A model generated the notes under the pieces. It ran no database searches and had not been told where the DNA came from. It was given only the letters and a program-made list of their open reading frames with translations. Made by a program: the position numbers and the translations under genes. A stretch of DNA of 48,092 bases from a bacterium (GTDB lineage: Bacteria > Pseudomonadota > Gammaproteobacteria > Nevskiales > OUC007), in assembly GCA_018222345.1 (NCBI GenBank), contig JAAFAL010000005.1:1-48092 (forward strand), written 5' to 3'. Within the stretch, counting starts at the first letter, position 1, and each line of letters opens with the position of its first letter. Below, piece after piece: positions 1 through 48,092 of the stretch.

Positions 1-131
1 GGAAAAGGGTATCCTTCTACGTAACTTGGGTTCGAAAAGGGGTATAAGGCACGGCACTTCCAGGGGGGTAAAAAACCGCCCCACAGCAGGAACGCTGCGC
101 GCGATTCAGGAAGGCCCGACAGCCGGCAAGG

Positions 132-890
132 TTACGCTCGGCGCTGACGCACCGCTTCATACAGGGCAATCGCCCCACTGGCCGACACGTTCAGGCTCTC
201 GACCGTGCCCGCCATCGGCAACTGCCACAGGCCATCGCACAGGTCACGCGTGCGCTTGCGCAGGCCCGAGCCCTCGGCGCCCAGCACCAAGGCCACGTGG
301 CCTTTGAGATCGGCGTCAAAAATCGCGCCTGTGGCCTCGCCCGCCAAGCCGTGCAACCAAATGCCACGTTGCTGCAGGCTTTGCAGCACCCGCGCCAAAT
401 TGGTGACCTGAAACAGCGGCACGGTTTCAGCCGCGCCGGCGGCAGCCTTGCGCGCAGCTGGCGTGAGTGACGCCGCGCGGTCGGCCGGCACAATCACGCC
501 ATGAGCCCCGGCAGCATCGGCGGTGCGCAGCAAAGCGCCCAAGTTATGGGGGTCTTGCACCTGGTCGAGCACTAGCAGCAGCACATCACCTGGCGTGCTG
601 TCGAGCATGGCATCCAGGTCATTGATGTTGCCCGGCTGGGCGGGCGTGATTTGCGCCACAACGCCTTGATGCCGAATGCCCGGCGCCAGCGCGTCCAGGT
701 CGGCGCGGCTGCGGCGCTGAATCGCCACCCCGGCGTGCTCCGCCAATGACACAACTTCCGCAGCGCGGTCATCATCACGCCCGGCGGCCAACCAAAGCTG
801 TTGCACCGCTTGCGGGCGGCGCGCCAGGATGGCCTGCACTGCGTGCCAACCGGCACAAAGCTCCTGCGAGGATGATCGGAATTTGCTCAT
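132..890 (-). CDS. rlmB: 23S rRNA (guanosine-2'-O-)-methyltransferase RlmB
   Basis: SpoU/TrmH-family (SPOUT) methyltransferase of 252 residues, the usual RlmB length. RlmB 2'-O-methylates a conserved guanosine (G2251 in E. coli numbering) in the peptidyl-transferase region of 23S rRNA using SAM. Visible are an N-terminal substrate-binding segment with the G-x-H-A-V-x-A-I-L-x-R-R pattern, SPOUT motif 1 (DQVQDPHNLGALLRTADAAG, about residues 108-127), motif 2 (LGAEGSGL, about 203-210) and motif 3 (LPMAGTVESLNVSASGAIAL, about 222-241). The ATG at 890 gives the expected N-terminus. In many gammaproteobacteria rlmB directly follows rnr. Here an OmpA-type lipoprotein gene and a strong terminator separate them, so rlmB probably has its own promoter in 891-930. 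High confidence. Confidence 0.95.
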   Translation of the reverse strand: MSKFRSSSQELCAGWHAVQAILARRPQAVQQLWLAAGRDDDRAAEVVSLAEHAGVAIQRRSRADLDALAPGIRHQGVVAQITPAQPGNINDLDAMLDSTPGDVLLLVLDQVQDPHNLGALLRTADAAGAHGVIVPADRAASLTPAARKAAAGAAETVPLFQVTNLARVLQSLQQRGIWLHGLAGEATGAIFDADLKGHVALVLGAEGSGLRKRTRDLCDGLWQLPMAGTVESLNVSASGAIALYEAVRQRRA

Positions 891-930
891 GCGGCGAGTT
901 TAGCCAATCGCTTGCGAGACAGGGCCAGAA

Positions 931-966
931 TAAAAAAACGCCGCAGCCCAAAGGACTGCGACGTTG
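931..966 (-). terminator. Rho-independent terminator after the OmpA-family lipoprotein gene
   Basis: Read on the minus strand this is a stem of about 13 bp (AACGTCGCAGTCC with TTT loop and GGGCTGCGGCGTT, two G:T-type positions) followed directly by a run of T. It lies 18 nt after the stop of the lipoprotein gene and before rlmB, so it would end rnr/lipoprotein transcription ahead of rlmB. Confidence 0.85.
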
Positions 967-983
967 GAACGATTGCCTGACCG

Positions 984-1685
984 TTATGAGCCGAGGTAAG
1001 GCGGCGGTGCGTAGGCTTGTTGCTCTTGGCCTTCGACCACCGGCTTGATGACGATGTCAACGCGGCGGTTGGCGGCTTCGTTGACGCCATCGCCAGTGCG
1101 CACCAGCGGCTCGCGTTCGCCACGGCCTTCGGTGAGTGTGCGTGCGGTGTTCAAACCGTAATTGCTCATCAGGCTGGATACCGACTGCGCGCGGCGCTCG
1201 GACAAGCCCTGGTTGTAACTCGCACTACCCGAGGTATCGGTGTGACCGACGATGTGGACGATGGTCTTGTCGTAGTCCTTGAGCACATTGGCGATCTTGG
1301 AATACGTCGCCTGTGCCCCCGGCTTCACGTCGGCGCTGTCGAACGGAAAGCTCACGTCCGAGGCAATGCCGATCTTGAGCGCATCGTTGGCAATGCGGGT
1401 GATCTGCAACTCGTCGCGGGCGGCTTCGGCGGCCAACTGGCGTTCCAGTTCGGCAGCTTGCTTGTCCATGTAGTTGCCGACTGCACCACCGGCCAATGCG
1501 CCAACCACGGCGCCGACGTAGCGGCCCTTGTCGCCGTCAACCTGATGGCCGGCCACTGCACCAACCAGCGCGCCGATGGCGGCGCCGCGCTTGGCGCGTT
1601 TGTTGGGGTCGTCGGCCGCGCAGGCGGTTAGTGCGACGGTTGCCGCTGTTACCAGTGCAATGCGTGCATGTGTCCGTACTGTCAT
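984..1685 (-). CDS. OmpA-family peptidoglycan-associated lipoprotein
   Basis: Outer-membrane lipoprotein of 233 residues that probably tethers the membrane to peptidoglycan. The signal peptide ends in a lipobox (LTAC, Cys about residue 22). Residues about 33-75 form a glycine-zipper segment with repeated G-x-x-x-G spacing (GAAIGALVGAVAG, VGAVVGALAGGAVG). The C-terminal half is an OmpA domain (about 110-215) with the peptidoglycan-binding signature GHTDTSGSASYNQGLSERRA and NRRVDI. The architecture matches YiaD-like proteins. The start at 1685 has a clean AAGGAG site (on the minus strand). The gene begins only 35 nt after the rnr stop, so co-transcription with rnr is likely, and a terminator follows. 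Family assignment is firm. The specific role is inferred. Confidence 0.9.
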   Translation of the reverse strand: MTVRTHARIALVTAATVALTACAADDPNKRAKRGAAIGALVGAVAGHQVDGDKGRYVGAVVGALAGGAVGNYMDKQAAELERQLAAEAARDELQITRIANDALKIGIASDVSFPFDSADVKPGAQATYSKIANVLKDYDKTIVHIVGHTDTSGSASYNQGLSERRAQSVSSLMSNYGLNTARTLTEGRGEREPLVRTGDGVNEAANRRVDIVIKPVVEGQEQQAYAPPPYLGS

Positions 1686-1720
1686 AGCTTCATCTCCTTT
1701 TGAAGAACCCTGTGTGCGCT

Positions 1721-3922
1721 TTAGCGACGCTTGCTTTTACGCCCGGCGCCGACAGGCTCGAAATCTATCTTGCGCTCATCCAGATCAACGCGCACAACCT
1801 TGACCTGCATGCGGTCGGCGAGCCGAAAAACTTGCCCGCTCCGTTCACCGCGCAGCCGATGATACTTCGACTCGAAGTGGTAATAATCGTTCGACAAGTG
1901 GCTGACGTGCACCAAACCTGTGACGGCGATGTCGTCCAACTCGACGAAAAGGCCGAACGACGTCACGCTGACGATCAAACCGCTGAACTGCTCGCCCACG
2001 CGCTCGCGCATGAACTCGCACTTGAGCCAATCGACGACATCGCGCGTGGCCTCGTCGGCGCGGCGCTCGTTGGCGCTGCAATGCGCTCCAAGTTGCTCCA
2101 TCTGCGGCAATGAATACGCAAACTTGCTGACAGGCTGCTGACACAACAAATGTTTGAGCCCGCGATGCACCAGCAGGTCGGGATAGCGGCGGATCGGCGA
2201 GGTGAAATGCCCATAGCTGTCCAATGCCAAGCCAAAGTGTCCCTTGTTCTCGGGCTGATACACCGCCTGCGACATGCTGCGCAACAGCACGGTTTGCACC
2301 AGGCGCTGATCGTCGCGGCCGTCCAGTTCGCCAATCAATTGGGCGAAGTGGTGCGCCTCGGGTTTGTCGCCACCACCAACACCCAGGCCGCGCTCGGCCA
2401 AGAAGGCGCGCAGGTCGGCAAGCTTCTCGGTGGGCGGCGTGTCGTGCACGCGGAACAGCGTCGGGATCTTGGCTTTCTCGAGCTTTTTGGCCGCCTGCAC
2501 ATTGGCGGCAATCATGCATTCCTCGATCATCTTGTGCGCCACATTGCGCACCACTGGCACCACGCGTTCGATCTTGCGGTCATCGCTGAACACGATGCGC
2601 GTTTCGTTGCTCTCGAAGTCGATGGCACCGCGCTGTTTGCGTGCGCCGTGCAATGCTTCAAACAGGCTGTGTAGCGCCTGCAACTGCGGCAACAGGGGCT
2701 TGATCTTGGCCGGCGCTTTTTTCGGCGCGTCCAGCGCGGCGGCCACATCGTCGTAGATCAAGCGCGCGGCAGACTTCATCACCGCCTCATAGAACTTGCT
2801 GCGCGTGACGTGCCCGTCCTCATCGACGCGCATCTCGCAAACCATGCACAGGCGATCAACCTCGGGGTTGAGCGAGCACAGGCCGTTGGACAGCACCTCG
2901 GGCAGCATGGGGATGACACTGCCAGGGAAGTAAACCGACGTCGCCCGGTTATGCGCTTCAGCGTCCAGGGCCGAGTCTGGCTTCACGTATGCCGACACAT
3001 CGGCAATCGCCACCAGCAGCTTCCAGCCGTCGCGGGTTTTTTCGGCATAAACGGCATCATCAAAGTCGCGCGCGTCGGCGCCATCGATAGTCACCAGTGG
3101 TACTTGGCGCAAATCGGTACGGCCTTGCTTGGCGGCCTCGGGCACTTGCTCGTCCAGGCCATTGACGGCCTTGAGCACATCGGCCGGCCATTCATGCGGC
3201 ACGCCATGGCTGCGCACGGCAATGTCGATCTCCATGCCCGGCGCCATGTGGTTGCCCAAGACTTGCTTGATGCGGCCGATGGGTTGGGTGCGCTTAGTGG
3301 GTTGCTCCAGCAATTCAACCGTGACGATCTGGCCGTGCTCGGCGTCACCTCGGTCGGCGTCCGCCACCACCACGTCTTGGGTGATACGGGTGTTGTCCGG
3401 GATCACGAAACCCACACCGTGCTCGTGCATGTAGCGGCCAACCAACTCCTGGGTCTTGCGCTCAAGCACATCGACCACCGAGCCTTCCATGCGGCCGCGA
3501 TCATCAGTTTTGACCACGCGCACCAGCACGCGGTCGCCGTGCATCAAGGCGCGCATTTGCCGCGGCGACAGGAAAATGTCGTCGCCGCCTGCTTCGGGGT
3601 TCACAAAGCCAAAACCGTCGCGGTGGCCGATCACGCGGCCAGCCACCAAGTCCATACGCTCGGCAATGCCCAAGGCCTGCCGGCGGTTTTCCACCAGTTG
3701 TCCGTCGCGGATCATCGCCGCCACGCGCACCTGCAGGCCTTCCTCGACTTCCGGCTCACGGATGTCGAAATGGCGCAGCAAGGCCTGCCGGCTCATCGGC
3801 TTGCCGTGGTCGTGCAGTGTTTTGAGGATAAATTCGCGCGACGGCGCGGGCGTGTCGTAACGCCGCTGTTCGCGGTCGTGCGCGGGGTCGGCATCCTGCC
3901 AACGCGGGGTCTTCCGTGTCAT
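1721..3922 (-). CDS. rnr: Ribonuclease R
   Basis: 3'-to-5' exoribonuclease that degrades structured RNA (rRNA, mRNA and trans-translation products). 733 residues. Domain order is typical: an N-terminal winged-helix segment (SREFILKTLHDHGKPMSRQA), cold-shock/OB domains, an RNB catalytic domain with the acidic cluster RDFDDA (Asp286, Asp288, Asp289), an S1 domain near the C-terminus (FSGLIVSVTSFGLFVELDDI) and a basic tail (GRKSKRR). The open frame reaches a TTG at 3952 and an ATG at 3934. I chose the ATG at 3922 (MTRKTPRW) because it best matches family N-termini, but no convincing Shine-Dalgarno sequence decides it. The gene diverges from tRNA-Leu and leads into the OmpA lipoprotein gene 35 nt downstream. 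Confidence 0.95.
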   Translation of the reverse strand: MTRKTPRWQDADPAHDREQRRYDTPAPSREFILKTLHDHGKPMSRQALLRHFDIREPEVEEGLQVRVAAMIRDGQLVENRRQALGIAERMDLVAGRVIGHRDGFGFVNPEAGGDDIFLSPRQMRALMHGDRVLVRVVKTDDRGRMEGSVVDVLERKTQELVGRYMHEHGVGFVIPDNTRITQDVVVADADRGDAEHGQIVTVELLEQPTKRTQPIGRIKQVLGNHMAPGMEIDIAVRSHGVPHEWPADVLKAVNGLDEQVPEAAKQGRTDLRQVPLVTIDGADARDFDDAVYAEKTRDGWKLLVAIADVSAYVKPDSALDAEAHNRATSVYFPGSVIPMLPEVLSNGLCSLNPEVDRLCMVCEMRVDEDGHVTRSKFYEAVMKSAARLIYDDVAAALDAPKKAPAKIKPLLPQLQALHSLFEALHGARKQRGAIDFESNETRIVFSDDRKIERVVPVVRNVAHKMIEECMIAANVQAAKKLEKAKIPTLFRVHDTPPTEKLADLRAFLAERGLGVGGGDKPEAHHFAQLIGELDGRDDQRLVQTVLLRSMSQAVYQPENKGHFGLALDSYGHFTSPIRRYPDLLVHRGLKHLLCQQPVSKFAYSLPQMEQLGAHCSANERRADEATRDVVDWLKCEFMRERVGEQFSGLIVSVTSFGLFVELDDIAVTGLVHVSHLSNDYYHFESKYHRLRGERSGQVFRLADRMQVKVVRVDLDERKIDFEPVGAGRKSKRR

Positions 3923-3956
3923 AGCCACTATCATACAGCCTGCACGGGCCAATCCG

Positions 3957-3985
3957 TTGACATTGTGCGTAAAAACCGCTTAAAT
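3957..3985 (+). promoter_or_regulatory. Sigma-70 promoter of the tRNA-Leu gene
   Basis: A perfect -35 box TTGACA (3957-3962), a 17-nt spacer and a -10-like TTAAAT (3980-3985, 4 of 6 matches) are followed by a GC-rich discriminator (CCGCGCCCCGC). That pattern is typical of stable-RNA promoters under stringent control. The predicted start near 3992 leaves a 5' leader of about 36 nt before the tRNA at 4028. Confidence 0.7.
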
Positions 3986-4027
3986 CCGCGCCCCGCAACG
4001 GTGCAATGCCGTTAGCGAAGCCCCTTT

Positions 4028-4114
<87 letters not shown>

Positions 4115-4148
4115 TCTTGCAATGTTTCGTTTGCGCCTCTATTGCTGC

Positions 4149-4186
4149 GCCGAGCACGGGGTTTCACCCCGTGTCGGTTGCTCGGC
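4149..4186 (+). other. Nested hairpin downstream of tRNA-Leu
   Basis: Two nested perfect inverted repeats: outer GCCGAGCA (4149-4156) with TGCTCGGC (4179-4186), inner CACGGGGT (4155-4162) with ACCCCGTG (4166-4173). The outer arms echo the acceptor stem of the tRNA 35 nt upstream (GCCGAG and CTCGGCA). No T-run follows, so it is not a classical terminator. It could be a 3'-trailer processing or stabilising structure, or a decayed tRNA end. Confidence 0.5.
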
Positions 4187-4475
4187 ACAATCATCTAATT
4201 GAGATCAGCCGTCTCGGGCCGTCTCGGTGGCGCCGCATCGAACATACGGTTTCGATGGGCTTGGCAAGCGTTCATTGATTCATTCCATCTAGCGCCATCT
4301 CGCGCAATAGCGAACGCTTGTTAGTTAATCTGGCGTGCAAATTGCTGCCCCATTGATTCAATAAAACCCCCGCGTGAGCGCGCTAGCGCGCACAACGCGC
4401 GGCTGCTGCCCTGCAGCAACGGTCTGTTACGGTTGCTGCCAGCATTTCGCTGCCTAAGAGGCCTCGCCAAACATA
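4187..4475. other. Non-coding gap upstream of the ATP-grasp/transglutaminase operon
   Basis: I see no gene here. It holds a 9-bp inverted repeat CAAGCGTTC (4265-4273) with GAACGCTTG (4312-4320), and a perfect 14-bp palindrome at 4378-4391 flanked by further GCGC tracts. No convincing -35/-10 pair was found, although the promoter for the five-gene operon at 4476 should be in this stretch. Confidence 0.5.
4378..4391. repeat. 14-bp perfect palindrome, possible operator
   Basis: GCGCGCTAGCGCGC is identical to its reverse complement and lies 85 nt before the start of the large transglutaminase gene. It is a candidate regulator-binding site or simply a GC-rich palindrome. Nothing else supports a function. 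Confidence 0.35.
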
Positions 4476-7400
4476 ATGTCCATCACGGTTGCACTGAATC
4501 ACAAGACGCTCTATCGCTACGACCGGCCGGTGAAACTGTCGCCGCAAGTCGTTCGCCTGCGCCCTGCCCCGCATGCGCGCACGCCAGTGCAGTCGTACAG
4601 CCTTACGGTCAAGCCCGAGCCGCATTTCATCAACTGGCAGCAAGACCCGCAGAGCAACTGGCAGGCGCGGCTGGTGTTTCCCGAACCGGTTGAGTATTTC
4701 CACGTCGAGGTCGATTTGCTGGCACGCATGGAGGTGTTCAATCCGTTCGACTTTTTCCTTGACGCATCCGCCGAAACAGTCCCCTTCAAATACCCCAAGG
4801 AATTGGCCGCGGAATTAGCGCCGTTTCTCGAGCACCGCACGCCCAAGCGCCTGCTGCAAAAGCTGATTGATGAGGTCGAGTTCAAGGGCCAATCAACCAT
4901 CGACTTCCTGGTTGAAATCAACCAACTCGTTCAACGGCGTGTTTCTTACTTGGTGCGCATGGAACCGGGCGTACAAAAGCCGGAGGAAACATTAAAAATC
5001 GGCTCCGGCTCCTGCCGTGATTCGGGCTGGCTATTGGTGCAGCTGTTTCGCAATTTGGGCTTTGCGGCGCGTTTTGTCTCGGGCTATTTGATTCAGCTTA
5101 AAGCCGACCAAGAGGCGCTGGACGGCCCATCCGGCACCGACACCGACTTTACCGACCTGCACGCCTGGTGCGAGGTGTATGTACCTGGCGCCGGCTGGGT
5201 CGGCCTAGACCCGACCTCGGGCCTGTTTGCCGGCGAGGGGCATATTCCGCTGGCGGCCACGCCTGAGCCCGGCTCGGCTGCACCCATCACTGGCGCCGTT
5301 GACGAATGTGAAGTGGAGTTCGAGCACCACATGGCGGTGTCGCGCTTCCATGAGACGCCGCGTGTTACCAAACCCTATTCCGACGACCAATGGCACAACA
5401 TTGACGCGGTCGGCAGAAAGATTGACGCAGCGCTGACCGCCAGCGACGTACGCCTGACCATGGGCGGCGAGCCTACCTTCGTGTCCATCGACGACATGGA
5501 GGGCGCCGAATGGAACACCGCCGCCGTCGGGCCAAGCAAACAAAAACGCGCTGCAGAATTGGCCGAGCGTCTGGCAAAACGCTACGCGCCGCAAGGTTTG
5601 CTCACCTACGGCCAGGGGAAGTGGTACCCCGGTGAATCGTTGCCGCGTTGGGCCTATTCGATTATCTGGCGCGGCGACGACCAGCCAGTGTGGACGCAGC
5701 CAGATTTGCTAGCGCTTAAATCCGAAGGCTCCGACACCGACATTGGCACGGCCAAGGCCTTTGCCGACGCGCTCACCCATCGCCTGGGTGTGCCTGCCGA
5801 CTGTGCAAGCCCAACTTACGAAGACCCACTGCATTATCTTGCCGAGGAAGGCAAGTTGCCACCGGGCATGGATGTCAAAGACGCCGACCTGGACGACGCC
5901 GAAACCCGCGCCCGCCTGGCGCGTGTATTCAGCAAGCCGCTGAGCGAGCCACGCAGCTACGTGCTGCCCATTCAGCGTTGGCAAACAAAAGCCCAAGCCG
6001 GCTGGATGTCGGAAGTTTGGGAAAGCCGCCGCGGCAAGCTGTACCTGATCCCTGGCGACTCGGCAGCGGGCTTGCGCCTGCCGCTAGATCAATTGCCCAG
6101 CGGCCGTAGTGCGAAACCTGCCGAGCAGGTCATCCCGGCTGACCCCATGGTTCAGCAACGCCCGCTTGCACCGTATGGTGACGCCGCAAAAATCGGCGAA
6201 CGCCGCCAGGAACAGCCGCAACCCACCGAGCCGCTGGCACCGGACGAGATTGGCAGCATACGCACCGCACTGGTGCTGGAGCCGCGCGATGGCCTGCTGT
6301 CGGTATTCATGCCGCCCACGCACAGTGCCGATGATTACTTGGCGCTGCTGGAGCAAATCGAGGCCATCGCTTCAGACATGCAACAACCCGTGCGCATCGA
6401 GGGCTACCCGCCCCCGCACGACCCGCGCCTGCAACTGATCAAGATTACGCCCGACCCCGGTGTCATCGAGGTCAATATTCATCCGTCGGCCAGCTGGAAA
6501 GCGCTGTGCGACAACACCAATGTGCTGTACGAAGAGGCACGCTTGGCGCGCCTGGGTACGGAAAAGTTCATGGTCGATGGCCGCCATGCGGGCACCGGCG
6601 GCGGCAACCACATTGTGCTGGGCGCGCAGCAGGCGGCCGACAGCCCGTTCCTGCGCCGGCCCGATTTGTTGGCCTCGGTGATTCGCTACTGGCAGAACCA
6701 CCCCAGCCTGTCGTACCTGTTCTCGGGCCTGTTCATCGGGCCCACCAGCCAGTCACCGCGCGCCGATGAAGGCCGCGACGACACACTTTACGAACTAGAA
6801 GTGGCGCTGTCGGAAGTACCGAGCCGCGAGCAAAGCAGCCCGCCGTGGCTGGTCGATCGCATCTTCCGCAACCTGCTGACCGACCTCACCGGCAACACCC
6901 ACCGCGCCGAGATTTGCATCGACAAACTCTACTCGCCGGATTCCAGTACCGGCCGCCTGGGCCTGGTGGAATTCCGCGCCTTCGAGATGCCGCCGCATGC
7001 GCAGATGAGCCTGGCCCAGCAATTATTGGTGCGCGGCTTGGTGGCGTGGTTTTGGCAACAACCCTACAAGCAGCCACTGCGCCGCTGGGGCACGCAACTG
7101 CACGACGAAATGTTGCTGCCGCATTACCTGGAGCGCGACTTGGGCGCCATTGTCGGCAACCTCCAAAGCGCGGGTTTTGACGCGGCCATGGACTGGTTTG
7201 CGCCGCATATCGAGTTCCGCTTCCCGCACATCGGCACGGCCACGCTGGGCGAACACACGCTGGAGCTGCGTACCGCGCTGGAGCCATGGCCCACCATGGG
7301 CGAGGAGCCCGGCGGTGGCGGCACCGCGCGTTACGTCGATTCATCATTGGAGCGCCTGCAAGTCAAGCTCAGCGGGCCCGACGCTGAGCGCTACGTACTG

Positions 7401-7775
7401 CTGTGCAACGGCCGCCGCGTGCCGCTGACGCGCACCGAAACCAGTGGCGTGTGGGTGGCGGGCGTGCGCTATCGCGCCTGGCAGCCATGGTCGTGCCTGC
7501 ACCCCACCATCGCGGCCAACAATCCATTGCGGTTCGACTTGTACGACACCGCCAATCAACGCTCGGTGGGCGGCTGCACCTACCACGTGCACCACCCAGG
7601 CGGGCGTAATTACGACAGCTTCCCGGTCAACGCCAACGAGGCCGAAAGCCGCCGCCTGTCACGCTTTCAAGCTTTCGGGCACAGCCCGGGCGTCATGGAC
7701 GTGCCAGCAGTTGAGCGCAATCCCCGTTATCGTGTAACGCTGGATCTGCGCCGCCCCGCACAAGAGGTTATTTGA
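4476..7775 (+). CDS. Large transglutaminase-like protein with DUF2126 domain
   Basis: 1099-residue protein of the family that pairs an N-terminal transglutaminase-like cysteine peptidase module with a C-terminal DUF2126 region. Residues 1-80 are the bacterial transglutaminase N-terminal beta domain (YRYDRPVKLSPQVVRLRP). The catalytic triad is intact: Cys180 (GSGSCRDSGW), His229 (DLHAWCEV) and Asp245 (GLDPTSG). DUF2126 begins at about residue 300 and contains LTMGGEPTFVS and GTGGGNHIVLG. It is the first gene of a five-gene run whose stops and starts mostly overlap (TGATG at 7773-7777). Comparative genomics has linked these families to synthesis or processing of an unidentified peptide. The substrate is unknown. 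No strong Shine-Dalgarno sequence precedes the ATG, but the N-terminus fits the family. Confidence 0.9.
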   Translation: MSITVALNHKTLYRYDRPVKLSPQVVRLRPAPHARTPVQSYSLTVKPEPHFINWQQDPQSNWQARLVFPEPVEYFHVEVDLLARMEVFNPFDFFLDASAETVPFKYPKELAAELAPFLEHRTPKRLLQKLIDEVEFKGQSTIDFLVEINQLVQRRVSYLVRMEPGVQKPEETLKIGSGSCRDSGWLLVQLFRNLGFAARFVSGYLIQLKADQEALDGPSGTDTDFTDLHAWCEVYVPGAGWVGLDPTSGLFAGEGHIPLAATPEPGSAAPITGAVDECEVEFEHHMAVSRFHETPRVTKPYSDDQWHNIDAVGRKIDAALTASDVRLTMGGEPTFVSIDDMEGAEWNTAAVGPSKQKRAAELAERLAKRYAPQGLLTYGQGKWYPGESLPRWAYSIIWRGDDQPVWTQPDLLALKSEGSDTDIGTAKAFADALTHRLGVPADCASPTYEDPLHYLAEEGKLPPGMDVKDADLDDAETRARLARVFSKPLSEPRSYVLPIQRWQTKAQAGWMSEVWESRRGKLYLIPGDSAAGLRLPLDQLPSGRSAKPAEQVIPADPMVQQRPLAPYGDAAKIGERRQEQPQPTEPLAPDEIGSIRTALVLEPRDGLLSVFMPPTHSADDYLALLEQIEAIASDMQQPVRIEGYPPPHDPRLQLIKITPDPGVIEVNIHPSASWKALCDNTNVLYEEARLARLGTEKFMVDGRHAGTGGGNHIVLGAQQAADSPFLRRPDLLASVIRYWQNHPSLSYLFSGLFIGPTSQSPRADEGRDDTLYELEVALSEVPSREQSSPPWLVDRIFRNLLTDLTGNTHRAEICIDKLYSPDSSTGRLGLVEFRAFEMPPHAQMSLAQQLLVRGLVAWFWQQPYKQPLRRWGTQLHDEMLLPHYLERDLGAIVGNLQSAGFDAAMDWFAPHIEFRFPHIGTATLGEHTLELRTALEPWPTMGEEPGGGGTARYVDSSLERLQVKLSGPDAERYVLLCNGRRVPLTRTETSGVWVAGVRYRAWQPWSCLHPTIAANNPLRFDLYDTANQRSVGGCTYHVHHPGGRNYDSFPVNANEAESRRLSRFQAFGHSPGVMDVPAVERNPRYRVTLDLRRPAQEVI

Positions 7776-9235
7776 TGGGAGTCCCGAAGAAGTTTGCCGG
7801 CTTGCGACAAGCTGGCATGTACGACGAGCTGCTCAACCCGGCCCGCAAGAATGAACCGGTGGCCAGTGCCATCCTCAAGTTCTTCGGCCAATTGTCGCCC
7901 GAGGAAATCGAGCAGGCGCGCCAAGCCGCTGCGCTGGCCATCGAGACCATGGGCATCAGCTTTACGGTGTATAGCCAGGGCGATGCCATCGACCGTGCAT
8001 GGCCGTTCGACATCATCCCGCGCGTCATCCTGCAAAGTGAGTGGACGCGCATCGAGGCCGGGCTCAAACAGCGCGTCGGCGCGCTGAATCAGTTCATCGG
8101 TGATATCTACAGCGACCAGCAAATCGTCAAGGACGGCGTGTTCCCGGAGTGGGTGCTAGAAAAGTCGGTCAACTTTCGCCCGGAGTGCGTCGGCGTCAAG
8201 CCGCCACACGGCGTGTGGTCGCATATTTGCGGGTCCGATCTGATCCGCGATGCCAAAGGCACAACCTACGTGCTGGAAGACAACCTGCGGGTGCCCTCCG
8301 GCGTGTCGTACATGCTGGAAAACCGCGGCGTGATGAAGCGCATTTTCCCGCAACTGTTCCAGAACCGCACGATTCAACCGGTCGATGCGTATCCGCAGCA
8401 GCTTTATTCCACCCTGGCCGACCTCGCCCCCGGTGGCAAAGCCAACCCCACGATTGCGGTGCTAACGCCGGGCATCTACAACTCGGCCTACTTCGAGCAC
8501 TCCTACCTGGCCCAGCAAATGGGCGTGGAGCTGGTCGAAGGCCCTGACCTGACGGTGGACGACAAAGACCGCGTGTTCATGCGCACCATTGACGGCCTGC
8601 GGCAGGTCGATGTGATCTACCGGCGCATCGACGACATGTTCCTCGACCCCGAGGTGTTCCACCCGGATTCCATCCTCGGCACGCCGGGCCTGATGCGCGC
8701 CTGGAAAGCCGGCAAAGTAGCCATTGCCAACGCGCCCGGCGCCGGCGTGGCTGATGACAAAGTGGTGTATGCCTTCGTGCCGGACATCATCCGCTACTAC
8801 TGCAACGAAGAGCCCATCATTCCCAACGTGCCCACCTGGTTGTGCGCCGACCCCGAGCAGCGCGACTACGTGCTGAAGCACCTGGACGAAGTGGTCGTCA
8901 AACCGGCCAATGAGTCTGGCGGTTACGGCTTGCTGGTGGGCCCGCATGCCAGCGAGTCACAGCGCAAGAAAACCGCCGTGCAAATTCGCAAGAACCCACG
9001 CAACTGGATTGCCCAGCCCTGCCTCAACCTTTCGACCGTGCTCACTGCCTGCGAGGGCGGCATTGCGCCGCGGCACGTCGATTTGCGGCCATTCATCCTG
9101 TCGGCCAAGAAGCAGGCGGTCACCATGGGCGGGCTGACGCGCGTGGCCATGCGCGAGGGCTCGCTGGTGGTCAATTCATCGCAAGGTGGTGGCAGCAAGG
9201 ACACCTGGATTGTGCAAGATGGAGGTGGCAAATGA
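7775..9235 (+). CDS. Circularly permuted ATP-grasp protein (DUF404/DUF407 type)
   Basis: 486-residue predicted amide- or peptide-bond-forming enzyme of the circularly permuted ATP-grasp type 2 family. The ATG at 7775 overlaps the previous stop, with AGAGG upstream; a TTG three bases earlier is possible. Family motifs are present: a metal-ligand-like stretch [19 protein letters not shown] (about residues 167-185), the region [13 protein letters not shown] where the permuted lysine and glycine loop lie (about 374-386), and HVDLRPF (about 433-439). ATP-grasp enzymes of this kind activate a carboxylate as acyl phosphate for ligation to an amine. The next gene supplies a separate alpha-E domain, so this is the split, apparently active pair of the operon. 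Confidence 0.9.
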
Positions 9236-10173
9236 TGCTTTCACGAGTCGCCGAACACTTCTACTGGTTCGGCCACTACATCGAACGCGCCGAAAACACT
9301 GCGCGCATCATTTTGGCCGAGTCCGAAATGATTCTGGACGTGCCAGATGTCAGCCACGTGCGCTGGCGCACCTTGATCGAGACCTGTGGTCAGGCACACA
9401 CCTTTGATGCGCTGGACATTGGCGACGACGAGGCCTCGGTATTGGGTTTTTTGCTCACCGACACGCGCAACCCGGGCTCGATCTTGCAAACCGTACTGTT
9501 CGCGCGCGAAAACCTGCGAGTGATACGTGACCGCGTGCCGCGCGAGCTGTCGGAGGCACTGTTGCGCCTGCGCGACCATGTCAAAAACAAGGGTGCCAAG
9601 TCATTGCAGCGCTCGGCGGCGCGCAGCGCTTATCTGCGCGGCGTGATCGACCTGTGCCAGATGTTTCGCGGCGCTGTCGAGGGCTCAATGAGTCGCGGCC
9701 CGGAATACCAATTCATGCGCCTGGGCCGCATGCTTGAGCGCGCCGACATGACCACGCGTGTGATGGACGTGCGCTACGACAAATTGCTCCCCGACACCGC
9801 CGACAACCTGGCCGGCCTGGACGAAATTCAGTGGGTTAGCGCGCTGAATTCGCTATCCGCCTTCCAGATGTATCGCCGCGAGGTACGCGGGCCGGTGCGG
9901 GCGCTGGATGTCATCGAGTTCCTGCTGCACAACCACGCCTTCCCGCGCTCGCTGCAATTCACGCTTGCGGCTTCACGTGATGCAGCCGGATTGCTGCCAA
10001 CGCCCGGCCCGGTCTGCAAGGCCTTGGACAGTGCACTGACCAAGATCGAAGGCTTGTCGGTCGCATCGCTGTCGCGCGATGGTGACAAGCTGCATAAAGC
10101 TATCGACAATCTGCAAATCGCCATCAACGGCGTGCACGGCAGCATCCACGAGGCTTACTTCAAGCCACAATAG
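9232..10173 (+). CDS. Alpha-E domain protein (DUF403)
   Basis: 313-residue all-helical protein of the alpha-E family, recognised by LSRVAEHFYWFGHYIERAEN at the N-terminus and GRMLERADMTTRVMDVRY near residue 165. Its start overlaps the preceding ATP-grasp stop by four bases (ATGA), which implies translational coupling. Alpha-E proteins nearly always occur beside or fused to permuted ATP-grasp proteins and probably form part of the same complex. No catalytic role is established. The following gene carries a second alpha-E domain fused to a second ATP-grasp domain. Confidence 0.9.
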   Translation: MMLSRVAEHFYWFGHYIERAENTARIILAESEMILDVPDVSHVRWRTLIETCGQAHTFDALDIGDDEASVLGFLLTDTRNPGSILQTVLFARENLRVIRDRVPRELSEALLRLRDHVKNKGAKSLQRSAARSAYLRGVIDLCQMFRGAVEGSMSRGPEYQFMRLGRMLERADMTTRVMDVRYDKLLPDTADNLAGLDEIQWVSALNSLSAFQMYRREVRGPVRALDVIEFLLHNHAFPRSLQFTLAASRDAAGLLPTPGPVCKALDSALTKIEGLSVASLSRDGDKLHKAIDNLQIAINGVHGSIHEAYFKPQ

Positions 10174-10197
10174 GCGCCCTCGGCCTCCGCGTAAGCA

Positions 10198-12657
10198 GTG
10201 ATCACAAACTTCCAAAACTATGTGGCCGACGCCGGGCGCTACGACGCCCTGCGCGGCGCCGATGGCCAACCCAGAGACGGCTGGCAGCGGCTGATCCAAT
10301 CGTTCTCGGCGCTGGACAGCCGCCGCGTGCAGGAATGCCGCCGCGAGCGCGACCGCCTGCTGACCGAAATGGGCATTGGTGGCAGCGCCGGCAGTGCAAG
10401 CAAAGCGCCCAAATGGAACCTGGACCTGCTGCCGTATGTGGTCACCAGCCAGGATTGGCGCGACATCGAAACCGGCCTGGCCCAGCGCGCCGAATTGCTG
10501 CGCGCGATTGCTGCCGACATCTACGGCGAACAACGCCTGCTGCGCAGTGGCTTACTGCCCGCCGAATGCGTGTTCGGCCATCCGGATTTCTTGCTGCCCT
10601 GTATTGGCGCCTCGGTGCCTGCCGAGCAACAACTGGTGCTCTACGGCGCCGAGATTGGCCGTGCGCCCGATGGCCAGCTATGGGTGACGCAAGACTGGAC
10701 ACAAACGCCTAGCGGCATGGGCTACGCGCTGATCTCGCGCATGGTCATCTCGCGCGTGTTCCCCAGCCTGTTCCGCGATGCTGGCGTGCATCCGGTGTTG
10801 CCATTCTTGCGCAGCCTGCGCAGCAACCTGATGCAACTGGCCGACAACGACGCCGACCAAATCGTGCTGATGACTGGCGGCGAAGCCAGCGACACCTACA
10901 ACGAGCACTTGTTGCTGGCCCGCCAACTCGGTATTGCACTGGTCGAAGGCCGCGACCTGCAAGTCAGCCATGGCCGGTGTTGGCTGCGTGGCACCGATAC
11001 CCGGCAACCGGTTTCGGTGATCTTGCGCCATCTGTTCGATGCTGATTGCGACCCGCTGGAACTCAACCGCCGCACGGCCACAGGCACCGCTGGCCTGCTG
11101 CAAGCTGTTCGCAACCGGCGGCTGTCGTTCGCCAACCCACTGGGTAGCGGCGTGCTGGAAAATCCGCTGCTGATGCGCGCCTTGCCACAACTGTGCGAAG
11201 CCGTTTTGGGCGAAACGCTCAAATTGCCGTCGGTGGACACGTGGTGGTGCGCCAACTCCAGCGAGCGAAAACATGTGCTGGCCAAGCTCGACAGCTTGCT
11301 GGTGCGCCGCGTAGATCGCCGCCGCGGCACCGCCACCCATTGGGGGCCAGGGCTAAGCCGCAGCAGCAAGTTGGCGCTGGCCGAACAAATCCAGGCGATG
11401 CCGGAAGCCTTTGTTGCGCACACCGCGCATGCCCATCCATCGGCACCCGTGTTGTCCGACCTTGGCGTGGCCTCGCATCCGGTGTCACTACGCACCTTTG
11501 CGGTAGGCAACGCCAGTGGCTTTCGGGTGATGAGCGGCGGCATTGCCCGCGCGAGCGAAAGCCCCGACGGCTGGCGCTACTCGGCCCGCCATGGCGGGCT
11601 GTTCAAAGATGTGTGGGTGCTGGGCACCGAGCCATGGCACGAAGCACAGACCCTGCCGCAGTTCCTGCCGCGGCAAAGCACAGCCATGCAATTGGCGCGG
11701 CCGCGGGTGGCAGAAAACTTGTTCTGGTTGGGCCGCTATGCAGCGCGCACCGACAGTCTGGCGCGGCTGCTGGGCCTGTGCCTGCAGGCCGTCGATCACG
11801 CTGGCGACCTCGCTGGGCAACAGACCGCCGAGCAACTGCTGGCGCTGCTGCGGATTCACACCGGCATCCCACTCAATGCTGATTTCCAGAATGCCGACAC
11901 CGAACAGCAAGCGGCCGACCCCGGCTTGCGCGCCTTGATTAGCGGCCCGCATCCCAGCGCCTTGTGGCCAACAATCGACGCGCTGGCGAAAGCTGCGCAG
12001 CCGATTCAGGACTATTTCGTGCCACGCGCCGCAGAGTTGATTCATACGCTGAGCGCGGTGACTGGTGAGGACGACGCGCAAGAGCACCCACAGTGGCAGG
12101 TCGAGCGCATCGCGCTGCAGACCACCGCGCTGCTAGGCCAGCTACTCAACGAGCTGCCAGACACCAACGCCGCCGCGGTGATCGAGATGGGCAGTACCCT
12201 GGAGCATTGCCTGGCCATTGTTCGCGTGCTGCGCGGCACCCTGATCGGCACCGACACACTGCCTGCCGGCCTGGTGCCTGCGCTGCTGCAACTGTTCAAC
12301 ATCACCGCATCGCGCAGCAGCGACGACGACCAGCGACTGGCGGTGTTGCGCGCCAGCGTGACAGACACCACCAACCCGCAATCCCTGCGCCGGCGTTTGA
12401 TGCGGCTGGAACAATTACTCGACACACCAGCCACGCAAATGCCGGCAGACGGCTTGGTGCGTGATATTGCCGACCAGATCACTCACCTGGGCTTGGCCAA
12501 GTTGGACGGCTTGGCTGCTGCCCCGCAACCTGGCGGCCCGCTAGACCTGTGGCTGGACAGCTTGCAGCAGGGCCTGCGCAAGGTCTCGCCGCGTATCCAG
12601 GCGCGCTTTACGCCGCGGCGTGCCAAGTCGCAAGCGCAGCTGGTGCCAACAAGCTGA
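10198..12657 (+). CDS. Fused circularly permuted ATP-grasp and alpha-E protein
   Basis: 819-residue fusion. Residues about 20-475 are a permuted ATP-grasp domain paralogous to the gene at 7775. Residues about 490-800 are an alpha-E domain (RPRVAENLFWLGRYAARTDSL). Compared with the 7775 copy, several polar positions have changed: EDNLRVPSG is QDWTQTPSG here, KPANESGG is RRVDRRRG, and HVDLRPF is PVSLRTF. Metal or nucleotide binding may therefore be altered or lost. It starts at a GTG 24 nt after the previous stop with no clear Shine-Dalgarno sequence, and its stop overlaps the next start (TGATG). It may be a non-catalytic partner or have a different substrate. Confidence 0.88.
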   Translation: MITNFQNYVADAGRYDALRGADGQPRDGWQRLIQSFSALDSRRVQECRRERDRLLTEMGIGGSAGSASKAPKWNLDLLPYVVTSQDWRDIETGLAQRAELLRAIAADIYGEQRLLRSGLLPAECVFGHPDFLLPCIGASVPAEQQLVLYGAEIGRAPDGQLWVTQDWTQTPSGMGYALISRMVISRVFPSLFRDAGVHPVLPFLRSLRSNLMQLADNDADQIVLMTGGEASDTYNEHLLLARQLGIALVEGRDLQVSHGRCWLRGTDTRQPVSVILRHLFDADCDPLELNRRTATGTAGLLQAVRNRRLSFANPLGSGVLENPLLMRALPQLCEAVLGETLKLPSVDTWWCANSSERKHVLAKLDSLLVRRVDRRRGTATHWGPGLSRSSKLALAEQIQAMPEAFVAHTAHAHPSAPVLSDLGVASHPVSLRTFAVGNASGFRVMSGGIARASESPDGWRYSARHGGLFKDVWVLGTEPWHEAQTLPQFLPRQSTAMQLARPRVAENLFWLGRYAARTDSLARLLGLCLQAVDHAGDLAGQQTAEQLLALLRIHTGIPLNADFQNADTEQQAADPGLRALISGPHPSALWPTIDALAKAAQPIQDYFVPRAAELIHTLSAVTGEDDAQEHPQWQVERIALQTTALLGQLLNELPDTNAAAVIEMGSTLEHCLAIVRVLRGTLIGTDTLPAGLVPALLQLFNITASRSSDDDQRLAVLRASVTDTTNPQSLRRRLMRLEQLLDTPATQMPADGLVRDIADQITHLGLAKLDGLAAAPQPGGPLDLWLDSLQQGLRKVSPRIQARFTPRRAKSQAQLVPTS

Positions 12658-13568
12658 TGCGCTACACCATCCGCCATTACACCGACTACCGCTACGCGAA
12701 GCCGGTCGATCAAGCGCAGAATCAGTTGCGCATGCTGCTGCGCGACACGCCCAACCAACATTGCCTGAGTTACGGCGTGCGGGTTACGCCGAAGCCGCAT
12801 TGGAGTCGCATGCACCGCGATGCGCTTGGCAACAAGTTTTTGTATCTGGAAGCCGACAAGCCGCACAAGCGGTTCAAAATTTTCGTCCGGCATGATGTCG
12901 AGGTCACACCGCCGGCCGCAATTGACCCCGCGCAAACGCCGGCTTGGGAAACGCTGCACGATCTGCACCGCAGCGGCACGCTGGACGAATCGGACGCCAT
13001 GCATGGTTTTCCCAGCCTGATGATCCCGGTCAACCCCACCTTGGCGACACTAGCCAAGCCGCACTTCACTGCTGGCCGGCCGGTATTGGAAGCGGCGCTA
13101 GCGCTGAACACCGCCATCAACCGCGACTTTACGTTCGACCCCCAGGCCACCAGCGTGGCCAGCCCAGTGGTCGAGGTGCTACGCGGCCGCCGCGGTGTGT
13201 GCCAAGATTTCAGCCACGTGATGATCGCTGCACTTCGCAGCATGGGCTTGATGGCGCGCTACGTCAGCGGCTACATCGAAACCTTGCCGCCGCCCGGCAA
13301 ACCCCGGCTGGTGGGTGCCGACGCTTCACACGCCTGGGTGAGCCTGTGGTGCGGCCCGGATGTCGGCTGGCAAGACCTCGACCCCACCAATAACTCGCAA
13401 CCGAGCGGCCAGCACATCACCACCGCCTGGGGGCGCGATTACAACGATGTCATCCCGCTAAACGGCGTGGTGTCGGGCGGTGGCGGCCAGACCAAGTTGA
13501 GCATCCGCGTTGACGTGATGCGCCACGACACGCAGCAATTTCAGTCGCAGTCGCAGAGCCAGTACTAG
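12657..13568 (+). CDS. Transglutaminase-like cysteine peptidase family protein
   Basis: 303-residue protein with an N-terminal beta domain (RYTIRHYTDYRYAKPVDQAQ) and a transglutaminase core. The triad is Cys182 (RGVCQDFSH), His225 (DASHAWVSL) and Asp242 (LDPTNN). The frame stays open further upstream, but the ATG at 12657 overlaps the previous stop (TGATG) and gives the standard family N-terminus. It is the last gene of the five-gene ATP-grasp/alpha-E/transglutaminase operon. With the 4476 product it supplies two papain-fold activities that could cut or cross-link a peptide made by the ATP-grasp enzymes. The C-terminal tail is glutamine/serine-rich (QFQSQSQSQY). Confidence 0.9.
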   Translation: MRYTIRHYTDYRYAKPVDQAQNQLRMLLRDTPNQHCLSYGVRVTPKPHWSRMHRDALGNKFLYLEADKPHKRFKIFVRHDVEVTPPAAIDPAQTPAWETLHDLHRSGTLDESDAMHGFPSLMIPVNPTLATLAKPHFTAGRPVLEAALALNTAINRDFTFDPQATSVASPVVEVLRGRRGVCQDFSHVMIAALRSMGLMARYVSGYIETLPPPGKPRLVGADASHAWVSLWCGPDVGWQDLDPTNNSQPSGQHITTAWGRDYNDVIPLNGVVSGGGGQTKLSIRVDVMRHDTQQFQSQSQSQY

Positions 13569-13577
13569 GCCGTAACG

Positions 13578-14660
13578 CTAGGGCTTAACGATCAAGCCCT
13601 GCTGCGGCGGCACCGTGCCATTGCAAATGGCTGGATACTTAGCAGCAAGCGCCGCCAAACCATCAACGGCCGTCAGCTCCAGCCACGCTGCGCTTTGCTT
13701 AACACCGGCGGCGAGGAACGCTTGGCTCTTGCTGGCAAAACCGTCGGCGCCCCAGTCGGCGATGCGCTTTTGAATATGACTGGGCGCAAAAAAGAAATTG
13801 CTGCGCGGATCAGCCGCCACCCCTTGGCCACCGGCCGCCTCCCAATGGGTCATACCCACCAGCACGCACTGTTTCAGCGCATCGCCCAAGCGCTCAATCA
13901 ATGACGACAACAGCGCGCTATTGCCCGACATATCGACAATGACGGTGGCTTTGCTTGTATCCAGTTGATCGACAGCGTCGTAGCTCAGTACCGACGCATA
14001 AACGCCCAGTTCGTCAACAAACTGTGTATTGCGCTGCGACGTGACGCCAACCACTGCCGGGGCAGTGTCGGCCGCCGCCAAACCTTGCGCCAAGCCAATG
14101 CTGGTCTTGCTGGACGCGCTGAGGATGACGACCTGCTCGGCGCTGTAATAGTCCGCACTTTCCAAGGCATCGCACAGGCAAAACGAGGTTACGTACAGCG
14201 GCCACAGCAACATGCGGTAGGCATCCATGGCGACGTCATAGCCGGGCTCGGCCGCAACACGGGAATAGGCGTTGTAGGTCGGCGGCAACTTCGCGCGGTG
14301 GGGCGCACCGTCAAACAGCCGCTGCGCGCTGATGCGCTCGGGCTGCAGCACCCATTGATGCGCCGGCGGCCAGTAGCCGAACAGCCGCTCGCCAACCGGG
14401 ACATCGGCGTGGCGTGATTCGGAGACTGTCGCGAAGCCCCACACCGGCGTCATGCCCCACGTGTCGTCGGTGTCATCTGCTGGGGGGAAGAACTGCCAAT
14501 AGCCCAGCGTGTCACCCGCCGCGGCATAAGTGACATTGTTGGCGGTGTAAGCAAACCGCTCGACGGCAACACGAACCTGACCGTCTTCCAGCGTGGCCTG
14601 CGGCGCATCAACGATGCGATGGGTGGCAAAGTCGTCGCGCCGTACCTGAAATTGCTGCAT
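13578..14660 (-). CDS. DUF2855 family protein
   Basis: 360-residue protein of the uncharacterised DUF2855 family. It resembles medium-chain dehydrogenase-like proteins: an N-terminal catalytic-like part (VERFAYTANNVTYAAAGDTLG) and a Rossmann-like segment (EQVVILSASSKTSIGLAQGL, about residues 180-199). The frame opens upstream at 14759, but the ATG at 14660 (MQQFQVRRDD) has a GGAG site and avoids overlapping rluE. It lies 22 nt downstream of rluE on the same strand and converges with the transglutaminase operon, leaving only 9 nt between stops. No function is known. An NAD(P)-linked oxidoreductase role is only an inference from the fold. Confidence 0.8.
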   Translation of the reverse strand: MQQFQVRRDDFATHRIVDAPQATLEDGQVRVAVERFAYTANNVTYAAAGDTLGYWQFFPPADDTDDTWGMTPVWGFATVSESRHADVPVGERLFGYWPPAHQWVLQPERISAQRLFDGAPHRAKLPPTYNAYSRVAAEPGYDVAMDAYRMLLWPLYVTSFCLCDALESADYYSAEQVVILSASSKTSIGLAQGLAAADTAPAVVGVTSQRNTQFVDELGVYASVLSYDAVDQLDTSKATVIVDMSGNSALLSSLIERLGDALKQCVLVGMTHWEAAGGQGVAADPRSNFFFAPSHIQKRIADWGADGFASKSQAFLAAGVKQSAAWLELTAVDGLAALAAKYPAICNGTVPPQQGLIVKP

Positions 14661-14682
14661 GTCTGGCTCCGTAGTTTGTTGC

Positions 14683-15276
14683 TTAGCCGCCACGTGCGGC
14701 GCGCAATTGATTGATTTGTTCGTTGGACAGCCGGCGCGATTGACCCGGCGCCAATCCATCCAAGTGTATCGGGCCGATGGCGGCGCGAATCAGCCTCAAG
14801 GTTGGATGCCCGACGGCTGCTGTCATACGGCGCACCTGCCTGTTGCGGCCTTCGGCCAGTTGCAGAGCCAGCCACGTGGTTGGGATGGACTGTCGCTGCC
14901 GGATGGGCGGATCGCGCGGCCATAGTTCAGGTTGCGCAATCACGCTGGCCTTTGCCGGTCGGCTTTGGCCATCTTTAAGCGCAACACCGCTGCGCAATAC
15001 AGCCAGCGCCTGCTCGCCGGGCTCGCCCTCGACCTGCGCCCAATAGGTCTTCCACAACTTGCCGCGGCGGCGGCTGCCGGGCTGTGTGATCGCTGCCTGC
15101 AGCGCGCCATCGTCGGTCAGCAACACCAAGCCTTCGCTGTCGGTATCCAGGCGGCCGGCGGGATACACGTCGGGCTGATCAACCACATCCGCCAAGGTCG
15201 GCTTGCCGCCCGAGTCCGAAAACTGGCAAATCATGCCGTAGGGCTTGTTCAATGCAATGCAGGTTTTGCTTGGCAT
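14683..15276 (-). CDS. rluE: 23S rRNA pseudouridine synthase, RluE type
   Basis: 197-residue pseudouridine synthase of the RsuA/RluE group. It lacks the S4 domain of RsuA/RluB and begins directly with the catalytic fold (CIALNKPYGMICQFSDSGGK), as in RluE. The catalytic aspartate lies in GRLDTDSEGLVLLTDDG (Asp about residue 43). The family C-terminal motif EGRNRQVRRMTAAVGHPTLR follows (about 140-158). RluE converts U2457 of E. coli 23S rRNA to pseudouridine in the peptidyl-transferase centre. The choice of RluE over RluF or RluB rests on length, lack of S4 and the N-terminal motif. Confidence 0.9.
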   Translation of the reverse strand: MPSKTCIALNKPYGMICQFSDSGGKPTLADVVDQPDVYPAGRLDTDSEGLVLLTDDGALQAAITQPGSRRRGKLWKTYWAQVEGEPGEQALAVLRSGVALKDGQSRPAKASVIAQPELWPRDPPIRQRQSIPTTWLALQLAEGRNRQVRRMTAAVGHPTLRLIRAAIGPIHLDGLAPGQSRRLSNEQINQLRAARGG

Positions 15277-15378
15277 GCGCGCAGGGTAGCAATGTCGGCT
15301 GTCGCAGTTGTGCTGGCGTGGTTTCTCAGCCGAGGCTTTCGCGCGACAATGCGCAGCCGCCCCACGCCCTCACCGCCC

Positions 15379-15807
15379 ATGCAAAACATCCTGACCGTGT
15401 GCACCGGCAACATTTGCCGCAGCCCACTCGCCGAATACGCCCTCAAACGCGCGCTGCCGGATCGCAACATTGCATCGGCTGGCGTGGGTGCGATGGTGGG
15501 CTGGCATGCCACGGACGAAGCGCAAGACGTTGGCAGGCGCAATGGCTTGGAGATGCGCGACCACATTGCTCAGCAGTTGGGGCTGCGCCATATCCAGAAT
15601 TTCGATGTGCTGCTGACCGCCGAAGCGGGCCATGTGCAATGGATACACGCCAACTACCCCGAATCACGGGGCCGCGTGTTCCTGCTGAACCACTGGGGTA
15701 GCAAGCAAGACATCCAAGACCCGTACCGCAGGCCGATGGAGATTTACGAGTCGGTATATGCCGAGATCGATGCCGCCGTCAGCGCCTGGGCAGAGCGCCT
15801 GAAGTAA
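15379..15807 (+). CDS. Low-molecular-weight protein tyrosine phosphatase
   Basis: 142-residue cytoplasmic phosphatase of the LMW-PTP family. The P-loop CX5R is at the N-terminus (Cys8-TGNIC-Arg14-SP) and the general acid is Asp114 in DPYRRP. The open frame extends far upstream over rluE in antisense. The ATG at 15379 puts the P-loop at the usual residue 8, while an ATG at 15349 would add ten residues. Neither has a clear Shine-Dalgarno sequence. No exopolysaccharide or arsenate genes adjoin it, so its partner is unknown. A bidirectional terminator follows 15 nt after the stop. Confidence 0.88.
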   Translation: MQNILTVCTGNICRSPLAEYALKRALPDRNIASAGVGAMVGWHATDEAQDVGRRNGLEMRDHIAQQLGLRHIQNFDVLLTAEAGHVQWIHANYPESRGRVFLLNHWGSKQDIQDPYRRPMEIYESVYAEIDAAVSAWAERLK

Positions 15808-15822
15808 CTGCATTTTGAACAC

Positions 15823-15860
15823 AAAAAAGCCCCGGACGCTGACGCGGCCGAGGCTTTTTT
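15823..15860. terminator. Bidirectional Rho-independent terminator
   Basis: AAAAAAGCC (15823-15831 region) pairs with GGCTTTTTT (15852-15860), with a further CGG/CCG pairing across one mismatch. A T-run on either strand lets it serve both the phosphatase gene (plus) and the DUF2853 gene (minus), which converge here. Confidence 0.85.
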
Positions 15861-15872
15861 GAAACGCGATAC

Positions 15873-16214
15873 TTAAGCGTACGCGCCGCTTTTGCGCGTG
15901 GCTTTGACAATCAGATAGTAGAACGCCGGGCGCATCTTGTTCGAGGTGCGCGAGCCAATGGCTTCAATGGCATCTGCAATGGCCTTGTCCTGCTTGGCTT
16001 CGTCGGTGATGCCGAGCTTCTTCTCAAACAGGTTCTTCTTGATGCGCGCGACTTCATCTTTGTCTTTCGCGGCAACTAAAAAGCTGTCCTTGTTGTAGAT
16101 AGACGGGCCGAGGCTTTTTGCAATGGCTTTCAGCAGCGTGGCGTCCACCGTTTTTACTCCGCTCTTTTCGAGCTGGGCGGTGCACTTTTCCAAAACTTCG
16201 TCGAGTTTGCTCAA
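15873..16214 (-). CDS. DUF2853 family protein
   Basis: 113-residue small, charged, probably cytoplasmic protein of the DUF2853 family, recognised from LGPSIYNKDSFLVAAKDKDEVARIKKN and the lysine-rich C-terminal half. The open frame continues to an ATG at 16298. I chose the TTG at 16214 because GGAGA stands 7 nt before it and the resulting N-terminus (LSKLDEVLEKCTAQLEK) matches where family similarity begins. Function is unknown. It ends at the shared bidirectional terminator. Confidence 0.75.
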   Translation of the reverse strand: MSKLDEVLEKCTAQLEKSGVKTVDATLLKAIAKSLGPSIYNKDSFLVAAKDKDEVARIKKNLFEKKLGITDEAKQDKAIADAIEAIGSRTSNKMRPAFYYLIVKATRKSGAYA

Positions 16215-16344
16215 GGGTCTTCTCCAAGTTCGCAATGATTGAGCGGAGGCTGAACTATCTTCGCTTACGCGGCAAAGTGCAAACTTGGGCGCGAGCAAGG
16301 CGTGATGCGGTGCTCATTTGCAGAACGGTCCGTCCAGGGCGAAT

Positions 16345-16376
16345 AAAAAAAGCCCCACTCGAAGGTGGGGCTTTTT
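16345..16376 (-). terminator. Rho-independent terminator of fadBA
   Basis: AAAAAGCCCCAC (from about 16348) pairs perfectly with GTGGGGCTTTTT around a short TCGAAG loop. It lies about 20 nt beyond the fadA stop. The symmetrical A/T tails would also stop transcription from the other direction. Confidence 0.9.
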
Positions 16377-16396
16377 CTTGCTTTGCATGCTAGTGC

Positions 16397-17557
16397 TTAG
16401 TGCACGCGCTCCATCACAGTTGCCACACCTTGCCCCATGCCGATGCACATGGTGGCCAGGCCCAGCGTGCCGTCTTCGGAGCTGAGGATGTGTGCCAGGT
16501 TGCCGGTGATGCGGCTACCCGAGCAACCCAGCGGGTGACCCAGTGCGATGGCACCGCCGCGCACGTTGATGACGTCCTGGCGATCCAGCAACTTCATCTC
16601 GGTGAGCACGGCGAGGCTTTGCGCGGCGAACGCTTCGTTGAGTTCGAAGTAGTCGATATCCTTGAGATCGACACCGGCTTTCTTTAGCGCCTGCTGGCTG
16701 GCGGGCACCGGGCCGCGGCCCATGATGGATGGGTCGCAACCCGCCCAACCCATGCCGCGGATCTTCACCAGCGGTTTCAGGCCAAGTGCCTTGGCCTTTT
16801 CGGCGCTCATGACCAGCACGGCAGACGCGCCGTCGGACAGCGCCGAACTATTGCCGGCGGTGACTGTGCCGCGTGGGTCGAACACTGGGCGCAGACCGCC
16901 CAAGCCGTCTAGGTTGGCGTCGGCACGGGCGACTTCATCGTTCGTGCTCATGATGAAGTTGCCGGCCTCGTCGTGCGCTTCGGTGGCCAGCACCTGGTCG
17001 GCATTGACGCCCGACTTTTGTGCGGCAACAGCGCGGCGATGGCTCTCCAGCGCAAACTCGTCCTGGCTCTTGCGGTCGATGCCATTGAGCTTGCCGAGCA
17101 TTTCGGCGGTCAAGCCCATCATGCCTGCGGCCTTGGCGGCCACCAGCGAGAAGTGCGGGTTGAAATCAATGCCGTGGTTCATGGGCACGTGGCCCATGTG
17201 CTCGACGCCGCCACACAGGTAGATGTCGCCCTGGCCGGCCAGCACGTTGCTAGCGGCGATGTGGATGGCGCTCATCGAACTGCCACACAGGCGGTTGACG
17301 GTTTGCCCCGGCACGCTGTGCGGCAAGCCGGCCAGCAGGCTGGCGTTGCGGGCAATGTTGAAGCCCTGCTCCAGCGTTTGCTGCACGCAGCCCCACACCA
17401 CATCGTCGATGTCGGCGGGCTTGACGGCCTCGTTGCGGGCCAGGATGCCCTTGATCAGATGCGCCGACAGGTCTTCGGCGCGCACGTTGCGAAATTGGCC
17501 ATTCTTGCTCTTGCCCATGGGGGTGCGAACGGCGTCAACAATTACGACTTCAGTCAT
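16397..17557 (-). CDS. fadA: Acetyl-CoA C-acyltransferase (3-ketoacyl-CoA thiolase) FadA
   Basis: 386-residue thiolase, beta subunit of the fatty acid oxidation complex. It cleaves 3-ketoacyl-CoA with CoA to give acetyl-CoA and a shortened acyl-CoA. The nucleophile is Cys91 ([11 protein letters not shown]), the same position as in E. coli FadA. The other catalytic residues are in [16 protein letters not shown] (His) and [11 protein letters not shown] (Cys), near 342 and 372. GGAGAA precedes the ATG at 17557. It follows fadB after a 27-nt gap, forming a fadB-fadA operon closed by the terminator at 16345-16376. In this window it fits with the phasin as part of fatty acid and storage-lipid metabolism. 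Confidence 0.96.
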
Positions 17558-17584
17558 ATCAATTCTCCAAAATTCTGGTGTTGT

Positions 17585-19738
<2,154 letters not shown>

Positions 19739-19937
19739 AAGGAGTCTCGTGTTGCTTGTGAACTGGCACCCCGGCTGCTGACCGCTTGGCCGCGCCATTT
19801 GGGCTGTGTGGTTGCGCTGCACACCTGTGCATGCGAGTCGGCGACTATATCGGCCTGACCCCGGCAGGTAAACCGCATGAAACATTCCAAACTGCCGTAT
19901 TGCCCATGAGCAGGCGCTTTGCGGCGCGCGCCCTGCT

Positions 19938-19966
19938 TTGACAGCTTGCGCGGGCAAACCTACACT
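19938..19966 (+). promoter_or_regulatory. Sigma-70 promoter of the phasin gene
   Basis: Consensus -35 TTGACA (19938-19943), exactly 17 nt of spacer, then a -10-like TACACT (19961-19966). The predicted start near 19973 leaves a leader of about 29 nt that contains the GAGGGAG ribosome-binding site of the phasin gene. The rest of the 263-bp fadB-phasin gap shows no gene. Confidence 0.7.
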
Positions 19967-20001
19967 CACCGTCCGACTTTACTTTTTAAGCTGAGGGAGT
20001 T

Positions 20002-21009
20002 ATGGCCGCCAAGGGGAAACTGAGCCGCCTGAAAGGTCAGGTGGACGATGTGCGCCGCGCATCCATAGAAACCGTCGTCAACGCCAACAAGATCGTGAGC
20101 GATGGCATCACCAAGCTGGCCGAACATGAGCTGGACGCCCTGCAAGCGCATTACACGCGCGTGCTGGACGGTCTCAAGTCGAGCACCAAGAAGGGCTCGG
20201 TCAAGGATGCCGCTGCTGCCCAGCTCGACCTGCTGCAGGACACCATTGATCGCGTGATCAGTAACGCCCGCACCAGCTTGAAAATTATTACCGAGACGCG
20301 TGCACAGCTTGCCGATGCAGTGAGCGCCAACCTGCAGGGCAAGAAAACCGCCAAGCAGGATTTGGCCGCCGCCAAGACCGCAGCGCGCAAAGCCGTCAAA
20401 CAAGTGCGCACGGCTACGCAGTCTGCAACCAAAGCGGTCGAAAAAGCCGCGGACAATGCCGCCAAGACAGTGTCTGACCTGGCCGACGACGCCAAAGGCA
20501 CAGCATCGAGGACGACAGCGACGGCGCGCAAACGCGCCAGCACTGCCAGCAGCAAAGCCAAATCAACAGCGAAAAGCACCGCGAGCAAAGCGCGCTCGAC
20601 TGCAAAATCACGCGCCAAGCCTGCAACCAAGCGCGCTAGCGCTGCGAAGAAGACCGCAACCAAGAAGGCATCGACTGCTGCGAAGAAAACCAGCGCCGCT
20701 GCCAAGAAAACATCAACCGCGGCGAAGTCGCGCGCCAGCACTGCCCGCAAGACAGCGAGCACGACGGCCAAGAAAGCTTCGACAACGGCGCGCAAAAGCG
20801 CCGGCACCGCAACCAAAAAGGCAACAACCACTGTGAAAAAGACTGCCGCATCCGCCAAAAAAGCACCGACGCCGGTGAAGCAGACGGCGACCACCCGCAA
20901 AAAGCCCAAAGCCACGGCCGCCAAACGCAAGCCTGCGTCGGCGCGGCCCAAGGCCAGCGCCACGTCGCGGGTCAAGCGCGCTACATCGTCAGCTAAAAAG
21001 CCCAGCTAG
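20002..21009 (+). CDS. Phasin family protein with histone H1-like Ala/Lys-rich tail (PhaF-like)
   Basis: 335-residue protein in two parts. Residues 1 to about 130 form a helical, coiled-coil-prone phasin-like domain (SRLKGQVDDVRRASIETVVN, ending near ADAVSANLQGKK). Residues about 140-335 are a low-complexity basic tail of short Ala-Lys-Thr-Ser units (KKTATKKASTAAKKTSAAAK). Pseudomonas PhaF has the same plan: the phasin part coats polyhydroxyalkanoate granules and the tail binds DNA, helping to distribute granules at division. By analogy this is a granule/nucleoid linker, although no PHA synthase is in the window. GAGGGAG precedes the ATG and a good promoter lies upstream. A histone-like protein without PHA function is the main alternative. 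Confidence 0.8.
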   Translation: MAAKGKLSRLKGQVDDVRRASIETVVNANKIVSDGITKLAEHELDALQAHYTRVLDGLKSSTKKGSVKDAAAAQLDLLQDTIDRVISNARTSLKIITETRAQLADAVSANLQGKKTAKQDLAAAKTAARKAVKQVRTATQSATKAVEKAADNAAKTVSDLADDAKGTASRTTATARKRASTASSKAKSTAKSTASKARSTAKSRAKPATKRASAAKKTATKKASTAAKKTSAAAKKTSTAAKSRASTARKTASTTAKKASTTARKSAGTATKKATTTVKKTAASAKKAPTPVKQTATTRKKPKATAAKRKPASARPKASATSRVKRATSSAKKPS

Positions 21010-21023
21010 CAAACGCTGCGTAA

Positions 21024-21061
21024 AACGGCCCGACCCGGTTGACCGGGTCGGGCCGTTGTTT
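21024..21061 (+). terminator. Strong Rho-independent terminator after the phasin gene
   Basis: AACGGCCCGACCCGGT pairs with ACCGGGTCGGGCCGTT over a very short loop (about 15 bp), followed by TTGTTTATT. It ends 15 nt before the next start, so the ArsR-methyltransferase gene probably initiates from a promoter inside or overlapping this element. Confidence 0.88.
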
Positions 21062-21075
21062 ATTCTGCGCCAGCC

Positions 21076-22008
21076 ATGAGCCAGTCCTCACTCGAGCAAA
21101 CTACCGCGCTGTGCCGCCTGCTGGGCGACGCGACGCGCCTGCGCTTGCTGCGGGTGCTGCAGCACGAATCGCTGACGGTGGCCGAATTGACGGCCATCAC
21201 CGGTTTGTCGCAAAGCCGTATTTCCACCCATTTGGGCCGGCTGCGCGAGGCCCTCCTGGTAGCCGATGCCGGCGATGGGCGCCACGCGGTAACACCGACT
21301 AGCTCGGACGAGGGCAACGCTGCGCTATGGGCGCTGATCGACACCCGCCTGGATGACCCGCAATTGGCAGTTGATCGCGAGCGCGCCAGCGAAGCCGTGC
21401 GCGCGCGTAGCGACAACACCGGCTGGGCGGAGTCCGTGGCCGGGCGCATGGAGCGGCACTATTCCCCAGGCCGCAGTTGGGAAGCCACAGCGCTGGCGCT
21501 GATCAAACTGTTGAATCTGGGCGATGTCATCGACATTGCATCAGGCGACGGTGTGCTCGCCGAACTGCTCGCGCACCGGGCCAAATCGGTGACCTGCGTC
21601 GATGCCAATGCCGCGGTGGTTAGCGCCGGCCAGCAACGCTTGAGCGGCCACGCTCACGTGCGCTTCGACCAAGGCGACATGCACCAACTGCCTTACGCCG
21701 ACGCCAGCTTTGACCAAGTGTTCTTGATGCACGCGCTGACCTATTCAAAGCAGCCACAGCAGGTGCTGGCCGAGGCAACACGCCTGCTACGCCCCGGTGG
21801 CTCGCTAGTACTGGCCACACTGGCTGCGCACACGCATGCCGCAACCACGGAGTTGTACGACCACGTCAACCTGGGTTTTGACGAGGCGCAGATTGCACAA
21901 CTTGCCGGCGCTGCCGGCCTGGACTTGCAGGAATGCCGGCGTGGCGCGCGCGAGCCAAAGCCGCCGTACTTCGAGGTGATCGTCGCGGTGGGGACACGCG
22001 CAGCCTGA
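21076..22008 (+). CDS. ArsR-type regulator fused to SAM-dependent methyltransferase
   Basis: 310-residue fusion. Residues 1 to about 80 are an ArsR/SmtB-like winged helix (CRLLGDATRLRLLRVL, recognition helix region LSQSRISTHLGRLREALLV). Residues about 130-310 are a class I methyltransferase with motif I (VIDIASGDGVLAELL), an acidic end of strand 2 (VTCVDANAAVV) and a post-I motif (FDQVFLMHALTYS). Such fusions occur in proteobacteria, often near methionine or S-adenosylhomocysteine genes, and their physiological substrate is not established. No cysteine pair typical of metal-sensing ArsR proteins stands out. It sits between the phasin terminator and the mrp operon, with no evident functional link to either. 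Confidence 0.87.
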   Translation: MSQSSLEQTTALCRLLGDATRLRLLRVLQHESLTVAELTAITGLSQSRISTHLGRLREALLVADAGDGRHAVTPTSSDEGNAALWALIDTRLDDPQLAVDRERASEAVRARSDNTGWAESVAGRMERHYSPGRSWEATALALIKLLNLGDVIDIASGDGVLAELLAHRAKSVTCVDANAAVVSAGQQRLSGHAHVRFDQGDMHQLPYADASFDQVFLMHALTYSKQPQQVLAEATRLLRPGGSLVLATLAAHTHAATTELYDHVNLGFDEAQIAQLAGAAGLDLQECRRGAREPKPPYFEVIVAVGTRAA

Positions 22009-22032
22009 ACCGCCCTGCAATGGCCGATGCCG

Positions 22033-22061
22033 TTGACGCCCCCCTGCCCCCCGACTAGTCT
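22033..22061 (+). promoter_or_regulatory. Possible promoter of the mrp operon
   Basis: TTGACG (22033-22038), a 17-nt C-rich spacer and TAGTCT (22056-22061, only 3 of 6 matches) lie 35 nt upstream of mrpE. Position and spacing fit, but the weak -10 makes this tentative. Confidence 0.35.
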
Positions 22062-22095
22062 TGCCTGCCTTGCACACCCGACCCGTGGCGACGCC

Positions 22096-22581
22096 ATGAA
22101 ATCCACCCTGGGACTGACGACGACGCTGGTGATTTTCTGGTTGCTGCTGTCGGGCCATTACACGGGCCTGATTCTGTCGCTGGGCGCATTGTCTATTGCG
22201 CTGGTGGTGTGGATTGCTCGGCGTATGGACGTCGTCGATCACGAAGTTGCGCCGGTGCACTTCACGCCCAAGTTGATCGGCTACTGGTTATGGCTTGCCG
22301 GCGAGATCATCAAGAGCACCTTTGACGTCACCCGCCGCGTGCTGCGCGGCCGCGGTGCACTGCACCCTGCGTATGAAGATGTGCCCATTGATCAGGGCAC
22401 GGCCATGAGCGAGACCATCTTGGCCAATTCCATCACGCTGACGCCAGGCACCTTGTCAGTCGATGTACGTAACGACGTGATCCGCGTGCATACCGTGCAC
22501 AAGGATTTGCTGGTGAGCTTGCGCGAAGGTGGCATGGCACGGCGGGTCAAAGCACTGGAACCCAAGGCCAAACAATCATGA
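22096..22581 (+). CDS. mrpE: Na+/H+ antiporter subunit MrpE
   Basis: 161-residue membrane subunit of a multi-subunit (Mrp/Mnh) cation/proton antiporter. Two N-terminal hydrophobic segments (TTLVIFWLLLSG and TGLILSLGALSIALVVWIA) are followed by a cytoplasmic domain with the MrpE-type pattern ETILANSITLTPGTLSVDV. The open frame starts at 22027, but the ATG at 22096 (MKSTLGLT) gives a normal N-terminus. It is the first gene of the operon and its stop overlaps the mrpF start. Confidence 0.93.
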   Translation: MKSTLGLTTTLVIFWLLLSGHYTGLILSLGALSIALVVWIARRMDVVDHEVAPVHFTPKLIGYWLWLAGEIIKSTFDVTRRVLRGRGALHPAYEDVPIDQGTAMSETILANSITLTPGTLSVDVRNDVIRVHTVHKDLLVSLREGGMARRVKALEPKAKQS

Positions 22582-22868
22582 TGTTTGCCGCGGCAATGCT
22601 TGCGATATTGATCACCATGGCCTTGACGCTGGCCCGCGCGGTGCTCGGCCCTACGGTTTATGACCGCATCATGGCGGTCAATTTGTTCGGCACCAAAACC
22701 GTGCTGTTTATTGCCGTTGTTGGCTTCCTGTTCGGCCGGCCGGAGTTTCTCGATATTGCGCTGGTTTATGCGCTGATCAACTTCATCGGCACTGTCGCCG
22801 TGCTTAAACTCATGCACTACGGCGAGCTGGGCTGGGTGGACACGAGCTGGGAGCGCGACGACCTGTGA
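22578..22868 (+). CDS. mrpF: Na+/H+ antiporter subunit MrpF
   Basis: 96-residue three-helix membrane subunit of the Mrp complex, with the conserved MrpF segment ARAVLGPTVYDRIMAVNLFGTK after helix 1 and ALVYALINFIGTVAVLKL as helix 3. The start overlaps the mrpE stop (ATGA). A second in-frame ATG follows immediately at 22581. Part of the membrane arm that couples ion and proton movement. Confidence 0.93.
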   Translation: MMFAAAMLAILITMALTLARAVLGPTVYDRIMAVNLFGTKTVLFIAVVGFLFGRPEFLDIALVYALINFIGTVAVLKLMHYGELGWVDTSWERDDL

Positions 22869-22878
22869 GCCCCAGAAC

Positions 22879-23208
22879 GTGAACATGTTGCCGCAAATCT
22901 TGGACGGGCTGTCGTGGGCGCTGCTGCTGGTTGGTAGCGGCTTCACCATCATCAGTGGCATCGGCCTGTTCCGTATGCCGGAGTTCTTTACCCGCACGCA
23001 CGCCGCCGGCATGACCGACTCGATGGCGGCAATCATGATCCTGGGCGGCCTGTTGTTGCAGGCACCAGACTGGATGGTTGCTGTGCGGCTGATTGCGATT
23101 GCCGCATTCCTGGCTTTGACCAGCCCAACCGCCAGTCACGCGCTGGCGCAGGCCGCACTCGCCGATGGCCTCAAGCCCTTGTTGGGCGGCCAGCAGGGCA
23201 AGGGCTGA
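22879..23208 (+). CDS. mrpG: Na+/H+ antiporter subunit MrpG
   Basis: 109-residue subunit with three hydrophobic segments and the family signature GIGLFRMPEFFTRTHAAGMTDSM. It starts at GTG 22879 or ATG 22885; neither has a decisive ribosome-binding site. It lies 10 nt after mrpF and 3 nt before the next gene, clearly in the same operon. Confidence 0.92.
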   Translation: MNMLPQILDGLSWALLLVGSGFTIISGIGLFRMPEFFTRTHAAGMTDSMAAIMILGGLLLQAPDWMVAVRLIAIAAFLALTSPTASHALAQAALADGLKPLLGGQQGKG

Positions 23209-23211
23209 ACC

Positions 23212-23778
23212 ATGCTGGACATTATTAACGTCAGCCTGCTGCTGATGATGATCGTCACCGCGCTAGCCATTGCCCGGCTGCGCAGCCTGTTTGCCGTGGC
23301 CATGCTAACCGGCCTGTTCAGCTTGTTGGCAGCTTGCGTATTCGTGCTGCTCGACGCCGTCGATGTCGCCTTTACAGAAGCCGCCGTGGGCGCGGGCATG
23401 ACCACGGTGCTGTTCTTGGCCACGCTGGGCCTGACCCGCTCGCGTGAGAAAGTCACGCCCAAAGATCGCGCCATCCCCGCCATGCTGGTGGCTGGCAGCT
23501 GCGGAGCAGTGTTGATCTACGCGCTGTCGGGCCTGCCGGAATTCGGCGCGGCCGACACGCCAGTGCACCAGCACCCGATCACCGAGAAGTACCTCGTCAC
23601 CTCCATCGACGAGACGCATATCCCGAATACCGTCACCACGCTGCTGGCCAGTTATCGCGGCTTCGACACGCTGGGAGAGGTCGTCGTCATCTTTACCGCC
23701 GGCATGGTGGTGCTGATGCTGCTGGGCCGCTGCGCGCGCGAGCGTGAGCCGGATCAGGATGCGAGGGCGAAAGACTAA
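23212..23778 (+). CDS. DUF4040 (MbhD/MbhE-like) antiporter subunit, equivalent to the MrpA C-terminus
   Basis: 188-residue membrane protein. Its first half (three helices, ending GMTTVLFLATLGLTRSR) is a DUF4040/MbhD domain. The second half (AIPAMLVAGSCGAVLIYALS, then NTVTTLLASYRGFDTLGEVV and a last helix) matches MbhE. In classic Mrp operons these two modules are the C-terminal part of the large MrpA. Here they stand alone, in the position that mbhD and mbhE occupy in archaeal membrane-bound hydrogenase operons. The stop overlaps the next start (TAATGG). Confidence 0.88.
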   Translation: MLDIINVSLLLMMIVTALAIARLRSLFAVAMLTGLFSLLAACVFVLLDAVDVAFTEAAVGAGMTTVLFLATLGLTRSREKVTPKDRAIPAMLVAGSCGAVLIYALSGLPEFGAADTPVHQHPITEKYLVTSIDETHIPNTVTTLLASYRGFDTLGEVVVIFTAGMVVLMLLGRCAREREPDQDARAKD

Positions 23779-24215
23779 TGGCCTTGCAACATGACCAAGT
23801 CGTCCTGCGCATCGTCACCAAGCTGCTGGCGCCGCTGATCATGGTGTTCGGCCTGTATGTGCAGTTCCATGGCGACTTCGGCCCTGGTGGTGGCTTCCAG
23901 GCCGGCGTGATCTTTGCCAGCGCGGTGATTCTGTACGGCCTGGTGTTCGGCCTGGATGCGGCGCGCGCCGTCATTCCACCGCGGACCCTGCGCTTGCTCG
24001 CACCGCTGGGCGTACTGCTGTACGCCGGCACCGGTGTGCTGACCTTGCTGCTGGGTGAGAACTTCCTCAGCTACAACGCCATCGACCCCGCTCACCCGGC
24101 CAAGGGCCAGCACTACGGCATCCTCGCCGTCGAGTTGGGCGTGGGTATCACCGTGGCGTCGGTGATGATGCTGTTGTTTTTTGCGTTTGCTGGGCGCGGG
24201 AAGGTGAAGGCGTGA
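23778..24215 (+). CDS. mrpB: Na+/H+ antiporter subunit MrpB
   Basis: 145-residue four-helix subunit. The signature VQFHGDFGPGGGFQAGVIFA is characteristic of MrpB/MbhF and sits between helices 1 and 2. Its start overlaps the previous stop by one base. It is followed not by the usual overlap but by a 127-bp gap holding a palindromic repeat. Confidence 0.93.
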   Translation: MALQHDQVVLRIVTKLLAPLIMVFGLYVQFHGDFGPGGGFQAGVIFASAVILYGLVFGLDAARAVIPPRTLRLLAPLGVLLYAGTGVLTLLLGENFLSYNAIDPAHPAKGQHYGILAVELGVGITVASVMMLLFFAFAGRGKVKA

Positions 24216-24231
24216 GAGCCACCAATCGAAA

Positions 24232-24328
24232 GCTGTCATTGCGAGGCCGCGCAGCGGCCGCGGCAATCTCATCGCGTGGCGCCAACTTGACGAGATTGCC
24301 GCGCGCCTTCGGCGCTCGCAATGACAGC
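24232..24328. repeat. REP-like 97-bp palindromic repeat between mrpB and mrpC
   Basis: A perfect 14-bp terminal inverted repeat (GCTGTCATTGCGAG at 24232-24245, CTCGCAATGACAGC at 24315-24328) encloses a second pair (GCGGCAATCTC at 24260-24270, GAGATTGCCGC at 24292-24302). Each arm has its own small hairpin (GGCCGC-GCA-GCGGCC, and GCGCC-TTC-GGCGC). The motif TGTCATTGCGAG...CGGCAATCTC resembles dispersed palindromic intergenic repeats seen in many bacterial genomes. I infer it was inserted within the operon. In RNA it would fold into a large cruciform just before the mrpC ribosome-binding site. Confidence 0.8.
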
Positions 24329-24342
24329 ACTTTTGAGGGCGC

Positions 24343-24750
24343 GTGGTGAGCGACGTGCTGGGCTTTTACCCCTACATTGCCGTCGCCATCCTGCTGATGA
24401 TCGGCCTGTACACGGTCATGGCGCACAGCAATCTGGTGAAGAAGCTCATCGGCTTGTCGGTGTTCCAGTCAGCCGTGTTCCTGATGTTCATCAGCCTGGG
24501 CAGACGCGATGGCGGCACTGCACCGATCGCGCCCATGGAGCATGGGCATGCGGTGGTTGATCCGGCGATTATTTACTCGCACCCCCTGCCGCATGTGCTC
24601 ATCCTCACTGCCATTGTGGTTGGGGTGGCAACAACCGCCGTCGGGCTGGCATTGGTCGTGCGCATTAACGAGTCGTATCGCAGCATCGAAGAGCGCGATG
24701 CGCTGGCCTCGGACCGCAAGGTCGATGAACAGTTGGACCAAGCCGGATGA
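24343..24750 (+). CDS. mrpC: Na+/H+ antiporter subunit MrpC
   Basis: 135-residue, three-helix NuoK-like subunit, recognised by GLYTVMAHSNLVKKLIGLSVFQSAVFL and the last helix HVLILTAIVVGVATTAVGLALVVRI. It starts at GTG 24343 (another GTG follows at 24346) with GAGG upstream, right at the edge of the palindromic repeat. The stop overlaps the mrpD start (ATGA). Confidence 0.92.
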   Translation: MVSDVLGFYPYIAVAILLMIGLYTVMAHSNLVKKLIGLSVFQSAVFLMFISLGRRDGGTAPIAPMEHGHAVVDPAIIYSHPLPHVLILTAIVVGVATTAVGLALVVRINESYRSIEERDALASDRKVDEQLDQAG

Positions 24751-26225
24751 TGCAACACGCGCCGGCACTGATTGTGCTGATCCCCATGTTGTTGGCACCG
24801 TTGGTGGCCATGCTGCGCTCGCCGGGTGCCGGCTGGGCGCTGTTCACGGCCGGCGCGGCCGGCAGCTTTGCGCTGTCCATCCTGGTGCTGGAGCAGGTCT
24901 GGTCCGGCGGCGTAGTCAGCTACGCCATGGGCGGCTGGGTGCCGCCATTTGGCATTGAATATCGCATCGACCTGGCCAATGGCTTGGTGCTGGCCGTGGT
25001 CAGTGGCATTGCGTTGCTAGTAGCGCCGTTTGCGCGCGCCAGCGTGGCCCACGAGATCAGCGAGCCACGGCAATACCTGTTCTATGCCTGCATGCTGCTG
25101 TGCTTGTGCGGGCTGCTGGGCATTGCAGCCACGGGCGATGCCTTCAATGTGTTCGTGTTCCTGGAGATTTCCTCGCTGTCGGCTTACGGCCTCATCGCCA
25201 TGGGCCGATCGCGCCGCGCATTGCTGGCCAGCTTTCAATATCTGGTCATGGGCACGGTGGGCGGCACGTTTTTGCTCATTGGTATTGGCCTGCTGTACGC
25301 CGTCACCGGCACGTTGAACATGGCTGATATTGCAGAGCGCCTGCCGGCAACCTACGACAGCCGGGTCACCCACGCCGCAGTGGCGTTCATCTTCGTCGGC
25401 CTGTCGATCAAGGTGGCGCTGTTCCCGCTGCACCAATGGCTTCCGAGTGCCTACGCTGAAGCGCCATCGGCGGTGACCGCGTTCATGGCTGCGACGGCCA
25501 CCAAGGTAGCCGCTTACGCCATGCTGCGCTTTGCCGACACGGTGCTTGGCGAGGCCTTGGTGTTCGAGCAATTGCCGGTGGGTGAGATTGGCGTGCTGCT
25601 GGCCTGCGTGGCCATGATTGCCGGCTCGCTGGTGGCCATCTTCCAACAAGACCTCAAATTGCTGCTGGCCTATTCCAGCCTGGCGCAGATTGGTTACATC
25701 GTACTCGGTATCGCGCTGGGCACCGCCGACGGCGCCAGCGCAGGCTTGTTGCACGTGGTGGCGCATGCGGTGGTCAAATGCGGGTTGTTTGTTGTTGCCG
25801 GCGTGGTCATCTACCGCCTAGGCAGCGAACGTCTTGATGCGCTCAACGGCTTGGCGCTGCGCATGCCGGGGGTGTTTGCGGCGCTGGTGATCTGCGGGAT
25901 GGGCCTAGTCGGCGTGCCGGCCACGGCGGGCTTTGTCAGCAAATGGGCGTTGTTGCAGGCCTTGATTGCCGAGCAGGCCTGGGTGGCGGCGTTCACCATG
26001 CTGGGCAGTTCCTTGATGGCGGTCATCTATATTGGCGTGCTGATCGAGCGCGCGGTATTTCGTGCGCCAGACACGTCGCTGAGCGATACCGGCATCACCC
26101 CCCTCGGCGCCAAACTGTCGCTGGCTGCGCTGGCAGTGCTTACGGTGCTGATCGGGCTTTGGAGCGACCCCATAGCCCAGATTGCCAACGGCGCTGGCGC
26201 GGGCCTGTTTGAGGCCGGACGATGA
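24747..26225 (+). CDS. mrpD: Na+/H+ antiporter subunit MrpD (NuoN/NuoM-like)
   Basis: 492-residue polytopic proton-translocating subunit homologous to complex I antiporter-like subunits. It keeps the key charged residues: Glu140 in helix 5 (DAFNVFVFLEISSLSAYG), the helix-7 lysine in GLSIKVALFPLHQWLPSAYA and a helix-8 lysine in ATATKVAAYAML. It overlaps mrpC by four bases and the next gene by four bases. First of three ND4/ND5-like subunits in this operon. Confidence 0.92.
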   Translation: MMQHAPALIVLIPMLLAPLVAMLRSPGAGWALFTAGAAGSFALSILVLEQVWSGGVVSYAMGGWVPPFGIEYRIDLANGLVLAVVSGIALLVAPFARASVAHEISEPRQYLFYACMLLCLCGLLGIAATGDAFNVFVFLEISSLSAYGLIAMGRSRRALLASFQYLVMGTVGGTFLLIGIGLLYAVTGTLNMADIAERLPATYDSRVTHAAVAFIFVGLSIKVALFPLHQWLPSAYAEAPSAVTAFMAATATKVAAYAMLRFADTVLGEALVFEQLPVGEIGVLLACVAMIAGSLVAIFQQDLKLLLAYSSLAQIGYIVLGIALGTADGASAGLLHVVAHAVVKCGLFVVAGVVIYRLGSERLDALNGLALRMPGVFAALVICGMGLVGVPATAGFVSKWALLQALIAEQAWVAAFTMLGSSLMAVIYIGVLIERAVFRAPDTSLSDTGITPLGAKLSLAALAVLTVLIGLWSDPIAQIANGAGAGLFEAGR

Positions 26226-27679
26226 ACTTGCTGGCGATACTGCTGCTGCCGTTGCTCGTCGCCATCGGGGTCGGGCTATTCGGCGAAAGGGCGCGCAATC
26301 TACGCGATGGATTCACGGTACTCGGCGGCGTCGTACTTGCCGGGCTCGTGGCCATGCAGATCGCACCAGTACTTGCCGGCGTGCGGCCAGAGCTGGTGCT
26401 GTGGGACATGCTCCCCGGCCTCGCCATCGCGTTTCGGCTGGAGCCACTGGGCCTACTGTTTGCCTGCGTCGCCGCCGGGTTGTGGCCAATCACCTCGCTA
26501 TATGCCTTTGGCTACATGCGTGCGCACCACGAGCACAACCAGACGCGCTTTTTCATCTGCTTCGCCATCGCCATCAGTGCTGCGATGGGCATCGCGCTTG
26601 CCGCAAACCTCATTACGCTGTTTTTGTTTTATGAGGTGTTGACGCTTTCGACCGTGCCACTGGTCATGCACCACGGCAACGAGAACGCCAAAGCCGGCGG
26701 CCGAACATATCTCGGCGTGCTGCTGTTCACATCAATTGGCCTGCTGCTGCCGGCCATTGTCTGGACTTATCACCTAGCCGGCACCACCGACTTTGCCGCC
26801 GGCGGCATTCTGACTGGCTTGGCTAGCCCGCAAACCCTGGGTGTGCTCTACGGGTTGTTCCTGTTCGGCGTCGGCAAAGCGGCGCTAATGCCGTTCCACC
26901 GCTGGCTGCCGGCCGCGATGGTTGCGCCCACCCCAGTGTCGGCGCTGCTGCACGCCGTCGCCGTGGTCAAGGCAGGCGTGTTCTGCGTGCTCAAGATCAC
27001 CGTGTTGATCTTCGGCCTCGACATGCTAGCGGTTGCTGGTGCCGGGCAAGTGATGATGGTGATCGCTGCGTTCACCATCCTCGCCGCCTCCATCGTGGCC
27101 ATGGCGCAAGACAACCTCAAACGTCGGCTGGCTTATTCGACCATCAGCCAGTTGGCGTACATCGTATTGGGCGCCACCTTGGCGAGCTCGGTGGCTGCCA
27201 CAGGTGCGGGCCTGCATATCGTCATGCACGCGCTGGGCAAGATCACCTTGTTCTTTTGCGCCGGCGCAATCTACGTGACCCACCACAAAACCAATGTTTC
27301 GGACCTGGATGGCCTGGGCCGGCAAATGCCCTGGACCTTTGCCGCATTCGGGCTCGCCAGCCTGTCCATCATCGGCCTACCGCCGTTTGGCGGCATGTGG
27401 AGCAAATGGTGGCTGTCCCTGGGCGCGCTTGACGCTGGCCAAGCTTGGGTTGTTGCCGTGCTGGCTGTCAGCTCGCTGCTGAACATCGCCTACTTGCTGC
27501 CCATCGTGGTGCGCGGCTTTTTACGGCCTGCGCCCGCCGACGATCAATGTGACAAACATCAACATGGGGAGGCCAACCTGGCAATGGTCGCGCCGCTGAC
27601 ATTGACGGCGCTGGCCTGCGTGGCGGCATTCGTGTTTGCCGGCCCGATCGTGGCACTGCTGCAAGAGGCCATCAAATGA
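26222..27679 (+). CDS. Proton-conducting antiporter-like subunit (second ND4/ND5-type subunit)
   Basis: 485-residue complex I-type antiporter subunit. It has Glu138 in helix 5 (LITLFLFYEVLTLSTVPLVM), a lysine in GVGKAALMPFHRWLPAAM, a helix-8 lysine in AVVKAGVFCVLK, and the broken-helix motif LAYSTISQLAYIVLGAT. The long N-terminal extension and C-terminal MbhD/E part of a true MrpA are absent, so I give no symbol. It overlaps both neighbours and probably adds a further ion channel to the complex. Confidence 0.9.
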   Translation: MNLLAILLLPLLVAIGVGLFGERARNLRDGFTVLGGVVLAGLVAMQIAPVLAGVRPELVLWDMLPGLAIAFRLEPLGLLFACVAAGLWPITSLYAFGYMRAHHEHNQTRFFICFAIAISAAMGIALAANLITLFLFYEVLTLSTVPLVMHHGNENAKAGGRTYLGVLLFTSIGLLLPAIVWTYHLAGTTDFAAGGILTGLASPQTLGVLYGLFLFGVGKAALMPFHRWLPAAMVAPTPVSALLHAVAVVKAGVFCVLKITVLIFGLDMLAVAGAGQVMMVIAAFTILAASIVAMAQDNLKRRLAYSTISQLAYIVLGATLASSVAATGAGLHIVMHALGKITLFFCAGAIYVTHHKTNVSDLDGLGRQMPWTFAAFGLASLSIIGLPPFGGMWSKWWLSLGALDAGQAWVVAVLAVSSLLNIAYLLPIVVRGFLRPAPADDQCDKHQHGEANLAMVAPLTLTALACVAAFVFAGPIVALLQEAIK

Positions 27680-27984
27680 GCGCACCCGAGTCCCACAACA
27701 GTGACAGCCCAAGTGATAGCCCGGGCTTTTTCGACAAACCCGGCCGCGTCACAGCAGTCGTCTATGGCGTTTATGCAGTCTGCGCGCTGCTGTTCTTCGC
27801 CGACCTGTTCTACCACAAGCACGCCTATACCAACTTCGAGGGTTGGTTTGGCTTCCACGCCTGGTTCGGCTTCATTGCCTGCGTGGGGCTGGTGCTGGCA
27901 GCCAAAGGCCTACGCCGCCTGCTGATGCGCCCGGAAGACTATTACGACCCGGCGGAGCCACAGGAGTCCGATGATGCTGCCTGA
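27676..27984 (+). CDS. Small two-helix membrane protein of the antiporter operon
   Basis: 102-residue protein that I do not recognise as a named subunit. A polar N-terminus rich in Ser/Asp/Pro (residues 1-25) is followed by two hydrophobic segments (VTAVVYGVYAVCALLFFADL and HAWFGFIACVGLVLAAKGLR), and the acidic C-terminus carries EDYYDPAEPQESDD. It overlaps the upstream gene by 4 nt and the downstream gene by 14 nt, so it is firmly embedded in the operon. The likely role is an accessory or assembly subunit of the antiporter. Confidence 0.8.
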   Translation: MSAPESHNSDSPSDSPGFFDKPGRVTAVVYGVYAVCALLFFADLFYHKHAYTNFEGWFGFHAWFGFIACVGLVLAAKGLRRLLMRPEDYYDPAEPQESDDAA

Positions 27985-29671
27985 CATCAACCCCGGTCTG
28001 GTATTGCTCATCGGCGGCTTGCTGGTGCCGTTGGTGCGCGGCCCCGCCCGTTATGCCTGGCTACTAGCCCTGCCGGCGCTGGCCCTAGCAGTGCTGATCG
28101 ACTTGCCACATGGGGTATCCGGCGAGGTGTCGGTGTTTGGTTACACCTTGCAGACCTTGCGCGTTGATTCCCTGAGCTTTGTTTTCAGCCTCATCTTCCT
28201 GATCGCCGCGCTGTTGATGGCTGTCTATGCGCTGCATGTGCGCGACACCATGCAGCACGTGGCGGGCATGGTCTATGCAGGCGCGGCGGTCGCGGCCTGC
28301 CTGGCCGGCGACTTGCTGACCCTGTTCATCTATTGGGAACTGACGGCCATTGCCTCGGTGTTCCTGATTTGGGCGCGGCGCACCGAACGTGCCTACCGCG
28401 TCGGCATCCGGTACCTGCTGATTCAGGTGGCTTCGGGCCTGCTGCTGCTAGGCGGCGCTGTGATGCAGGTGCAAGCCACCGGCACATTGGCGTTCGAGCA
28501 TATCGGCTTGGACGCCCCCGGCGGGCTGTTGATCTTCTTGGCATTCGGCATCAAGTGTGCGTTTCCGTTGTTGCACAACTGGCTGCAGGATGCCTATCCC
28601 GAGGCCACGGTCACCGGCACCGTGGTGTTGTCGGCGTTCACGACCAAGCTAGCCATCTATGCCTTGGCGCGCGGCTATGCCGGCACCGAGTACCTGATCT
28701 GGATCGGCGCCATCATGACCGCCTTCCCGATCTTCTATGCAGTGATCGAGAACGACCTGCGCAGGGTGCTGGCTTACAGCCTGAACAACCAGTTGGGGTT
28801 CATGGTGGTAGGCATCGGTGTGGGCACCGAGTTGGCGCTCAACGGCACGGCCGCGCATGCGTTCTGCCACATTCTCTACAAAGCGCTGCTGTTCATGAGC
28901 ATGGGCGCGGTGCTGCTGCGCACTGGCACGGTCAATGGCTCGCAGCTTGGCGGGCTTTACAAATCCATGCCTTGGACAGCGCTATTTTGCGCGATTGGCG
29001 CAGCGTCCATTTCAGCGTTTCCGTTGTTCTCGGGGTTTGTGTCCAAGTCGATGATCATCAGCGCGGTGGCCAAGCAAGCCGACCTTTGGTGGGTGGTCGT
29101 GGTGCTGCTGTTTGCCTCCGCCGGAGTGTTCCATCACTCCGGAATCAAGATCCCCTACTTCGCCTTCTTCGCTCACGACAGCGGCATCCGTTGCCGCGAA
29201 GCGCCGCGCAACATGCTGATCGCCATGGGCGTGGCTGCGGCGCTGTGCATTGGGATCGGTGTGTACCCCGCGCCACTGTATTCGTTGCTGCCTTACGCGG
29301 TTGACTACCAGCCCTACACGCTGAGCCACGTGTTCACCCAGCTTCAGCTCCTGATGTTCTCGGCGCTGGCCTTCACGGTGCTCATGCGCACGGGCATTTA
29401 CCCACCAGAGCTTCGGTCAATCAACCTGGACACCGACTGGTTTTACCGCCGGCCGATACCCATGGCGCTGCGCCGCGTACGCGACACATGGGTAGGCGCC
29501 CGCGCCGCGGCCACCGGGCTGGCAGCCGGCGCGATAGCGCGACCACTGCAAAGCCATCTGCGCGCTGTGGCACAGCGCGACGGTTGGTTGGGCGGCGCTT
29601 GGCGCTCGGGCGCCATGGTGCTGTGGGCCGTGGGCTTGGTGGGCTTCTACATCCTTGTTTTTGTTGTGTGA
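27971..29671 (+). CDS. Proton-conducting antiporter-like subunit (third ND4/ND5-type subunit)
   Basis: 566-residue NuoL/NuoM-like subunit. It keeps Glu123 in helix 5 (DLLTLFIYWELTAIASVFLI), a helix-7 lysine in FGIKCAFPLLHNWLQDAYPE, a helix-8 lysine in AFTTKLAIYALA, and AYSLNNQLGFMVVG in the broken helix. The C-terminal 130 residues extend beyond the core and end in a final hydrophobic helix (MVLWAVGLVGFYILVFVV), which may act like a lateral or anchoring element. It starts 14 nt inside the preceding small gene. Last gene of the antiporter operon. No terminator is seen after it. Confidence 0.9.
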   Translation: MMLPDINPGLVLLIGGLLVPLVRGPARYAWLLALPALALAVLIDLPHGVSGEVSVFGYTLQTLRVDSLSFVFSLIFLIAALLMAVYALHVRDTMQHVAGMVYAGAAVAACLAGDLLTLFIYWELTAIASVFLIWARRTERAYRVGIRYLLIQVASGLLLLGGAVMQVQATGTLAFEHIGLDAPGGLLIFLAFGIKCAFPLLHNWLQDAYPEATVTGTVVLSAFTTKLAIYALARGYAGTEYLIWIGAIMTAFPIFYAVIENDLRRVLAYSLNNQLGFMVVGIGVGTELALNGTAAHAFCHILYKALLFMSMGAVLLRTGTVNGSQLGGLYKSMPWTALFCAIGAASISAFPLFSGFVSKSMIISAVAKQADLWWVVVVLLFASAGVFHHSGIKIPYFAFFAHDSGIRCREAPRNMLIAMGVAAALCIGIGVYPAPLYSLLPYAVDYQPYTLSHVFTQLQLLMFSALAFTVLMRTGIYPPELRSINLDTDWFYRRPIPMALRRVRDTWVGARAAATGLAAGAIARPLQSHLRAVAQRDGWLGGAWRSGAMVLWAVGLVGFYILVFVV

Positions 29672-29675
29672 TAAT
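29667..29675 (+). promoter_or_regulatory. Extended -10 promoter element of the beta-barrel gene
   Basis: TG-T-GATAAT is an extended -10 box (5 of 6 matches plus the TGn element). It overlaps the stop codon of the last antiporter gene. The predicted start near 29682 leaves about 55 nt before the ATG at 29737. No good -35 is present, which extended -10 promoters can tolerate. Confidence 0.45.
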
Positions 29676-29736
29676 CGCAACAGTCGTGACAAGGATTCAG
29701 TCACGCAATAGCCATACGCAAAACAAGGAGTGTTTT

Positions 29737-30495
29737 ATGCGATTTAGTCATATCGCCCTGCCCGTTGTGGGCTTGTTGGTCACCGGCTCGGCGTTCGCCC
29801 AGCCTGCGAGTTCCGTGCATACGTATCAGGAATTCTCGACCCACCTGTTGTCGGCGCAGTCGCACAACCACCTGCTAGGTGAATTCGGTACCGGTTCCGA
29901 AGATTCTGTTGACTTCGACAGCTTGCGGCTGGCCGGCGAATTCGATGTTGCCAACCTGCGCGTGGCGCAAACGCCGGTCGAGTTATCGCTGATCGGCCAG
30001 TATCAAACTGTTGACGTTGAGGTCGATGGCCCACCGGCAGCTCCGCGCCGCAACGCCGAATTGGACACAATCAACATTGGAGCCAAAGGTGCCTGGACTG
30101 TACCGGCCGTCCCAAAGCTGCAGCTTGGCACCGGCGCCTATGTCTCGATTGCCGATTTCGACGCGCCGGACAACGCAGATGATTCCGAGTCCGGCGTCGT
30201 CGGCTTTGGTAGCGCGCGTTATGCGATCACACCACGCTTCGACACCTACGGCACCGTGTTTGTCAGCACCGAAGATCGGGTTCAGGACTCCGGCGTTGTT
30301 GCTGGCCTGCTGTACGACCTAGGCCGCGTTGCATTGGGCGCCGAGGTTTCGACGCCTGACGACACGACTGTGACACCGTTCATAAGCTATGCGGTCACCC
30401 CGACGCTTCGGCTGAATGGCGGCATCACCACCGGCACCGAGCCAGACCCGGTGTTCCGCGGCCAGCTCGCGTGGGTATTTGACGCCGGGCGTTAG
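29737..30495 (+). CDS. Putative outer-membrane beta-barrel protein
   Basis: 252-residue protein with a clear Sec signal peptide (MRFSHIALPVVGLLVTGSAFA, cut before QPAS). The mature part shows alternating polar/hydrophobic stretches typical of small outer-membrane barrels (VELSLIGQYQTVDVEV, SARYAITPRFDTYGTVFVST, FISYAVTPTLRLNGGITTG) and a C-terminal strand with aromatics (GQLAWVFDAGR). I do not recognise a named family. The start has an AAGGAG site, so the longer upstream frame is not needed. It has its own putative promoter and terminator and is probably transcribed apart from the antiporter operon. Confidence 0.75.
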   Translation: MRFSHIALPVVGLLVTGSAFAQPASSVHTYQEFSTHLLSAQSHNHLLGEFGTGSEDSVDFDSLRLAGEFDVANLRVAQTPVELSLIGQYQTVDVEVDGPPAAPRRNAELDTINIGAKGAWTVPAVPKLQLGTGAYVSIADFDAPDNADDSESGVVGFGSARYAITPRFDTYGTVFVSTEDRVQDSGVVAGLLYDLGRVALGAEVSTPDDTTVTPFISYAVTPTLRLNGGITTGTEPDPVFRGQLAWVFDAGR

Positions 30496-30537
30496 AACGC
30501 ACTGGCCAATCCACAAAGAGATTGGCACAAGGAATTT

Positions 30538-30562
30538 GGCCGAGGTCTTCCTCGGCCTTTTT
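30538..30562 (+). terminator. Rho-independent terminator after the beta-barrel gene
   Basis: GGCCGAGG (30538-30545), a TCTT loop, CCTCGGCC (30550-30557) and a T-run. It starts 43 nt after the stop codon. Confidence 0.92.
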
Positions 30563-30636
30563 CTTGCCGCAGCGGTTTTATCGAACTGTCACGAACGCGG
30601 CGTAAGCTGCGCAACACTCATTGCCGACCTGTTGTG

Positions 30637-31599
30637 ATGTCGATGCGTGTACCGCCAGCAACTCTCCTGCCACTGGTTTGCCTGCTAGCCGCCTGTGGCA
30701 GTTCGTCGCCGCCACCCGAGCCGGAAAGCGCCGATGTGCCGGACACTGTCGTGATGGACGATGCCCCCGGTTTTGCGCCGCTGGCCACGGATCAGGTCAT
30801 CGTCGCCCATCGTGGCGCGTCGGGCCATGCGCCCGAGCACACGCTGCTTGCCTACGACATCGCCTTGGAAATGGGCGCCGAATATATCGAACAGGACGTG
30901 CTGCCAACAGTTGATGGCGAGCTCGTGGTCATCCACGACGACACCCTGGACCGCACCGCCCGCGGCCCGGCCGAGAATTGCACCGGCCGCGTCGATGAAA
31001 AAACTCTCGACCAACTCAAAACCTGCGACGTGGGCAGTTGGTTCAACGAAGCCAACCCCGACCGCGCCAGCGACGACTTCATCGGCCTGCCCATCCCGAC
31101 GCTGGAAGAGGTCTTCCAGCGCTACGGTAATGCGCCCGAGATCAAGTACTACATCGAAACCAAGCCCAACCAGGAAAACGACGACAGCGTCGAGCGTGAA
31201 CTACTACGGCTGATTGTCGAATACGGCTTGCGCGACGGCGCGGTGAACAATCGCCAAGTGCTGGTGCAGTCGTTCATCCCCACATCGCTGACCAACATGA
31301 ACCAGTTGGATCCCGAGATTCCGCTCATTCAACTGTATGCCGCGGGCGCTACGGTGACACTGGCAGCCGCCGCGCAATATGCATTTGGCGTGGGGCCCAA
31401 CACGGCCGAAACCAATCAGCAATTGGTCGATCAGGCGCACGCACTGGGCTTGGCCATTCACCCCTACACGATCAACAGCACTGAAGACCTGGAAGCTGTT
31501 GCAGCACTGTGTGTTGATGGCATATTCACCAACTTCCCGGACCGCTACCGGGGTGTGCTGACCAACAACGACTACGGCTGCGCGGCGCCGATTCGTTAG
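30637..31599 (+). CDS. Glycerophosphodiester phosphodiesterase lipoprotein
   Basis: 320-residue lipoprotein with signal peptide and lipobox LLAAC. GDPD enzymes hydrolyse glycerophosphodiesters to glycerol-3-phosphate and an alcohol. The catalytic signature is complete: His58-Arg59 (VAHRGASGHAPEHT), Glu67, EQDVLPTVDGELVVIHDDTL (metal-binding Glu/Asp and second His) and YYIETKP. It resembles periplasmic GlpQ-type enzymes, including the insertion with the two cysteines in AENCTGR and KTCDVGSW. Start choice is between GTG 30634, ATG 30637 and ATG 30643; none has a clear ribosome-binding site. It ends in an 11-bp direct repeat shared with the end of the convergent nitrilase gene. Confidence 0.9.
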   Translation: MSMRVPPATLLPLVCLLAACGSSSPPPEPESADVPDTVVMDDAPGFAPLATDQVIVAHRGASGHAPEHTLLAYDIALEMGAEYIEQDVLPTVDGELVVIHDDTLDRTARGPAENCTGRVDEKTLDQLKTCDVGSWFNEANPDRASDDFIGLPIPTLEEVFQRYGNAPEIKYYIETKPNQENDDSVERELLRLIVEYGLRDGAVNNRQVLVQSFIPTSLTNMNQLDPEIPLIQLYAAGATVTLAAAAQYAFGVGPNTAETNQQLVDQAHALGLAIHPYTINSTEDLEAVAALCVDGIFTNFPDRYRGVLTNNDYGCAAPIR

Positions 31600-31613
31600 C
31601 CGCGATTCGTTAG
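31589..31613. repeat. 11-bp direct repeat at convergent gene ends
   Basis: CGATTCGTTAG occurs at 31589-31599 and again at 31603-31613, three bases apart. The first copy provides the stop of the phosphodiesterase gene and the second contains the stop of the nitrilase gene on the other strand. It looks like a small local tandem duplication. Confidence 0.6.
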
Positions 31614-32545
31614 TCGAGATTGGTGGTCGTCGATTGGCGACGCCGATCGACCTGCAGGCTCAGCACATCTGGCCGCGCGTAGTGGCCGGCAGCGTCGAAG
31701 CTTTGCCGTGCACGGCGCACGCTGTCGATATCGATCTCGACGGTAAACACGCCGGCTTGCTCGGCCACCGGTTCCAGCAGCCACTGGCCGTCGGGGCCAG
31801 CCACGCAGGAGCCGCCTGCAGCTAGCCAATCTGGTGCATTCGCCATCATCTGTTCGGCGCCGGGCAGGTCGTTTGGAATAGCCTGGCGCCGCATCAAGCC
31901 GCTGGCCGAGATCACCACACTGCGGCCCTCCATAGCGATGAAGCGGGTAATGTCTTGGGTGTTGCGCGGGTTGCCGGGCCAGATCGCTACATGCAGATCT
32001 TCACCCTGCCCATACAGCGCCTGACGCGCCATGGGTATCCAGTTCTCCCAGCAATTCAGTGCGCCCAGGTGAAAATCGCCCAGCGTATGCACGGCTAGCC
32101 CGTGGCCGTCGCCGGGCGACCACACCAAGCGCTCCTCATACGTCGGCATCAACTTGCGATGCACCGAGCCTATATGGCCGTCCGGCAAGATCGTGACGCA
32201 ACTCGCATACAGCGAGTGCCCGCGCGTCACGTCGCGCTCGATGATGCCGAGAACAACCGCTATTTGGTGCCGCGCGGCCCGCTCGCACACAGGCGCCAGA
32301 TCGCCGCGGTCAATTTGCACCGCCTCGCGGGTGTAGATGGCAAACAGGTCTTTTTGCAGCGCCGACTCGAAGCGAGCGCCATCGGTCAATTCGACCCAGA
32401 ACGGATAGCCGGGCAACAGCGCCTCGCCAAACGCGACCAGCGCAGCACCCTGCCCGGCTGCCTCATCCATAGCCGCCAATACGCGCATCGTGGTCTCCGC
32501 GCGGTCCAACAAGGCAGGTTCGATCTGCGCCACGGCCACCTTCAT
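31610..32545 (-). CDS. Carbon-nitrogen hydrolase, nitrilase family
   Basis: 311-residue nitrilase-superfamily enzyme with the full catalytic triad Glu41 (FGEALLPGYPFW), Lys131 (HRKLMPTYEE) and Cys165 (LNCWENW). The CWEN context and the HRKLMPT-Y-E-E segment point to the true nitrilase branch, which turns nitriles into carboxylic acids and ammonia, rather than to an amidase. Substrate cannot be read from sequence. It diverges from the acetyl-CoA hydrolase gene (54-nt gap), so the two may share a control region. Confidence 0.9.
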   Translation of the reverse strand: MKVAVAQIEPALLDRAETTMRVLAAMDEAAGQGAALVAFGEALLPGYPFWVELTDGARFESALQKDLFAIYTREAVQIDRGDLAPVCERAARHQIAVVLGIIERDVTRGHSLYASCVTILPDGHIGSVHRKLMPTYEERLVWSPGDGHGLAVHTLGDFHLGALNCWENWIPMARQALYGQGEDLHVAIWPGNPRNTQDITRFIAMEGRSVVISASGLMRRQAIPNDLPGAEQMMANAPDWLAAGGSCVAGPDGQWLLEPVAEQAGVFTVEIDIDSVRRARQSFDAAGHYARPDVLSLQVDRRRQSTTTNLD

Positions 32546-32599
32546 CGCTGCGCCTGCCGGTTATGATTCGTCCGAAGTTTCTGCATTGCCTGGCTACCC

Positions 32600-34552
32600 A
32601 TGACCTTGAAGACCACAGACTACGATGCCGCCATCGACGCTGTCATCGACCGCGTTGGCAAAACGCTGGTACTGGGCATCCCGCTAGGGCTGGGCAAACC
32701 GTCGGGCTTTGTGAACGCGCTATATGACCGCGTCGCCGATGACACCAGCCTGAACCTGGTGATCTTCACCGCGCTAACGCTCAACACGCCGCGCGCGCCA
32801 GGCGTGGGCGGCGCATTCATCGGCCCCATGGTCGAGCGCACCATGGCCGCCTACGAAGATTTGAAATACGCCAAAGCCCAGCAACGCGGCGAGCTGCCGG
32901 CCAACATCACGGTGCGCGAATTCTTCTTCCAGGCCGGAACGCAGATCGGCAAACTAGTCCCGCAGCAGAACTACATCAGCAGCAACTACACCCACGTGGC
33001 GCGCGACATGATCGACCACGGCGCCAATGTGTTTGCGCAGCTTGTAGCCCTCGAAGACCGCGACGGCGAACAGCGCGTGAGCCTGAGTTGCAACCCAGAT
33101 GTGACCCTGGAAGTTGTACCCATGGCTCGTGCCCGCTGGCCGGTTGCCACCGTGGGCGTTGTCGAGCCGGAATTGCCCTTCATGTACGGCGACGCCGACC
33201 GGCCCGAAGCCGAGTTCGACGTTCTGCTGAGCCCGCCAGCGCGCAAGGCCGAGGGCCACTTGTTCAGCGTGCCCAAACTGCCGGTGTCGCTGCAGGACCA
33301 CGCCATTGGCCTGCATGCCAGCCGGCTGGTGAAAGATGGCGGCACGATTCAATTGGGCATCGGCGCCCTGGGCGACTCGGTGAGCCACGCGCTGACCCTG
33401 CGCCACAATGACAATGCAGCTTATCGGGCGATCTGTGACAACTTGCCTGCGGTGCCGGAATCGCTGCGTGACTGGGGCGGCGATGACAGCTTCGACATCG
33501 GCCTGTACGGCGCCACCGAAATGTTCGTGGATGGCTTTTTGGCGCTGTACAACGCCGGCGTGCTCAAGCGCCGGGTGTTCGACGACACCGAGCTGCAAGC
33601 TGCCATCAACACTGGCGATCAAACCGCACCAGATGCCGGCGGCTTTGTGCTGCACGGCGGTTTCTTCCTCGGCCCACGGTGTTTTTACGACGCACTCAAC
33701 GCCATGGGCGCCGACGAGCGCAAGCTGTTCAATATGACCGCGGTCAAGCGCATCAACCAACTCTATTCAAGCGAAGCGCTAGACCGGCTACAACGCACCG
33801 AGGCGCGCTTCATCAATACCGGCCTCAAGTGCACGCTCTCGGGCGCCGTGGTGTCGGATGCGCTGGATGATCACCGCGTGCTCTCCGGCGTTGGCGGGCA
33901 GTACAACTTTGTCGCGCAGGCCCATGCGCTGGATGACGGCCGCAGCATTTTGCTGATCAAATCGGTGCGCGGCGATGGCGCGGATGCCGAGAGCAATATC
34001 GTCTGGGACTACCCGCACACCACCATTGCCCGCCACCTGCGCGACATCATCATCACTGAATACGGCATCGCCAACCTGCGCGGCGCCACCGACCGCGACA
34101 TCATCGCGCGGCTGCTCAACATTGCCGATTCGCGTTTTCAGGACAGCCTGCTGGCCAGGGCCAAAGCGGCGGGCAAGATCGAAGCCGACTACGCCATCCC
34201 GCCGGAGTATCAGAACAACACGCCAGCCGCGCTAGATGCTGCCCTTGCCGGCGCGCAGCAAGCTGGGCAACTGCCCTACTTCCCGCTGCCCAGTGATTGG
34301 ACGCCGGACGAAGAAGTGCTAGCCGTCGCGCTAGGCCGGCTCAAAGACAAGCAGGCCCGTGAGGGCAAACGCATCCTGTGGTCTGCCTGGCAAGCAGGCG
34401 CACCACCGGCCGAGGCAACGCCGTACTTGTCGCGGGTCGGCCTGGGTGCGCCATCTGATTTTCAAGCAAAAGTGACCGCTCGGCTGCTGGGTGCGGAAAT
34501 TGCCAAACTGCTACGCGACGAGGCCAAGGCCTTCGCGCCACAGCCCGACTAA
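32600..34552 (+). CDS. Acetyl-CoA hydrolase/transferase family protein
   Basis: 650-residue CoA-transferase-fold enzyme of the acetyl-CoA hydrolase/4-hydroxybutyrate CoA-transferase superfamily. The glutamate that forms the CoA thioester is expected at Glu307 in GLYGATEMFVDGF. The glycine-rich CoA-binding segment GGTIQLGIGALGDSVSHAL lies near residue 245 and the C-terminal domain motif ITEYGIANLRGATDRDI near 485. At about 650 residues it is longer than the roughly 430-500 of classical members, with an extra C-terminal stretch. It may hydrolyse acyl-CoA or move CoA between acids. Its stop overlaps the convergent VOC gene stop. Confidence 0.87.
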   Translation: MTLKTTDYDAAIDAVIDRVGKTLVLGIPLGLGKPSGFVNALYDRVADDTSLNLVIFTALTLNTPRAPGVGGAFIGPMVERTMAAYEDLKYAKAQQRGELPANITVREFFFQAGTQIGKLVPQQNYISSNYTHVARDMIDHGANVFAQLVALEDRDGEQRVSLSCNPDVTLEVVPMARARWPVATVGVVEPELPFMYGDADRPEAEFDVLLSPPARKAEGHLFSVPKLPVSLQDHAIGLHASRLVKDGGTIQLGIGALGDSVSHALTLRHNDNAAYRAICDNLPAVPESLRDWGGDDSFDIGLYGATEMFVDGFLALYNAGVLKRRVFDDTELQAAINTGDQTAPDAGGFVLHGGFFLGPRCFYDALNAMGADERKLFNMTAVKRINQLYSSEALDRLQRTEARFINTGLKCTLSGAVVSDALDDHRVLSGVGGQYNFVAQAHALDDGRSILLIKSVRGDGADAESNIVWDYPHTTIARHLRDIIITEYGIANLRGATDRDIIARLLNIADSRFQDSLLARAKAAGKIEADYAIPPEYQNNTPAALDAALAGAQQAGQLPYFPLPSDWTPDEEVLAVALGRLKDKQAREGKRILWSAWQAGAPPAEATPYLSRVGLGAPSDFQAKVTARLLGAEIAKLLRDEAKAFAPQPD

Positions 34553-34932
34553 GGCTTGAAGTTATTATCAATCGTGTACACGTTGAGCTTGTTGCCATCC
34601 AGGTCGCGAAAGTACCCGGCATAAAACCCGGGCACGCGCTCGCCGGGCGCCCCCTCGTCTTGCGCACCCAGCGCCAAGGCCTTGGCATGCACGGCATCCA
34701 CCTTGGCCGCAGAATCTACGACCAGCGCAACCATCACGCCATTGCCCACAGTGGCCGGCTGGCCATCGAACGGCTTGGCAATGCTGACACCGGCGGCAGT
34801 GGGCCCAGTTGACCAGGCGATAAATTCGTCCGTGTCCATGAAGCGGCCAGCGCCAAGTTCGGCGAACAAGGCATCGTAGAAAACTGCTGCCCGTGGCAAA
34901 TCATTGCTGCCCAAGGTCACGTATCCAATCAT
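34549..34932 (-). CDS. VOC (glyoxalase/bleomycin resistance) superfamily protein
   Basis: 127-residue single VOC module (MIGYVTLGSNDLPRAAVFYD to YFRDLDGNKLNVYTID). The usual metal-binding histidine near the N-terminus is replaced (YVTLGS) and the glutamate of the C-terminal motif is Asn (GNKLNVY), so a metal-dependent glyoxalase I activity is unlikely. The frame opens at 34980, but the ATG at 34932 has a GAGGG site 8 nt upstream and the standard VOC start. The ends overlap tail to tail with the acetyl-CoA hydrolase gene. Confidence 0.85.
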   Translation of the reverse strand: MIGYVTLGSNDLPRAAVFYDALFAELGAGRFMDTDEFIAWSTGPTAAGVSIAKPFDGQPATVGNGVMVALVVDSAAKVDAVHAKALALGAQDEGAPGERVPGFYAGYFRDLDGNKLNVYTIDNNFKP

Positions 34933-35361
34933 CGAATTACCCTCGGTTTTAACATGTAATTGCACGACAAGCATATGCATTTATTGCATATCTCATGATG
35001 TATCACTTTTGACATTAATTAGGGTTTCAGCGGCCAATTAAGCGCCGCTTTATGTGGTTGCGCAGCACGCTTCAAGTGTGCCTATGGCCCATGGGCATGC
35101 AAGGGCATTGAGGATCTAACCAGCCACGGTCTGCTTGGTATATTTAGGCGACTGCCGCGGGGCAGCTCAAATCGGACATTCGAAAAAGTTTTTTCGCACT
35201 AACTCGGACGTGACACGCTTGCAAAGAACTTCGTCAAAGTTTTGGTGGGAAGAGTTGATTGCTGCCCGTTCTAGCGTGCCAAGCGTATAGTTCAAATTAG
35301 CAGAACCCGTCATCAACCAGTCCCGCGTGATCCGCTCGGTCGCAGTGTGACTCGACCTTGA
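34933..35361. other. AT-rich intergenic region at the edge of the peptide locus
   Basis: No convincing gene in these 429 bp. It contains an inverted repeat ATATGCA (34973-34979) / TGCATAT (34985-34991) about 40 nt upstream of the VOC gene, an isolated TTGACA (35009-35014) without a matching -10, and a TATAGT (35286-35291) lacking a well-spaced -35. It marks the visible change from GC-rich chromosomal genes to the more AT-containing locus on the right. Confidence 0.5.
34973..34991. promoter_or_regulatory. Possible operator (inverted repeat) upstream of the VOC gene
   Basis: ATATGCA-TTTAT-TGCATAT is a perfect 7-bp inverted repeat in an AT-rich stretch between the divergent VOC and FAAL genes. 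Its size suits a dimeric repressor site. No regulator gene is adjacent, so this is tentative. Confidence 0.3.
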
Positions 35362-38300
35362 ATGCGTACTTCAGCTGGAATGATGTCCGGAAACAGCAAC
35401 CACAACACAGTTTCAGCGGCCATTCGCGCGCATGCGGCGAAGCACCCGGATCGCATCGCGTTCACGTTTCTGAAAGGTTCTGTGGCCGCCCAGCGCGATG
35501 ACCTGTCATATGCGCGCCTGGATCATCAGGCTCGACGGCTTGCCGCGGCATTACAAGCTGGCGGATACACGGGGAAACCGATACTCATTTGTTGCCCCCC
35601 TGGCCCAGAGTTTGTGATTGCGCTACTCGGGTGCGCCTATGCCGGTGCGATCGCAACCCCCTGCTTCCCGCCCAACTTTCGGCTTGAATCCCGGTCAACC
35701 GAACGGTTGACATGGTTGTGCCAAACGGCGCGCCCAGCACTTGCGATCACCAGCGCTGCGCAGCTAGACAAGGCTCGCTGGCACTCGAACAACCAGTTGT
35801 TACGGCTACGCTGGCTTGCCCTATGTGATGAACTCGATGAACTCGCCTCACCAGAGAGCTGGCAAGACCCCCAACTGAATGAGGACGCCCCGGCGTTGCT
35901 GCAATACACGTCCGGGTCCACTGCTGAGCCCAAGGGTGTCATCGTTACGCAAAAAAACCTGATGGCGAATGCCCGGTTTACGGTAGCCAAATTGGGCTTA
36001 AACACACAATCTCGTTGCGTGAGTTGGTTGCCGCCCTACCACGACATGGGCTTGTTTGGCGCGACTTTGGTGCCGTTAATTGTGGGCTTCCCCACTGTAC
36101 AAATGCCCCCCACACAGTTTTTGGCGCGGCCGCGCCAGTGGTTAGCAGCAATCTCTGAGTTTCGCGGCAGCATTTCGCCAGCGCCGAATTTCGCCTACGA
36201 CTATTGCGTAGACCGCATCCCAAGTGAGGCGCGGGCTGGCTTGGACCTGTCGTGCTGGACGCACGCTTTGAATGGCGCTGAACCAATCAGGGCAGACACC
36301 ATGGAACGGTTCGCGCAGGCCTTTGCGGCGAGCGGCTTTGAGCGCAAGCACTTCGTGCCCTGCTACGGCATGGCTGAATCAACATTGATGATCAGCGCCA
36401 ATGCGTCGGGTGATCCGAGGGTCATTAGCGCATCCGTTCGCGCGTTGTCTGCCAAGGTGTTTGAGCGCAGCGGCCAGTCCAAAAATTCTGTGAATTTGGT
36501 CAGTTGTGGAAACCTTGCCTCCGACAACTCCGTCCAGATTGTGGACCCGAAAACGGCCACAACAACGCTCGACGGCCATGTTGGAGAAATCTGGGTGAAC
36601 AGCGACTCAGTCGCGAAAGGCTATTGGAGGAACGAAGCTGCTAGCCAATCTGTGTTTCATGCCCGCTTGGTAAATGGGCCGTGTATTCCTGCCGCGTTCA
36701 GGAAACAACTTTGGCTGAGAACAGGTGATTTGGGCCTGCGGCTCGACGGTGAGCTATATGTCACGGGGCGATTAAAAGACTTGATCATCGTTCGCGGCCG
36801 CAACTATTACCCGACTGACCTAGAGCAGTACGCCTCAGCAAGTCATCCGGCTCTGGCGACCGATGGCGCTGCCGCGTTTTCCATTGATGGCGGCGGTAGC
36901 GAATCCGTCGTATTGCTGCTGGAAATACAGCGCCGGTATCGCAAGTCGGCGCACCAATTGGATTGCGAGTCGATTGCGCTTGACGTCCAGCGAACGGTGC
37001 TTGAACGCTTCGACCTCACGGTTGATTGCATTCACTTGCTTAAGCCCGGCAGCTTAGCGCGCACCACAAGCGGAAAACTGCGGCGTTCAGAATGCGGCCG
37101 CCAGTACAAAACGCACGGTTTTGCCGCACAACGCATTGCAGCCAGTTCAACACCGCCCAGTGATGCCGCTGCAACCAAAACTGTTGGCGCTTGGCACGAG
37201 CGACTGTCAGCGCTCGTGACCAGCATATTGCGCCAACCCAATCATTTGCTGCCAATCGAACACAGCATGGCCGATTTGGGCTTGGACTCGCTCAAACGGA
37301 TGGAGCTCGCCGTGTTGTTGGAAAGTGAATTGGGCATCGCACCACCGCTCGATGCGTTGACGCCAGAATCCACGCTGTCCGAGTTAAACGCATGGCTGGA
37401 GTCAACCTGTGGTGCCGTCAATCAAGGCCCGCTTCCGGTGCGGGAACCCGCCGGAAAGGTCGTCCCACTCCTTCCCGCGCAGCGCCGCTTCTTGCACGAG
37501 GCCAATCACAAACCGCAGCAGTCTGTGATCGTTGCCTACTTGCGAACCCCCACCGGCATCGGGAGCGACACTATTCACGATGCAATTGCCGCGCTCCCGT
37601 ACCAATATGACGCGCTGCGCCTGCGGTTTCGCCGCAGTGCGGGCGCGTGGCAGCAAACCCTCGCGCCTGCAAAAAATGCCTTTGGCTATGAGCGCTTGCT
37701 TGCCAGCGACCTGAACCGCGATGGGCGTGCCGATTTGCGCAACCTGTTATGGGAACGGCTCTACACCCACTTTGACCTAGAGCGAGACCCACCGGCTCAA
37801 GCCATCTGGCTGGACCGCGGGCCCGCCGAGACCGGCATCCTGGCGGTGCGCTTACACCATTTGATTAGCGACGGCACGTCAGAAGTTGCCCTACTACACA
37901 CGCTCGAGAAAAACCTGCGTGCAGTCACGGCCAAGCAAATGTGTCCAATCGCGCCGGTGGATAGCCCAAGTTTCGCCGCGTGGTCACGTGGGCTGGCCGA
38001 AGCCGCAATCGGACACGAGGTTGAATCAGAGCATGGCTATTGGAGAGATACATGCACGGGTGCCCCCACACCGCGGCTGGCAGATGCCCCACCGCCTGTG
38101 ACCACCGGCACCTCCGATCACACGCGGCCGTTTTCACAAACTGCTGCGGCCACCTTGGGCCCGGCGCAAACGCGGCAATTTGAGCATCGCCACCCAAGCT
38201 CAATGACCCAGTACGCCGTCATCGTTGCAGCAGCCACCGCGGCTTGGAAATGCCTGACAGGGCAAGACGACGTACTGCTAGAGCTGGAGAACCATGGCCG

Positions 38301-38766
38301 GCATGCGGTTTACGGCCTGACTCCCAGTATCGCTGTCGGCTGGATGGCCTGCTTCTACCCACTGCGCCTACAAGGCATCGGCACCACCGCCGATGCCGCA
38401 GCGCTGTCGCGTGTTGAACGCGCATTTCGAGCGGTACCGAATCACGGCCTCGGGTATGGCTTGTTAAGGCACACGCGGGGCATGCTTGAAGGCTTACCGA
38501 CGCCGCGCATCGCAATCACGCATCGCGGCCGTTTGGACGAAACCAGCCGTCAAAGCCGGCAATTGCCGGTGTTGGGCTTGGGCGAAGAATCCAATGCGAC
38601 CAGCGCCGACCCCAGTAAGCCGCACTGGCGCCTGCTCACCCAAATCAGCGGTGGTAGCCTTAGATTGTCCATCACATACCGCACCAGCCTCTGCCGCGTT
38701 GAAGATGTGACCAATTGGCGTGATGAGACCATGCGTCAGATTCAAAACCTGATGACCAGTGATTGA
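35362..38766 (+). CDS. FAAL-ACP-condensation domain protein (lipid-activating NRPS-like enzyme)
   Basis: 1134-residue three-domain enzyme. Residues about 10-600 are a fatty acyl-AMP ligase: LQYTSGSTAEPKGV (from about 180), the FAAL-typical VSWLPPYHDMGLFGA and SPAPNFAYDYCVDRI, YGMAEST (335), LRTGDLG (about 453) and Lys572 in RTTSGKLRR. Residues about 610-690 are an acyl carrier domain with phosphopantetheine Ser643 (DLGLDSLKRMEL). Residues about 705-1134 are a condensation domain with LLPAQRRFL, YDALRLRF and an intact His832-His833-LIS-Asp837-Gly838 active site. The enzyme would adenylate a free fatty acid, load it on its own carrier and transfer it to an amine or hydroxyl acceptor. No second adenylation domain is present, so the acceptor must come from elsewhere. 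ATGs at 35380 and 35383 are alternative starts. Confidence 0.9.
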   Translation: MRTSAGMMSGNSNHNTVSAAIRAHAAKHPDRIAFTFLKGSVAAQRDDLSYARLDHQARRLAAALQAGGYTGKPILICCPPGPEFVIALLGCAYAGAIATPCFPPNFRLESRSTERLTWLCQTARPALAITSAAQLDKARWHSNNQLLRLRWLALCDELDELASPESWQDPQLNEDAPALLQYTSGSTAEPKGVIVTQKNLMANARFTVAKLGLNTQSRCVSWLPPYHDMGLFGATLVPLIVGFPTVQMPPTQFLARPRQWLAAISEFRGSISPAPNFAYDYCVDRIPSEARAGLDLSCWTHALNGAEPIRADTMERFAQAFAASGFERKHFVPCYGMAESTLMISANASGDPRVISASVRALSAKVFERSGQSKNSVNLVSCGNLASDNSVQIVDPKTATTTLDGHVGEIWVNSDSVAKGYWRNEAASQSVFHARLVNGPCIPAAFRKQLWLRTGDLGLRLDGELYVTGRLKDLIIVRGRNYYPTDLEQYASASHPALATDGAAAFSIDGGGSESVVLLLEIQRRYRKSAHQLDCESIALDVQRTVLERFDLTVDCIHLLKPGSLARTTSGKLRRSECGRQYKTHGFAAQRIAASSTPPSDAAATKTVGAWHERLSALVTSILRQPNHLLPIEHSMADLGLDSLKRMELAVLLESELGIAPPLDALTPESTLSELNAWLESTCGAVNQGPLPVREPAGKVVPLLPAQRRFLHEANHKPQQSVIVAYLRTPTGIGSDTIHDAIAALPYQYDALRLRFRRSAGAWQQTLAPAKNAFGYERLLASDLNRDGRADLRNLLWERLYTHFDLERDPPAQAIWLDRGPAETGILAVRLHHLISDGTSEVALLHTLEKNLRAVTAKQMCPIAPVDSPSFAAWSRGLAEAAIGHEVESEHGYWRDTCTGAPTPRLADAPPPVTTGTSDHTRPFSQTAAATLGPAQTRQFEHRHPSSMTQYAVIVAAATAAWKCLTGQDDVLLELENHGRHAVYGLTPSIAVGWMACFYPLRLQGIGTTADAAALSRVERAFRAVPNHGLGYGLLRHTRGMLEGLPTPRIAITHRGRLDETSRQSRQLPVLGLGEESNATSADPSKPHWRLLTQISGGSLRLSITYRTSLCRVEDVTNWRDETMRQIQNLMTSD

Positions 38767-38944
38767 ACCACGTGTGATTTGCGTGATTTTAATGGCTCAT
38801 TTGAAGAACCCACACGGCTCCACGTCACAGCGAACCGCCGGAACTGCATGTGGACACTCGTTTGCTCCAATACCGCGTGACAGCTCCAATCCAGTCGTTT
38901 TGTATGATCATTGGGCCATGAATACCGGCAGTTGGCGCGTGTGA
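38759..38944 (+). CDS. Possible small coupled ORF between FAAL and exporter genes
   Basis: 61-codon ORF starting with a GTG inside the last codons of the FAAL gene and ending in a TGA that overlaps the likely GTG start of the exporter by GTGA. An internal ATG at 38792 would give 50 residues. The product has one Cys in the core region (about residue 33) and a hydrophilic C-terminus (YDHWAMNTGSWRV). It has no Gly-Gly site and no resemblance to known leaders. The exporter start lacks its own ribosome-binding site, which would be explained by coupling to this ORF. It may equally be an untranslated gap. I do not recognise it. Confidence 0.3.
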   Translation: MIEPRVICVILMAHLKNPHGSTSQRTAGTACGHSFAPIPRDSSNPVVLYDHWAMNTGSWRV

Positions 38945-41900
38945 GAGCACACGCACGGCGAACCCACACGCCCCACATTCCTCAGTCTCAATCGAGTGAT
39001 TGCGGCGTGTCTTCGGTCGCCATCATGCTGGCTCACCACGGCTGCCATGTTTCGATGGCCGAGTTGCGGCGAGTGTCCGGCATTGCGCGGGATGGTATCG
39101 ACGGCAAGGGCATCGTATCGTTGGCGCGCCACTACGGCTTTGAAGCCAAAGCGTTCCGGCGCGAGCCAGGCAACATGGCTGCATTAGGGTTTCCGCTCAT
39201 CGCGTTTACTGGGCTGGTTCACTTTACCGTCGTCGAGGGGGTATCCGACACGGAGGTCTGGTTGAACGACCCCAACGCTGGCGAGATCAGGCAGCCACTG
39301 GAAGATTTCGCTGAAACCTTCACTGGTGTGGTCTTCCAGTTTCGCAAAGGCGAATCTGCAGCGCAGCGACCGGCGCCCAATGTTCTGCGCGAGCTGCTGC
39401 GCAATTGGTTGCCAAACCATCGGCCATTACTCACGCAGATCACCGCAGCACAGGCAGTGGCAACCGGGCTGAGCTTGTTGAGCGTGTTCAGCTTCGCCCA
39501 CCTGTTTGCGCATCCTAGCGGCAAGCCGCCAGGGGCAGTTGCGACGGCCTTGATGCAGTGGTTTGAGTTTTCAGATCAATCCGTCCTTGCGGCTATGTTG
39601 CCAATAGCCGTCGCCGCTGCGTTTGGCTGTTATGTCATCAAGGGCCGCCTTTTGGACGCGCTCGAATTGCGCCTGGTCAATATTCAAAGTGTCAAACTGG
39701 TTCAGCATGCCTTGGCGCAACCGTTTTCATTTCATAGCTATCGATTTTCTGGGCATCTACACGCGCAGCTGCTCAGTGCGGCAGATATTGCAGCGTCTGT
39801 GCGCCATAACCTGATCGACTCTTGCCTGACCGGCCTGCATATCACGGCCCTCATGCTGGGTCTCGCTTGGTTGTCTCCGGTCGCAGCAATGTGTCTGCTC
39901 GGGGCGGTCACTGTCGTTTTTGTCGTGCAGGCGCTCAGGGTTTCCGCATATGGCGACCATCGTCGCGCGCTGCAGGCCCGCCGGCAATCCCCTGCGGGCA
40001 CACAAGCCAGTATCGAGACGCTGGACACGCGGCGCACCGCGGGCATGGAAGATGAATTGATCCAGAGCGCCATCGGCAGCGCTGCGCACCAGCTTGAATT
40101 GGAATGCGACCAGTTTAGCGACCGTGCGTGGCGCCTGAGTTTGGAAACGTGGTTGCCGCTGCTGCTCCCCGCCGCCGTAATGGCGCTGCTAACTGGCACC
40201 GTTGGCGACGCGTCAACCAGTGTCAATGTGGCCACCGTGGTGGTCGCCAGCCTATGCGCTTGCCTACTTCCAACACTGTACGACCTGCCCTATCAACTGC
40301 CAGCGCTGCGGCGGAAAGTGCTGTTAATCCGCGACATAGAAAGCCATGTCAGCAGGCCGGAAAGCAGCAACAGCAGCCAACTGACTGATGGCAGAGACCT
40401 AGTGGTTGATCGCGTCAGCTTTGGCTATGCCAGCCACAAACCTCCCATCATCGAGTCGCTCAGCCTGACCATCGCTGCAGGCGAGCAACTGGGCCTCACG
40501 GGCCGGTCGGGCAGCGGAAAATCCACGCTGGTCGCCTTGTTGGCAGGCCTTCATCAGCCTTGGCGGGGTTTAATTATTGCTGGCGGTTGCAAGCTGGCTG
40601 ACATGAACCAAGCGCAGCGAGGGCGTTGCATCGCTTGGGTTGGAAAAAGCGGCATCCTGTTCGCTGGGACGATTCGCGACAACCTCAAACTAAGCGATCC
40701 AAAAATAACTGAAAGCGACCTGAGCAATGCTGTCCAAGACGCCGGCTTGACCGACGTTTTGGCCGCCCGTATAGGAGGCATTGACGCAATTGTTGAAGAG
40801 CGCGGTCGCAATTTCAGCGGTGGGCAGCGGCAACGCTTGGAACTGGCACGCGCGCTGGCACGTAATCCCAAAATAATTGTGCTGGACGAAGCCTTGGAAG
40901 CGATCGAGCCTGCGCTGGAAGCCGAGATTCGGAATGCCTTACGACAACGCGGCTGTACTGTTTTGGTCGTCAGCCATCGTGCGAGTTCACTGGCCACCTG
41001 CGACCGGGTTGTTCATATGCAGCGGGGGCAATTGGCCGATGAACCGGAAGTCGCGCCACGCCCACCCACACAGATACCCATGCACAGCGCCAACCCCGCC
41101 GAAGCGTCGTTAAACCTTGATGCCGGTCAAGCCCAACGCCTATGCAGGGTTGGAGCCGCCATGGCTCAATATGCTGGCTTGCACATCCGAGCGGTCGATC
41201 CGGCGCAACAACTGGCCGCTGCAGAGCCCGGCATCGAACAATGGGCGCGTACGGCAGGATTGCGGCGCTATCGCATGCGGTTTACACGGAACGACCGTTG
41301 GCAAGTGGACCATGGCCCGCTCTTGGCGATCACCACCGACACGCGCGAACCCGTCTTCCTGCGCCCAGCGTCGTCACCAAAGCCAAGTGTTGGGCCCCAT
41401 TCGGCATACCGTTGGACGGATGCCGACTGTACCGATCGCCCGCTGAAGCAGCAGCTCATGCAGCGGCTCGGCCATTCAGCCTTTGCATTATTGCCACCAG
41501 CTGACCCATCAACAACTCGGCTATTTGCCTTCTTCAGGTCGGTGGGTGCAAACGCCGCACACGGGATTCGCGGCGCCGGGATGGCAACGGTGGGTGCCAG
41601 CGCTGCCTTAGTGATGCTCACGGTCTTGTTGGGCAGCATTCCGATTACAGCGAAAGAACTGACCAGACCAGATCAATTATTGTTGACTGGCACGGTGCTG
41701 TGCCTATTCACGGCGTGGGTGTGCCTGGACCGAACGGCGCTGACAATGTTCGCCAGAGCGCGCGCTGACTTGCTGCCCAAAATTGCAGCGGCCAGTTGGG
41801 AACGCTTGTTGTCGATACGGCCAGCCAGCCTTCGCTCGGCGCCTGCATCACAAGTGGCCGAACGCGTCTTTGCACCCCAAGCTTTGCTGCAGGCCTTTGA

Positions 41901-43257
41901 TATCGACAGTTTGCACAGCGCAGCCAGCAGCCTGATATGGGTACCCGCAGCGCTCGCGTTGTGGCTGATTTGGCCAACCGAGCCGCAGAGCATGAGTATT
42001 GCTGCCTTGCTGCTGCCCGGCGTGCTGCTGGTGGCAAGCTTAGCGATGGCTTTTTCCGACCGAACATTGCACCAACGTTTGAGGGCCCGGCAACAAACCC
42101 AGCGCCAGTTACTGCTGGATTTGCTGCGCGGCATCGGGCCCTTGCGAGCAATCGACGCCACGTCAGAACTTGCCAGCCGTTGGCAAGCGGCGTTTGCTCA
42201 GCACCTTCAACTTGAACATCAGCTGCGGCGCAACACCCGGCTTGGCAAGGTATTCCAGAACAATTGGCCACTGTTGGCGTGCGTGTGCGTGCTCGGCTGG
42301 GCAGGCCTGCCAACAACAACTGTCGAGGGCGCCGGCCTCGAATCATCGCGTGTCATGCCCGCAGCGCTCACTTGGCTTGCGGTGCTACTTGGCACATCTG
42401 CTGTCGTCGCAGCAGGCATCAAGCTGGCCGAAAACATGGGGTTGATCGGCGCTGCTCGCAACTTGCTTGCGATGCCGGTTGCCACAACCAACCCAACGCA
42501 CGATTTGCCGCCGCCCAGCGGCCATATTGATGTGCGTGATGTGCGATTCGAATACTCCGAACTCGCAGCGCCAGTGCTAGATGGTGTCAGTCTGTCGATC
42601 AACCCGGGGGACGTTGTCGCGCTGGTTGGCGCCTCAGGCAGTGGAAAATCAACGCTGCTACGGTTGATCGCTGGGCTCGACCAAGCCTCAGGCGGGCAGA
42701 TCTGCTATGGAGAAACCCTGCTGAGCCCAGACAACGCACAGGCAATACGGCCATGGATTGGTTTGGTCACTCAAGAGGACCAAACCACTCCGACAACAAT
42801 TCGGCACAACATTGCCGGGCGTTCTGCGCGTGATCTGGCGGCTGTTTGGCATGCCGCGAAATTGGCAGGGATCGATCAAGAGATCGCAGCGATGCCGATG
42901 AACATGCAAACCATTGTGGACGAGCATGTTGTTTCCAGCGGTCAGAAACAGCGCTTGTTCATTGCTGCCCGGCTGTTGCGCCAACCGCGAATTTTGTTGT
43001 TGGACGAATCAACCAGCGTCTTGCACGAAAGCCTACAAGCGCAATTGTTCGAGAACATTCGCGCTCTAGGGTTAACCTGCGTGTTTGCAACCCACCGCGC
43101 CAGTGCCGTTAAGCATGCTGACAAGGCCTACTTGTTTGACTCAGGTCGTGTTGTTGCTAGTGGTGGTTTAGATGACCTCCACGCTGCCGCACCCCAGCTG
43201 GGCTTGAGCGATGACGGTGCGGATTCAGGAGGCACCAAACATGCCGAGAGCCACTGA
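38941..43257 (+). CDS. Fused NHLM-type peptidase-containing ABC exporter (both subunits in one chain)
   Basis: 1438-residue double ABC exporter. Residues about 10-135 are a C39 peptidase domain with Gln15, Cys21 (SSDCGVSSVAIML), His94 (VHFTVVEG) and Asp110 (WLNDPNAGE), all conserved. A membrane domain and first ATPase follow (Walker A Lys527, NFSGGQRQR, Walker B LDEA, Glu650). From about residue 735 a second half begins with the linker domain of NHLM exporter subunit 2 (WQVDHGPLLAITTD), then a membrane domain and a second ATPase (Lys1236, degenerate signature VVSSGQKQR, LLLDESTS with Glu1355). NHLM exporters cut leader peptides and export the product. GTG 38941 is my start choice; TTG 38911 and TTG 38932 are possible. 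The usual cyclic-nucleotide-like N-terminal domain of subunit 2 is missing. Confidence 0.88.
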   Translation: MRAHARRTHTPHIPQSQSSDCGVSSVAIMLAHHGCHVSMAELRRVSGIARDGIDGKGIVSLARHYGFEAKAFRREPGNMAALGFPLIAFTGLVHFTVVEGVSDTEVWLNDPNAGEIRQPLEDFAETFTGVVFQFRKGESAAQRPAPNVLRELLRNWLPNHRPLLTQITAAQAVATGLSLLSVFSFAHLFAHPSGKPPGAVATALMQWFEFSDQSVLAAMLPIAVAAAFGCYVIKGRLLDALELRLVNIQSVKLVQHALAQPFSFHSYRFSGHLHAQLLSAADIAASVRHNLIDSCLTGLHITALMLGLAWLSPVAAMCLLGAVTVVFVVQALRVSAYGDHRRALQARRQSPAGTQASIETLDTRRTAGMEDELIQSAIGSAAHQLELECDQFSDRAWRLSLETWLPLLLPAAVMALLTGTVGDASTSVNVATVVVASLCACLLPTLYDLPYQLPALRRKVLLIRDIESHVSRPESSNSSQLTDGRDLVVDRVSFGYASHKPPIIESLSLTIAAGEQLGLTGRSGSGKSTLVALLAGLHQPWRGLIIAGGCKLADMNQAQRGRCIAWVGKSGILFAGTIRDNLKLSDPKITESDLSNAVQDAGLTDVLAARIGGIDAIVEERGRNFSGGQRQRLELARALARNPKIIVLDEALEAIEPALEAEIRNALRQRGCTVLVVSHRASSLATCDRVVHMQRGQLADEPEVAPRPPTQIPMHSANPAEASLNLDAGQAQRLCRVGAAMAQYAGLHIRAVDPAQQLAAAEPGIEQWARTAGLRRYRMRFTRNDRWQVDHGPLLAITTDTREPVFLRPASSPKPSVGPHSAYRWTDADCTDRPLKQQLMQRLGHSAFALLPPADPSTTRLFAFFRSVGANAAHGIRGAGMATVGASAALVMLTVLLGSIPITAKELTRPDQLLLTGTVLCLFTAWVCLDRTALTMFARARADLLPKIAAASWERLLSIRPASLRSAPASQVAERVFAPQALLQAFDIDSLHSAASSLIWVPAALALWLIWPTEPQSMSIAALLLPGVLLVASLAMAFSDRTLHQRLRARQQTQRQLLLDLLRGIGPLRAIDATSELASRWQAAFAQHLQLEHQLRRNTRLGKVFQNNWPLLACVCVLGWAGLPTTTVEGAGLESSRVMPAALTWLAVLLGTSAVVAAGIKLAENMGLIGAARNLLAMPVATTNPTHDLPPPSGHIDVRDVRFEYSELAAPVLDGVSLSINPGDVVALVGASGSGKSTLLRLIAGLDQASGGQICYGETLLSPDNAQAIRPWIGLVTQEDQTTPTTIRHNIAGRSARDLAAVWHAAKLAGIDQEIAAMPMNMQTIVDEHVVSSGQKQRLFIAARLLRQPRILLLDESTSVLHESLQAQLFENIRALGLTCVFATHRASAVKHADKAYLFDSGRVVASGGLDDLHAAAPQLGLSDDGADSGGTKHAESH

Positions 43258-43444
43258 GCCGCGCAAACCGCCACCCCAAAGAACATCGGGCAAGGCCTTG
43301 TTTCGCAAACAATGCATCGACCGCCTTGCTGCGCCCTTAGAAGCTGACACACCCCCAGCCGCACCACGTGCAAGCCCTGCCGTGGTTTTCGCTGGGGTCG
43401 CGCTATTGCTTTTTGGCTTGCTCAGCAGCGTGCATTTTCTGTGA
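43241..43444 (+). CDS. Truncated HlyD-type membrane fusion protein (N-terminal anchor only)
   Basis: 67-residue protein with a strong AGGAGG site before ATG 43241, starting 17 nt inside the exporter gene. A proline-rich basic N-terminus leads to SGKALFRKQCIDRLAAPLEA, which resembles the start of NHLM-associated HlyD adaptors, and one transmembrane helix (AVVFAGVALLLFGLLSSVHF). The frame then stops exactly where the long periplasmic coiled-coil and lipoyl-like part should begin. HlyD adaptors are normally about 350-450 residues. It is either a decayed adaptor or a natural single-helix accessory protein. The next 135 bp do not continue the gene in any frame I could follow. Confidence 0.65.
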   Translation: MPRATEPRKPPPQRTSGKALFRKQCIDRLAAPLEADTPPAAPRASPAVVFAGVALLLFGLLSSVHFL

Positions 43445-43477
43445 AGCTGGCCAACTCGGGTTCAGCCAGGCTTGATA

Positions 43478-43546
43478 TCAGACGTCGGAACTTTCAAACG
43501 GGGCTGCCGCAGCAACGGCGGCAACCAACTCCAGCTCTAAATCGAC
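43478..43546 (-). pseudogene. Fossil C-terminus of a second Nif11-type precursor
   Basis: On the minus strand, in frame with and downstream of the intact precursor's stop, this 69-nt stretch reads V-D-L followed by ELELVAAVAAAAPFESSDV and a stop. It copies the end of the intact leader (DFELELVAA). At DNA level 43521-43544 and 43623-43646 match at 22 of 24 positions. There is no start codon or leader body. It looks like the leftover of a deleted tandem precursor gene with a different core sequence. Confidence 0.65.
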
Positions 43547-43579
43547 AATCCAGCTTGTTCGGCAGTGCCGCTGCAGCAG

Positions 43580-43834
43580 TTATCCCAGGGGGTCGCTATT
43601 ACAATTCGATGCAGTGGCAGCAGCAACCAACTCAAGCTCAAAATCGTTTAGTTCATCATTCTTCGCATCGAGTACGGCATCTGCGTCTTCAGCCGTAAAT
43701 TCAAATCCATGCTCGCGCCCCAAAGCCACGAGATCGACACCGTTTTTTTCATTGGCGGTGCGCAACATTTGATCGCGCAGGCCTTCGTCAGCGTTGACTT
43801 TGGCCTGAAATGCTTTTGCTTGTTCGATTGACAT
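43580..43834 (-). CDS. Nif11-like leader peptide precursor (RiPP precursor candidate)
   Basis: 84-residue peptide starting MSIEQAKAFQAKVNADEGLR and continuing with VALGREHGFEFTAEDADAV and an acidic end (DELNDFELELVAA), the signature of the Nif11-type/NHLP leader family. Such leaders are cut by C39 peptidase exporters like those on both sides. The presumed core after the leader is very short (AATASNCNSDPLG region) with a single Cys and two Ser. The usual Gly-Gly or Gly-Ala cleavage site is absent and only Ala-Ala/Thr-Ala is available. GAGAA precedes ATG 43834. It lies 117 nt downstream of the two-gene exporter on the same strand and is fronted by a perfect hairpin. Precursor identity is well supported. 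The product is unknown. Confidence 0.82.
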   Translation of the reverse strand: MSIEQAKAFQAKVNADEGLRDQMLRTANEKNGVDLVALGREHGFEFTAEDADAVLDAKNDELNDFELELVAAATASNCNSDPLG

Positions 43835-43842
43835 AGTTATTC

Positions 43843-43878
43843 TCAAAATAGGCATCCAGCATCGGATGCCTATTTTGA
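43843..43878 (-). other. Perfect 15-bp hairpin abutting the precursor ribosome-binding site
   Basis: TCAAAATAGGCATCC (43843-43857) and GGATGCCTATTTTGA (43864-43878) are perfect complements around a 6-nt loop. On the minus strand the stem ends two bases into the GAGAA ribosome-binding site, 8 nt before the precursor ATG. It lacks a T-run outside the stem, so it is more likely an mRNA-stabilising, processing or translation-control hairpin between exporter and precursor than a plain terminator. Confidence 0.75.
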
Positions 43879-43885
43879 TCCTACA

Positions 43886-43924
43886 CGGTGAGCCAGTAAC
43901 ATTCTGTAAAAATAGTGCTCACCG
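43886..43924 (-). repeat. 8-bp inverted repeat in the exporter-precursor gap
   Basis: CGGTGAGC (43886-43893) and GCTCACCG (43917-43924) flank a 23-nt AT-rich interval. It could be an operator for a precursor-specific promoter or a second RNA stem in the intercistronic region. No clear promoter was identified. Confidence 0.4.
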
Positions 43925-43951
43925 CGGCCATCCACACGGCAACTTGTGCCG

Positions 43952-46864
43952 TTACGCCAATTGCCGCTGCGCCAATTTGGCAAACAATCCATTCGCGGCC
44001 ATCAATTCGCTGTAGTTACCTGTTTCGACAATTATTCCGCGGTCCATGACGTGGATCACGTCGGCGGACTCAATGGTAGACAAGCGGTGTGCAATCACTA
44101 CGCGTGTCACCCGCAGTGACGCCAAAGCTTGGCTGACAACCTGCTGCGTGTGGTTGTCCAAAGCACTGGTTGCCTCATCGAAGAACAATATGCGCGGCTT
44201 ATGCACAATTGCACGGGCGATGAGCATGCGCTGGCGCTGCCCGCCGCTGAACGTGCTACCACCATCGTTCACATAGGTATTCATACCCATGGGCAATGCC
44301 TTGATGTCGTCCTCAAGCCCTGCCGCGCGAGCGGCTGCCCAAGCATCGTTGAGCGTCAAACTCGTGCCCTGCCCGACAATGTTGTGAAACACGTCGCCGG
44401 GCTGCACACGGTCGCGCTGCATCACCGTGCCAATCTGGTTGCGTACTGCCTCAACATCCAATTTGGACAGGCTTTGCCCGTCGTAATACAAGTCACCGCT
44501 GTCGGGCGCCTCCAACCCAAGCAGCAACCGCAACAATGTGGATTTTCCGGAGCCCGATCCACCGACGAGCGCCACCATCTGCCCGGGTTGCACCGAGAAG
44601 CTGACGTCGTCTAGCACCTTGGGGCCGTTCGCCCCGTAGGAAAAACTCAAATGCGACACGTCAATCGCGCCGCTTAACGCTCCGGGGTCGTCGCTGTTGT
44701 CGCCGACTTCGGGGATGGCTTCCAGAATGGGCCACGCACGTTCGAACAAGGGCACGGCTTGGGTGGCAGTGAGCAACGCCAAGCCCATACCGAGAAAACC
44801 GGTAAGAAATTGTGTAAACGCAGTAATAACTGCAACAAACTGGCCGGTCGTCAGGCTCTCGGCTGCTTCGGCTGGAACCACAACTGGCACCTCTACCAAT
44901 TGTTCAGTGATCAAGAACACACCCGCAAACATCACAATGCTGGCAAAGATCGGGTATGCCGCCTGAAAGACTTCAAAGTGGTTCTGAACAGCGCCGGCCT
45001 GATACGCCGTGCGCTTTTGCTGAGCGAACTGCTCAGCCCACACCGAAAATGCACGCCGTTCGGCGGCTGCAACACGCAACTTGGCGATGCCAGACAGCAG
45101 TTGCAGCAACAACCCTGACACACGCCCTTCCTGCGCAACCATCTGCCGGTTGAACTGCAGCATGACCCTGACCCGCCACGCCATGACCACGGACGCAATC
45201 AAGGCTAGCGCGAGGCCGATTAACGCTAGTTTGATCTCATAAACGAATAGCAGGCCTAGGTTTACCAGCGAAAAGATGCCCGCCATCATGGCGGCAAGCA
45301 CACCACCCGTGAGTGCCCGCCGCGCCATGGAAACACCTAGCGCGCGCATCGCAAGGTCGCCGGCCTGATAGTCACGGAAGAAGCGACTGGGCAAGCCCAG
45401 CAAACGGTCCATGATCCCGGCTTCGAGTCGCTGCTCGACGCGCGCCTCCATCTTGAGTAGTGCCAGGCCGCGTGTGAGTTCGAGCCCGGCCACGCCAACT
45501 GCGAACAACACGAGTAGCCCCGCAATCACCCAAAGTTGATCTCGATCGGCCAATGGAATGACATCATCCAGCAACATGCCGGTCAAAATTGGCAAGGCGA
45601 GCCCCAGCAAGCCGGCCGCCACGCCGCAGGCCATGATGAGCGCCGCATTGCCACGCAAACCCTCGCCGACCACTGCCCACAAAGCCTTTGCATCGAGTTG
45701 CCGCCTAGGCAAACTTCGTAGCAACGACACCGCCATTGGCTTGCAGGACAAGGCCAGCGTTTCAGTCACGTGCTGACTACGTTGGCTTGTCGGGTCCAAC
45801 AGGGTGTAACCGCCCCGGCTGGGGATTAGCGCCACGGGGCGGTCGTCGGCAGCGAGATACGCCAGCAGTGGGCCGTTGTCGGCCGTCCACCAACGGCCAC
45901 GCAGCGCCACTGGCCGGTGGCGCAAACGAGATGCTCGGCAGATAACGGCAACCGGGTCCTGCAATTGCCGCCCCGGCCTAGCTGCCGGCATCGGCGTAAT
46001 TGTTGCGCCCAATGCTTGTCCAACAAGTTGCAGCGCCGCCAGTGTCGGATTGTTTTGAGCAACCCCTTCGAAGATGGTGTCCGCTTGCTGGGTTGCCGAC
46101 ACGCCTGCCAGCGTTGATACAGCCTGATCAAGCCGACGCTGCTCATGCGCCTTAGACGCCATGAAGCGACGCTGGTCCTCGTGGGCCCTCAACGCTTCGT
46201 TGGCACGCAATTGCAACATCACATGCCGGTGAAAATACGCCAAGCTGTGCGTGAACTGATCGGATGACACCATCTCTCGGGTCGGCACACACGTGACGTT
46301 TGTCTCAGACGCTGTCGCGGTGACCCACAGGGGCTGCGGCAGGGGCACCGCCAAATTTGCAGGCGGTGATTGCTCGGCACCCGCAAACGCGATGTGGCCT
46401 TGCAACACGCTGACCCAACCCAGCTGTGTGTCGCAGACGCCGGATTCACCTTCGGGTAGCGATGACTCTTGGCCATGTGGCAGTGACGCGCTGTGCACCG
46501 GCGCGGCGCCGGCATCTAAAACCCCTGCACACTGGCTGAGCCATCCGTCGAGCCAAGGTGCGGCCACTTCGGGGGCGTTCAGAACAGCGTCGATCGGCAA
46601 CTCGAGCAACTTGGCCCGCCGCCCCAGCGCGAGGAGCTCGAAGCCAAACTCCCGGGCCATTGCTTGGACGGGCAACAGAACATCCCCTGCTTTTACACCG
46701 AACAAGAACCGACGCCCCGCCCCAGTGCGCAGATACAACTCGACGCGCCCGGATTCGACAAACCACAACTTGTCGTCAGCGTCCATCGCCAGCGCATTCG
46801 GGCCGTTCAGCTCGAGTGCGCTGCCCCGCGCTCTTAGACTTTCTGGCAACAAATCAGGCCGCAC
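43952..46864 (-). CDS. NHLM bacteriocin-system ABC exporter, subunit 2 (permease/ATPase)
   Basis: 970-residue ABC exporter of the NHLM type that lacks a C39 domain. The N-terminal 130 residues form a cyclic-nucleotide-binding-like fold (KLWFVESGRVELYLRTGAG). A linker domain (WWTADNGPLLAYLA), six-helix membrane domain and ATPase follow (Walker A Lys774, TFSGGQRQRM, FFDEATSALD, AHRLS). It works with the peptidase-containing subunit encoded just upstream. An ATG at 46888 gives eight more residues, but the GTG at 46864 has GGAG 7 nt upstream and overlaps the previous stop by 11 nt, so I prefer it. It is followed by the precursor gene, a typical exporter-cargo arrangement. Catalytic motifs are intact. 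Confidence 0.9.
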   Translation of the reverse strand: MRPDLLPESLRARGSALELNGPNALAMDADDKLWFVESGRVELYLRTGAGRRFLFGVKAGDVLLPVQAMAREFGFELLALGRRAKLLELPIDAVLNAPEVAAPWLDGWLSQCAGVLDAGAAPVHSASLPHGQESSLPEGESGVCDTQLGWVSVLQGHIAFAGAEQSPPANLAVPLPQPLWVTATASETNVTCVPTREMVSSDQFTHSLAYFHRHVMLQLRANEALRAHEDQRRFMASKAHEQRRLDQAVSTLAGVSATQQADTIFEGVAQNNPTLAALQLVGQALGATITPMPAARPGRQLQDPVAVICRASRLRHRPVALRGRWWTADNGPLLAYLAADDRPVALIPSRGGYTLLDPTSQRSQHVTETLALSCKPMAVSLLRSLPRRQLDAKALWAVVGEGLRGNAALIMACGVAAGLLGLALPILTGMLLDDVIPLADRDQLWVIAGLLVLFAVGVAGLELTRGLALLKMEARVEQRLEAGIMDRLLGLPSRFFRDYQAGDLAMRALGVSMARRALTGGVLAAMMAGIFSLVNLGLLFVYEIKLALIGLALALIASVVMAWRVRVMLQFNRQMVAQEGRVSGLLLQLLSGIAKLRVAAAERRAFSVWAEQFAQQKRTAYQAGAVQNHFEVFQAAYPIFASIVMFAGVFLITEQLVEVPVVVPAEAAESLTTGQFVAVITAFTQFLTGFLGMGLALLTATQAVPLFERAWPILEAIPEVGDNSDDPGALSGAIDVSHLSFSYGANGPKVLDDVSFSVQPGQMVALVGGSGSGKSTLLRLLLGLEAPDSGDLYYDGQSLSKLDVEAVRNQIGTVMQRDRVQPGDVFHNIVGQGTSLTLNDAWAAARAAGLEDDIKALPMGMNTYVNDGGSTFSGGQRQRMLIARAIVHKPRILFFDEATSALDNHTQQVVSQALASLRVTRVVIAHRLSTIESADVIHVMDRGIIVETGNYSELMAANGLFAKLAQRQLA

Positions 46865-48092
46865 CCAACAACTCCACGTAGTGCCCATCGGCGGACACTA
46901 AGTCGCGATGGCTGCCTCGCTCTGCAATCTCCCCGAATTTGAGAACGATAATCTCGTCGCAATCACGAATTGCCGACAGGCGGTGCGAAACAAGTAAAAC
47001 CGTGCACCCGCGCCGCCGCAGGTTCTCCATGACCTGCATCTCGCTGTGCGTATCCAGAGCACTGGTCGCTTCATCCAACACGAGAATGCTCGGGTCATTC
47101 GCCAACGCACGGGCGAGCTCAAGTCGTTGCAGCTGCCCGCCGCTGAAGTTGGTTCCGCCTTCACTGATCGGACTGTCGTACCCACCGGGGCGCGACATAA
47201 TTTCGTCGTGTATGCATGCGTCGCGGCACGCGCGCACGATGCTGGTTTCCGGAAGCGTTGGGTCCCAAAGGCACACATTGTCACGAACAGTGCCTTGATA
47301 AACCATGATCTCTTGGTCAACCAGCGCCAAGGACCGCGAAAGCATATCGCGTGCGATATTCGTTCGCGGTTGACCGTCAAACAAGATATCGCCAGACCAA
47401 GGCTGATGCAGATTGCAAACGAGTTTTGCGATGGTTGACTTACCACTGCCCGACCCGCCCACCAATGCCGTGCGGGAACCGGGCTCCAACGACAAATCAA
47501 GCTCTTTGATCAGCGGCCTGCCGAGGCTGTAGTAGCCAAAGCTAAGGCCGCGAACCTCGACTGCGCCAGAAAGCTTACTGCTTGGGGCCACTGTGGATGA
47601 CAGGACGTTACTTTCCTGCTCGTCGGTTAATGCCGCCTCATTCATGCCCAAGCCGCGTTGAGGCGTGTAGCGCATGACATCGTCGATGCGCGACAGGTCG
47701 GCCTCCGCAGTTTGCAACATTGAACCGACCTGCACGAACCGCGCAACCGGCGCCAAGAAATTTGCTAGCAGGTAGTAGAAGGCGATGACTGTTCCCATGG
47801 ACATGTTGCCGTCCATCACGCGCAAGCTGCCAACCACCAACACCGCAGTCACGTTGATACTTTCCGTGAGTTTCGGAAAGATGCCCAACACGCGGTCTGT
47901 CAACCCCAAGCGTTGTTCAGCATTGATGACTTTGCCAAAGTTGCCGATCCACTTTGTGTAGTAATCCGCTTCACCGCCTGAGGCCTTGAGGGTTTCGATA
48001 CTTTGCAAGCCACTCATCGTTGTGCCCACCAGCTTCCCGGTGTCTTGCTGTAGGCGTCGGCTGGCGTCAGCGCGCAGGGCATTGAACAAGCG
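46854..48092 (-). CDS. NHLM bacteriocin-system ABC exporter, subunit 1 (partial, runs off right edge)
   Basis: C-terminal 412 codons of an exporter subunit; the 5' part lies beyond the window. Visible are the end of the membrane domain (VIAFYYLLANFLAPVARFVQ) and a complete ATPase: Walker A GGSGSGKST, NFSGGQLQRLELARAL, Walker B LVLDEATSALD and H-loop SHRLS. In this family the missing N-terminus would carry the C39 leader peptidase and the gene would follow an HlyD adaptor, but neither can be confirmed here. Translation is coupled to subunit 2 by overlapping ends. The first ATPase of the plus-strand fusion protein is its paralogue. Confidence 0.88.
   Translation of the reverse strand, partial: RLFNALRADASRRLQQDTGKLVGTTMSGLQSIETLKASGGEADYYTKWIGNFGKVINAEQRLGLTDRVLGIFPKLTESINVTAVLVVGSLRVMDGNMSMGTVIAFYYLLANFLAPVARFVQVGSMLQTAEADLSRIDDVMRYTPQRGLGMNEAALTDEQESNVLSSTVAPSSKLSGAVEVRGLSFGYYSLGRPLIKELDLSLEPGSRTALVGGSGSGKSTIAKLVCNLHQPWSGDILFDGQPRTNIARDMLSRSLALVDQEIMVYQGTVRDNVCLWDPTLPETSIVRACRDACIHDEIMSRPGGYDSPISEGGTNFSGGQLQRLELARALANDPSILVLDEATSALDTHSEMQVMENLRRRGCTVLLVSHRLSAIRDCDEIIVLKFGEIAERGSHRDLVSADGHYVELLGAA

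Follow-up and report, generated by a model that had tools for sequence, protein, structure and literature searches.

The window, i.e. the whole stretch of 48,092 nucleotides analysed here, harbours two convergent operons between positions 35362 and 48092. The plus-strand operon encodes a multidomain enzyme, termed FAAL-ACP-E after its fatty acyl-AMP ligase (FAAL), carrier (ACP) and predicted epimerization-type (E) domains, together with a fused exporter, while the minus-strand operon comprises a Nif11-leader RiPP precursor and subunits of a second exporter. The individual features are as follows:

35362..38766, plus strand: FAAL-ACP-E protein of 1134 aa, candidate maturase (PF00501, PF23024, PF00550 and PF00668)
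35404..37131, plus strand: fatty acyl-AMP ligase domain (aa 15-590), core adenylation motifs kept across the FAAL-ACP-E family
37201..37395, plus strand: carrier domain (aa 614-678) with GLDSL and the phosphopantetheine Ser643 (37288-37290), Ser invariant in 9/9 members
37450..38736, plus strand: predicted epimerization-type domain (aa 697-1125) with HHLISDG, ENHGR, VGWMACFYP and PNHGLGYGLL
38911..43257, plus strand: fused exporter with C39 peptidase, ABC1 and ABC2 in a single chain of 1448 aa (family matches)
43241..43444, plus strand: HlyD N-terminal stub of 67 aa with one TM, overlapping the end of the fused exporter
43478..43543, minus strand: end of a decayed second Nif11 precursor (DLELELVAAVAAAAPFESSDV) in the same frame and without a start, directly after the intact gene
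43580..43834, minus strand: Nif11-leader RiPP precursor (TIGR03798 / PF07862), leader end FELELVAAA, core TASNCNSDPLG
43843..43878, minus strand: perfect 16-bp hairpin in the gap between ABC2 and Nif11 (RNA fold -24.9 kcal/mol, z = -7.0)
43952..46888, minus strand: NHLM ABC2 exporter subunit (TIGR03797, 840 bits, cut-off 709)
46854..48092, minus strand: C-terminal part of the NHLM ABC1 exporter subunit (family match), remainder on contig C194 (L045)

The first-pass annotation had described the enzyme as a FAAL fused to a carrier and a PF00668 domain containing HHLISDG, with no amino-acid adenylation (A) domain. This architecture is borne out by the family matches, among which no amino-acid A domain was found in the chain. 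The enzyme matches FAAL families, and the closest solved structures to its adenylation domain are likewise FAAL structures. Nine FAAL-ACP-E proteins were found by their own sequence in Pseudomonadota and Verrucomicrobiota, with 31-34% identity to the window enzyme, and an alignment of this family displays invariant FAAL motifs.

The last domain had been read as an intact condensation (C) domain. However, its motifs, phylogeny and predicted fold assign it to the epimerization type of NRPS domains. The E2, E4 (ENHGR), E5 (VGWMACFYP) and E6 (PNHGLGYG) motifs are present in the window domain and the C5 motif is absent. Moreover, the E catalytic residues His, His, Asp and Glu (Glu976 in the window), as well as an Arg, are invariant in all nine family members. 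Two motifs deviate from the canonical E domain: NYLG of E7 is converted to an xYRG-like sequence, with Leu replaced by Arg in 9/9 members (THRG in the window, with His replacing Tyr), and HHxxxDG reads HHxxxDA/V in eight of the nine. The match to the E-domain family TIGR01720 reaches 34.7 bits and lies below the cut-off of 74.2 bits. Among solved structures, PvdL chains and tyrocidine synthetase E domains match best; within PvdL the match falls on the E domain, compared to a mere 7.7 bits for the genuine C domain of that chain. Scored against a profile of the family, starter C domains reach about 30-80 bits versus 200-238 bits for E domains. In a tree of 43 domains the FAAL-ACP-E family forms one group (100/96), and family and E domains together are split from all C domains (100/100). 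Since the family, the E domains and the C domains meet at one node, the tree supports a grouping with E domains, not a descent from within them. For an AlphaFold2 model of the domain (pLDDT 88), the top 13 PDB matches are all E-domain entries. Lacking the C5 motif and standing apart from the C clade, the domain does not qualify as an acyl-condensing NRPS C domain.

The kinship to E domains extends to the complete chain, which resembles the A-T-E initiation modules TycA and GrsA, along with the E domain of PvdL, in domain order and size; the E domains of all three are nearest to the last domain in sequence, tree and fold. In contrast to TycA and GrsA, a FAAL takes the place of the amino-acid A domain, no NRPS is located downstream, and the E7 and HHxxxDG motifs are altered. 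The shared order and similar length, the fully retained catalytic residues and the E domains as best fold matches would suit a genuine epimerase: the FAAL-like domain would load an acid with an alpha substituent, or else the core peptide by its C-terminal carboxylate, and the E domain would invert the carbon concerned prior to release, as in GrsA and TycA. This main rival to the acyl transfer proposed below is considered unlikely: the adenylation domain is a FAAL by family and structure matches, E7 and HHxxxDG are changed throughout most of the family, and the only core of the window, as well as one core of locus L060, ends in Gly, so that C-terminal epimerization would be void there.

The C-domain superfamily includes recruiting domains such as X or interface domains. 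The divergence of the last domain, which is 26-29% identical between the window and the other members, could reflect a non-catalytic docking platform that presents acyl-ACP or peptide to an enzyme encoded elsewhere. With the catalytic His, Asp, Glu and Arg invariant in the family and no further shared enzyme seen in the loci, such a role is very unlikely.

The Nif11 leader gene recognized in the first-pass annotation is confirmed by a TIGR03798 match above cut-off (53.8 versus 32.3 bits) and is the only Nif11 match across the 3.0-Mb genome. Its start is probably located at 43834 (MSIEQ...) instead of the listed 43855, because the upstream ATG lies inside the strong hairpin and the relatives align from MSIEQ. 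The hairpin itself is a candidate terminator or attenuator and may set the dose of the precursor. The cleavage motif at the leader end is directly followed by the short core, and an exporter gene is situated about 0.1 kb upstream. A precursor-like small ORF was found neither at 34.9-35.4 kb nor at 38.7-39.0 kb. Ten precursors of the relatives were scanned; all match TIGR03798 and no other family, two of them above the cut-off.

Across the loci, 17 cores with a length of 6-24 aa could be delineated. All contain Ser or Thr, whereas Lys is found in only three and absent from 14; the window core contains neither Lys nor Arg. Ser accounts for 15% of the residues in cores compared to 6% in leaders, and position 5 is Cys in the window, L060, L185 and L186. 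Some cores recur between genomes, namely GSVSCIKGDI / GSTSCIKNDV and LPINSSSGATEMS / LPINCSSGAVRMQ / LPVNVSGGNGGIPG. Nucleophiles found in every core are the alpha-amine and Ser/Thr hydroxyls. A C-terminal Ser or Cys was considered as a general acylation site and discarded: it fits 6/6 Roseibacillus cores, but the other loci end otherwise. Two further Roseibacillus loci away from the main locus (L157 on C165, L163 on C155) contain more Nif11 precursors, whose leaders are almost the same while their tiny cores differ.

Both C39/NHLM export systems claimed for this region are present, one as the fused plus-strand chain and the other as the minus-strand ABC2 and ABC1 with its C39 part on contig C194. 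The window contig stops at 48092, inside ABC1, and a 30-bp overlap joins it to the end of C194, resulting in an in-frame ABC1 of 745 aa. C194 (L045) contributes the C39 half, an NHLM HlyD (312.7 bits, cut-off 156.2) and a TIGR03896 cNMP-binding protein; further out, an IS3 transposase fragment and unrelated genes are located. Of the HlyD and the maturase that had been sought beyond 48092, the former is provided by C194 and the latter was not seen among the ORFs scanned there. By family match and sequence reading, both systems possess the C39 Cys/His/Asp, the TMD and the NBD of NHLM/PCAT exporters, and in the fused chain the C39 residues and both NBDs look intact.

Full-length relatives of the fused exporter exist in L184 and L185 (29-32% identity over about 1350 residues), and by BLAST score the fused exporters are closer to each other than to the canonical subunits of the window. 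In L184 the fused exporter is accompanied by a canonical NHLM set, the arrangement also seen in the window, while in L185 it is the only exporter. Judged from these relationships, the fused exporter belongs to the FAAL-ACP-E system. Shortened HlyD-like proteins are encoded near the enzyme in the window (43241-43444, 67 aa), L185 (4705-5196, 163 aa) and L133 (271-861, 196 aa), alongside the fused exporter in two of the three loci; the L185 and L133 copies have no Pfam match.

The first-pass annotation had allowed for two unrelated products as an alternative, which the convergent orientation of the operons, each with an exporter of its own, would suit. This alternative is weakened by L184, which repeats the two-exporter layout by pairing both exporter types with one FAAL-ACP-E, and by L185, where Nif11, the fused exporter, a short HlyD, FAAL-ACP-E and a second Nif11 gene follow each other in one direction. 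In both L052 (Roseibacillus) and L185 (G1375), precursors, enzyme and exporter form one co-directional block, and two separate products are thus scarcely probable.

A genome search for FAAL-ACP fusions co-occurring with leaders and exporters, as proposed in the first-pass annotation, revealed a strong association of FAAL-ACP-E with Nif11 peptide genes. In all seven loci that can be read to either side of the enzyme, precursors are its neighbours: once in the window, three times in L052 and twice each in L060, L183, L184, L185 (flanking the enzyme) and L186. An enzyme without a leader gene, the pattern that the first-pass annotation had named as refuting its idea, was not encountered among these seven. 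NHLM exporter parts lie beside the enzyme in 8/9 loci, the exception being L186, in which two Nif11 genes are present and no NHLM exporter is located within about 10 kb. In a named scan with the window enzyme as query, which yielded 80 FAAL loci, an E-type domain at the chain end was found in only three: L052 (Verrucomicrobiota), L056 and L060 (Rhodospirillaceae). All three contain NHLM exporter genes, for which the chance is about 1e-5, while C39 and Nif11 matches are both absent from the remaining 77. Nif11 genes are present in L052 and L060; L056 is cut by the contig start.

Five further members (L133 of G582, L183, L184, L185 and L186) emerged from enzyme searches that were blind to the neighbours, and 5/5 have Nif11 or NHLM-type neighbours. 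L183 and L184 combine Nif11, HlyD, ABC1, ABC2 and a cNMP-type gene, and in L133 the short HlyD-like gene adjoins the enzyme on a contig of 4.4 kb. The Pfam Nif11 model had no match in G829 and G582, where both loci are cut by contig ends; several precursors score low. No other maturase was seen among the ORFs scanned in the FAAL-ACP-E loci.

The Oaa systems of gut Clostridia (PMC13142362), which attach fatty acids to free amines, likewise combine a ligase and a carrier with a domain of the C superfamily and lack both an amino-acid A domain and a second carrier. The absence of any other supplier of an acceptor, on which the first-pass annotation had relied, is therefore no argument by itself. 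By the same logic FAAL-ACP-E could join a fatty acid to a free amine, yielding a small amide, and merely share its cluster with the peptide. This is quite unlikely, because Nif11 precursors adjoin the enzyme in every readable locus of two phyla. Moreover, the Oaa parts are separate proteins, often with DHxxxDS and a C domain nearest to starter C domains, and the accessible portion of that report does not mention a RiPP precursor; in contrast, the window chain is fused, carries HHxxxD and ends in an E-type domain.

Taken together, FAAL-ACP-E is proposed to be a dedicated maturation enzyme of short Nif11-leader RiPPs that fatty-acylates them, a reading to which we assign a probability of about 0.6. 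The FAAL would adenylate a free fatty acid and load it onto the fused ACP, from which the terminal E-type domain would move the acyl group to the Nif11 peptide. The C39 exporter would then cut after the AAA/AG/GG end of the leader and secrete a lipopeptide of 6-24 residues. The likely acceptor is either a Ser/Thr hydroxyl or, once the leader has been removed, the alpha-amine of the core; Lys is improbable as a general acylation site. As the C39 peptidase works during export, the core N-terminus could be acylated only if the leader had been removed earlier; otherwise a side chain would be acylated. What the analysis shows directly is the domain content, the intact catalytic residues and the co-occurrence of enzyme and precursors; that a fatty acid is the substrate, that the E-type domain transfers it and which atom accepts it are inferred. 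As a plain fatty acyl group has no alpha stereocentre, transfer would be the simplest use of the last domain. Counting against it is the retained epimerase Glu, and to our knowledge no E domain transfers acyl groups. Of the earlier suggestion that a condensation domain may acylate the ribosomal peptide, the placement of the FAAL enzyme in a Nif11 pathway holds and the condensation type does not; with an E-type domain, the suggestion turns into a less certain one about an E-type transferase. That the loci represent a class of lipidated RiPPs, acylated by an NRPS-type FAAL-ACP and an E-type domain converted into an acyltransferase, has roughly even odds.

In common with Nif11/NHLM RiPPs (Haft 2010, PMC2887384), the system comprises a TIGR03798 leader, a short variable core, paralogous precursors and a TIGR03794/03796/03797 exporter. 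Here, however, FAAL-ACP-E replaces LanM, YcaO and other described maturases, none of which was found in the scanned ORFs, and the leader end is DFELEMVAAG-like, compared to the published Nif11 consensus ELSDEELEAVAGG. The terms acyl and AMP-binding do not occur in the founding paper (PMC2887384). In the literature consulted (PMC13060382, PMC12636315), fatty acylation of RiPPs proceeds either through GNATs or through the lipoprotein pathway. The present proposal shares with selidamides and further RiPPs lipidated by GNATs (PMC9505594, PMC13060382) a fatty acid on a ribosomal peptide and C39/NHLM-type export; those peptides are acylated on Lys/Orn side chains, for which Arg can serve as source, or at the N-terminus of class III lanthipeptides. 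In contrast to selidamides, Lys is missing from most cores, and the fatty acid would be donated by the ACP of the same chain after loading by the FAAL; no GNAT was found among the scanned ORFs of the FAAL-ACP-E loci, which are a part of all ORFs. A literature search with subscription journals mostly outside its coverage retrieved no report linking FAAL to Nif11 precursors.

FAAL-ACP-E beside Nif11 genes points to a putative new route by which fatty acids may be linked to gene-encoded peptides. As FAALs load free fatty acids directly, this route would connect NRPS lipoinitiation with peptides of freely changeable sequence. We know of no earlier NRPS-logic RiPP maturase and of no E-type domain with a transfer function; if correct, the proposal would describe the first of each, with an epimerization-type domain in a new job.

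The distribution of FAAL-ACP-E is rare and patchy. It was found in 6/317 genomes in the order of L060 and, besides the query genome, in one of 398 genomes of the phylum; surveys of 289 genomes from the L052 order and of 357 sampled genomes from the L060 class detected no other. Adjacent transposase-like genes (L045 14436-14969, L185 9061-10981) agree with this pattern. Several candidates were rejected: the FAAL chain of G094 contains a C domain of NRPS type and is cut by the contig end, the E-type domain is unmatched in the FAALs of G007, G076 and G085 and in the FAAL-ACP of L187, G563 and G668 encode FAAL proteins of about 1130-1150 aa that are part of NRPS clusters and not of the family, the plasmid matches listed are mainly NRPS FAALs, and the single IMG/VR locus is NRPS-type. 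In L187 (8034-12646), a P450-like gene precedes the 1089-aa FAAL-ACP protein, the C-terminal part of which is unassigned. Finally, an AraC-type regulator gene recurs near Nif11 in L060 (1676-2728), L183 (17395-18444), L184 (1072-2238) and L186 (4837-5903, split in two frames), with Pfam HTH_18 in the two copies tested.
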